From positions 1 through 48,922 of the forward strand of contig CAMJQJ010000007.1 of NCBI GenBank assembly GCA_946408025.1: 48,922 nucleotides of DNA. Reading direction: 5' to 3'. The position numbers were made by a program, and so were the translations under genes. Positions 1 to 48,922 of the stretch are shown piece after piece. The stretch is from an uncultured Faecalitalea sp. (GTDB lineage: Bacteria; Bacillota_I; Bacilli_A; Erysipelotrichales; Erysipelotrichaceae). The notes below the pieces were generated by a model. That model worked only from the letters and a program-made list of their open reading frames with translations, did no database searches and was not told where the DNA came from. Positions within the stretch are counted from its first letter, which is position 1. Every line of letters starts with the position of its first letter.

Positions 1-804
1 ACAACAATTGGCAGTGCTCATATGGAAAATCTCGGAGGAAAGAAACAAATTGCTCAAGCAAAGTTGGAAATCTTAGAGAATCTAAAACCAGGTGGTCTTT
101 TCTTATATGACAAAGAAAGTCCGGAAATTCAGGAATGCCTGCTAGAAATGGACGTTGATCCATCCAAACGTTTGATTTCCTTTGGCTTTAAAGGAGATAT
201 TTCCGTTACTTCATCTATTGATTATACAGAAAATGGAATTGAGTTTTATTGTTCAAGTCTAGCTGATAAAATCACGTTACATGCACTTGGAGATTTTCAG
301 GCAAAAAATGCTTTACCATGCATTTATGTAGCATTGGATCAGGGAATCTCGAATTCGTCAATTTTAAAAGGATTAAAAGATTTAGAAATGACGAAGATGC
401 GTACAGCACTTTTAAAGATTCATGATGCCAAGATCATAGATGATACATATAAATCCAATCCAGAAAGTGCTAAAGCGGCAATCGATACCTTGATGAAAGT
501 ACAGGCGAAAAAACATATAGCCGTGTTGGCAGATATGTTAGATTTAGGCCCAAAAGAAAACGATCTGCATGCAATGATTGGACACTATGCAGTTGAAAAA
601 AATGTGGATATAGTCTATGCGACTGGTCCTTTAAGTAAATATACGATCGAAGCATGTACAAACATAGATTCTAAATGGTTTGAAGCAAAGGATGAAATCG
701 TTGAGGAATTAAAACATTTACTGAATGAAGATTGTGCAATCTTGATCAAGGGAAGTCGTGCAATGAATATGGATGAAATTGTAGATAAATTGAAGGAGAT
801 GTAA
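1..804 (+). CDS. murF: UDP-N-acetylmuramoyl-tripeptide--D-alanyl-D-alanine ligase (MurF), C-terminal part, 5' truncated by the window
   Basis: Frame is open from position 1 (TTIGSAHMENLGGKKQIAQAK), typical of the Mur ligase central domain; DDTYKSNPESAKAAIDTL resembles the MurF C-terminal domain. Confidence 0.9.
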   Translation, partial: TTIGSAHMENLGGKKQIAQAKLEILENLKPGGLFLYDKESPEIQECLLEMDVDPSKRLISFGFKGDISVTSSIDYTENGIEFYCSSLADKITLHALGDFQAKNALPCIYVALDQGISNSSILKGLKDLEMTKMRTALLKIHDAKIIDDTYKSNPESAKAAIDTLMKVQAKKHIAVLADMLDLGPKENDLHAMIGHYAVEKNVDIVYATGPLSKYTIEACTNIDSKWFEAKDEIVEELKHLLNEDCAILIKGSRAMNMDEIVDKLKEM

Positions 805-809
805 ATTAT

Positions 810-1853
810 ATGTTGAAATTAGGTGTTGTCTTTGGTGGACAGAGTAGTGAATATTCTGTTTCTTTACACTCTGTTGCTTCTTTTTTAAGACAGATTCATA
901 ATGAAAAATACGATATTACGATGATTGGCATTGACCAGAATGGGCAATTTTATGTTTATGATGGTTCGATTGATGATATAGAGCATGATCATTGGATTCC
1001 TCAGGCTACAAAAGCTGCGTGGGTTCATAAAGGAATCATGGCTTTGGATGGAAAAAATACAGTAAAAGAATTAGATTGTGTATTCCCGGTTTTACATGGA
1101 AAGAATGGGGAAGATGGTTGTGTACAGGGTTTATTGGAATTGATGAATATCCATTATGTTGGATGTGATGTTATGTCTAGTGCAATTTCCATGGATAAAG
1201 AAATCATGCATATTTTATGTGATGAAGCAAATATACCTTGCGCTGATTATGTTTGTTTAAAAGCAAATGAAGATAATCCTACTTTCGAAATGATCCAGGA
1301 AAAAATTTCACTACCTTGGATCGTAAAACCATGTAATGCGGGAAGCAGTTATGGTGTTCATAAAGTAGAGAATAAAGAAGAATTTGAAGAAGCTTGTAAA
1401 GATGCTTTCTTCTATGATGGTCGTGGTAAGATCCTAGTTGAAAAAGTAATTGAAGGCTTTGAGATTGGCTGTGCTGTTATGGGAAATGAAGAAGTATTTA
1501 CAGGTAGCTGTGATGAGATTCAGATTTCTGGAGGAATCTTTGATTTTGAAGGAAAATACGAAATGAAAGGGGCTGAAATCATCTGCCCTGCACGAATCGA
1601 TGAAGAAACTTTTACCAAGGCCAAAGAACTAGCAGCTAAAACATATAAAGCTATGAATTGTTGTGGAATGGCTCGGGTAGATATGTTTGTAACGTCTCAA
1701 AAAGATGTAATTTTAAATGAATTGAATACTATTCCGGGTTTTACAGCTACTTCACGTTATCCATCAATGATGAAAGCAGCTGGAATTGAATTTAGTGATT
1801 TAATTGATAAATTGATCGATCTAGCAATGCAAAGGACGATTTCAGCATGTTAA
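810..1853 (+). CDS. D-Ala-D-Ala/D-Ser ligase, VanG/VanC-like
   Basis: ATP-grasp ligase motifs EKVIEGFEIGCAV, GGIFDFEGKY, LNELNTIPGFTATSRYPSMMKAAG; the SRYPSMM form matches Van-type ligases. Confidence 0.9.
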   Translation: MLKLGVVFGGQSSEYSVSLHSVASFLRQIHNEKYDITMIGIDQNGQFYVYDGSIDDIEHDHWIPQATKAAWVHKGIMALDGKNTVKELDCVFPVLHGKNGEDGCVQGLLELMNIHYVGCDVMSSAISMDKEIMHILCDEANIPCADYVCLKANEDNPTFEMIQEKISLPWIVKPCNAGSSYGVHKVENKEEFEEACKDAFFYDGRGKILVEKVIEGFEIGCAVMGNEEVFTGSCDEIQISGGIFDFEGKYEMKGAEIICPARIDEETFTKAKELAAKTYKAMNCCGMARVDMFVTSQKDVILNELNTIPGFTATSRYPSMMKAAGIEFSDLIDKLIDLAMQRTISAC

Positions 1854-2995
1854 AGAGTTATAGCCGAGCTTGGTGTGAAATTGATTATAAAGCAATCGAT
1901 CATAATTTGGATGAAATTCAAAAACTGGTGGGAAAAACTAAGATCATGGGAATCGTTAAGGCCAATGCCTATGGTCATGGAGATGTGGCTTGTGCAAAGC
2001 AAATGGCTAAGTGGGGTGTTGATTTCTTTGCCGTTTCCAGCGTTGATGAAGCTTTGAATCTAAGAGAAAATGGAATTGATCAAGATATCTTGATTTTAGG
2101 ATATACACCTGCTGAACATTTTCATTACTTATTCGAAAAAAACATCGTACAGTCACTGGTCTCTTTTGAGTATGCTCAAAAATTAAATGCATTTGCCAAA
2201 GAGAACGATGTGAAGATTCGTTGTCATTGCAAGGTGGATACAGGAATGTGTAGAACTGGTATTATATACCAGGATCAAGATAAGCATATGGATCAGATTG
2301 TTGCGGAATATCGCCTATCAAATTTGAATATTGAAGGAATCTTTTCGCATTTTCCTGTTAGTGATGATCTTGGAAAAGATAGTCGTACATTTACCGAGAA
2401 TCAGATTCGATTGTTTAGAGAAGTTATTGACAATCTAAAAAAGGAAGGCATTGATTGTGGTATCAAGCATATTCAGAACAGTTATGGAATTTTAAATTAT
2501 ATGGATCTTGGTATGGATTATTGTCGTCCAGGTTTGTTGTATATGGGCGTTACAAGTGATGATCATGTTCCTATTCTTTCAAAACCAAACTTTATTCCAA
2601 TCATGTCGATCTATGCCAATGTTTCTTTGGTGAAATGGATCCAAGAGGGACAAAGTGTTAGCTATGGGCGTAATTTTATCGCCACAAAGCCAACTAAGGT
2701 AGCTACTATATCGATTGGATATGCAGATGGGATCCCTCGTCTATTAAGTAATCAGGGATTTGAGGTATTGATTCATGGAAAACGTTGCAAAGTAGTTGGA
2801 AATATATGCATGGATCAATGTATGGTTGATGTAACAGATGTAGAAAATGTAAAAGAAGGAGATATTTGTTGTTTTGTTGGTCAAATGGGGAATGAAAGAG
2901 TTACGATTGATACGATTAGTCGTTTAGCCAAGACCATCAATAATGAAACGATGAGCGCTGTTGCTGCTCGTGTGCCACGTTTAGAGAAGAGGTAG
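1847..2995 (+). CDS. Alanine/serine racemase, PLP-dependent, resembling the VanT racemase domain
   Basis: VKANAYGHG PLP-lysine motif; GIFSHFPVSDDL, HIQNSYGILNY and TINNETMS match the VanT C-terminal domain; overlaps the ligase gene by 7 nt. Confidence 0.9.
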   Translation: MLKSYSRAWCEIDYKAIDHNLDEIQKLVGKTKIMGIVKANAYGHGDVACAKQMAKWGVDFFAVSSVDEALNLRENGIDQDILILGYTPAEHFHYLFEKNIVQSLVSFEYAQKLNAFAKENDVKIRCHCKVDTGMCRTGIIYQDQDKHMDQIVAEYRLSNLNIEGIFSHFPVSDDLGKDSRTFTENQIRLFREVIDNLKKEGIDCGIKHIQNSYGILNYMDLGMDYCRPGLLYMGVTSDDHVPILSKPNFIPIMSIYANVSLVKWIQEGQSVSYGRNFIATKPTKVATISIGYADGIPRLLSNQGFEVLIHGKRCKVVGNICMDQCMVDVTDVENVKEGDICCFVGQMGNERVTIDTISRLAKTINNETMSAVAARVPRLEKR

Positions 2996-2998
2996 ATT

Positions 2999-4015
2999 AT
3001 GAAAGTAAAGAGAAAATATGCCGCAATTGATATTGCTAAATATGTTTCGGCATTATTGGTTGTATGCATTCATACATATCCGTTTTATGAAATTAGTGAA
3101 ACGTTTAATACGTTTTTTATGCAAACGATATGTCGAATTGCTGTACCATTTTTCTTTACGACTTCTGGTTTCTTCTTTTTTCGTAAATATGGCGATGATC
3201 CTGAAGAAAACACGAATAATCTGCGCAAATATATAATGCGCTTATTAAAGATTTATTTGATTTGGACCGTGATCTATCTTCCATATACAATATGGGATCA
3301 GTATCAGGCAGGGTTTAGTATTCTTGGTGTTTTCTCTTATATTCGAGATTTCTTCTTAAATGGAAGTTATTATCATCTATGGTTCTTACCAGCCTTGATG
3401 TTAGCAAGCGTGATCGTCTTCTATTTATATAAAGAAAAAGGTTTGATGTTTACCTTAAAGGTAAGCTTAGGTGCTTATTTTCTAGGTTATTTGATCAATG
3501 TTTATACACCAGTCTGGGAAAGCATTCCAGGAATTAACTTCTTGTTTGCGTTTTTTACAAAAACTTTAGTGACAGCACGAGATGGAATCTTCTTTGGGCC
3601 AATCTTTGTGGCTTTAGGGCTTTTGTTGGCGAAAACAGGACGTTTACCATCTAGAACAAGCCTAGGAGGCTTTGTAATTAGTTTTTTATTAGTGGTTGTG
3701 GAAGTGTTGATCTATAATATGACAGGCATATTGCGAGATTTAACGAGCATGTATTTGTTTTTGGTACCAGCAGTCTATTTCCTTGTAAATTGGTTGTTAA
3801 CAATCAAAATGCCATATAAACCAATTTATAGAGTATTAAGAAATGATTCGTTATTGATTTATACATCACATATTTTATTCGCAAAAATTTTATTGATATT
3901 GATGCCAAATGCACATATCGTTATTTATTTTTTGACAATTGCCCTAGCGCAGGCTTTTGCAAGTCTTGTGATGCATTATAAGGAAAGATTTCCTGTATTA
4001 GAAAATTTATTGTAG
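2999..4015 (+). CDS. Acyltransferase-3 family membrane protein, resembling the VanT N-terminal domain
   Basis: AIDIAKYVSALLVVCIHTYPF, NGSYYHLWFLPALM, TARDGIFFGPIFVALG; multiple TM segments; starts 3 nt after the racemase stop codon. Confidence 0.85.
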   Translation: MKVKRKYAAIDIAKYVSALLVVCIHTYPFYEISETFNTFFMQTICRIAVPFFFTTSGFFFFRKYGDDPEENTNNLRKYIMRLLKIYLIWTVIYLPYTIWDQYQAGFSILGVFSYIRDFFLNGSYYHLWFLPALMLASVIVFYLYKEKGLMFTLKVSLGAYFLGYLINVYTPVWESIPGINFLFAFFTKTLVTARDGIFFGPIFVALGLLLAKTGRLPSRTSLGGFVISFLLVVVEVLIYNMTGILRDLTSMYLFLVPAVYFLVNWLLTIKMPYKPIYRVLRNDSLLIYTSHILFAKILLILMPNAHIVIYFLTIALAQAFASLVMHYKERFPVLENLL

Positions 4016-4018
4016 CTT

Positions 4019-5608
4019 ATGATTAGAGTATTTCAAGTTAAATGTGCATTTGAAAATGAGATTGAAGCACAGTTGATTAAAAAACTGCATATAAAAAAAG
4101 AAGATCTTTTGGGGTATACAATACACCGCAGAAGTGTGGATGCCCGCCATCAAAAGGTCTTATTTTCTTATGTCATAGACTGCTCATTAAAAAATGAGAA
4201 AAAAGTTTTAAAGAACAAAGATGTTCAACCTTGTCCGGATGAAACATATCATTTTGTTTCTAGTGGTAGTCGTATAATGAATACAAGACCTGTAGTCGTA
4301 GGATTTGGTCCAGCTGGCATGTTTGCATCATTAATCCTAGCTGAAGCAGGATATCAACCTATTGTAATTGAGCGTGGTAGTATGGTTTCTATTCGAAAAC
4401 AGAAGGTAGATACTTTTTGGCAAACGGGAAAGCTGGATCCAGAATGCAATGTTCAGTTTGGTGAAGGTGGTGCCGGAGCTTTCTCAGACGGCAAATTAAC
4501 GACGCGTTCTAAAGATTCAAGAGCACGAAAAGTTTTAGAAGAATTAGTTGGATTTGGCGCTAAAGAAGATATTTTGATCGATGCTCATCCACATATTGGA
4601 ACAGATGACTTTTTGAAGATCATTGAAAATTGTCGTAAAAAGATCATTGATCTCGGAGGAATGTTTTATTTTGATTCATGTTTAAAAGATATAAAAACAA
4701 AACAGAATAAATTGGTAGAAATTAAGATCAACCATACATGGATTCCATGTGAAAATATGATCTTAACAATTGGACATAGTGCAACTGACACGATACGAAT
4801 GTTACATCAAAATAGAGTCATGATGGAAAATAAACCATATGCGATTGGAGTTCGTATCGAACATAAACAAGAATACATAAACCGAGCAATGTTAAAAGAC
4901 TATGCTACGGATCCTAGATTGATTCCAGCAAGGTATCAGCTAACACATACAGCTTCCAATAATAAAGGTGTCTATACATTTTGTATGTGTCCAGGTGGGT
5001 ATGTCATTCCTTCCAGTAGTTCTAAAGAAAAACTTGTGGTCAATGGAATGAGCTATGCATCAAGAAGTGGAGAGAATGCTAATAGTGCTTTATTAGTACA
5101 GGTCAATGAAGAAGATTATGGAAGTGAACTTTTTGCCGGACTAAAGTATCAGGAAGACTTGGAAGAAAAAGCGTATCATATGGCCGGTGATTATAAAGTG
5201 TGTTTGCAATTGGCAAAAGATTATTTAGAGAATAAGGTTTCATCTGGTTTGGATGATGTAAAACCAACTTATGCCTTGGGATATCGATTCGTTAATTTAA
5301 ATGAATTATTTGATCCAGCAATCAATCAGGCGTTACATGAAGCCTTGATTGCCTTTGAAAAACGCGTGCCTGGGTTTGTAAGTGAAGGGGCTTTATTAAG
5401 TGCTGTTGAATCAAGAAGTAGTTCTAGTGTTCGAATTATTCGTGATCATGATCTTAAATCTAACATTCAAGGAATCTATCCTGGAGGTGAAGGAGCTGGA
5501 TATGCCGGTGGCATTATGACAAGTGCTATCGATGGAATAAAATGCGCAGAAAGTATTATTTGCCAATATCAAAAACATGATACAATGAAGCAGAAAATGG
5601 AGGGATGA
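4019..5608 (+). CDS. FAD-dependent dehydrogenase (COG2509-like)
   Basis: PVVVGFGPAGMFASLILAEAGYQPIVIERG FAD-binding motif; QFGEGGAGAFSDGKLTTR. Confidence 0.85.
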   Translation: MIRVFQVKCAFENEIEAQLIKKLHIKKEDLLGYTIHRRSVDARHQKVLFSYVIDCSLKNEKKVLKNKDVQPCPDETYHFVSSGSRIMNTRPVVVGFGPAGMFASLILAEAGYQPIVIERGSMVSIRKQKVDTFWQTGKLDPECNVQFGEGGAGAFSDGKLTTRSKDSRARKVLEELVGFGAKEDILIDAHPHIGTDDFLKIIENCRKKIIDLGGMFYFDSCLKDIKTKQNKLVEIKINHTWIPCENMILTIGHSATDTIRMLHQNRVMMENKPYAIGVRIEHKQEYINRAMLKDYATDPRLIPARYQLTHTASNNKGVYTFCMCPGGYVIPSSSSKEKLVVNGMSYASRSGENANSALLVQVNEEDYGSELFAGLKYQEDLEEKAYHMAGDYKVCLQLAKDYLENKVSSGLDDVKPTYALGYRFVNLNELFDPAINQALHEALIAFEKRVPGFVSEGALLSAVESRSSSSVRIIRDHDLKSNIQGIYPGGEGAGYAGGIMTSAIDGIKCAESIICQYQKHDTMKQKMEG

Positions 5609-5609
5609 G

Positions 5610-6134
5610 ATGGCTTTATTAAAACCGAAATACTATGTTTCCAGTTTTGAACATATGTCGATAGAGCGTTTAAAACAACAGGGAATCAAGCTATTATTAT
5701 GTGATATTGATAATACATTGGTTTCTTATGATGAAAAACATCCAAGTCCTTCTGTCGTTGCGTTCATTGATCGAGTGAAAAGTTCTGGAATCGAAGTTGC
5801 GCTTTGTTCTAATGCAACCAAAGAAAGGGCAACACGATTTTCTAAAGATCTAAATGTGTCTACAACTTATTACTTTTCTATGAAACCATTGCCGAAAAAT
5901 TTTATTCGAGCAATGAAAAAACATAATTTAAAAGCCAATCAGGTTGCCATTATCGGGGATCAGATGTTTACAGACATATTAGGTGGAAATCTTGCAGGAC
6001 TTTATACGATATTGACTGCGCCAATCGCAGTGAAAGATAGAGGCGTTACGAAAATCAATCGTTTCTTTGAAAATATTGTATATAAAGTATTAGAGCATAA
6101 AGGAGATTTTAAGAGAGGTGAATTCGATGACTAA
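5610..6134 (+). CDS. yqeG: YqeG family HAD-IIIA phosphatase
   Basis: LLCDIDNTLV, ALCSNATKERATRF, IGDQMFTDILGGN; next to yqeH. Confidence 0.9.
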   Translation: MALLKPKYYVSSFEHMSIERLKQQGIKLLLCDIDNTLVSYDEKHPSPSVVAFIDRVKSSGIEVALCSNATKERATRFSKDLNVSTTYYFSMKPLPKNFIRAMKKHNLKANQVAIIGDQMFTDILGGNLAGLYTILTAPIAVKDRGVTKINRFFENIVYKVLEHKGDFKRGEFDD

Positions 6135-7206
6135 ATATTGTAAAGGGTGTGGCGCAAAGCTGCAAAATGATGATAAAGATGCAATCGGATATGTTCCTAC
6201 ATTGGATGCATCGTATTGTGAAAGATGTTTTCGAATTCGTCATTATGGAGATGTTACAATTTCCATGGCACAGAAAATCGAATCCAATCAAACGCTAGAT
6301 AAGATTGCCAAAGTCAAGGGAGTGATCTTTTGGGTGGTCGATCTTTTTGCATTTGAATCAAACATGATTTCTCGCTTGAATCAAAAATTGGACACCGATG
6401 AAATTGTCCTTGTCTTAACTAAACGTGATGTTCTCCCTAAAACATTAAGTGATAAAAAAATTCTAGAATTTGTCAATCGCCGTTTAGATGAAGAAGGTAT
6501 CAAAGTAAAAGATATCGTGATTTGTGGATATCTTTTAAAACATAATGAACAGTCAAAGGCATGCATTGATGAAATCTATTCCAAGATACAAATGTATCGT
6601 AAAGGAAGAGATATTGTCTTTATGGGAGTTGCCAATGCAGGGAAATCAACAATCTTAAATCAATTGCTGGCTATGGAAGATCTAACGACATCTAGACATC
6701 CTGGTACAACATTGGACCTTGTGCCAATTGAACAAGATGGATATACGATTTATGATACCCCGGGGATTGAGAATCATCATAGTGTATTGACTTTTTTGAA
6801 TTCAAAAGATCTAAAAATGGTTATTCCAACCAAACCTATCAAGCCTTTTGTTTCTCAGATTTATGAAGATCAATCTTTTGCGGCAGCTGGGCTTGCAAGG
6901 TTGGATATCGTAGTAAAAGGAAAAGCCAGTGTAGTAGGATATTTCTCCCGTTCTTTATCAATTCATAGAGGAAAATTGGAAAATGCGGATAATCTTTGGA
7001 ACAAACATTTAAATGAAATGCTGGTTCCTTGCCTTGATACTTCTATGTTGACAATGCATACATTTCAGGCGCCAAAAGTAACAAATGAAAAATTGGATGT
7101 CGTGATTCATGGGCTTGGATGGTTTTGCATAAGTGGGCAGATTCAAGATGTTTATGTTCGTGTTCATAAAGGCATCAATGTTACATTCAGAAAGGCGATG
7201 ATCTAA
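6127..7206 (+). CDS. yqeH: Ribosome biogenesis GTPase YqeH
   Basis: Zn finger CKGCGAK..CERC, circularly permuted GTPase motifs (GVANAGKSTILNQL, DTPGIE); ATG 6127 preferred over the GTG at 6118. Confidence 0.9.
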   Translation: MTKYCKGCGAKLQNDDKDAIGYVPTLDASYCERCFRIRHYGDVTISMAQKIESNQTLDKIAKVKGVIFWVVDLFAFESNMISRLNQKLDTDEIVLVLTKRDVLPKTLSDKKILEFVNRRLDEEGIKVKDIVICGYLLKHNEQSKACIDEIYSKIQMYRKGRDIVFMGVANAGKSTILNQLLAMEDLTTSRHPGTTLDLVPIEQDGYTIYDTPGIENHHSVLTFLNSKDLKMVIPTKPIKPFVSQIYEDQSFAAAGLARLDIVVKGKASVVGYFSRSLSIHRGKLENADNLWNKHLNEMLVPCLDTSMLTMHTFQAPKVTNEKLDVVIHGLGWFCISGQIQDVYVRVHKGINVTFRKAMI

Positions 7207-7496
7207 TGTTAAATAATAAAGATAAAAAATATTTACGAAAATTAAGCATGTCATATAGACCTCTTTTCCAAATTGGAAAAGATGGAATCAGCTATAATTT
7301 GATTAAAACAATAAGTGATTCTTTAGAAGCTCATGAGCTTGTCAAATGCAATTTGTTGCAGACATGTCCAATTGATACAAGAGAAGCGGCTATTGAGTGT
7401 GCCAGTAATACACATAGTGAGATCGTACATATTGTAGGACATACATTTGTATTGTATCGTCGCTCTAAAGAAAACAAGCTGGGGCTTAAAAAATGA
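7206..7496 (+). CDS. yhbY: YhbY family RNA-binding protein
   Basis: CRM domain (LRKLSMSYRPLFQIGKDGIS); yqeGH-yhbY-nadD context. Confidence 0.88.
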   Translation: MLNNKDKKYLRKLSMSYRPLFQIGKDGISYNLIKTISDSLEAHELVKCNLLQTCPIDTREAAIECASNTHSEIVHIVGHTFVLYRRSKENKLGLKK

Positions 7497-8509
7497 GGAT
7501 TGCGATCATAGGAGGGTCTTTTGATCCAATTCATTATGGTCATATCCATATGGGGCTGGAGTCAATTAAACAATTGAAGGTGGATGAAGTCTGGTTCATG
7601 CCTACAAAGATTACACCACTAAAAGATCGTGAATTGACCAGTGTTGAAGATCGTGTATCTATGATCAAGCTCGCAATTGAACCATACGCTAATTTCAAGC
7701 TTTGTACACTGGAATTAGAGCGTGAAGAGAAAAGTTATACGATCGACACATTAAGAGAGTTAAAGAAACGATATGCACATGAATTCTATTGGATCATTGG
7801 AAATGACCAACTTGAACAGTTTGATCGTTGGAAAGATCCAGAAAAACTAGTTAAAATGGCTCAGTTTATTTGCTTTGATCGAGATCATATGTTGACAAAG
7901 ACATCTTATGATATCAAAAGATTACATATGGAATGCATGCCGGTCTCTAGTTCTGAGATTCGTATGGGAAATAAATTGAATTATTTACCATTGAAGGTTT
8001 TAGATTATATATATGCGAACAGGTTATATGTTAAAGATTTTATAGCCAGTCGTGTACCTGAACATCGTTATAAGCATTCGCTATCTGTTGCCAAACTTTG
8101 TGAAGAGTTTGCCCAAAATAATGGCTTGGATATCAATGTGGCATATTATGTTGGCTTGTTTCACGATGTTTGTAAGGCGATGCCTAAAGATCGAATGTTA
8201 TGCTGGATCAAGGCTATTTGTCCAGAAAATGAAAAATATGCACCTCCGGTTTGGCATGGTTTTGTAGGGGCAGAAGTTGTAGATCGTATCTTTTATATCA
8301 AAGACTGGCGCATCAAAAACGCTATTTATCATCATGTGCTTGGAACAAGTAAAGATCCATACGCGATGGCAGTTTTTTGTGCAGACAAATTAGATCCGTT
8401 AAGAGATTATGATACTAGTAAAGGTATCCAGCTTTGTAACCAAGATCTATATAAAGGCTTTTTAAAGGTAAAAGAAGATAATGAGCGATATCTTAAGAAA
8501 GGAAAATAA
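7493..8509 (+). CDS. nadD: Fused NadD (nicotinate-nucleotide adenylyltransferase) and YqeK-like HD hydrolase
   Basis: N-terminal GGSFDPIHYGHIHM and SSSEIRMG; C-terminal HRYKHSLSVAKLCEEF..GLFHDVCKAMP HD domain in one frame. Confidence 0.9.
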   Translation: MRIAIIGGSFDPIHYGHIHMGLESIKQLKVDEVWFMPTKITPLKDRELTSVEDRVSMIKLAIEPYANFKLCTLELEREEKSYTIDTLRELKKRYAHEFYWIIGNDQLEQFDRWKDPEKLVKMAQFICFDRDHMLTKTSYDIKRLHMECMPVSSSEIRMGNKLNYLPLKVLDYIYANRLYVKDFIASRVPEHRYKHSLSVAKLCEEFAQNNGLDINVAYYVGLFHDVCKAMPKDRMLCWIKAICPENEKYAPPVWHGFVGAEVVDRIFYIKDWRIKNAIYHHVLGTSKDPYAMAVFCADKLDPLRDYDTSKGIQLCNQDLYKGFLKVKEDNERYLKKGK

Positions 8510-8510
8510 A

Positions 8511-8849
8511 GTGGAATTTAAAGAAATCGTATTAAAGGCAATTAGTGAGAAAAAGGGATTTGACATTAAAGAATATGATACGCGTAGCTTAACTCCATTT
8601 ATGGATAGCATGATCGTTGTAAGTACAACTAATATTCGTCAAAATAATGCGATAGCACAGAATATCAAGGATCGTTTAAAGGAAAATGGATTTGATGGTA
8701 CGATTCGTATCGAAGGAAATGCCGATTCAAAATGGCTTTTGATTGATCTAAAAGAAATTGTAGTACAGTTGTTTGTCAAGGATGAAAGGCAGGTGTATCA
8801 GCTGGATCGTTTGTATCGAGATGTTCCAGTAATTGAATATGATTTATGA
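8511..8849 (+). CDS. rsfS: Ribosome silencing factor RsfS
   Basis: DIKEYDTRSLTPFMDSMIVVS, WLLIDLKEIVVQLF; GTG start at 8511 behind AGGAAAATAAA. Confidence 0.9.
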   Translation: MEFKEIVLKAISEKKGFDIKEYDTRSLTPFMDSMIVVSTTNIRQNNAIAQNIKDRLKENGFDGTIRIEGNADSKWLLIDLKEIVVQLFVKDERQVYQLDRLYRDVPVIEYDL

Positions 8850-9540
8850 TACATTAGCGCAATATTATGATGCTTTAGTAAAAGATGAAGAGGCATCCAG
8901 AATGTGGGTGAATTGGATCGAATCCAAATGTAGCCCTTGCGATGTGCTTGAACTAGCCTGTGGCAGTGGAGAAATTACCGAAATGCTGGTACAGGATGGT
9001 TTTGATGTTTCTGCTCTTGATCTTTCTGATGAAATGATTGAACAGGCAAAACAAAAAGATACAGGCAACAAGATTCATTTTTATTGTCAGGATATGAAAG
9101 ATTTATCCAATTTTTCTAAATTTAGTGCAATCTTTTGTCTTTGTGACAGCTTTAATTACCTACTTGAAAAAGAAGAAGTTTCTAAATTTTTTAAAGAGGT
9201 CTCTGACCATTTAAAAAAACAAGGATATTTTTTCTTTGATACCCATTCGCTCGATCGCCTGGAAGAGTTTGAAGATGAGTTTAATGAAACAGGTTCTTTT
9301 GAAGACTGCGATTATCAATGGTCAATCATGAGTGAAGATGATCTAATCTATCAAGATTTTGCGTTTTATTTTCAGGAAGGACATGTTGTTCAAGAACATC
9401 ATATTCAAAGGGTGTATGATCCAGTCTGGCTAGAAAAAGAATTATCAAAACACTTTAATATTCTTTCTGTTAAAACAGATTTTGATCTTGAAGGAATTCA
9501 GGAAGGCGAAAAGTATTTTTATATTTGTCAAAAGAAATAA
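8833..9540 (+). CDS. Class I SAM-dependent methyltransferase
   Basis: VLELACGSGEITEMLVQDGFDVSALDLSDEMI. Confidence 0.88.
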   Translation: MNMIYDTLAQYYDALVKDEEASRMWVNWIESKCSPCDVLELACGSGEITEMLVQDGFDVSALDLSDEMIEQAKQKDTGNKIHFYCQDMKDLSNFSKFSAIFCLCDSFNYLLEKEEVSKFFKEVSDHLKKQGYFFFDTHSLDRLEEFEDEFNETGSFEDCDYQWSIMSEDDLIYQDFAFYFQEGHVVQEHHIQRVYDPVWLEKELSKHFNILSVKTDFDLEGIQEGEKYFYICQKK

Positions 9541-9549
9541 GGGATATAT

Positions 9550-10143
9550 ATGATTATAGGAATAGCTGGAGGAAGTGGTTCAGGAAAGACTACATTTACC
9601 AATGCTATAAAAGAAATATTTAAAGAGGATATTTTGATCATTCATCATGATGACTATTATAAAGATCATTCCAATTTGAGCTTTGAAACAAAAAAACATA
9701 TCAATTATGATCATCCAGATGCATTGGAAACGAGTTTGTTGGTTGAACATGTAAAACAACTAAAGGCAGGTCAACCAGTTGAAAAACCGCTTTATGATTT
9801 TTCGATACATGATCGAAAAGGCAGTGAGACGATCTTTCCTAAAAAAATCATTATTTTAGAGGGCATCCTTGTATTAGAAAATGAAGAATTAAGGAACTTG
9901 ATGGATCTAAAAGTCTATGTAGATGCGACAAGTGATGAAAGAATTTTACGACGTATTCTTCGTGATACAAAAAACCGAGGAAGAACAGTTGAAGATATAT
10001 GCGATCAATATTTAAAAACTGTGAAACCTATGCATGAAAAATATGTTGAGCCTACAAGAAAACATGCGGATATCATTATAAATGGTGGGATGAATAAAAT
10101 GGCTCTTGAGTTAATCAAAACAAAAATAGAATCAGTTTTATAG
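9550..10143 (+). CDS. udk: Uridine kinase family protein
   Basis: GIAGGSGSGKTTFTNAI P-loop; HHDDYYKDHSNL; ERILRRILRDTKNRGRT. Confidence 0.88.
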   Translation: MIIGIAGGSGSGKTTFTNAIKEIFKEDILIIHHDDYYKDHSNLSFETKKHINYDHPDALETSLLVEHVKQLKAGQPVEKPLYDFSIHDRKGSETIFPKKIIILEGILVLENEELRNLMDLKVYVDATSDERILRRILRDTKNRGRTVEDICDQYLKTVKPMHEKYVEPTRKHADIIINGGMNKMALELIKTKIESVL

Positions 10144-10151
10144 GAGGAAGT

Positions 10152-10826
10152 ATGATTGGAATTTTAGCAGCTATGGATACAGAAGTAGAAGCTATCAAAA
10201 ATATCATGGAAATAAAGAAAGAAGAATTGTATCAGGGAATGAATTTCATTTACGGTACGATTGAAAACAAAGAAGTGGTGTTGTGCAAGTGCGGCGTAGG
10301 AAAATGTCTTGCGAGTATGAGTGCTACTTTGTTATGTACAAAAGAAAAGCTTTCCACATTAATTAACGTTGGTGTTGCCGGTGGTTTAAAGAAAGATCAA
10401 AAGGTATTAGATATTGTGATTTCAGATAAAATCGTCCAGGCTGACTATGATACCTCTCCTATTGATGGGGATGAAGGAATTGGATTGGTTTTTGAAGCGA
10501 ATGAAAAACTACAAAAGAAATGTATTGAAGCCGCTAAAAAGGCAGATATTCCCTATCATGTAGGAATGATTGCTTCGCAGGATATATTTATGGCAAGAAA
10601 AGAAGACTATGATAGATTAATGTCAAAATTTGCCGATTCGGCTTGTTCAGAGATGGAAGGTGGAGCAATAGGTCAGATTGCTCATGTATTTAATGTACCT
10701 GTGTTGGTCGTTCGTTCTTTAAGTGACGTCGTAGATCATCATGATAATCCAATGGAATTTACCACTTATGCTCAAATCGCATCGAAACAAGTCGCAACTT
10801 TGATCAAAGAAATGATGAGACTCTAA
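10152..10826 (+). CDS. mtnN: 5'-methylthioadenosine/S-adenosylhomocysteine nucleosidase
   Basis: GILAAMDTEVEAI, CGVGKCLASMSATLL, EMEGGAIGQIAHVFNVPVLVVRSLSD. Confidence 0.92.
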   Translation: MIGILAAMDTEVEAIKNIMEIKKEELYQGMNFIYGTIENKEVVLCKCGVGKCLASMSATLLCTKEKLSTLINVGVAGGLKKDQKVLDIVISDKIVQADYDTSPIDGDEGIGLVFEANEKLQKKCIEAAKKADIPYHVGMIASQDIFMARKEDYDRLMSKFADSACSEMEGGAIGQIAHVFNVPVLVVRSLSDVVDHHDNPMEFTTYAQIASKQVATLIKEMMRL

Positions 10827-10842
10827 GGGGTCTCTTTTTTTT
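10817..10842 (+). terminator. Intrinsic terminator after mtnN
   Basis: GAGACTCTAAGGGGTCTC followed by T8. Confidence 0.75.
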
Positions 10843-11017
10843 CAGATTAATTTAGGGAAAGGATTGTATTATCGTAAGTACAAGTTCATAAGAGAATCTT
10901 ATAATTTATGTCAGAATGCATCCTGTTATTCCCAAAACCTGACTACTTATTCTTATGTTCTTGATACATCAAAATTATTTGACTATGATAATACGGGTTA
11001 GAAAGTAAGGCGATGAT

Positions 11018-12277
11018 ATGTTATTAAAAAATATCTCTGAAGAGGAATTTAGTAATTTTTATGATGAATATGAACAAAAATGCTTTTGGCAATCGACATC
11101 AATGGCTCATTTTGAATCTTCACATGGATGGAATGTTCATTATTTAGGCTTATATGATGAGAATGTGATTCGTGCAGCTACGATATTGATTTCTAAGAAA
11201 GTGATGGGGAAGTATGCTCTTTTTGAGGCATTGCGAGGATTTTTGATTGACTATGATGATCTTGACCTTGTGGACGCATTTTTAACAGAATTAAAAATAT
11301 ATCTTCACGATCATAATTGTTTATATATGAAAACCGATCCATATTGTGAATACCAGCCTCATGATAAAGAAGGGAATGCCCTAGAAGGTCATAAAAGAGA
11401 TGATCTAATAAATTTGTTTGAAAAACATGGCTTTATTCATCAAGGCTTTCGTAATGGGTCTGACAATAATTATGAACCACGTTGGATGTCTATACTGTCA
11501 TTGGAAGGTAAAGATGAAGACGGTATTTTGAAAAATTGTGATTCAAAGACTCGACAAAATATTGTCAACACACAAAAAACCGGCCTAAAAATAGACCGTC
11601 TGAACAAATCGGAGTTAAATCGTTTACATGATATGGTCTCTACAACCGGAGAACGACGTCATTTCATGAATCCGAATCTTTCCTACTATACAGATTTTAT
11701 GACGAGTTTCCATGAAAATATGCAGGCATATTGTGTGTATTTGGATACACGTGATTACTATGAACGTTACAAAAAGAATTATGAAGAACTTTTAAAGGAA
11801 AAAGACCACATATACAAACTAATTGAAGAAACGGATTCCAAAAAGAATCGTTCAAAACTAAAAAATTGTGAGAATAAGATCACAGCGACTTTAAAGCGAA
11901 TTGATGAAGCTAAAAAACTTAGGGATGAATATGGCGATAAGATTGATCTAGCGGCAGCTATGTATGTCATCAATGATCGTGAAATCGTATATTTATTTAG
12001 TGGATCTAATGATAACTTTAAACATTTCAAAGCTGCGTATGCCTTGCAGTGGCACATGATTAAATACGGTATTGAGCATCATATCAAGCGTTATAATTTT
12101 TATGGTATTAGCGGCATATTTTCACCTGATGATGAAGAATATGGAGTATATCTTTTTAAAAAAGGTTTTGATGCAGACGTTATCGAGCTCATAGGAAATT
12201 TTGAATATATAGATCGAAAAAAGACATTTACTGTTTATGAAGAACTAAGAAAAATCAAACATCTTGTACGAAAATAA
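11018..12277 (+). CDS. FemAB/MurM-type peptidoglycan bridge aminoacyltransferase
   Basis: FWQSTSMAHFESSHGW, LYMKTDPYCEYQPHD, coiled-coil insertion, VYLFSGSNDNFKHFKAAYALQWHMIKYGI. Confidence 0.88.
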   Translation: MLLKNISEEEFSNFYDEYEQKCFWQSTSMAHFESSHGWNVHYLGLYDENVIRAATILISKKVMGKYALFEALRGFLIDYDDLDLVDAFLTELKIYLHDHNCLYMKTDPYCEYQPHDKEGNALEGHKRDDLINLFEKHGFIHQGFRNGSDNNYEPRWMSILSLEGKDEDGILKNCDSKTRQNIVNTQKTGLKIDRLNKSELNRLHDMVSTTGERRHFMNPNLSYYTDFMTSFHENMQAYCVYLDTRDYYERYKKNYEELLKEKDHIYKLIEETDSKKNRSKLKNCENKITATLKRIDEAKKLRDEYGDKIDLAAAMYVINDREIVYLFSGSNDNFKHFKAAYALQWHMIKYGIEHHIKRYNFYGISGIFSPDDEEYGVYLFKKGFDADVIELIGNFEYIDRKKTFTVYEELRKIKHLVRK

Positions 12278-13466
12278 CATCTTTTGATCCAGTAAGAGAT
12301 TTTTGGTAATCAAGTATGGTCTTGGATACTTCTTGCATCATGTCATACATTCGACTGACTTGATTCGAAAAGATAACAAGAATATAGTCTCTTCCAGGAA
12401 GATAAACAATTCCACCATCGTGATATAGTAGATCAGCAGCGCCTGTTTTATGGGCGAATTCAATACCTTTATCCAAGCCTGCTTGGATTTCATCACGATC
12501 TTCACATGCTTTTAAGATAGAAATCATGTCTTGGCAGGCTCTGTCTGATATGATTTCTTTTTTATATAATTTTTCAAAAAGAGTACCAATGTCTTTTGGA
12601 TTGGAAGTATTGCCTCCTCCATCGGTAAAGAAGTTCTCACCAGGAAGAAGTCCATGGTGAAGTTCTGTGTTTTCTAAGCCGAGTTCAATGCACATCTGAT
12701 TAACTTGATAAAGACCATAAACTCCATTGCCACCACCGAGCAAAGCAGCTAAATTATTGTATGCTGTATTGCTGCTGATGGTGATCATTTGTTCGATTTC
12801 AGTGGCATGAGCAGCATAATCTATATTTCCGTTCTCGATTTCTTGAAAGACTTTGATTAATGTAGGTACTTTGATCATGCAGCAAGGATACATATTTTTA
12901 GGATTAATATAAAAGGATTGGCTAGTGCGTAGATCTTTAAAATATACAGAGGTATCACCGTCATATTTTGACAGAACCTTTTGCACTTGCGCCTGGATTT
13001 CTTCAATATCAAAATCTACGTTTTGTTTGGTCTTTTTTCCATTTTTGTCGTAATAATCCAGATGCAGCTGTCCATCTTTTGAAAATGCTACATAAGTATC
13101 TTTTGCCATTTTTCCATTATTATCAAAATAGTATGTATGATTATTAATGGTTTGAAAGCTATATAGTTTATGGCCATTTTGACCATAATAATATGTGCTT
13201 TCTTTTTGTGTTACAAATCCCTTTTTCATAAATCCGGAATCCTCATCAAAATAATATGATTTACCATTGATTTCAAGATTTCCATGATGTAGGTGACCAT
13301 TTTGATCCACATAAACCATGATGGCATCTGAAAAGGGGAGAATTTGTACAAATCCTCTTTGGGTTGATAACCAGACACAAAACACAAGAATTAAGATTGA
13401 AAAGATTCCAACAGACAAATAGATTTTTCCAGTGAAATCCAAATGTAAAAACTTTTTTTGCTGCAT
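12255..13466 (-). CDS. Membrane-anchored class A beta-lactamase-fold hydrolase with cell-wall-binding repeats; Cys at the nucleophile position
   Basis: N-terminal TM; YYFDEDSGFMKKGFV / YYYGQNGHKLYSF / YYFDNNGKMAKDTY repeats; PCCMIK (SxxK position), SSN, KTG. Confidence 0.85.
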   Translation of the reverse strand: MQQKKFLHLDFTGKIYLSVGIFSILILVFCVWLSTQRGFVQILPFSDAIMVYVDQNGHLHHGNLEINGKSYYFDEDSGFMKKGFVTQKESTYYYGQNGHKLYSFQTINNHTYYFDNNGKMAKDTYVAFSKDGQLHLDYYDKNGKKTKQNVDFDIEEIQAQVQKVLSKYDGDTSVYFKDLRTSQSFYINPKNMYPCCMIKVPTLIKVFQEIENGNIDYAAHATEIEQMITISSNTAYNNLAALLGGGNGVYGLYQVNQMCIELGLENTELHHGLLPGENFFTDGGGNTSNPKDIGTLFEKLYKKEIISDRACQDMISILKACEDRDEIQAGLDKGIEFAHKTGAADLLYHDGGIVYLPGRDYILVIFSNQVSRMYDMMQEVSKTILDYQKSLTGSKDVIFVQDV

Positions 13467-13556
13467 GAAAATGACCTCTTTTATTATATGTTATTATAAT
13501 ATTTAATTATTGTATCTAAAATCGAGATAAGTGGTCTTGTTTTGTACTTAACAGGT

Positions 13557-14705
13557 TTAATAGTCACCACCCTCTACATGTAGGTATTCTTCAAGAGTTA
13601 GTCCAGATTGATAAATATTTATAGCTTCACTTCCAATATATCGCACATGCCAAGGTTCTGCCATATAGCCGGTGATGCTTTCTTTACCACTTTGATAACG
13701 AACGATAAAACCATATTTATGAGCATTTTGAGCTACCCATTGAGCTTCATTAGGGCTTTCCAACAGAGCACCATTTGGTTGTATCAAATCAAAAGCCAAC
13801 CCGGTTTGATGTTCAGAATATCCAGGTCTTGCCGAGAATGTGTCGGCGCTTGCCTGACCATATGAGTTAACATAATTTTGATAAAGATTACTTTGATATT
13901 GATAACTACGATATCCGCTGTAGGAATTGCTAATTGAAAGTCCAAGACTTTGCATATCGGCAATCATTTTTTGTAGTTGAGATAAGGCCGTTGAATCTTC
14001 TTGAGAACCATAGTTTGCCGGTAATGGATGCTTCTTGTTAACAACGAGTATACCATTTACATAGTATGGTTCAATGGTGATTTGAGGTGTTGAAGGATTA
14101 TTTTGACTTTGTGTGGTTGAATTATTTTGATTAGAAGAAGTATCATTTTGATTTTCTTCATTTTGAATGACAATATTGAATTCTTTTGAAGTAGAATTAT
14201 TGTATTTATCTGTAGCTTTGATTTTGCCAATATATGTTCCAGGGGTGCTAAAATCAACATTTTGGGTATCAAAGCTTATAGAACATTCACTTAGATCTTC
14301 TACAATGAAATACTTAGAAAAATCATAATTGTTACCATTGAGAGCTATATCTATAGAATCTGAGGAAGTAGTGATTTTTGGCTTTGTTGTATCTTTTACT
14401 TTGATCGTTAGTGTTTTTGAGTGATCAATCAAAGCATGGTAAGTTAGCATAATTTTGTAAGTTCCAACAGCCGGATAATTTTTATCGGTTTCATTTTTGA
14501 TTTTAGATGTATCTAATTGAATATTTGTTGGTTCAATGAAAGATGAATTAAACAATTCTTTTGTATTAAGATTTATGGACTTTCCATATTCCATTGTATA
14601 AGATGTTTGTTTTAAGGAAGGCAAGGAAAAATAAATTGCCAAAGCAATGAGGATTATACAAATAGCTGTGCCTATACCAATATAAATTTTAGTATTTTTC
14701 TTCAT
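13557..14705 (-). CDS. VanY-family D,D-carboxypeptidase with N-terminal Ig-like domains
   Basis: SYSGYRSYQYQ, GYSEHQTGLAFDL, EPWHVRYIG; N-terminal TM and two Ig-like segments. Confidence 0.9.
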   Translation of the reverse strand: MKKNTKIYIGIGTAICIILIALAIYFSLPSLKQTSYTMEYGKSINLNTKELFNSSFIEPTNIQLDTSKIKNETDKNYPAVGTYKIMLTYHALIDHSKTLTIKVKDTTKPKITTSSDSIDIALNGNNYDFSKYFIVEDLSECSISFDTQNVDFSTPGTYIGKIKATDKYNNSTSKEFNIVIQNEENQNDTSSNQNNSTTQSQNNPSTPQITIEPYYVNGILVVNKKHPLPANYGSQEDSTALSQLQKMIADMQSLGLSISNSYSGYRSYQYQSNLYQNYVNSYGQASADTFSARPGYSEHQTGLAFDLIQPNGALLESPNEAQWVAQNAHKYGFIVRYQSGKESITGYMAEPWHVRYIGSEAINIYQSGLTLEEYLHVEGGDY

Positions 14706-14714
14706 AGTATCCCT

Positions 14715-15950
14715 CTATTCTAAAGTGAATAAGTTTATTTCGTATGTATAGAATAAATTTGACATTTCTTTAAAAAAATCTGTTTTATTTGAAATTTGAT
14801 CTGTAAATAATACAAGAATATAATCTTTATCAGGAATGTACACGATACCACCATCTAGATATAGATCATAAGCCCATCCGGATTTATGAGCGAACTGTAT
14901 TGCATCAGGTAAACCTTGTCGAATCGCTCTTCGGTCAGCGCATTGTTTTAATAAATCTAACATCTGATCACATGCATCTTGCGAAATGATTTCGCCTTGA
15001 TACAATAAGTCAAATAATAAACCTATATCGCTAGGACAGCTGATGTTTGAACCGCTATCACTAAAATAGATATCACCGGGAGATAAACTATGATGCAGTT
15101 GTGTGTTCTGTAATCCTAGTTGCATCATATATGTATTTACAATTTGTAATCCTTTGATTCCATCTCCATTTCCTAACATGGTTATTAGGGCATTGTAAGA
15201 AGTATTATCACTGTGTATGATCATATTTTCTAAATAAGTTTGACAGGAATCATACTCTAATAAACCTTGATCTATATAGTTATATACAGTAACTAAAACG
15301 CAAACCTTGATGATCGAACATGGATAGAATGTATTATCATTGATGGAAATCTCTTGTTGTGTTCTTAAATCTTTAAAATATAAGCCGACATTCCCTTCGT
15401 ATTTATTAATGATAGTTTGAGCTTGCATTAAGAGCGTATCTTCGTCAATTAATAATTCACCGTATTCATTAAATATTTTTCCTTTGTATTGATTTGTTAC
15501 CATTTTTCCATCCTCATCAAAATATGATATCTGGTTCTTTTCATTTATTGAAATTTTCTTAAATTGATTCTTAACTTGTTTTCCATCTTCATAAAAATAG
15601 TAATAGTCATCTTCAATTCTATAGAATCCTTTTACCATGGTGCCATCTTTTTTGAAATAATAGGTATTGTCATCTATATCAGCAAAGCCAGTCTGCATGA
15701 CTCCAGTTTCTTCATCGAAATAGTAAGTTTGGCTTTCTATAGTATGGAATCCATAAAGAAAATTACCTTCTTTTGTCCTATAAACAATCTGGTCTTGTTT
15801 AAATATGTTTTTTGGCATAAAGCCAGATCGAGAAGAGGCAAACATAAAAGACAAAAGAAAAATGCCTATACATACAGAACATAATATGATTAAAACCTTT
15901 CTTTTCTTCTTTTTGCGCTCTTCACTCATAATGTTATTACTCTTATTCAT
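14715..15950 (-). CDS. Membrane-anchored class A beta-lactamase-fold serine hydrolase with cell-wall-binding repeats (paralog of 12255..13466)
   Basis: TM; YYFDEETGVMQTGFADIDDNTYYFKKDGTMVKGF repeats; PCSIIK (SxxK), SDN, KSG. Confidence 0.87.
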   Translation of the reverse strand: MNKSNNIMSEERKKKKRKVLIILCSVCIGIFLLSFMFASSRSGFMPKNIFKQDQIVYRTKEGNFLYGFHTIESQTYYFDEETGVMQTGFADIDDNTYYFKKDGTMVKGFYRIEDDYYYFYEDGKQVKNQFKKISINEKNQISYFDEDGKMVTNQYKGKIFNEYGELLIDEDTLLMQAQTIINKYEGNVGLYFKDLRTQQEISINDNTFYPCSIIKVCVLVTVYNYIDQGLLEYDSCQTYLENMIIHSDNTSYNALITMLGNGDGIKGLQIVNTYMMQLGLQNTQLHHSLSPGDIYFSDSGSNISCPSDIGLLFDLLYQGEIISQDACDQMLDLLKQCADRRAIRQGLPDAIQFAHKSGWAYDLYLDGGIVYIPDKDYILVLFTDQISNKTDFFKEMSNLFYTYEINLFTLE

Positions 15951-16142
15951 TCATATTATAATCAATTTTCAATGTGTTTAGCGTAGTAATAGAATAAGTT
16001 GCGCGAATTTAGGAATAACAGGCAACGTTATGAAGGATAAAATTGAAATATTATAGTTAAAAAGAGAGTTTAAAATTAACGCAAGAAACTAGATATATTG
16101 ATCGTTGATATAGTAGAAATGATTTTAGGTAAAGGAGGTTAA

Positions 16143-16738
16143 ATGAGAATGTTGATTTTTGATGACAACAAGAAGATAGAGAAAGATTAAAAAAGAGAAT
16201 CAATAAATTCTTTAAAGATCATCAATGAGAATATTTGCTGGATAAATATGATCAGGCGTAGGAAGTATTGGATAACTCAGATAAATTGTCATATTATTCT
16301 TATTTCGAATTATATAAAGTACTTGATATATGGATATAAGGTATAAGTAAATCAATATTTGTTGAAAACGATCAGTCAGTAACAGTTTGAGAGTGAAATG
16401 GTGTCTTTGTTGCACGAGTATTATGCAGAAAACACGACCATTTATGGTAAAAAAATTCATAATATCGTATTTGTTTAAATAGTAGTATGTTTGTGGAATT
16501 TTTAGACAAAAATTCATATCTTGTATTTAATGATGGGAAATATTTGAAAACACTGTATTCTTTATATTATTGGGGAGAAAAATTATCCAAAGAATATTTT
16601 ACGAGATGCTACAAAAGTATATTGGTGAATTTAAACTATGTAGATTCAATTGTTAAAAATGATATTCTTTTAATAAATAAACAAAAGGTTCCAGTTTCAA
16701 GATTTTACCGCAAACAGTTTGAAGAAAAGTGGTTATAA
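16143..16738 (+). pseudogene. Degraded LytTR-type (AgrA-like) response regulator
   Basis: AAAGGAGG then ATG; MRMLIFDDNKKIEKD followed by several stops; intact LytTR tail MFVEFLDKNSYLVFNDGKYLKTLYSLYYWGEKLSKEYFTRCYKSILVNLNYVDSI in 16487..16738. Confidence 0.7.
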
Positions 16739-16769
16739 AATATTCAACGAATGTTATAATATTGTATAT

Positions 16770-17093
16770 ATGAAAGAGATTATCCGCGATTTTTGTCAAG
16801 GCATCTACGATGCGATGTATTCAAATCGAGAATTTATGGAAAAATATACATTTGAAGAGCTTTTTGATATCGTCTTAAAGGCTTTTTATGCTTTGGTGCT
16901 CAAAGTGGTCACCTTGATTTTAGGTGTTGTTGCTTGTGTTTTGGCTGTTGTTAAACTAAATATTAATTTTTATACTATTTTCTGGATCGGAATTACGCTT
17001 TGGCTTTGTTGGTTTATGGCAGATGGAGAGCTTAAAAAAGCTGCTACTTTGATACGAGATATTTCCAATCTAAATGAAAAACCAAAAGAATGA
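16770..17093 (+). CDS. Small hypothetical membrane protein
   Basis: MKEIIRDFCQGIYDAMYSNREF with two hydrophobic segments; ATG 16770 more likely than the upstream start. Confidence 0.5.
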   Translation: MKEIIRDFCQGIYDAMYSNREFMEKYTFEELFDIVLKAFYALVLKVVTLILGVVACVLAVVKLNINFYTIFWIGITLWLCWFMADGELKKAATLIRDISNLNEKPKE

Positions 17094-17153
17094 TCAAAAG
17101 ATCATTGTTTTACTTGAAACCAAATATAAAAAATGATTTAATATCTGTGCACA

Positions 17154-17284
17154 TTATCAAGAGATGGGTTAGAGAGTTAGCTCGAAGATCCCACACCAAC
17201 CTGATTCGAAAATTAAGGTGGTCCCGCTAACAACGATAAGAAGTATAAATAATTACAACATACTTCTTAGAGTATGTTTTTTTT
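17154..17284 (+). ncRNA. SAM-I-clan riboswitch variant plus transcription terminator, upstream of metK
   Basis: P1 TTATC(AAGAG)/GATAA; CAACC-P3-AAGGTG; pseudoknot GTTAGC/GCTAAC; antiterminator TAAGAAGTAT (17237-17246) / ATACTTCTTA (17260-17269); terminator AACATACT-TCTTAG-AGTATGTT + T-run; metK follows. Confidence 0.8.
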
Positions 17285-17312
17285 ATGATATGATATGTGT
17301 AAGGAGGAAAAA

Positions 17313-18404
17313 ATGAAAAACTATATTTTCACTAGTGAGAGCGTTACAGAAGGGCATCCAGATAAGGTATGTGATCAGATTGCGGATGCAATCTTGGATG
17401 CAGCTCTTGAGCAGGATCCATATTCAAACATGGCAGTTGAATGTACGATCAAAGATGATTTTGTATTGATTTATGGAGAAGCTAATACAAAAGCGGATAT
17501 TGATTATGCAGCTATTGCGTTAGCAACAATCAAAAAGATTGGGTATGAGGAAGAATATCATGTTCATGTTGTTGTAAATCAGCAAAGTCCTGAAATTCAC
17601 AATGCGGTAAACCGTGATGATGTTTGTGCAGGTGATCAGGGAATTATGTTTGGTTATGCATGTGATGAAAGCAAAGAATATATGCCTCTACCAATTTACT
17701 ATGCACATAAGTTGGCTATGCAGTTGACAAAAGTAAGAAGAAACAATCCTAAATTAAAACCAGATGGCAAGACACAGGTGTCTGTTGAATATGAAAATGA
17801 TGAAATCAAACGTATTGATACAATCGTTGTTTCTACTCAACATGCAGCGGATGTTTCACAAGAAGAAATCAAAGATATCATCATGAATGATGTCATTAAA
17901 CCATGCATCAATGAGAATCTATTGGACGAAAATACAAAATACTTTATTAATCCAAGTGGAAGCTTTGTTGTAGGTGGATCTTTTGGTGATTCTGGAACAA
18001 CAGGACGTAAAATTGTATGTGATACATATGGTGGACGTGGACGTATTGGAGGAGGATGTTTCTCTAGTAAAGACCCAACGAAAGTAGACCGTAGTGCGGC
18101 TTATTATTGTCGCTATGTTGCCAAAAGTATCGTAGCAAATAATTTAGCCCGTCGTGCAGAAGTACAAGTATCTTATGCGATTGGTAAAAAAGAACCAATT
18201 TCACTTTGTGTAGATACATTTGGGACAGGAAAATTTGAAGATGAAAAGATTCTTGAAATCATTGAAAACAACTTTGATTTTAATGTAGATAACATCTTAA
18301 AAGAACTTGATCTAAGAAAGCCAATTTATCGTAAGACAAGTTGTTATGGTCATTTTGGAGATCCACAGTTCTCATGGGAGAAAATCAAAGAGTTAAAATT
18401 CTAG
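17313..18404 (+). CDS. metK: S-adenosylmethionine synthetase
   Basis: FTSESVTEGHPDKVCDQIADAILD, GDQGIMFGYA, GGGCFSSKDPTKVDRSAAYYCRY; AAGGAGG before ATG 17313. Confidence 0.95.
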   Translation: MKNYIFTSESVTEGHPDKVCDQIADAILDAALEQDPYSNMAVECTIKDDFVLIYGEANTKADIDYAAIALATIKKIGYEEEYHVHVVVNQQSPEIHNAVNRDDVCAGDQGIMFGYACDESKEYMPLPIYYAHKLAMQLTKVRRNNPKLKPDGKTQVSVEYENDEIKRIDTIVVSTQHAADVSQEEIKDIIMNDVIKPCINENLLDENTKYFINPSGSFVVGGSFGDSGTTGRKIVCDTYGGRGRIGGGCFSSKDPTKVDRSAAYYCRYVAKSIVANNLARRAEVQVSYAIGKKEPISLCVDTFGTGKFEDEKILEIIENNFDFNVDNILKELDLRKPIYRKTSCYGHFGDPQFSWEKIKELKF

Positions 18405-18417
18405 GAAGGAAAGAAGT

Positions 18418-19332
18418 ATGAACACTACATTAGTTATCATGGCAGCAGGAATCGGTTCTCGTTTTGGAGAAGGAATTAAACAGCTTGCCAAAATGGGACC
18501 AAATGGAGAAATCATTATGGATTACTCTATTTATGATGCCAAAGAAGCTGGCTTTAACAAAGTCGTATTTATCATTCGAAAAGATATTGAAGAAGAATTC
18601 AAGAACGTTATTGGAAATCGTATTCAAAAACATATTGATGTTGAGTATGTTTTCCAAGATATCAATGATGTTCCAGAAGGTTTCTCTGTACCAGAAGGAC
18701 GTACAAAACCTTGGGGAACAGGGCAGGCAGTTTTATGTGCTAAAGAAGTAGTTAAAGATCCTTTTGTTGTAATCAATGCAGACGATTATTATGGAAAAGA
18801 AGCATATAAGAAACTACATGATTTTTTAGTTTCTAATGAAAAACTTGATGCAAAATATACTATGGGTATGGCTGGTTTCGTCTTGAAAAATACTTTAAGT
18901 GAAAACGGAACTGTGACTCGTGGTATTTGTAAAGGCGAAAACGGGTTGTTGAAAACCGTTATTGAGACAAAAGGAATTAAAGAAGAAAATGGTAAGATCT
19001 TATGTGATGATCCTGAAGTAGAAGCCTGGGTAAAACCAGAAGATCTTGTATCGATGAATATGTGGGCTGCTTATCCAGATTTTATAGATTATTTAGAACA
19101 AGGCTTTAAAGAATTCTTATCAAATGTTGATGATGATCCAATGAAAAAAGAGTACTTATTACCAATCATTGTAAATGGTATGTTAGAAGAAAAGAGTGTG
19201 CAAGTTAAGATTTTGGAAACGAATGATCGCTGGTTTGGTGTTACATACAAAGAAGATAAAGAAGCCGTACAAAATTCGTTCAAAGAATTGATTGAAAAAG
19301 GTATTTATCCAGAAAATCTTTGGAATGATTAA
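18418..19332 (+). CDS. Nucleotidyltransferase family protein (sugar-phosphate nucleotidyltransferase-like)
   Basis: LVIMAAGIGSRFGEGIKQLAKMGPNGE; FVVINADDYYG. Confidence 0.85.
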   Translation: MNTTLVIMAAGIGSRFGEGIKQLAKMGPNGEIIMDYSIYDAKEAGFNKVVFIIRKDIEEEFKNVIGNRIQKHIDVEYVFQDINDVPEGFSVPEGRTKPWGTGQAVLCAKEVVKDPFVVINADDYYGKEAYKKLHDFLVSNEKLDAKYTMGMAGFVLKNTLSENGTVTRGICKGENGLLKTVIETKGIKEENGKILCDDPEVEAWVKPEDLVSMNMWAAYPDFIDYLEQGFKEFLSNVDDDPMKKEYLLPIIVNGMLEEKSVQVKILETNDRWFGVTYKEDKEAVQNSFKELIEKGIYPENLWND

Positions 19333-19337
19333 TAGAT

Positions 19338-19365
19338 GAGCTTGGTTAAGACAAGCTCTTTTTTT
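19338..19365 (+). terminator. Intrinsic terminator
   Basis: GAGCTTG-GTTAAGA-CAAGCTC + T-run. Confidence 0.8.
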
Positions 19366-19523
19366 GTGTTATTTTTGCAAAAACGAAAACGGTAACATAG
19401 TTGTAATATGTGAAATTGTCAAAATAACTGGACTTTTTTTGAAGAATCCTGTAAGTTTTTTAACTGTGTGTTTTAGAAAAACATACAAGAAATAGAAAAA
19501 TTTGTCAGGAGGCAAGAAAAAAT

Positions 19524-20486
19524 ATGATTAATAAAATCAAAAATACTGCTCTCGTTGCCGGATTATTTTTGAGTTTTACAGCAGGAAACACAGCTGTTTT
19601 CGCTAGTACAAAAACTGAAGCGGAAGTAAAGTTTCCAGTTTCTTTATCGGAAGCTTCTTATCAAGATGAAAAATCCCTGATGGAAATTATTCAAGATTCT
19701 TTTGATGAAGAATTAACGGGGTTAAAAGTAACGAACTCGACAAAGTCAAGCATTGAAATGGAATCTGATGATTATATTATCCAGGCTGAAGGAATAAATT
19801 TGGATAAAACTGGCTTGCAGAAGGTGATTTTGAAATTGACAAAGAAAGAGAATCTAAACGCTTTTCCAATTGAATTGCCAGTCACAGCTCAGCAGACTAG
19901 TACAGTTTCAAAATCTACGACCAAAACAGTAATTGTAGATGTTAAAGATGTAGTCGCTCCAACGATTGAAACAGAAGATTCATTTGTGACAGATCAAGGA
20001 GTTAGCTTAGATCTAGCTAGCCAGATCAGCGTAAGTGATGATAAAGATGAAACAGTTGAAGTATCTTTAAATGGAGATGTTGATTACAACACAATCGGTT
20101 CTTATGAAGTAGAAGCAACGGCTACAGATGAAAGTGGAAACACTACAACAAAAACAATAACGGTTAATGTTGAGGAAAACTTTTATGACAAGATTGCATC
20201 AGCTGCATTAGCTCAGCTAGGCGTATATCAAGATTGTACAATGTTGGTAACAAATTCTTTGAAGGCTGTAGGAATCAATTTTCATGGCTCACCCGCAGCT
20301 TATTTATCTTTGGGAACTGTTACAGATAATCCAGTACCAGGAGATATCATTGTATATAGTGGCCATGTGGCAATCTATATTGGAAATGGGCAAGCTGTTC
20401 ATGGTGGCTGGTTAGGAAATCAGACTGTTGTTTCAACAGTTGAATGTGATAAACCATTTATAGCTTATGTGCATGTTACAAAATAA
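19524..20486 (+). CDS. Secreted Ig-like domain protein with C-terminal NlpC/P60 cysteine peptidase
   Basis: Signal peptide; ISVSDDKDETVEVSLNGDVDYNTIGSYEVEATATDESGN Ig-like; DCTMLV..PGDIIVYSGHVAIYIGNGQAVHGG Cys/His motif. Confidence 0.82.
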   Translation: MINKIKNTALVAGLFLSFTAGNTAVFASTKTEAEVKFPVSLSEASYQDEKSLMEIIQDSFDEELTGLKVTNSTKSSIEMESDDYIIQAEGINLDKTGLQKVILKLTKKENLNAFPIELPVTAQQTSTVSKSTTKTVIVDVKDVVAPTIETEDSFVTDQGVSLDLASQISVSDDKDETVEVSLNGDVDYNTIGSYEVEATATDESGNTTTKTITVNVEENFYDKIASAALAQLGVYQDCTMLVTNSLKAVGINFHGSPAAYLSLGTVTDNPVPGDIIVYSGHVAIYIGNGQAVHGGWLGNQTVVSTVECDKPFIAYVHVTK

Positions 20487-20508
20487 GCGCTAATGCGCTT
20501 TTTTTTTT
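20486..20508 (+). terminator. Intrinsic terminator
   Basis: AGCGC-TAAT-GCGCT + T9. Confidence 0.8.
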
Positions 20509-20541
20509 ATTGACTTTTATGAGGAACATGACTAAACTGTT

Positions 20542-20563
20542 TTTTGTTTACAAGTAAACAAAA
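20542..20563 (+). promoter_or_regulatory. Perfect palindromic operator, probably for the adjacent MarR regulator
   Basis: TTTTGTTTAC-AA-GTAAACAAAA just downstream of a TTGACT(20510)-17 bp-TAAACT(20533) promoter-like sequence. Confidence 0.7.
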
Positions 20564-20573
20564 TGGAGGCCGA

Positions 20574-21038
20574 ATGAAAAGAAATGTAGAAAATCTTTTG
20601 TCTCTTTTTACGAAAATCAGACGATTTTATGCTATTGAATTACAAAATAAATTAGAGGGAGAAAACTTGACGCCTAATGAAATTTCAATTTTGATTATAT
20701 TGGCTAATAATCCTTCGATTTCGACAAGTTCACAACTTGTTTGTGTCTTACAGGTTTCAAAAGGATTGGTTAGTCGAAGCGTTGATAGTCTAGTCAAGAA
20801 AAGGTTGATTCAATGCACCCCGGATTTAAATGATAGAAGAGTTCAAAGGATTAGTCTGACACCACATTCTATAAAATTAACAAAAAAAATTGCTGAAGAA
20901 ACTAATAAAATTAATGAAAGAGTATTACGAGATGTTTCTGATCAAGAAATCATGCAGCTAGAGAACACAATATTAAAAATTATCAATTGTTTTAATTTAG
21001 AGAGGGAAGATACATATGAAATTAACGATGTCCAATGA
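20574..21038 (+). CDS. MarR family transcriptional regulator
   Basis: LTPNEISILIILANNPSISTSSQLVCVLQVSKGLVSRSVDSLVKKRLI winged helix; ATG 20574 after GGAGG. Confidence 0.85.
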   Translation: MKRNVENLLSLFTKIRRFYAIELQNKLEGENLTPNEISILIILANNPSISTSSQLVCVLQVSKGLVSRSVDSLVKKRLIQCTPDLNDRRVQRISLTPHSIKLTKKIAEETNKINERVLRDVSDQEIMQLENTILKIINCFNLEREDTYEINDVQ

Positions 21039-22389
21039 AGTAGATTTAGGAAATGAATCAGTAAAAAAATTATTTTGGATTTTGGCTTTACCAGCTATAT
21101 TGTCTCAGGCTATCAATGCTTTATATAATATCGTAGACAGAATGTATATTGGACATATACCAGATGTAGGTTCTATCGCTTTAACAGGTGTTGGAGTTTG
21201 CTTTCCAATTATTATGATCATTAGTGCGACAGCTTACTTATTTGGCGTTGGTGGAGCTCCTCGTGCAAGTATATATATGGGGAAAAAAGATAATGGAACA
21301 GCAGAAAAAATATTAGGAAATTGTTTTGTATCTCTAATTGTGGTTTCATTGGTATTAACAGGTATCGTGTGGATTTTTAATGAACCTTTATTATATTTAT
21401 TCGGTGCGAGCGACAATACAATCGGTTATGCAAAAAGCTATATTTGTATTTATGCAATTGGAACCATTTCTGTAATGTTAACACTTGGAATGAATGCTTT
21501 TATTTCAACACAAGGTTTTTCCAAAATTAGTATGCTTACTGTACTTATAGGGGCAATTACTAATATTATTCTAGATCCTATTTTTATTTTTGTATTTAAT
21601 TTAGGTGTTAATGGTGCAGCTTGGGCAACAATTATTTCTCAAACGATTAGTGCAATTTGGGCATTAAAATTTTTATTGTCTAATAAAACTTTGCTTCATC
21701 TTAGAAAAGATTGTATGAAAATTGAAAAAAATATTTTAGGCCCATGTATAGGGCTAGGGGTTGCTCCTTTTGTGATGCAGTCAACAGAAAGTATTTTAGT
21801 TTTATGCTTTAATTCTTCATTGTTAGCTTATGGAGGGGACCTTGCGGTTGGAGCGATGACTATTCTCTCAAGTATTATGCAATTTGCCATGCTTCCTTTG
21901 CAGGGGATGACACAGGGTGGACAACCAATAATAAGTTTTAATTATGGTGCAGGTAAACTTGACCGTGTAAAAAAAGCGTTTAAATTACAATTGTTATCTT
22001 GTTTTGTATATGCATTGATTTTGTGGTTATTGGTAATGTTTGCTCCGTCTTTTTTTGCTTTGGTGTTTACTTCTGATTCTAGTCTTGTTGATATTTCTTC
22101 ATGGGCAATGAGGATTTATTTCTTTGCGGTTCCAATGATGGGAATACAGGTTGCTTGTCAACAAACATTTATTGCATTTGGGAACTCAAAGACTAGTGCT
22201 TTCTTAGCTATATTCAGAAAACTAATTTTATTGATTCCACTAATTTACATTTTGCCAATAATAGTAAGCGACAAAGTGTTTGCAGTATTTTTGGCAGAGC
22301 CGATTGCCGATACAATCGCATCGATTACAACAGCTACTCTATTCTATTTTAACTTTAAAAAGATGATCCAAAATAAGAATCAGGAATAA
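21016..22389 (+). CDS. MATE family efflux transporter
   Basis: LPAILSQAINALYNIVDRMYIG; 12-TM-like; overlaps marR. Confidence 0.9.
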   Translation: MKLTMSNEVDLGNESVKKLFWILALPAILSQAINALYNIVDRMYIGHIPDVGSIALTGVGVCFPIIMIISATAYLFGVGGAPRASIYMGKKDNGTAEKILGNCFVSLIVVSLVLTGIVWIFNEPLLYLFGASDNTIGYAKSYICIYAIGTISVMLTLGMNAFISTQGFSKISMLTVLIGAITNIILDPIFIFVFNLGVNGAAWATIISQTISAIWALKFLLSNKTLLHLRKDCMKIEKNILGPCIGLGVAPFVMQSTESILVLCFNSSLLAYGGDLAVGAMTILSSIMQFAMLPLQGMTQGGQPIISFNYGAGKLDRVKKAFKLQLLSCFVYALILWLLVMFAPSFFALVFTSDSSLVDISSWAMRIYFFAVPMMGIQVACQQTFIAFGNSKTSAFLAIFRKLILLIPLIYILPIIVSDKVFAVFLAEPIADTIASITTATLFYFNFKKMIQNKNQE

Positions 22390-22394
22390 AATGA

Positions 22395-22443
22395 AGCGAA
22401 CCTAATAGTTTTGGCTTTTAAACTAAAAGGTTCGCTTTTTTAT
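22395..22443 (+). terminator. Intrinsic terminator
   Basis: AGCGAACCT...AGGTTCGCT with inner TAGTTT/AAACTA, then T-run. Confidence 0.8.
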
Positions 22444-22635
22444 GTAAAAGGATAATAATAAGATAATGGAATTCATTATAGATAAATACATTAAATATTG
22501 AGATAGACAAAAACCATGAAAAGAAGGACTCTGATACTTATAGAATACAGAAATTACCCTTACAATTTTAAAATTATTATTTTAACTACATAAATAATCT
22601 AATTTTCTATAAACTTTTTATATAATTGAACGATA

Positions 22636-22688
22636 ATGATTAAAAATGAATGAAAATGATTGAAAATGGTTTGTTTGGGTGATATAGT
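22636..22688 (+). promoter_or_regulatory. Phased direct-repeat operator and promoter of the GRE operon
   Basis: Four 10-bp units ATGATTAAAA / ATGAATGAAA / ATGATTGAAA / ATGGTTTGTT overlapping TTGAAA (22660)-17 bp-TATAGT (22683). Confidence 0.6.
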
Positions 22689-22715
22689 GAAATTGTAGGG
22701 AAAGAGGTGCATCTT

Positions 22716-24986
22716 ATGGCTAGAATTAATATTGACGGTGCTCAAAATGTGGAGGTTTCAATTAAAATTCCATGTGAAAAAACACCATTAGAGCAGTTGG
22801 AAATTATGGAAGCTTATACAAAAGCTCATCAGGAATCAAAAAATGAAGATAAAGCAGTTCGCGAATTAAATTGTCTTAAGACTATATTTCCACGTTTATT
22901 TAGAAGTATAGAAGAAAATGATCTTATCGCTGGTAGACTTGATTTTTTACCAATTGGGTTTGGTAGTGTGACAAGTATCGGTGGTGTTGGCCATTATTGC
23001 GTATTTCATAAATTAAGAGCGTTTAAAGATACTTTAGAAGATGAAGAGTTAAAAAAACGAGTAGATGTTTTGTATGATTATTGGCAAGATAATGATGTTA
23101 AATCCATCTATTGTCAAGACATTTTAAATGATACGACAACAGGGCGCTTTATTGATTGTAAATTTCCTTTTATGGCCACAGCAAGATTGAGTGGAATGAT
23201 GTTGGACTATAAAAAGTTAGTTAGATTTGGTGTAGATGGTTTGATCAATTTAATTAAAGATAATGAATCCAATACATTCATGGAAGCGTGTCTAGGAACG
23301 ATGTATCTATTTAAAGATGTCATTCGTAAACAAATTGAATTGGTAGAAGATGCCATTGAAAAGACACAGGATGAGCAGAGATTAAAGGATCTTTACCTTA
23401 TGAAAGAAGACTTGATTTATATTTTGGATCATAAACCAGCTACTTTCCATCAAGCCTTACAATTATTCTGGCTATATGCTCTATGTGCAGGATGTATCAA
23501 TTATGGTCGTATGGATATTGTCTTAGGACCATATCTAAAACATGATATCGATACTGGTTTGATTGATGAAGATGAAGCTTATCGTTATGTTAAATCGTTG
23601 TGGACCATGATTGAAAATCGAAGAACGACGGTGAATGGTCGTATTATCGTAGGTGGCAAAGGTAGAGAAGATGTAGAAGCGGCAGATCTATTCTGTAAGA
23701 TTGCCTTAAGAGTATGCAAAGATACTCGTTATGTTGAACCACAATTTACACTTCGTTTTGATCATACAACTCCTGACTACATCATGGATATGGCTTATGA
23801 ATGTATCGCATCTGGGGCAACTTATCCAACTTTATATAATGATGAAGTTAATGTACCAGCTGTGATGTATGGTATGAGAGTAGATGAAAAAATTGCCGAA
23901 CAATATATTCCATTTGGATGCGGTGAATTTGTCATTCAAGGAAAGAGCGTCGGTACCCCTAATACATTGTTGAATCTAGTTAAGATCATGCAGCTTGCAT
24001 TAAATGAAGGATATGATCCTATGGATCATGTTTATAAGGCTGGTCCGGTTAAAGTGCATCCAATTGAATCTTTTGATACATTTGATAAATTCTATGATCA
24101 ATATAAAGCTTTATTAGATTATTACTTTGATTTAAGTGTATATGCACAAAAGCACAGTTATGAAATTATGAATCAAGAAGTTAGCTTCTTATTTACATCT
24201 ATTTTAATGGATGATTGTCTAGCAAGACAAAAGGCATTATTAGATGGTGGTGTTGAAATTCTTGGTGGTACCAATGAGACATATGGAAATATTAACGCCA
24301 GCGATGCCCTTTACGCGATCAAAACATTGGTATATGATCAGAAAAAGTATACTCTAAAAGAATTGAATGAAGCAGCATTGCATAATTATGTTGGTTACGA
24401 AAAAATTCGTAAAGAAATACTGGCTTTGCCTAAATATGGAAATGATATTGAAGATGTTGATGAGATGGCCAATGATTTATATGAATATGTCGCAAAAAAT
24501 ATTCGTCAACGTGGAATTGATGAAGGTATGGGCTATTATTTGATCGTAATCTCAAATAACCAGACCAATACCGATTGGGGACATCAAACGGATGCAAGTT
24601 TGGATGGAAGATTACGTGGAGTTTATATGAATCCGGCAAATAATCCTCAAGGTGGAGCAGCGAAGAGTGGACCAACGGCTGTGTTAAATTCTTTAGCTCG
24701 ATTTGATGCGAAATATCATGGCGGTAGTGTTCAAAACATTAAGTTTACACCACGAATGATGCATGAAGATAAAGAAAAAGTAAAACTTTTATTTAAAACA
24801 TATTTTGATAAAGGTGGATGTCAATTGATGGTAACTGTTGTCGATCATGGCGTATTGGAAGATGCTCAAAAACATCCAGAAAACTATCCAGATTTGATCG
24901 TTCGAGTCGCTGGGTATAGTGCGGTGTTTGTCAATTTGACAAAAGATGTTCAAGAAGAATTGTTAAGTAGGACTTTATATGATTAA
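22716..24986 (+). CDS. Glycyl radical enzyme of unassigned substrate (PFL superfamily, eliminase/dehydratase-like)
   Basis: C-terminal RVAGYSAVF glycyl-radical motif; PFGCGEF thiyl-Cys region (CxE); followed by activase; RBS AAAGAGGTG before ATG 22716. Confidence 0.88.
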   Translation: MARINIDGAQNVEVSIKIPCEKTPLEQLEIMEAYTKAHQESKNEDKAVRELNCLKTIFPRLFRSIEENDLIAGRLDFLPIGFGSVTSIGGVGHYCVFHKLRAFKDTLEDEELKKRVDVLYDYWQDNDVKSIYCQDILNDTTTGRFIDCKFPFMATARLSGMMLDYKKLVRFGVDGLINLIKDNESNTFMEACLGTMYLFKDVIRKQIELVEDAIEKTQDEQRLKDLYLMKEDLIYILDHKPATFHQALQLFWLYALCAGCINYGRMDIVLGPYLKHDIDTGLIDEDEAYRYVKSLWTMIENRRTTVNGRIIVGGKGREDVEAADLFCKIALRVCKDTRYVEPQFTLRFDHTTPDYIMDMAYECIASGATYPTLYNDEVNVPAVMYGMRVDEKIAEQYIPFGCGEFVIQGKSVGTPNTLLNLVKIMQLALNEGYDPMDHVYKAGPVKVHPIESFDTFDKFYDQYKALLDYYFDLSVYAQKHSYEIMNQEVSFLFTSILMDDCLARQKALLDGGVEILGGTNETYGNINASDALYAIKTLVYDQKKYTLKELNEAALHNYVGYEKIRKEILALPKYGNDIEDVDEMANDLYEYVAKNIRQRGIDEGMGYYLIVISNNQTNTDWGHQTDASLDGRLRGVYMNPANNPQGGAAKSGPTAVLNSLARFDAKYHGGSVQNIKFTPRMMHEDKEKVKLLFKTYFDKGGCQLMVTVVDHGVLEDAQKHPENYPDLIVRVAGYSAVFVNLTKDVQEELLSRTLYD

Positions 24987-25875
24987 TGTTTCAAATATTG
25001 AACGCTTTGCGACCCATGATGGGCCGGGAATTCGTACAACGATTTTTCTAAAAGGTTGTTCGTTACATTGTCCATGGTGTGCTAATCCAGAAACATGGGC
25101 AGAATATCCAGTGTTGATGCATGATACTAAAACATGTGTTCGTTGTCTTGCATGTCAAAATAATTGTTCAAACATGGCAATTCATTTTGATCCAGAATTT
25201 AAATGGAACTCTCAAACATGCCAACGCTGTAATACTTGTATTGAAAACTGCCCAGTTGAAGCGCTTGAATTTTCAGGAAAGAGCATGGAAATCGAAGAAA
25301 TCGTTAAAATTGTTTTAAAAGATATTGATTATTATAAAAATAGTCAGGGTGGTGTAACAATTTCTGGAGGAGAAGCCTTTGTACAATTTGATGCGTTAAT
25401 GGAGTTGTTGAAGGCGTTAAAAAAACATAATTTACATGTTGCGATTGAAACAACGGGGAATTATTCTAATGAAAAAATAAAAAGTGCATTATCATATATT
25501 GATTTATGGCTAATTGATTTTAAACACATCGATAAAGATATGTTGCAGAAAGTAACCGGTGGTGATTATGATCAAATCATGGAGAATATTATGTATTTAA
25601 TGAATGCTTGTCCAGACCAAGTGATCATACGAACGCCAGTTATACCGAACTTTAACTCTGATCAAAAAACACTGTGTGCCATGATTGAATATGTTTCGAA
25701 ATATCCTGTCAAAGAGATGGATCTACTTCCATATCATTCTTTAGGAAAATCAAAATGGGATAAGATGCATAAAAACTATGTTTATTCTGATTTAAAGATG
25801 ATGGATAAAAGTGAACTATCTGACTATGTTGAAATTGGCAAAAAACATGGTTTGAAGATCAAACTGGGAGGTTAG
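24979..25875 (+). CDS. Glycyl radical enzyme activating enzyme (radical SAM) with ferredoxin-like 2x[4Fe-4S] insert
   Basis: GPGIRTTIFLKGCSLHCPWC; CVRCLACQNNC and CQRCNTCIENCPVEAL. Confidence 0.92.
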   Translation: MINVSNIERFATHDGPGIRTTIFLKGCSLHCPWCANPETWAEYPVLMHDTKTCVRCLACQNNCSNMAIHFDPEFKWNSQTCQRCNTCIENCPVEALEFSGKSMEIEEIVKIVLKDIDYYKNSQGGVTISGGEAFVQFDALMELLKALKKHNLHVAIETTGNYSNEKIKSALSYIDLWLIDFKHIDKDMLQKVTGGDYDQIMENIMYLMNACPDQVIIRTPVIPNFNSDQKTLCAMIEYVSKYPVKEMDLLPYHSLGKSKWDKMHKNYVYSDLKMMDKSELSDYVEIGKKHGLKIKLGG

Positions 25876-25876
25876 T

Positions 25877-26644
25877 ATGTTAACAAAAGAAAGAAAGCTA
25901 AGGATCATGAATCTTTTAGAGGAGCGATCCTTTGTAACGATTAAGGAATTGATTGAAGATTTTAATGTTTCTCGTTCCAGCATTGTTAGAGACTTGATTG
26001 AATTAGAAAACCAAGGCTTGATTCAAAGAGAACGAGGCGGAGCGAGCTTAAAGAGCGTTAATATTACTCTAACGAGTTTTAATGAACCGGCCGTTCAAGA
26101 AAAAGAGAATCTTCATATCGTACAGAAGCAAAGGATTTGTAAAGAAGCAGCTAAATCTATTCGTGATGGAGATTGTGTTTATATTGATTCAGGAACGACA
26201 CCTGTTTATTTATTAGATTATTTGCAAGATAAAAAGATTACACTTGTGACTCCCAGTACATTTTTGATTCGTAAATTATCTGCAAATTTTAAAGGAGATA
26301 TTTATCTTCTTGGTGGTCAATTTAATAAGTCATATGATATGAGCTATGGCTCTTTGACTTTAGAAATGATTCGTCAATTCTATTTTGATCATGCGTTTTT
26401 ATCTACAAACGGTGTTGATCTTGAAACCAAAGAAGTTTATGTTTTTGATTTTAAGGTGGGGGCTGTTAAAAAGGAAATCATGTCTCGCTGTAAACATACC
26501 GATTTATTGATCGATGCATCTAAGTTTGAAACTAGAGCGATGTGTACATGGGCGAATTTAGATGATTTCCATACTGTATATACGGATTCAATCAAAGAAG
26601 GAATCGAACCATTGGAAAATTTTGTGATTTGTGAAAAGGAGTAG
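25877..26644 (+). CDS. DeoR/GlpR family transcriptional regulator
   Basis: N-terminal DeoR HTH (ERKLRIMNLLEERSFVTIKELIEDFNVSRSSIVRDLIELENQGLIQRERGGA); C-terminal DYIDSGTT-like effector domain (DGDCVYIDSGTTPVYL). Confidence 0.92.
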   Translation: MLTKERKLRIMNLLEERSFVTIKELIEDFNVSRSSIVRDLIELENQGLIQRERGGASLKSVNITLTSFNEPAVQEKENLHIVQKQRICKEAAKSIRDGDCVYIDSGTTPVYLLDYLQDKKITLVTPSTFLIRKLSANFKGDIYLLGGQFNKSYDMSYGSLTLEMIRQFYFDHAFLSTNGVDLETKEVYVFDFKVGAVKKEIMSRCKHTDLLIDASKFETRAMCTWANLDDFHTVYTDSIKEGIEPLENFVICEKE

Positions 26645-26647
26645 ACT

Positions 26648-27400
26648 ATGAAAACAAAAGACCCAAGAAAATCTGCGATTTTAGAAAGTTTAAAAGGAGG
26701 TTTGATCGTATCATGCCAGGTACAAAAAGATGATCCAATCTATACTGATGATATCGTAGTAAAGATGGCAGAAGCTGCAAGATGGGCTGGTGCTGTTGGT
26801 ATTCGTGCAAATTCACCAGAGCAGATCAGCGCAATTAAAAAAGCTGTACCTGAACTTCCTGTTATTGGCTTATGGAAAGTTTGGCATGATGATACAGATG
26901 TCTTTATTACACCAACGATGAAAGAAGTGGACGCAATCTATGAAACAGGTGCAGAGATCATTGCTCTTGATTGTACAGCTCAGATCACGCATGAAAAAAC
27001 TGTTGCGTGGGACTTATTAAAACAGGCAAAAGAAAAATATCCAGATGCGATCTTCTTTGCGGATGTATCAAATTATGATGAGGCTAAGCATGCGATTGAA
27101 AATGGTGCTGATATCGTAGCTCCTACTTTATATGGTTACACAAAAGAAACCGCGCATATCGAAGGACCGGATTTAAGAGAGTTTGCGAGAATGTGCCGTG
27201 ATTTTAAAGATGATGCATATGTGATGATGGAAGGGCACTTGTATACACCAGAAGATGCAATGAAGTGTATTTTCTTAGGGGCTCATTCTGTCGTTGTAGG
27301 AAGTGCAATCACTAGACCTCATCTTACCGCAAAACGTTTTGTGGATTTGTTAAGCGGATATCAGAACAATTGGCGTGATGCAGAGAAAGCGAAACACTAA
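26648..27400 (+). CDS. NanE-like N-acylmannosamine-6-phosphate 2-epimerase family protein
   Basis: GGLIVSCQVQ, GAVGIRANS, PVIGLWKVWHDDTDVFITPT, VMMEGHLYTPEDA, GSAITRP. Confidence 0.82.
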   Translation: MKTKDPRKSAILESLKGGLIVSCQVQKDDPIYTDDIVVKMAEAARWAGAVGIRANSPEQISAIKKAVPELPVIGLWKVWHDDTDVFITPTMKEVDAIYETGAEIIALDCTAQITHEKTVAWDLLKQAKEKYPDAIFFADVSNYDEAKHAIENGADIVAPTLYGYTKETAHIEGPDLREFARMCRDFKDDAYVMMEGHLYTPEDAMKCIFLGAHSVVVGSAITRPHLTAKRFVDLLSGYQNNWRDAEKAKH

Positions 27401-27428
27401 TGTCAGAAGATTTTTCTGACATTTTTTT
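27401..27428 (+). terminator. Intrinsic terminator of the GRE operon
   Basis: TGTCAGAA-GATTT-TTCTGACA + T-run. Confidence 0.85.
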
Positions 27429-27525
27429 CTTTTGTAGTATTCTATAGGTATGAGTAATATAGATAGACTTTAAGGTTTATTTAAGGAAGCGGAAGTAGTA
27501 TTAGAAAGGAAAGGACTTTTCAAAG

Positions 27526-29109
27526 ATGAAGAAAATAATTGGAAGAATAGCGGCAATTGTCATTGTACTGGGATTAGTTGGTGGCATCGTTTACTGGAAG
27601 ACTTTGCCTGAAGAAAATGTTTCCATAGAAACGATTTATACCGAAGAATATCAAAATGAGGTTGCTGATGAACTAGAATCAAAGAAATCACTAAATGATT
27701 ATGATGAAGATAATATGTTGATTGAATATAATCCATTCAAGACGAATACTTTATCGCTTTATGTTTATTTTAATACTGAAGATGCCACAAAAGTATCTTA
27801 TACAGTGAAGGCACCGAAAACAGACTATGAAGATTTTAGTGCTACTGTAGATGGTAGCTTTCGAACAGAACATGAATTTCAAGTTCTTGGTTTGATCCCT
27901 GATACATTAAATGAGGTTGAGTTTACAATAGAAGATGAAGAGGGAAATACAATTTCACGAATATATGAATATACTACATCCTCTCTTCTAGGAAACGAAG
28001 ATGTTCAACTTGAAGAAATGGACAGTACGGTGGATTCTGTAGAAATTGGAAATGGATTATTTGCCTTTATGGGGAATGATAGTGATGAACAGGATTTCAT
28101 GTATTACTATGATGAAAATGGTGTGATTCGTGGTGAAATACCAATTCTTGGGTATCGCAGTCATCGTTTGTTGTTTGAAGATGGTTTAATGTATTTTAGT
28201 GTTTCCGAAAGTAAGATGGTAGCGATGAACGGATTAGGCCAAATCGAAAAAATATATGATTTAGGACAATATGAACTGCATCATGACTACGTGTTTGATA
28301 ACGATGGAAATATTTTGATCTTGGCCTCTGATACAGAATCCGATACTGTGGAAGATCGAATTATCTTGTTGGATGTAGAAACAAAAGAAGTAAGTGAAGT
28401 CTTGGATCTTGAGGATTTATTTGGTTCATATAAAGAGATGACCACACATGCTGAAGATGAAGACTGGGATTGGATGCATATCAATACGCTTCAATGGTTG
28501 CCAGATGGTAGTGCAATCTTGAGCTCAAGAGAAACAAGTACGATCATTAAGATCAATGATCTGGAAACAAATCCAAGCATTGATTATTTGATCGGGGAAG
28601 AATCATTCTGGAGCGATACTGAGTATGCGGATTATTTGTTAACGCCAACGAGTGAATTCTCCAACACAGGTGGACAGCATTCTGTGACATATATGAGCGA
28701 TGACTCTTTAGAAGAGGGCCAATATTATCTATACTTATTCAATAATAATTATGGAGTTAGCTCAACACGCAGTGATTATGATTGGACACAGATTGAAGGT
28801 ATTGAAACAAAATTAGCTACAGAAGGAGATACTGATGTTGATAGTGTATCTTACTTCTATCAATATTTAGTAGATGAAAATGAAGGAATATATTCTTTAG
28901 TACAATCTTTTGAGATTCCTTATTCAGGAATTGTGAGCAGTGTTCAAAGAGTTGATGATTATATTATTACAGATTCAGGCATGCAAGGTGTACTAGGTAT
29001 ATATGATGCTCAGGGAAATCTATTAAAACAGTATAAATCAATGTTGAACAAGAAATATATTTATCGTATTTACTATTATGATTTTGATGGATTCTACTTT
29101 AATATTTAA
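27526..29109 (+). CDS. Aryl-sulfate sulfotransferase (AssT-like), membrane anchored
   Basis: N-terminal TM; HHDYVFDNDGNILIL, DWMHINTLQWLPDGSAILSSRETSTIIKI, TGGQHSVTYM. Confidence 0.82.
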   Translation: MKKIIGRIAAIVIVLGLVGGIVYWKTLPEENVSIETIYTEEYQNEVADELESKKSLNDYDEDNMLIEYNPFKTNTLSLYVYFNTEDATKVSYTVKAPKTDYEDFSATVDGSFRTEHEFQVLGLIPDTLNEVEFTIEDEEGNTISRIYEYTTSSLLGNEDVQLEEMDSTVDSVEIGNGLFAFMGNDSDEQDFMYYYDENGVIRGEIPILGYRSHRLLFEDGLMYFSVSESKMVAMNGLGQIEKIYDLGQYELHHDYVFDNDGNILILASDTESDTVEDRIILLDVETKEVSEVLDLEDLFGSYKEMTTHAEDEDWDWMHINTLQWLPDGSAILSSRETSTIIKINDLETNPSIDYLIGEESFWSDTEYADYLLTPTSEFSNTGGQHSVTYMSDDSLEEGQYYLYLFNNNYGVSSTRSDYDWTQIEGIETKLATEGDTDVDSVSYFYQYLVDENEGIYSLVQSFEIPYSGIVSSVQRVDDYIITDSGMQGVLGIYDAQGNLLKQYKSMLNKKYIYRIYYYDFDGFYFNI

Positions 29110-29111
29110 TG

Positions 29112-29139
29112 GAATCGGCTTTATGCTGATTCTTTTTTT
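29112..29139 (+). terminator. Intrinsic terminator
   Basis: GAATCGGC-TTTAT-GCTGATTC + T-run. Confidence 0.75.
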
Positions 29140-29154
29140 GACCGTTGAACTGTC

Positions 29155-29183
29155 TTGTCAGCTGTAAATAAAAGATGTATAAT
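29155..29183 (+). promoter_or_regulatory. nadABC-niaR promoter
   Basis: TTGTCA (29155-29160)-17 bp-TATAAT (29178-29183). Confidence 0.6.
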
Positions 29184-29216
29184 TTGACGGTATAAGTTTA
29201 AAAAAGAGGGAAGATT

Positions 29217-30122
29217 ATGTCATTGTTTAGTGAAATAGAAACATTAAAGAAAGAAAAAAATGCGATTATCTTGGCGCATTACTATGTGCCTGATGAAGTG
29301 CAAAAGGTAGCCGATTTTGTTGGGGATTCATTTGCTCTGGCAAAAAAAGCTAAAGAAACGGATGCCAAGATTATCGTTTTTGCCGGAGTTCTGTTTATGG
29401 CGGAAAGTGCTAAATTGTTAAATCCAGATAAAAAAGTATTGATACCCGATATGAGTGCGGATTGTCCAATGGCACATATGGCCACCATTTCAAAGATTGA
29501 AAAGATGAAAGAAGAGTATGAAGATCTTGCGGTTGTATGTTATGTGAATTCGACAGCAGCTTTAAAAGCAGTTAGTAATGTTTGTGTAACATCTTCCAAT
29601 GCGATAGATATAGTGAAATCATTAAAGAATCAAAATATTTTCTTTATACCAGATCAACATCTTGGATCATATGTTAAAAAACAAGTTCCAGAAAAGAATA
29701 TTATTTTAAATGATGGCTATTGTATCACGCATCATGCGATGACAAAAAAGGCGGCTTTATCTGCAAAAAAACAACATCCAGAAGCATTATTGTTGGTACA
29801 TCCAGAATGTAAAGAAGAAGTGGTGCAGCTAGCAGATTATGCGGGCAGCACGGCAGGAATCATCAATTTCGCAAAAAAAAGTCCCAATAAAGAATTTATC
29901 ATTGGAACAGAACTTGGAGTTTTATGTGAATTGAAAAAGCAATGTCCGGATAAAACTTTCTATCCTATGTCTGAAGATTTGATTTGTTCTAATATGAAGA
30001 AAATTTATCTTGAAAAAGTACGAGATTGTTTAAAAGAGGAAAGTAACGAAATTATTCTAGATGAAAATATGATGATTAATGCGAACAAACCGTTGGAAAA
30101 AATGTTGGAGCTGGCATCATGA
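29217..30122 (+). CDS. nadA: Quinolinate synthase
   Basis: AIILAHYYVPDEVQKVADFVGDSFALA; VHPECKEEV; GTELGVL. Confidence 0.95.
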   Translation: MSLFSEIETLKKEKNAIILAHYYVPDEVQKVADFVGDSFALAKKAKETDAKIIVFAGVLFMAESAKLLNPDKKVLIPDMSADCPMAHMATISKIEKMKEEYEDLAVVCYVNSTAALKAVSNVCVTSSNAIDIVKSLKNQNIFFIPDQHLGSYVKKQVPEKNIILNDGYCITHHAMTKKAALSAKKQHPEALLLVHPECKEEVVQLADYAGSTAGIINFAKKSPNKEFIIGTELGVLCELKKQCPDKTFYPMSEDLICSNMKKIYLEKVRDCLKEESNEIILDENMMINANKPLEKMLELAS

Positions 30123-31405
30123 AACGAATTGAAACAGATATCTTGATCGTAGGAACAGGAGCTGCAGGATTGTTTGCAGCATTACATGCAGATTCAGATA
30201 AAAAAGTTTTAATGATCACAAAAGTTGAGAAAGATAAGAGTGATTCCTATTTAGCGCAGGGAGGAATATGTGTCTTAAAAGATGAAGAAGACTACGATAG
30301 CTTCTTTGAAGATACGATGATAGCCGGTCATTATGAAAATCGTAAGGAATCAGTTGATATCATGATTCGCTCAAGTAAAGAAACAATTGATGAACTCGTA
30401 GGTTATGGCGTTGAATTTGCCAAGAAAGGTGACCATTTTGACTACACAAGAGAAGGGTGTCACTCTAAACCTAGGATATTGTATCATGAAGATATTACGG
30501 GAGAAGAAATCACTTCAAAACTTTTAGCTGAGGTATTAACACGTAAAAACATCACGATCCTTGAAAATATGCCTATGGTTGACATTTTGGAAAGAGAAAA
30601 CGTTTGTTATGGCGTATTGGCAAAAAAAGAAGATGAATTTTATGCAATCTGGGCGGATCATACAATTTTGGCAACTGGAGGAATTGGAGGACTTTTTTTA
30701 AACTCAACAAATTATCCGCATTTACGAGGGGATGCAGTTGCGATTGCAATTCGCCATGGTATTCAATTGGAACATCCAGAATATATTCAATTTCATCCTA
30801 CGACCTTATATTCAAAAAAACATGGTAGAAGCTTTTTAATTAGCGAATCAATTCGTGGAGAAGGTGCTAAACTTTATGGAGCTGATGGAAAGCGATTTGC
30901 CAACGAAATATTACCTCGCGATCTATTGACCAAAGAAATCTTAAAGCAGATGAAAAAAGATCATAAGCCATTTGTTTGGCTAGACATGACTGTGTTAGGA
31001 AAAGAAAAGATTGTTTCGCATTTTCCACATATTTATCAACATTGTCTGAATGAGGGATATGATTGCACGAAAGAGTGGATTCCTGTTGTTCCAGGACAGC
31101 ATTATTATATGGGCGGAGTATATGTAGATAAAAATTCGAAGACTTCAATGGAACGATTGTATGCAGCTGGAGAAACAAGTTGCAATGGTGTGCACGGAAG
31201 AAATCGTTTAGCCTCTAATTCTTTATTAGAAAGTCTAGTTTTTGCGAAAAGAGCAATGCAGGATATAAAAACAAAGAAAGTAGTTCAATCTACATGCGAT
31301 TTAGAGGGTTTGGTAAAAGAAACGATTGAAAAACTACCTGAGGATTATGTTGAAGCATATAAAACTATTATTTTAAATGAGATTAAAAAACGAAAGGAGA
31401 ACTAA
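30119..31405 (+). CDS. nadB: L-aspartate oxidase
   Basis: LIVGTGAAGLFAALHA; YLAQGGICV; GRNRLASNSLLESLVFAKRA. Confidence 0.93.
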   Translation: MKRIETDILIVGTGAAGLFAALHADSDKKVLMITKVEKDKSDSYLAQGGICVLKDEEDYDSFFEDTMIAGHYENRKESVDIMIRSSKETIDELVGYGVEFAKKGDHFDYTREGCHSKPRILYHEDITGEEITSKLLAEVLTRKNITILENMPMVDILERENVCYGVLAKKEDEFYAIWADHTILATGGIGGLFLNSTNYPHLRGDAVAIAIRHGIQLEHPEYIQFHPTTLYSKKHGRSFLISESIRGEGAKLYGADGKRFANEILPRDLLTKEILKQMKKDHKPFVWLDMTVLGKEKIVSHFPHIYQHCLNEGYDCTKEWIPVVPGQHYYMGGVYVDKNSKTSMERLYAAGETSCNGVHGRNRLASNSLLESLVFAKRAMQDIKTKKVVQSTCDLEGLVKETIEKLPEDYVEAYKTIILNEIKKRKEN

Positions 31406-32256
31406 TGAACACAATAACAATGTCAATGAATGTGGATGGATTGATTCTACAGGCTTTGAGAGAAGATATCACAAGTGAAGATATTACAACTAATGCCATT
31501 ATGAAAAAATATCAGGAAGGATCTGTACAATTGATTTGTAAACAAGATGGTGTTATTGCCGGCCTACCTGTATTTGAAAGAGTGTTCCATTTGACAGATC
31601 CTAAAACAGAGGTGTTCTTGTTTGTGGAAGATGGAGCCAAAGTAAAAAAAGGTCAGCAGATTGGTGAAGTGCATGGCGATATTCGTGTACTTTTGTCTGC
31701 GGAAAGAACGGCTTTGAATTTTCTTCAAAGAATGTCTGGAATCGCGACATATACACATGAAAGTGCAAAACTTTTAGAAGGAACAAAAACAAAATTATTA
31801 GATACAAGAAAAACGACACCAAATATGCGTGTGTTTGAAAAATATGCTGTTAAAGTTGGTGGTGGTTATAATCATCGCTATAACCTTTCGGATGGCATAT
31901 TGTTAAAGGATAACCATATTGCTGCAGCTGGTGGTATTACTGAAGCTATCAATCTAGCCAAAGAATATGCATCATTTGTTCGTAAGATTGAAATTGAAGT
32001 TGAGAATATGGATATGGTCAAAGAAGCGGTTGAGGCTGGTGCAGATATCATCATGTTAGACAATATGAGTATTGATGAAATGAAAGAAGCGGTTGCATAT
32101 ATCGATGGTAGAGCGTTGACAGAATGTAGTGGCAATGTCACAAAAGAAACAATCAAAGATTTAGCACAAGTCGGAGTGGATTATATTTCAAGTGGTGCTT
32201 TGACACACTCTGCTCCTATCCTAGACTTATCTTTAAAGAATCTAAAAGCGGTGTAA
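31405..32256 (+). CDS. nadC: Nicotinate-nucleotide pyrophosphorylase (carboxylating)
   Basis: ALREDITSEDITTNAI; ERTALNFLQRMSGIAT; DTRKTTPNMRVFEKYAVKVGGGYNHR. Confidence 0.95.
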   Translation: MNTITMSMNVDGLILQALREDITSEDITTNAIMKKYQEGSVQLICKQDGVIAGLPVFERVFHLTDPKTEVFLFVEDGAKVKKGQQIGEVHGDIRVLLSAERTALNFLQRMSGIATYTHESAKLLEGTKTKLLDTRKTTPNMRVFEKYAVKVGGGYNHRYNLSDGILLKDNHIAAAGGITEAINLAKEYASFVRKIEIEVENMDMVKEAVEAGADIIMLDNMSIDEMKEAVAYIDGRALTECSGNVTKETIKDLAQVGVDYISSGALTHSAPILDLSLKNLKAV

Positions 32257-32258
32257 TC

Positions 32259-32771
32259 ATGTCCAAAAATCATCGTTTGGATATAATCGTCAAAACTTTG
32301 TGCGATTCAAGTCAGCCTGTTTCAGGAACGAAGCTAGCAAAAATTTGTGATGTGTCTAGGCAAGTCATTGTTCAAGATATAGCTTTGTTGAGGGCGAAAA
32401 AAATCGATATCATATCTACCAGTAAAGGATATATCATCTTAGATCATGATGTGAAAAGAGAAATTTATGTTTGTCATACTGATGAGATGATCGAAGATGA
32501 GTTGAATACGATTGTTGATCTAGGTGGAAAAGTAGAGAATGTTTTCGTGGATCATGCGATTTATGGAAGAATTGAGGCAAACTTGAATATTCATTCGCGA
32601 AAAGATGTCAAAAATTTTGTAACCGAAACCGCATTGAAAAAAATTAAACCATTGACAGAACTCACTGGTGGGAAACACGGCCATTTGGTTTGTGCTTCTA
32701 GTGATCCTGTTTTAGATGAGATAGAAGAAGCATTGGCTAAGAAGAATATTCTGACAAAAAAAGGTGAGTGA
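32259..32771 (+). CDS. niaR: NiaR (YrxA) family transcriptional repressor, HTH-11 plus 3H domain
   Basis: GTKLAKICDVSRQVIVQDIALLR; HTDEMIEDELNTIVDLGG; HGHLV; downstream of nadABC. Confidence 0.88.
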   Translation: MSKNHRLDIIVKTLCDSSQPVSGTKLAKICDVSRQVIVQDIALLRAKKIDIISTSKGYIILDHDVKREIYVCHTDEMIEDELNTIVDLGGKVENVFVDHAIYGRIEANLNIHSRKDVKNFVTETALKKIKPLTELTGGKHGHLVCASSDPVLDEIEEALAKKNILTKKGE

Positions 32772-32813
32772 TTGTCTAGTTGTGTTATAATCATTCAAAG
32801 GATGTGATTATAT

Positions 32814-33692
32814 ATGCAACCACCAGTGTTTGATAAATTTCAAAATGAAGATCGTGATTTTAAATCAATAGGAAAAAGTTTATGGGTGTATTTTGCTGTA
32901 ATGCTTATCATAACTATGCCTTTTTCCTATATCGATAATGGATTGTCGGCAATTATTTCCATTATTACGATTCTTGTCACGATCTTTTATTGTAAGCGAA
33001 AAACCAAAATACAACTACCAGGCTTTATATATAATTTAAATTGCTCTGTAAAAGAGCTGGGTAAGTATTTTGTCTTGATGACCGGATTATCCATGGTTGC
33101 TATCTTGTTTATTGGCATTGTCAGTGCAGTATTTACCATGATCACAAACTTAGATATCCCTCAGGCGGATTTTACATTTGATTTTAGTTCTTTGTCAGGG
33201 TGGCTTTTTTTATTCTATGTTTGTTTGATTGGACCAATCTTTGAAGAAGTTTTATTTCGTGGAGTAATCTTAAGAACACTTAATAAATATAATCGTTATT
33301 TTGCTATTATCGCTTCAGCATTGATTTTTGGCTTGTTTCATTTATATTTGGAACAGGGTGCACATGCATTTGTACTAGGCTTGGTTCTAGCATATGTTTC
33401 TTTGAAGACGGATTCTTTGATGACTTGTATTTTGCTACATATTTTTCATAATACGATAACGACATTTTCTTCATTCTCAACACCATTGACCATGTTTGAT
33501 TTAGTATTTCGCCTTGCCTGCATGATTGTCGCAATAATTTGGTTATCAAATCATATGAAAGATCTAAAGAAGGAATACCAAGGGGATCCAATAAGTTATC
33601 CGTTTTTCTCAAAACTTTTTTTACGATTTTCTTTTATATCTTGGTTTATTTTGTTTATATTTGAGACTATTGCTAGTTTTTTTGTGGGTTGA
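32814..33692 (+). CDS. CPBP family intramembrane metalloprotease
   Basis: GPIFEEVLFRGVILRTL; multiple TM; FGLFHLYLEQGAHAFVLGL. Confidence 0.87.
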   Translation: MQPPVFDKFQNEDRDFKSIGKSLWVYFAVMLIITMPFSYIDNGLSAIISIITILVTIFYCKRKTKIQLPGFIYNLNCSVKELGKYFVLMTGLSMVAILFIGIVSAVFTMITNLDIPQADFTFDFSSLSGWLFLFYVCLIGPIFEEVLFRGVILRTLNKYNRYFAIIASALIFGLFHLYLEQGAHAFVLGLVLAYVSLKTDSLMTCILLHIFHNTITTFSSFSTPLTMFDLVFRLACMIVAIIWLSNHMKDLKKEYQGDPISYPFFSKLFLRFSFISWFILFIFETIASFFVG

Positions 33693-33716
33693 TTTAAAGA
33701 TAAATCAACCTTTTTT
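33687..33716 (+). terminator. Intrinsic terminator
   Basis: GGTTGATTTA-AAGA-TAAATCAACC + T6. Confidence 0.88.
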
Positions 33717-33769
33717 GTTAAATCGTATCATTTGAAATCGATAAACCTGTATGTTATATTTAGGGTGCT

Positions 33770-33842
33770 TATATTACTGACGGAAAAAGTGGAACTGACC
33801 ACATGGAAGTATAAGAGTTTAAATGCCGTCCGTCTGGGCAGC
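33770..33842 (+). ncRNA. ZTP/ZMP (pfl motif) riboswitch upstream of pflB
   Basis: GACGG (33779)/CCGTC (33826) stem, GTGG-AACTGA-CCAC hairpin, conserved 3' CCGTCTGGGCA; upstream of pfl, the context that named the motif. Confidence 0.82.
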
Positions 33843-33865
33843 CATAGAAAAGACAGGAGGACAAC

Positions 33866-36112
33866 ATGAGAAAAGAGTGGCAAGGTTTCAAAGGAACAAA
33901 ATGGCAAGATGAAGTGGATGTTCGTGAATTTATTCAGAACAACTATACTCCATATGATGGGGATGAAAGCTTTATGTCTGAGCCAACAGAAGCGACAGAG
34001 AAATTATGGGGAGCTTTGCAAAATCTTCAAAAAGAAGAGCGTGCCAAAGGTGGCGTTTTAGATATGGAAACAGATATTGTTTCTTCATTAACATCTTATG
34101 GGCCAGGTTATATCGATGAATCATTGAAAGATTTAGAACAGATCGTTGGGTTACAGACAGATAAACCATTAAAACGTGCTTTTATGCCATACGGTGGAAT
34201 TCGTATGAGTGAAGAAGCATGTACAACATATGGTTATAAACCAAGCGAAAAATTACACGAAATCTTTACGAAATATCATAAAACTCATAATGATGCGGTA
34301 TTTAGTGCATATACGCCAGAAATGCGTGCAGCAAGGCGAAATAAGATAATCACAGGACTTCCTGATACATATGGACGTGGACGTATTGTTGGGGATTATC
34401 GTAGAGTTGCGTTATATGGTATTGACTATTTGATTGAGAAAAAGGAAGAAGATTTGGCACTTTGTGGCGATGGCACAATGCTGGATCATATTATTCGTCA
34501 GCGTGAAGAGTTGGCTGATCAAATCAAGGCTTTAAAAGGTATGAAAGAAATGGCTGCTGCTTACGGCTATGATATTTCTGGGCCAGCTAAAAATGCCAAA
34601 GAAGCCGCACAGTGGTTATATTTTGGATATTTAGCTGCAATTAAAACTCAAAATGGTGCAGCTATGAGTGTTGGACGTATTTCAACTTTCCTTGATATTT
34701 ATTTTGAACGTGATCTAAAAGCAGGAATCTTAACAGAAAGTCAGGCACAGGAAATCATTGATCATATGACCATGAAGTTTAGAATGGTTAAATTTGCTCG
34801 TATTCCAAGTTACAATCAATTATTCTCTGGTGACCCGGTTTGGGCGACTTTAGATGTTGCAGGTATTGGCATGGATGGAAGACATATGGTAACTAAGACA
34901 TGTTATCGTTTCCTACATACGCTTGAAAATATGGGGCCTAGTCCTGAACCAAACTTGACTGTACTGTATTCATCTCACTTACCTGAAAACTTTAAAAAGT
35001 ATGCTGCAAAGATCAGTGTTGCGACTAGCTCTGTTCAATATGAAAATGACGATGTGATGCGCCCAGTTTGGGGTGATGACTATGCAGTATGTTGCTGCGT
35101 AAGTGCAACACAGACAGGTAAAGAAATGCAATTCTTCGGTGCTCGTGCAAATCTAGCGAAATGTTTGTTGTACGCAATCAATGGTGGTGTCGATGAGAAG
35201 ACAAAAACGCAGGTAGGACCGGAATATAAACCTATTACAAGTGAGTATCTAGACTTTGATGAAGTAATGCATAAATATGACATCATGATGGACTGGTTGT
35301 CTGGACTATATGTAAATACATTGAATTTGATCCAGTATATGCATGATAAATATTATTATGAAGCAAGCCAGATGGCATTGATTGATACAAATGTTCGTCG
35401 TACATTTGCAACAGGTATTGCTGGTTTTTCTCATGTGGTTGATTCATTATGTGCTATTAAATACGCAAAAGTAAAAACAGTCCGTGATGAAAATGGTTTA
35501 GTTGTAGATTATGAAATTGAAGGAGATTTCCCTCGTTATGGAAATGATGACGATAGAGCTGATGAAATCGCTGTATGGTTGTTAAAAACGTTCATGCGTA
35601 AAATTGAAAAACATCATACATATCGCGATAGTGAACCAACTACTTCTATTTTGACGATTACATCCAATGTTGTATATGGAAAAGCGACTGGAGCTTTACC
35701 AGATGGTAGAAAAGCAGGGGAACCTTTATCACCAGGTGCCAACCCATCTTATGGTGCTGAAAAGAATGGCTTGTTAGCATCATTAAACTCAGTAGCTAAA
35801 CTTCCTTATGAATATGCTCTTGATGGTATTTCAAATACGCAAACGATAAACCCTGGAGCCTTAGGCCATGATGATGAAGAAAGGGCAGAAAATCTAGTTC
35901 ATGTCATGGATGGATATTTTGATCAGGGTGCGCATCATTTAAATGTCAATGTATTTGGCGTTGAAAAATTAAAGGATGCTATGGAACATCCAGAAAAAGA
36001 AGAATATCAAAACTTCACGATTCGTGTTTCTGGATATGCGGTTAAATTCATTGATTTAACTCGTGAGCAGCAATTAGATGTTATTGCTCGTACGTGTCAC
36101 GATCATCTATAA
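33866..36112 (+). CDS. pflB: Formate C-acetyltransferase (pyruvate formate-lyase)
   Basis: [29 protein letters not shown] Cys-Cys active site; [27 protein letters not shown] glycyl motif. Confidence 0.95.
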
Positions 36113-36117
36113 AATAT

Positions 36118-36142
36118 AAAAGCCTGTTTTCAGGCTTTTTTT
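36118..36142 (+). terminator. Intrinsic terminator between pflB and pflA
   Basis: AAAGCCTG-TTTT-CAGGCTTT + T-run. Confidence 0.8.
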
Positions 36143-36157
36143 AGAAAGGAAATAACT

Positions 36158-36889
36158 ATGACTTTGGGTTCAATTCATTCAATTGAAACTTTTGGATCTG
36201 TCGATGGGCCAGGTGTTCGTTATGTAATCTTTATGCAGGGATGCAGGATGCGATGTCAATTTTGTCATAATGCCGATACATGGAGAATTCAAGAGCCTGA
36301 CCAAAATCCAGTAGATGTATTAGATAAAGCCTTACGTTATCGTCCATATTGGAAGGATAAAGGTGGTATTACCGTAAGTGGAGGAGAACCATTGTTACAG
36401 ATTGATTTTTTGATAGAACTGTTTACTCTTGCCAAAAAAGAAGGTGTTCATACAGTTCTTGATACCTGTGGGCAGCCTTTTACTTATAATGAACCATTTT
36501 TTAATAAGTTTAATCAGTTGATGGATGTATGTGATCTAGTTTTATTAGATATTAAGCATATAGATAATGATAAGCATCAACTATTAACCGGCCATACGAA
36601 CCAGAATATCTTAGAAATGGCAAAATATCTTTCTAAGATAAATAAACCTGTATGGATTCGGCATGTACTAGTTCCACAAAGAACGGATGAAGATGTTTTC
36701 TTAAAAAAATTATCTCAATTTATTTCAGAATTAAAAAATATAGAAAGAGTGGAAGTTTTACCGTATCATACATTAGGGGCTTATAAATGGCGTGAGTTAG
36801 GTCTATCATATCCTTTAGAAGGGGTTGATCCTCCAACAAAAGATAGGATAGAAAATGCAAATAAAATTTTAAAGACAGGCTGGCGATAA
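36158..36889 (+). CDS. pflA: Pyruvate formate-lyase activating enzyme
   Basis: GPGVRYVIFMQGCRMRCQFCHNADTW; GGITVSGGEPLLQ; WIRHVLVP. Confidence 0.95.
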   Translation: MTLGSIHSIETFGSVDGPGVRYVIFMQGCRMRCQFCHNADTWRIQEPDQNPVDVLDKALRYRPYWKDKGGITVSGGEPLLQIDFLIELFTLAKKEGVHTVLDTCGQPFTYNEPFFNKFNQLMDVCDLVLLDIKHIDNDKHQLLTGHTNQNILEMAKYLSKINKPVWIRHVLVPQRTDEDVFLKKLSQFISELKNIERVEVLPYHTLGAYKWRELGLSYPLEGVDPPTKDRIENANKILKTGWR

Positions 36890-36973
36890 AAAGTCAGCCT
36901 TTTCCTATCGAATGGAAAATATCTACTCTTAAAGGATAATGAATTTCTGTTATAATATCAAAGGTGATGAAAT

Positions 36974-38305
36974 ATGGCTGTATTACAAAAATCTATGACA
37001 CAGGGAACCATTTGGAAACAAATGGTAGTATTCGCTTTACCAATATTCTTTAGCAATCTATTTCAACAGTTATATAATGCAGCGGATTCGCTGATTGTTG
37101 GTAATTTCTTAGGTAGTGAAGCTCTTGCTGCAGTAAGTTCATCAGGGAATTTGATATTTATGATGATTGGTTTGTTTAATGGGGTTGCTTTGGGTGCAGG
37201 TGTAGTAATTTCACGATATTTTGGTGCCCAGGATCATGAACGCCTTCGTATCGCTATACATACAGATGTAGCCTTTGGATTGATAATGTCAGTCATCTTA
37301 ACGATTCTTGGTGTGGTATTGGCACCATTGATATTAGAATTAATGGGCACACCTGAAACTGTCATGCCCGAATCTATAAAATATTTCCGTGTTTATTTTG
37401 CAGGTGCATTAGGACTAGTTATGTATAATATTTTCGTAGGGATCCTTCAATCATTAGGAGATAGCAAACATCCATTGTATTACTTAATCGTTTCAAGTTT
37501 GATTAATATTATTCTTGATTATGTGTTAATTGCCTGGTTTGGTATGGGGGTTGAAGCTGCGGCTTTTGCGACAATTTTATCTCAGTTTGTAAGTGCATTT
37601 TTGTGCATGCGACTTTTGCATAAAAGTCAAGAAAGTTATAGTCTTTCTTTTCATGAAGTTCGAATTAATAAGGAAATGTTGATAGAAATATTGCGTAATG
37701 GAATTCCAAGTGGAATACAGAATTCAATTACTGGGGTGGCAAATGTTGTGGTTCAATCCAATATCAATGCTTTTGGAGCTATGGCAATGGCTGGGTGTGG
37801 TGCGTATTCAAAAATTGAAGGATTTGCCTTTCTGCCAATTATGAGCTTTAATAATGCGATAACTACATTTGTTGGTCAAAATCTGGGAGCAAGGCAGGAA
37901 AATCGTGCTCAGAAAGGGGCGATTTTTGGGATTGCGTGTAGTGTTATTATCGCAGAGCTTATTGGAATAGGGACTGTAGTGTTTGCGGATCAATTGATTT
38001 TGTTGTTTGATAATAATTCCGAAGTGATTTCTTTTGGCGTTGCTAGATCTCAGATTGCCGGCTTCTTCTTTTGTTTATTGGCCTTTACACATGCTATATC
38101 AGCAGTAAAACGAGGAGCAGGGAAACCAATGATACCGATGATGGTGATGATTGTTTGCTGGTGCGTTATTCGAGTAATTTTCTTAAGTGTTACAGGATAT
38201 TTATTCCATGATATACAATTTGTTTATTGGGTTTATCCTCTGACTTGGGGATTGTCGTCTCTATATTATGCTTATGATATCATTAAGCATAAAAAGTTAT
38301 TTTAA
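36974..38305 (+). CDS. MATE family efflux transporter
   Basis: LPIFFSNLFQQLYNAADSLIVGNFLGSEALAAV. Confidence 0.92.
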   Translation: MAVLQKSMTQGTIWKQMVVFALPIFFSNLFQQLYNAADSLIVGNFLGSEALAAVSSSGNLIFMMIGLFNGVALGAGVVISRYFGAQDHERLRIAIHTDVAFGLIMSVILTILGVVLAPLILELMGTPETVMPESIKYFRVYFAGALGLVMYNIFVGILQSLGDSKHPLYYLIVSSLINIILDYVLIAWFGMGVEAAAFATILSQFVSAFLCMRLLHKSQESYSLSFHEVRINKEMLIEILRNGIPSGIQNSITGVANVVVQSNINAFGAMAMAGCGAYSKIEGFAFLPIMSFNNAITTFVGQNLGARQENRAQKGAIFGIACSVIIAELIGIGTVVFADQLILLFDNNSEVISFGVARSQIAGFFFCLLAFTHAISAVKRGAGKPMIPMMVMIVCWCVIRVIFLSVTGYLFHDIQFVYWVYPLTWGLSSLYYAYDIIKHKKLF

Positions 38306-38392
38306 ATGCTTATTTTATCGTTTTCTGCAAATAATACGATTCTGTCATGAATACAGTTATTTTGAAGTTGTAATTTTTTAGATTAAAATGAT

Positions 38393-38432
38393 AAGGACTG
38401 ATCCCTGTATTTTTCAGGTATTGGTCCTTTTT
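38393..38432 (+). terminator. Intrinsic terminator
   Basis: AAGGACTGATCCCTG-loop-CAGGTATTGGTCCTT + T-run. Confidence 0.7.
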
Positions 38433-38517
38433 ATTTTATTGTAATACCCAATATTTACTACACGTGGGTTATCTATATTCGGTTTTCTTTTTTACTCATC
38501 GTTAGTTTTGGTAAAAG

Positions 38518-38566
38518 AAAAAACGAACCTTTTAGTTCGAACATTCAAACTTTAGATTCGTTTTTT
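38518..38566. terminator. Bidirectional-type terminator between convergent genes
   Basis: AAAAAACGAA...TTCGTTTTTT perfect 10-bp outer arms. Confidence 0.65.
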
Positions 38567-38581
38567 CTTATATTTCTTTTA

Positions 38582-41113
38582 TTAGAACAAATTTAATAAT
38601 TGTTGAATTAGTTTTCTAGGGTCCCAACTTAAGATAGCGGCAATGTTTTGTGTCTGTGTACCTGTATTGCCACCTTGGTTTTCTCCATCACCTGTATCTC
38701 CGCCAGTTCCATCTCCTGGATCAGGTGGATATGTACAAGTCGTTCCGTTCCATGTACCACCACTTGCAATACATTCTTCTTCAGGTGTTGGTGGATATGT
38801 ACATGCTGTACCATCCCATGTACCACCATTGGCAATACATTCTTCTTCAGGTGTTGGAGTTTCAGGTTCTTCTTCCTCTTCTTTTACACAAGTAGAACTT
38901 TCTGCATCCCATGTACCACCTTCAGCCTCGCAAGCTTTTTGTTCTTCTGAAGTATCGTCTTCATCATCGTCTGTCGCAGATGTATCAGGATCTCCTTTAC
39001 TTGCAAATTCAGTCTTGATGTAACCACCTTTATAATCAGTAATTCCATCAGGACGAGGAATATCTACATATTGCTCTCTAGAACTCATGTAATCTAACAA
39101 ATAATCTGTAATTTCAAAAGCCATATTGTAATATATGATTTGGTTAACAGGTATGTAATAACCTTGTTGTTCATACTGTGTCAAGTAACCGGACCAGCAT
39201 GCAACAGTATATGCACTAGAATAACCAACCGACCATTCATCACGGATTGCAGCTTGTGGAATTCGATATTGTAATCCATAAGTTCCCCAGTCAGATGTAC
39301 CGGATTTACCATAGATTGGGTATGAAGATGAAGCTAATTGATCATTCATCATTCCGTAGTTTCCATTTACAACATCATATAATAACTGCGACATCATCCA
39401 TGCTGCTTGTTCAGAAATGACTTGAATCGGCTCTAAATTTGGAGTTATTTCAGAATTATCGTTACGATATACAATCTTACGAATTGTATGATCTTCAATT
39501 CGTTTTCCTCCATTAGCAAAGATTGTATAGGCGCTTGCCTGTTCTCTTGAAGAAGCCTGCATATCGGCACCACCGATACAATACTGTTCGACAAAGGCTT
39601 CTGCAACATCATCTGTATAACCAAGTTTCTTACAATAATCTTTCCAATAGTCATACCCTGTTTTATCTACTAGATCAATCATAGCTTGGGCAGCTGGTGT
39701 GTTTTTAGATACACCCAGTGCTTTAGCTAGTGACATTTTTCCATCATATTTACCATCTGAGTTTCCTAAATTAGTTCCAGAGTTAAAATAGTCTTTTGCT
39801 TTATCGTTTACCGTGTGTACGGTTGACCATCCTAAGAGATCAAATGTCGATGCATAAGCTAATAATGGTTTCATAGAAGAACCTGGAGATCTTTGCATTA
39901 TAGAACTATCTTTACGATCTGCAGAGTTTGGATCATAGAATCGCCCAGGACCTACTGCTAATACTTCACCAGTATCGTTATCCACAACGGTGAAACCAAC
40001 ATCAAACGCTTCGTCTGGGAAGGCGAAAATTTCGCCATTACAGATAGCATTTGCCTGATCTTGTAAATCTGTATCAAGACATGTATAGATGTCCATTGGA
40101 ACAATGGCTGGATCTTGTCCGGTCAAAGTAGCAGCTTCACTTAATACTTGATCTAAGTAAGCAGCATACGGATTTGAGTTTTCCTGTGTTGTATACTGAA
40201 GTGAGAATGCCAAATCTGTGTTTACATATAAGTTATATTCTTCTTCTGTAATATACCCGTGTTGAAGCATCATAGCTAGTGTAGTATTACGTCGTTCTGT
40301 TGCAAGCTGTAAATGATCTGTATCTGGATCATTTAAGTTGTTGACTGGATTGTAGTAGTCAGGAGCATTGATTGCACCCGCCAAGAATGCGGCTTCACTA
40401 ACGTTTAACTGAGAAACATCTTTATTGAAATAATAATTAGCGGCTTTTTGAATGCCTCGAGTATTTCCGCCTGAACCAAACCAAATACGATTAACATAGA
40501 ATTCAAAAATAGACTCTTTATCCAATGATTGTTCTGCAATTAAAGAAAGATAAATTTCTTGGACTTTTAATTTGATTTGATCGACAGCGGTATAACCACC
40601 AGATTCTTGTAGCTGTTCTTCTTTTTTCTTTGTAAAGGCATTATCGATCATCTGCATGGTCAATGTTGAACCACCTTGAGAAAAATCTCCAGTCCTTAGG
40701 TTAGTTAAAGCAGCGGCCATAAAACGAGGAAGATCAAAACCATTATGTTCAAAGAAACGAGAATCTTCGATCGATAAGAAAGCATCAATAACAGATTGCG
40801 GTATCTGTTCATAAGAAACATCTTCACGGATTTCAGAGCCTAATTCTGTCCAAACGTTCCCGTTTCCATCAAATATTCGCGTGTTTTGTGTTGTGATGAG
40901 TCCATCTTTATTGAAACGCATACCATCTGGATCGTTAACAATATTTACAAGGATAAAGAATACAGATATACATCCTACTAAAAAGACTGTCAGTACGCCG
41001 ATAGCAAGCTTGTTCCAAACGTCTAACTTTCGGCGACCATTTGGTTTAGGCTTTTTTGGGGGTTTGGAATTTGAACCTGCATTATTTTTGAGTTTTGACA
41101 TTAGTTTTGCCAT
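38582..41113 (-). CDS. ponA: Class A penicillin-binding protein (PBP1A-like) with C-terminal Cys-rich repeats
   Basis: Transglycosylase EDSRFFEHNGFDLPRFMAA, GGSTLTMQMIDN; transpeptidase SPGSSMKPL, SKN, KSGTSD; ATG at 41113 after AAGGAGG; followed-by-recU arrangement. Confidence 0.93.
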   Translation of the reverse strand: MAKLMSKLKNNAGSNSKPPKKPKPNGRRKLDVWNKLAIGVLTVFLVGCISVFFILVNIVNDPDGMRFNKDGLITTQNTRIFDGNGNVWTELGSEIREDVSYEQIPQSVIDAFLSIEDSRFFEHNGFDLPRFMAAALTNLRTGDFSQGGSTLTMQMIDNAFTKKKEEQLQESGGYTAVDQIKLKVQEIYLSLIAEQSLDKESIFEFYVNRIWFGSGGNTRGIQKAANYYFNKDVSQLNVSEAAFLAGAINAPDYYNPVNNLNDPDTDHLQLATERRNTTLAMMLQHGYITEEEYNLYVNTDLAFSLQYTTQENSNPYAAYLDQVLSEAATLTGQDPAIVPMDIYTCLDTDLQDQANAICNGEIFAFPDEAFDVGFTVVDNDTGEVLAVGPGRFYDPNSADRKDSSIMQRSPGSSMKPLLAYASTFDLLGWSTVHTVNDKAKDYFNSGTNLGNSDGKYDGKMSLAKALGVSKNTPAAQAMIDLVDKTGYDYWKDYCKKLGYTDDVAEAFVEQYCIGGADMQASSREQASAYTIFANGGKRIEDHTIRKIVYRNDNSEITPNLEPIQVISEQAAWMMSQLLYDVVNGNYGMMNDQLASSSYPIYGKSGTSDWGTYGLQYRIPQAAIRDEWSVGYSSAYTVACWSGYLTQYEQQGYYIPVNQIIYYNMAFEITDYLLDYMSSREQYVDIPRPDGITDYKGGYIKTEFASKGDPDTSATDDDEDDTSEEQKACEAEGGTWDAESSTCVKEEEEEPETPTPEEECIANGGTWDGTACTYPPTPEEECIASGGTWNGTTCTYPPDPGDGTGGDTGDGENQGGNTGTQTQNIAAILSWDPRKLIQQLLNLF
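38722..38940 (-). repeat. 66-bp tandem repeat encoding 22-aa Cys-bracketed units (two close copies, one diverged)
   Basis: PPEEECIASGGTWNGTTCTY / PTPEEECIANGGTWDGTACTY / ACEAEGGTWDAESSTC; GGTGGATATGTACA recurs at 38724 and 38790. Confidence 0.85.
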
Positions 41114-41117
41114 GAAT

Positions 41118-41702
41118 TCAATCCTCCTTAAAATATTTTGCATCCACCTCTTTTAAATATGCTAATCGTGGACGCAGTCCTTCTTTGATCAGTTGACCAT
41201 TCTCTAAAAACCATTTATATGGAATAAAGCTTTTTGTCGTCTGATGATATTTTTTGATAAGCAATGGAGCATCGACCAGAAAGGTTTGCTGATAATGTGT
41301 AAAACGAATAATAAAGAAACCGATACCTCCATGAATCTTTACTTTTTTTAGATGTTCTATTTGATGATCATGTATCATCAATTTTGGAAATCCGGTTTTA
41401 TTTTTTGTTTCCTTTGCCTCAAAGTCGATATAACGTCCCCTATATACCCCATTGTAATCTGTAGTAGAAGGAGTTTTATAATAAGCTTCTACGATCTTAG
41501 CCTTATTTCTAGCCGGATAATCAACTCGAACCACTTGAACAGGGGTTGGTTTCTTATAAATTAATGCGATATCACAGGCTCTGTAATACTTGTTAGAATC
41601 ATTAATATCTGATTCAAGGCTCATTCCTCTTTGTGAATAAGTTGTGCTGGACTGTGATAAATTAACCGGCGAAATAGCGGTAGGATATTTTATCGTGCTC
41701 AT
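41118..41702 (-). CDS. recU: Holliday junction resolvase RecU
   Basis: SQRGMSLESDINDSNKYY; RGRYIDFEAKETKNKTGFP; upstream of ponA. Confidence 0.93.
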   Translation of the reverse strand: MSTIKYPTAISPVNLSQSSTTYSQRGMSLESDINDSNKYYRACDIALIYKKPTPVQVVRVDYPARNKAKIVEAYYKTPSTTDYNGVYRGRYIDFEAKETKNKTGFPKLMIHDHQIEHLKKVKIHGGIGFFIIRFTHYQQTFLVDAPLLIKKYHQTTKSFIPYKWFLENGQLIKEGLRPRLAYLKEVDAKYFKED

Positions 41703-41800
41703 CGAAAATATTATATATGAAAAGATAAGAACATTCAAATTTGCGATTGATTTTTTAGCCTAAAGACGGCATAATGTATAGAGAATTGGGGGAACAAATT

Positions 41801-42133
41801 ATGGCAAAAGATACAAATTTGACAGCTCAGGTTATTTACGAAAAAGAATTTCATGTAGATATTAAAGGATATGCACCTGCAGAAGTAGATGAATTCCTAG
41901 ATCAAATTATTGAAGATTATCAGATATATGATGAAAAAATTGAAGAGTTAGGACAGGCTTTGACTCGTTATGAAGAAAAAATCAAAGAACTTTCTCAGCA
42001 AATTTTTACTCTTCAGACAGAAAATCAAAATTTGAACGAAAAAGTTAATTCTGATTTTGTGAACGGAAACAGCGATATGGTAGATGTTTTAAAACGTATC
42101 GCACGTTTAGAAAAAGCTGTATTCAATCAGTAA
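41801..42133 (+). CDS. gpsB: GpsB/DivIVA-like cell division protein
   Basis: IYEKEFHVDIKGYAPAEVDEFLDQIIEDYQIY; C-terminal DVLKRIARLEKAVF; next to rnpB. Confidence 0.92.
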   Translation: MAKDTNLTAQVIYEKEFHVDIKGYAPAEVDEFLDQIIEDYQIYDEKIEELGQALTRYEEKIKELSQQIFTLQTENQNLNEKVNSDFVNGNSDMVDVLKRIARLEKAVFNQ

Positions 42134-42140
42134 GAAAAAA

Positions 42141-42490
42141 GTCTGAATCTAGACAGTCGCTGGCGTTTAGCTAGAGGAAAGTCCATGCTCGCACGATCTG
42201 AGATGATCGTAGTGTTTGTGCTAGATGAATAAATAAGTCTAGGCAGGTCCCAACCTGACGGCTGTCGATTTTCCTAAGGGAAACTATGGAAATAGACTAT
42301 AAAAGTGCCACAGAGACGAGACAATATGGAAACATATTGGGTGGAACGGGTAAACCCCGCAAGCGAGAAACCCAAATTTGGTAGGGGAGTCAGCTGGATT
42401 GAAATGAAATGAAGGCTGGATAACGAAAGTTATAGATAAATGACTGTCACTGACTTGTCAGAACAGAACATGGCTTATTGATTCAGATGT
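42141..42490 (+). ncRNA. rnpB: RNase P RNA
   Basis: GTCTGAATC...GATTCAGAT ends; GAGGAAAGTCCATGCTCGCAC; ACAGAACATGGCTTATTGATTCAG. Confidence 0.92.
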
Positions 42491-42492
42491 TA

Positions 42493-42518
42493 AGCAGGTG
42501 TAAAATCCTGCTTTTTTT
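42493..42518 (+). terminator. rnpB terminator
   Basis: AGCAGG-TGTAAAAT-CCTGCT + T7. Confidence 0.85.
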
Positions 42519-42619
42519 CTCGTATTTTTAAAATTATGTGATACAATACCTGAGGAAGAAAGTAGGTGAGATGATGTCTCCAGATCCGAGTGAATATTAT
42601 TCGAATAGTTTTGACAAAT

Positions 42620-42663
42620 GCGGAGGCATCATTGAACAGTAGCCTCCGCCAAAAAAGGAGGGG
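42620..42663 (+). promoter_or_regulatory. Leader hairpin with anti-SD potential before corA
   Basis: GCGGAGGC(42620-42627)/GCCTCCGC(42642-42649) perfect stem; CCTCC can also pair with SD GGAGG (42657-42661). Confidence 0.5.
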
Positions 42664-42667
42664 TACT

Positions 42668-43618
42668 GTGTTAGAATTCTACAAAACATTTGAAGATGGT
42701 ACACGCAAGATAGATGCAGCTGAACCAGGTTGCTGGATCAATGCGGTAGCACCCACAGAAGAAGAAAGAAATTATCTGATTGAAGAAATTGGAGTTTTGC
42801 CTGAATTTGTAAAATCTTCTTTGGATGAAGAAGAAAGTTCACATATTGATTACGATGATGATTTTAGACAGACATTGGTTATTGTTGACTATCCTAGTGC
42901 AGATGATGAACAGACTGGAGAAGATTTTACAACTTTGCAATATACAACATTGCCATTAGGTGTTGTAATCTTAAAAGGATATATCGTAACAATTTCTTTA
43001 CATGAAAATTACAATATTGAAGATATGGCTCAGCAGCGAATCAAAGGAATTGATACACGTTTAAAGACGCGTTTTTTATTGTTGTTATTTTTACGCATAT
43101 CACAACGCTATCTTATTTACTTAAGACAGATTGATCGTTTATCTTCAAGAACTGAAATGCGTTTACATCAGTCTATGCAAAACAAAGAACTGATACAGAT
43201 GCTGGGGCTAGAAAAGTCTTTAGTATATTTTTCAACATCTTTAAAATCTGTTGAAATTACTTTAAATAAAATTAGACGAGGAAAGCAAATTAAGTTATAT
43301 GAAGAGGACGAAGACTTATTAGAAGATGTAATGATTGAGGTCCATCAGGCTATTGAGATGTGTAACATCTATTCAAACATTTTGTCTGGTACAATGGATG
43401 CATTTGCAAGTGTTATTTCTAATAACTTGAATATTGTTATGAAGGTTTTAACAGTTATTACCATAGTAATGTCTATTCCAAATATTATCTTTAGTTTCTA
43501 TGGGATGAATGTTGATGGACTTCCATTTGCGTCTAGTATTTGGATTCCGATTGGTATTGCGGTGATTGCTTGTGCGGTTGCAACATATATCTTTTCAAAA
43601 AAAGATATGTTTCATTAG
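42668..43618 (+). CDS. corA: CorA family magnesium/divalent cation transporter
   Basis: Two C-terminal TMs with FYGMNVDGLPF (GMN motif); GTG 42668 after AGGAGGGG. Confidence 0.88.
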   Translation: MLEFYKTFEDGTRKIDAAEPGCWINAVAPTEEERNYLIEEIGVLPEFVKSSLDEEESSHIDYDDDFRQTLVIVDYPSADDEQTGEDFTTLQYTTLPLGVVILKGYIVTISLHENYNIEDMAQQRIKGIDTRLKTRFLLLLFLRISQRYLIYLRQIDRLSSRTEMRLHQSMQNKELIQMLGLEKSLVYFSTSLKSVEITLNKIRRGKQIKLYEEDEDLLEDVMIEVHQAIEMCNIYSNILSGTMDAFASVISNNLNIVMKVLTVITIVMSIPNIIFSFYGMNVDGLPFASSIWIPIGIAVIACAVATYIFSKKDMFH

Positions 43619-43740
43619 TAAATAATTTAAATGACGAACTTCGATAGATTCAATATCTTTAGAGGTTCGCTTTTATAGTTTTTATTAAAAAATAGTTAAT
43701 AGGTAGGATAATGTATTTGTTTTTCGATTAAAAGATAAAG

Positions 43741-43783
43741 AAAAAGGTTTGATCCTCATACAGTAGAGGTATCAAACCTTTTT
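43741..43783. terminator. Bidirectional terminator between corA and thiT
   Basis: AAAAAGGTTTGAT-CCTC...GAGGT-ATCAAACCTTTTT. Confidence 0.8.
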
Positions 43784-43835
43784 ATGTCAATTGCTTATAG
43801 ATCAATTTTGTATACAGTTACAATCATTTACTGTC

Positions 43836-44345
43836 TTATTTCTTGATTCTTGGTTCTAATGCTTTATACAATAAAGGAATAATTATTAACCCTATGATTA
43901 AGGTTGGAATCATATAAGTAGCCTGGTAAACGATGCTTCCCCATAAATCAACGCCCCATACTACTGTGCCGGAAATAGTTGAACAAACAAAACGAATAAA
44001 GTTGGTTACGAACACACCAGTATAGAAATAACCAAAGTTTGGAAATAAACATGCAATTCCATATACGCTGAATGCAAATAAATAGTCAAGTAGGAAACCA
44101 AGTAAATTAGCTGTATACATTGGCCCTGTTACGAATTGAGCAAAAACAGAGACAAAAGATACTAATAATCCTTTTTTCCATCCTAGGTGATAACTAGCCA
44201 TTAACAATGCAAGAGTAGAAACCCCTAGACTTCCTCCGTTTGGCATTTGGAAAATTCCTAATGTATTGACGAATGTATCCAATACCATGAATAAGGCAAC
44301 ATAAAATGCCATCAAAACTAGATCTTTTACTGATAAATTCTTCAT
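43836..44345 (-). CDS. thiT: Energy-coupled thiamine transporter ThiT
   Basis: Five to six TMs, DTFVNTLGIFQMPNGGSLGVSTLALLMASYHLGWKKGLLVS; downstream of TPP riboswitch; ATG after GGAGGTG. Confidence 0.9.
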   Translation of the reverse strand: MKNLSVKDLVLMAFYVALFMVLDTFVNTLGIFQMPNGGSLGVSTLALLMASYHLGWKKGLLVSFVSVFAQFVTGPMYTANLLGFLLDYLFAFSVYGIACLFPNFGYFYTGVFVTNFIRFVCSTISGTVVWGVDLWGSIVYQATYMIPTLIIGLIIIPLLYKALEPRIKK

Positions 44346-44407
44346 AAAAAAACACCTCCATGTTTGAGGCGTAAGGATCATTACAAAAATATCAAATACT
44401 TTCATAG

Positions 44408-44487
44408 ACTCCCTACGCTAGCATTACCTAGTTCAGGTCATAAGGGACCGTTATCATAACATCTCAGCCAAAATTGGCGCCCCTGTC
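44408..44487 (-). ncRNA. TPP riboswitch (THI element)
   Basis: Minus strand: CAGGGGCGCC..GGCTGAGATG..GGTCCCTTATGACCTGAACTAGGTAATGCTAGCGTAGGGA. Confidence 0.95.
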
Positions 44488-44514
44488 TTGACAGTTCTAT
44501 TATAGATATTTTTT

Positions 44515-45372
44515 TTAATGATGCAAGTTAAAATAATAAATTTCTGGTGTAGACAACATGCGAACATTAACATTTGTACAACCAACTCCACTAGAAATAA
44601 TATAATCAAAGCTTAAATTTCTCGAAATTGATCGATTTAACTGAGTGGCATTTTCAATTTTTCTATAACCACCAATGATTGGATAGGTTACTTGGGTCCC
44701 GTGGGAATGTCCCGCAAGGGCTAAAGAGATAGGATGTGAAGCAAGAGTTTCATTAATCAAAGTATCTGGATAGTGGCTCACAAGTAAGTTATATTCATCT
44801 GAACTTAAATTAGATAATGCTTGTTCAAAGTTTGGCTGAGGAGATAAACCAATTAAACGAATAGATGCAGTAGATTGATTTCCAATCTTAACATTGACAT
44901 CACTTAAAATTTCGAACTGGCTATTGGAATAAATGTTATTTACAGTATTTAACATTGTTTCATCTAACTGATCTTTTTCACCAAGAACCGCAAATTTACC
45001 TAAAGGAGCATCAATTTTTGATAAAAAATTGATTAAAAGCTGATTGTTTTCATCGTTGATCTGATCAGATGAATCATAAAGATCACCACCAAATATCACA
45101 ACATCTGGAGCTAGATCATAAATGGTGTTAAAGAGATTTTCAGTTCGTTCTTGATTTTGAAATTCGCCGAATTCTAAGTCTGTGAAATAAAGGATGGAGA
45201 CATCATTCAAACTTGTTGGGATAGCTTCATCCTGCAGGGTCTGATAAATAACATTTAGATTATTAGGATTTACATAGATTGCTCGATACAAAGAAAAAGT
45301 GATCGATATCATGATACCGACAAGGATGCTTAAAAGAATGATCAGCTTTTTTTGTAGATTTGTAATTTCCAT
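44515..45372 (-). CDS. Membrane-anchored metallophosphoesterase
   Basis: YFTDLEFG, VVIFGGDLYDSSD, LALAGHSHGTQV; N-terminal TM. Confidence 0.85.
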   Translation of the reverse strand: MEITNLQKKLIILLSILVGIMISITFSLYRAIYVNPNNLNVIYQTLQDEAIPTSLNDVSILYFTDLEFGEFQNQERTENLFNTIYDLAPDVVIFGGDLYDSSDQINDENNQLLINFLSKIDAPLGKFAVLGEKDQLDETMLNTVNNIYSNSQFEILSDVNVKIGNQSTASIRLIGLSPQPNFEQALSNLSSDEYNLLVSHYPDTLINETLASHPISLALAGHSHGTQVTYPIIGGYRKIENATQLNRSISRNLSFDYIISSGVGCTNVNVRMLSTPEIYYFNLHH

Positions 45373-45417
45373 ATGTTCACCCCTATGCAAAAAATTGTAA
45401 CATATCAAATTGAAAAA

Positions 45418-45446
45418 TCAAAAAAAGGATAACTTTCGTTATCCTA
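45418..45446 (-). terminator. rnj terminator
   Basis: Minus strand AGGATAAC-GAAA-GTTATCCT followed by T-run. Confidence 0.8.
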
Positions 45447-47252
45447 TTCATGTGCAGTATTTACTTTGCGAGGTTTGCGTGTTGCTTTTCGCGCGTTTTG
45501 TAATTCTTCCATCGTAGCTTTTGAATTGATGATAACAGGAATTACGATTGGATTACGATGTGTCTTTCTATATAAGAAAGGCTCTAGTGTTGAACGAACA
45601 CAGTTTTTTAATTCAGAGAATGTCGTTTTTTCTTTCATTCTTTCCTGTAAAGAAGCATTTACAATAAATTCAGCTTCTTTAATCAATCCTTGAGAATCTT
45701 TGATGAACACAAAACCACGCGATACAATAACAGGACGCATCAAGATTTTATTGATCTTGGAATCAATGGCAATAATGACTGCCACCAATCCATTATCTGC
45801 CAATATGCGACGATCTTTTAAGACCGCAGTGGATAGCCCGCTGATGTCGTTGCCATCAACATAGATATCATCACCTTGATATCGCCAGTCACTTTGAAGA
45901 ATTTCATGATTACGCAAAATTAAGATATCTCCATTTGCACAAACAAAGATGTTTTCTTTAGGGATACCTACTTCCATAGCGGTTTGACGGTGTTGCATCA
46001 ACATTTTATATTCACCGTGTATAGGCATAAAATATCTAGGACGAATCAACTGCAACATAAGCTTTTGTTCTTCTTTAGAAGCATGCCCTGTTGTGTGTAG
46101 ATTGTTCAAAACAGATTTTGTAAGAACGGTAGCTCCAGCACGGAACAAATTGTCTACGACTTTATTAACGCTGGATGTGTTTCCTGGGATTGGATTACTG
46201 GAGAAAACGATTGTATCACCTGGTTTTAGGTGAATGTGACGATGTGTACCATTGGCAATTCGACTTAGTGCAGCCAAAGGTTCTCCCTGGCTTCCTGTAC
46301 ATATAATACAAATTTTATCATCTGGTGTATGGGCTAATTCATCCGGTGACAACATATCACTGTTCTTGATATGGATCGTACCCATTTTTCGACCAATATC
46401 CACCACGTTCTCCATGCTTCGACCAAATACGATAACTTTACGTTTGCATTTGACAGCAGCTTCAATGATTTGAGAGACACGATGTACATTTGAAGCAAAT
46501 GTCGCAACAATCAAGCGCTGTTTTGTCTTGCGCATGATTTCTAAGATTTCATCTGCTACTTTCTTTTCTGAGATAGAGAAGTCTTCAACTCCTGAATTGG
46601 TGGAATCCGACATTAATAAATCTGGCTTTAAAACTCCAATATGAGCCATTTTTTGATAATCGGCATTGGTTCCGACTGGAGTTAAGTCAAATTTAAAGTC
46701 ACCAGTATGTACGATTGTTCCGTTTGGTGTTGTGATCAATACCCCTAATGAATCCGGGATGGAGTGGATCGTATTGAAAAATCCAACGGTAAAATAACGA
46801 GTCGAAACGCGACTGTCTTCGTTGATTTCAATGATCTTTGTGTTTTCTAATCCTTTATGTTCACTTAATTTTTTTTGAATTAGAGCTTTGGCAAATCGTG
46901 GTGCATAAATCGCATCGATTTGTACTTGTTTTAATAGGAATGGGATCCCTCCAATGTGGTCCTCATGTCCATGCGTTATTACTAAAAACTTTCTTTTTTT
47001 GTTCATACGAATCAAGTGGTGATAGTCAGGAATGACATAATCGACACCCAAAAGCTCATCACCAGGAAATAAAACACCGCAGTCCACGATGCATATTTCA
47101 TTCTCGTGTTCATAACAATACATGTTTTTACCAACTTCGCCTAGTCCACCTAATGCATAGATCAGGGTATCAGTTTTTTCAACATGATTTTTGGTATGAT
47201 ATGGTTTTCTTGAGTTCGTATGCCCTAAAACGTTATTCTGTCTAGTTGGCAT
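45444..47252 (-). CDS. rnjA: Ribonuclease J
   Basis: LVITHGHEDHIGGIPFLL, HTGDFKFDLTPVG, TGSQGEPLAALSRIA, HTTGHASKEEQKLML, PIHGEYKML. Confidence 0.95.
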   Translation of the reverse strand: MPTRQNNVLGHTNSRKPYHTKNHVEKTDTLIYALGGLGEVGKNMYCYEHENEICIVDCGVLFPGDELLGVDYVIPDYHHLIRMNKKRKFLVITHGHEDHIGGIPFLLKQVQIDAIYAPRFAKALIQKKLSEHKGLENTKIIEINEDSRVSTRYFTVGFFNTIHSIPDSLGVLITTPNGTIVHTGDFKFDLTPVGTNADYQKMAHIGVLKPDLLMSDSTNSGVEDFSISEKKVADEILEIMRKTKQRLIVATFASNVHRVSQIIEAAVKCKRKVIVFGRSMENVVDIGRKMGTIHIKNSDMLSPDELAHTPDDKICIICTGSQGEPLAALSRIANGTHRHIHLKPGDTIVFSSNPIPGNTSSVNKVVDNLFRAGATVLTKSVLNNLHTTGHASKEEQKLMLQLIRPRYFMPIHGEYKMLMQHRQTAMEVGIPKENIFVCANGDILILRNHEILQSDWRYQGDDIYVDGNDISGLSTAVLKDRRILADNGLVAVIIAIDSKINKILMRPVIVSRGFVFIKDSQGLIKEAEFIVNASLQERMKEKTTFSELKNCVRSTLEPFLYRKTHRNPIVIPVIINSKATMEELQNARKATRKPRKVNTAHE

Positions 47253-47308
47253 ATTTTTCCTCTTTCTAATTTCGTTTTTCTTTTATCATTATAACAAACA
47301 AATATCTT

Positions 47309-47341
47309 AAAAAAAAGCAGAAGCTAAATAACTTCTGCCAA
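47309..47341 (-). terminator. def terminator
   Basis: Minus strand GCAGAAG-TTATTTAG-CTTCTGC + T8. Confidence 0.78.
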
Positions 47342-47878
47342 CTCATCTTCTTTCCATGGATCATTTTTATCGATGCGATCATAGAATAATATACCGGATA
47401 AATGATCAATTTCATGCTGTAAGGCAATCGCAAAATACCCTTCTGCACTGATTGTCACATTATCGTCTTTGATCAAGTCATAACCACGAACTTTGATTCG
47501 TGCATGACGGAATACGTGTCCTTCATGAGCATCTTTGACTGATAAACAGCCTTCTCCGTTGTCTAAATAAGCATTTTGTACAGACTCACTGACGATTTTT
47601 GGATTGGCAAGGGCAACTTCTTGCACATTGCCTTCTTCATCGGGTACTACGACCGCAATTAATTTTTTAGGCACACCTACCTGAATTGCTGCAATTCCAA
47701 CAGCAGGTTCTAGATTGTCTCTTTCGGCAATTTCTTCATCTGTTGAATTACGTACGTATTCTAACATCGCTTCTAGAAGTTCTTTATCTTCCGCATTTAA
47801 TGGAAGTTCTACTTTTTCACTTTTTTGTCTAATTCTTGGATCTGTATCCAAGATGATATTTTCACATGTAATCTTCAT
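47324..47878 (-). CDS. def: Peptide deformylase
   Basis: GIAAIQVGVPKKL, EGCLSV, QHEIDHLSGILF. Confidence 0.95.
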   Translation of the reverse strand: MKITCENIILDTDPRIRQKSEKVELPLNAEDKELLEAMLEYVRNSTDEEIAERDNLEPAVGIAAIQVGVPKKLIAVVVPDEEGNVQEVALANPKIVSESVQNAYLDNGEGCLSVKDAHEGHVFRHARIKVRGYDLIKDDNVTISAEGYFAIALQHEIDHLSGILFYDRIDKNDPWKEDELAEVI

Positions 47879-47977
47879 ACTATCTATCCTCGGACTCTAT
47901 TCTAGTTTATTTTTTCGCAAATGACAATTTATTTGATTATTTTTCTCAATGCTTTACACATGTGATAAAATAGGTGC

Positions 47978-48877
47978 ATGGTTAGAAAAAGACTTTCAAG
48001 AAAAGATAAAGCGCAGAAGAAATTAGAACAGAAAAAAAAGCGTACTCAGAGGTTACGTTCTTTTATTGACTTGATCATGCTGCGTAAACATAGTGATATA
48101 TATATTAATATAGCAGTTTTTATTTTGATTATTTTTGGAACGTTTATGATCGTTTCGACCAATGTAGGGCAAACCACGACAAATTCTACAGTTGTGTTGA
48201 CTACTTTGATCAAACAAATTGCTTTTTTATTTATAGCTTATTTTTGCATGTGGGCAGTGAATCATATTTTTAGCTTTCGCTGGTTTTCTAAGATTGAAAT
48301 GTTGTTTATTTTAGCAATGTCAGTATTTATGATGTTGCCTTTTGCCTTTAGTGCATCTGGAGGAAGCCAGGCATGGATTCGATTGCCAGGAGGTATAACG
48401 ATCCAACCAAGTGAATTTACTAAGCCGCTTTTGATCATCTTAATTTCATGTGCTATCTATAAGGCAAAATTGAATCCAAAGCTGCAGGAAAGATGGTCAA
48501 CTTTATTTCGTTTCCCTATTTACGCTCTTGTATTAGATATTATCTTTTTGATTCTTCAAAGAGACTTGGGAACGATGTCTATTGTTGTGATGATCTTCTT
48601 TATTTGTATATTGATTCCTGATTATTCATCAATTCGAAGAATCCAGAAGAACTTAAAGCGCCTTTTCACGGTTGGTGTTTTAGGAGTAGTGGTTCTATTT
48701 GGTATCACGAATATTGGGACTGAAATCATTGCTCATACACCTTTTTCCCATGTTGCGACTCGTATTGAAAATGCGAAAAATCCATATAATGATGTATATG
48801 GAGAAGGATACCAGCCAGCCAATTCTTTATATGGTATCGCATCAAGTAATATTATAGGAAAAGGCATCGGAGCTTCT
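47978..48877 (+). CDS. FtsW/RodA/SpoVE family (SEDS) protein, 3' truncated and joined to adapter sequence
   Basis: Open frame from ATG 47978: FMIVSTN..GGSQAWIRLPGGITIQPSEFTKPLLI..LILQRDLGTMSIVV; not in the ORF track because no stop occurs before the window end. Confidence 0.9.
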
Positions 48878-48922
48878 AGATCGGAAGAGCGTCGTGTAGG
48901 GAAAGAGTGTAGATCTCGGTGG
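48878..48922. other. Illumina TruSeq adapter read-through (sequencing artefact)
   Basis: AGATCGGAAGAGCGTCGTGTAGGGAAAGAGTGTAGATCTCGGTGG; in frame it reads RSEERRVGKECRSRW. Confidence 0.98.

Follow-up and report, generated by a model that had tools for sequence, protein, structure and literature searches.

A VanG-like ligase and a split, reverse-order VanT in the murF operon of a Faecalitalea genome: a probable housekeeping D-Ala-D-Ser operon of Erysipelotrichaceae

D-Ala-D-Ser synthesis is familiar as a means of resistance that operates alongside a normal Ddl, and the question raised by the present locus is whether a VanG-like ligase lying directly behind murF is such an add-on or the means by which the cell ordinarily completes its wall peptide. 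The window, that is, the whole 48,922-nt stretch of DNA that was analysed, is one contig of a 1.53 Mb MAG (79% complete) near Faecalitalea cylindroides, and its ligase is 97% identical to that of F. cylindroides. A preliminary description had proposed that murF, the VanG-like ligase, a stand-alone racemase and an acyltransferase-3 (AT3) membrane protein form a candidate intrinsic D-Ala-D-Ser operon conferring glycopeptide tolerance. Our analysis bears out the operon, and its D-Ala-D-Ser chemistry is very likely, but the frame is amended: the locus is better understood as a housekeeping wall operon belonging to the lineage than as a resistance add-on, and D-Ala-D-Ser looks like the only way in which this cell finishes its wall peptide.

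The four genes lie where they had been placed, in a tightly packed run. The ligase starts at 810, with 5 nt between it and the end of murF at 804, and overlaps the racemase by 7 nt; the AT3 gene starts at 2999, 3 nt past the racemase end, and from murF to 4015 all genes overlap or are spaced by 3-5 nt. Past 4015, the run continues with a gene for an FAD-dependent protein, yqeG, yqeH, nadD-yqeK and others, up to a terminator-like hairpin (Table 1). A full-length murF is present in F. cylindroides (locus L005, 4634-5995) and there, as in Holdemanella and Catenisphaera, it opens the run, with a divergent gene upstream of it. The gene order is identical in 17 of the 17 related loci (L005-L021), an arrangement far beyond chance. 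An operon with the same order recurs through Erysipelotrichaceae, and in many genera the block sits between murF and the FAD/yqeG/yqeH genes.

Table 1. Features of the window discussed in the text
Feature	Position (nt)	Strand	Basis
murF, 3' part; 5' end cut by contig/window start	1-804	+	NCBIfam TIGR01143, Mur_ligase_M, Mur_ligase_C
Predicted Van-type D-Ala--D-Ser ligase, VanG-like	810-1853	+	NCBIfam VanG, PDB 4fu0, trees, residues
VanT-like Ser/Ala racemase, free-standing	1847-2995	+	NCBIfam vanT-G-Cterm, PDB 4ecl, tree, residues
Free-standing VanT-membrane-type AT3 protein	2999-4015	+	Pfam PF01757, NCBIfam vanT-CELN and vanT-L-mem, motif alignment
Conserved FAD-dependent protein; next operon gene in most relatives	4019-5608	+	PF21688, synteny
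yqeG and yqeH (ribosome-assembly GTPase), operon continues	5610-7206	+	NCBIfam TIGR01668, TIGR03597
Intrinsic-terminator-like hairpin followed by 8 T; best + strand candidate 3' of murF	10817-10834	+	pattern match only
VanY-fold protein, best as LdcB L,D-carboxypeptidase	13557-14705	-	model scores

In NCBIfam profile searches, the best curated model for the ligase was VanG (408 bits against a cut-off of 495), and the D_ala_D_ser model scored 354 bits (cut-off 520), whereas the cut-off for a plain "D-alanine--D-alanine ligase" was cleared. The best solved structure is PDB 4fu0, which we take to be E. faecalis VanG. In a tree of 58 proteins, the ligase falls in one clade with VanC1, VanN and VanG that includes the D-Lac ligases VanA and VanB too (46 rows, support 100/99). 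Outside this clade lie Salmonella DdlA, the Y/M ligases of a sister family and, from the same family as the ligase itself, the Ddl of 390-410 aa. A larger tree (121 rows) agrees, with a Van clade of 71 rows (SH-aLRT 100). The VanC and VanN references were drawn from plasmid records because a VanC model search of 397 genomes yielded nothing above the cut-off.

At the specificity positions, the ligase carries F244, G248 and R316 together with a K249-Y250 loop. Among the references, VanG, VanC1 and VanN show F/E/R with the KY loop, VanG-like references likewise have F, E and R, the combination of F and R without a KY loop is seen in VanA and VanB, and the Ddl signatures are Y/x/M, L/D/L or Y/N/L. 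Thus, Phe and Arg occupy what are presumably the VanG F252 and R324 positions, next to a KY-bearing loop; in VanC2 and VanG, Phe and Arg at these positions reportedly favour D-Ser. Arg316 by itself was dropped as a mark of D-Ser specificity, given that VanA and VanB carry Arg too. Both F244 and R316 are fixed throughout the sub-clade of the ligase. The Glu of the EKY motif of VanG, VanC and VanN is absent, with a Ddl-like Gly248 in its place, and this position is Gly or Ala in nearly the whole sub-clade, so that a D-Ala-D-Ala side activity may be larger. Taken as a set, the residues are of the D-Ser type, and the ligase is predicted to prefer D-Ser at subsite 2.

The racemase matched best the model of the VanT-G catalytic subunit (vanT-G-Cterm; 425 bits, cut-off 460), scored 249 bits against the VanT-L catalytic subunit and cleared the cut-off for a plain "alanine racemase". 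With the Van cut-offs missed and the plain ones passed, automatic annotation would hide both enzymes, naming them simply ddl and alr. The best solved structure is a serine racemase, PDB 4ecl, which we take to be VanT-G. In the racemase tree, 44 VanT-like rows are split from 24 Alr rows (100/99), and the racemase groups with VanT-G, VanT-C and VanT-N; the comparison with Van and housekeeping enzymes that the preliminary description had called for accordingly places both the ligase and the racemase on the Van side. The position of Alr Tyr354 is occupied by Asn (N366), as in VanT, with Tyr kept in 18 of the 20 free-standing Alr of the family; K38 is the PLP lysine, and Q210-NSYG is as in VanT. 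VanT-G reportedly accepts Ala in addition to Ser, so that one enzyme could supply both.

The racemase has no N-terminal AT3 fusion: the two parts of VanT are encoded by separate genes, the racemase first, as had been proposed and as is the case in all 17 loci. The VanT-like character seen earlier in the membrane protein is likewise supported, as its best curated models are the membrane half of VanT-CELN (132 bits) and the VanT-L membrane subunit (98 bits), both scores being below the NCBI cut-offs (900 and 675, respectively). It retains K14-X10-H25, presumably the AT3 acyl-transfer motif, and (R/K)-X10-H is found also in VanT-C, VanT-N and one VanG-type VanT. By profile and motif, then, the AT3 protein is a putative detached membrane half of VanT. 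Most likely, it acts at the membrane in the service of the D-Ser pathway, either by L-Ser supply, as proposed for VanT, or, because the K-X10-H motif is intact, by acyl transfer. The role of the AT3 part of VanT is unexplained, and resistance mutations fall in it (2025; PMC12423673); a free-standing protein of this type allows that role to be studied apart from the racemase. In locus L122, of a possible Clostridium innocuum relative (G131), the motif His is replaced by Tyr, and no AT3 gene was seen beside the racemase in Erysipelothrix and some other genera, suggesting that AT3 is not strictly required. Elsewhere, in L081 and L101, a VanG-like ligase is followed by a fused AT3-racemase of 716-721 aa with its parts in VanT order, and the racemases of L087, L129 and L130 have an N-terminal extension of ~250 aa.

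Among known van systems, the vanG operon of E. faecalis and Clostridioides difficile (VanG, VanXY-G, VanT-G) provides the closest ligase (4fu0) and racemase (4ecl) and shares the F/KY/R ligase signature and the racemase Asn. Unlike vanG, the present locus has a split VanT with the racemase first, lacks VanXY and VanURS, lies inside the murF operon, encodes the only ligase and has Gly for the Glu before KY. In vanL of E. faecalis (VanL, VanXY-L), the VanT halves are separate genes as well, and NCBIfam holds distinct VanT-L membrane and catalytic subunits, so that a split VanT has a precedent, which amends the preliminary description. In vanL, the membrane gene comes ahead of the racemase, and the cluster includes vanXY and vanRS; here, in contrast, the racemase comes first, vanXY and vanRS are absent, and the match is weaker (98 bits for the membrane and 249 bits for the catalytic subunit). 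The intrinsic vanC type of E. gallinarum resembles the operon, of which the same D-Ala-D-Ser chemistry is predicted, also in its F/KY/R signature and VanT Asn but differs in having VanXY-C, a fused VanT, VanRS and a separate Ddl gene nearby. The intrinsic resistance of C. innocuum, from the same broad lineage, is similar in that, according to PMC8888209, it involves serine-ending precursors and two chromosomal genes. The split of VanT is thus not new, in contrast to the inverted gene order and to the use of these two enzymes as the only ligase and racemase for the wall.

The preliminary description had seen neither VanXY nor VanRS in the window. In the operon, beside the ligase, there is indeed no vanXY, vanX/vanY or vanRS, and no vanRS was found upstream of the operon in relatives; the window does, however, encode one VanY-fold protein (Table 1). 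Its identification as VanXY was rejected, given that it scored 92 of 250 bits with the vanXY model, far under the cut-off, and matched LdcB best; the genome has four VanY-fold genes. Two choline-binding-repeat proteins with Beta-lactamase2 domains flank this LdcB-like protein (12255-15950, minus strand), and a FemAB gene lies at 11018-12277 on the plus strand.

The MAG yielded one ddl match and one alr match, and no second ddl or alr was found in its 79% complete sequence. A second ddl could be missed in such a genome, but the relatives argue against this: in the sub-clade (12 genera and 26 readable genomes of a family sample of 148), there is one ligase match in each of the 26 genomes and one alr in 25, the type having been checked by sequence for each genus in one genome or two. 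Elsewhere in the family, genera possess a Van-type ligase together with a 390-410 aa Ddl, or such a Ddl alone. Apparent wall-gene loss in three genomes of high completeness (G016, locus L226; G017; G058) was set aside: the stretch read in G016 is all N, which reflects withheld sequence and not loss of the wall, and G017 and G058 have no candidates for the murF, ddl or alr families either. The conserved order across Erysipelotrichaceae and the single ligase and racemase in the sub-clade identify the operon as core housekeeping, not an acquired resistance cluster.

In our assessment, the operon probably serves the ordinary synthesis of wall peptide in this Erysipelotrichaceae lineage and is of the D-Ala-D-Ser kind, a variant of a known system. 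As we infer for substrate use, precursor composition and resistance, the VanT-like racemase would produce D-Ser as well as the D-Ala of position 4, the two would be joined by the VanG-like ligase, and MurF of the same operon would add the dipeptide to UDP-MurNAc-tripeptide. Lipid II would then be mainly D-Ser-ended and bind vancomycin poorly without induction, and VanXY would be dispensable, there being no second Ddl to make D-Ala-D-Ala.

The trees and residues rejected a plain Ddl as the main reading, and we consider it unlikely, although worth retaining as a rival, that the ligase is Van-type by descent and works as the D-Ala-D-Ala ligase of the cell, with the racemase simply an Alr and D-Ser a minor product. 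As no other ligase or racemase was found, these enzymes must serve the essential step, Gly248 is Ddl-like, VanT-type racemases reportedly act on Ala too, and reversion can happen, as two Van-clade genera carry Y/L. Nevertheless, F244 and R316 are fixed in the sub-clade, the Y/L lineages show what loss of this signature looks like, the VanT Asn is retained in the racemase, and the operon still contains the VanT membrane partner. The preliminary description had named, as the contrary outcome, a ligase that is the only ddl of its genome, clusters with housekeeping Ddl and makes only D-Ala-D-Ala; the sole-copy part is found here, whereas the clustering is not seen.

A mixed wall, with D-Ala-D-Ala and D-Ala-D-Ser in comparable amounts depending on D-Ser supply and with tolerance instead of resistance, appears quite improbable. 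In its favour, additional synthesis of D-Ala-D-Ala by a VanC2 enzyme was seen in vitro at pH 8 (PMC12004154), and one racemase has to feed both amino acids; against it, C. innocuum is reported to have serine-ending precursors (PMC8888209). VanG-like enzymes, and the vanG-like loci with fused VanT in some relatives (L081, L101), might suggest a recently acquired, possibly mobile vanG-type cluster. We give this hardly any credence and reject it on synteny, given the same murF-FAD/yqeG/yqeH position in many genera, the family sub-clade in the enzyme trees, and the lack of vanRS and vanXY.

If the wall is constitutively of the D-Ala-D-Ser kind, several common gut genera should by nature be insensitive to vancomycin when it is given orally. 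This reading also allows the cause of resistance to be tested directly in the pathogen Erysipelothrix rhusiopathiae, an isolate of which had a vancomycin MIC of 32 mg/L, with the cause left open and D-Ala-D-Ala assumed (2022 genome paper, PMC9637936). One genome of our sample (G132, genus code g44) was identified as E. rhusiopathiae-like: the sites of the species primers ER1 and ER2 lie 938 bp apart in it, against a published product of 937 (PMC6616368), and an Erysipelothrix 16S primer matches with one mismatch. Its single ligase (F/E/R) follows murF and adjoins a VanT-like racemase that carries Asn, and another alr is encoded elsewhere. With the generic Ddl and the VanG models, this ligase reaches almost the same score (315 and 309 bits, respectively). 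A D-Ala-D-Ser wall could explain the resistance, as a prediction and not as proof. More tentatively, with the odds slightly against it, much of Erysipelotrichaceae including Erysipelothrix may have given up D-Ala-D-Ala for a constitutive D-Ala-D-Ser wall built by one Van-type ligase and one VanT-type racemase. This would account for the resistance of E. rhusiopathiae, and the lineage could then plausibly be the ancestral reservoir from which the vanG/vanC enzymes came.

Reported phenotypes of other members of the family are varied, and our literature search found no published MIC for Faecalitalea or Holdemanella. For C. innocuum, PMC8888209, citing David 2004, credits two chromosomal genes with serine-ending precursors and gives an MIC of 4-16 mg/L; the 4.3 Mb genome G131, which may be C. 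innocuum, has murF-ligase-racemase-AT3-FAD with F/R and Asn, its AT3 lacking the motif His. Ileibacterium, which belongs to the sub-clade of the ligase, was dominant among the replicating cells at 0.1 mg/mL vancomycin, for which the authors had no explanation and named timing as a confounder (PMC9980609). Merdibacter massiliensis, of an Erysipelotrichaceae genus, is vancomycin susceptible and teicoplanin resistant (PMC6538751), which is no simple fit if Merdibacter carries this operon. Bulleidia is vancomycin-sensitive (PMC12786226) and may be among the family members with only the ~390-410 aa Ddl.

Across 51 loci with both ligase and racemase, F/R ligases are paired with a racemase Asn in 42 (one of which also holds a second racemase), and seven combine an F/R ligase with another racemase residue, mostly outside the sub-clade; both Y/L ligases adjoin racemases with D or S. 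The pairing is a trend, not a rule. These two ligases (L073 and L076, genera g25 and g28) are Van-clade members with Y and L that keep EKY, a possible reversion to D-Ala-D-Ala as sole ligase. In Ileibacterium (L020, L079), L126, L059 and L060, MurF and the Van-type ligase form one open frame of ~785-814 aa, a fusion that apparently arose in more than one lineage.
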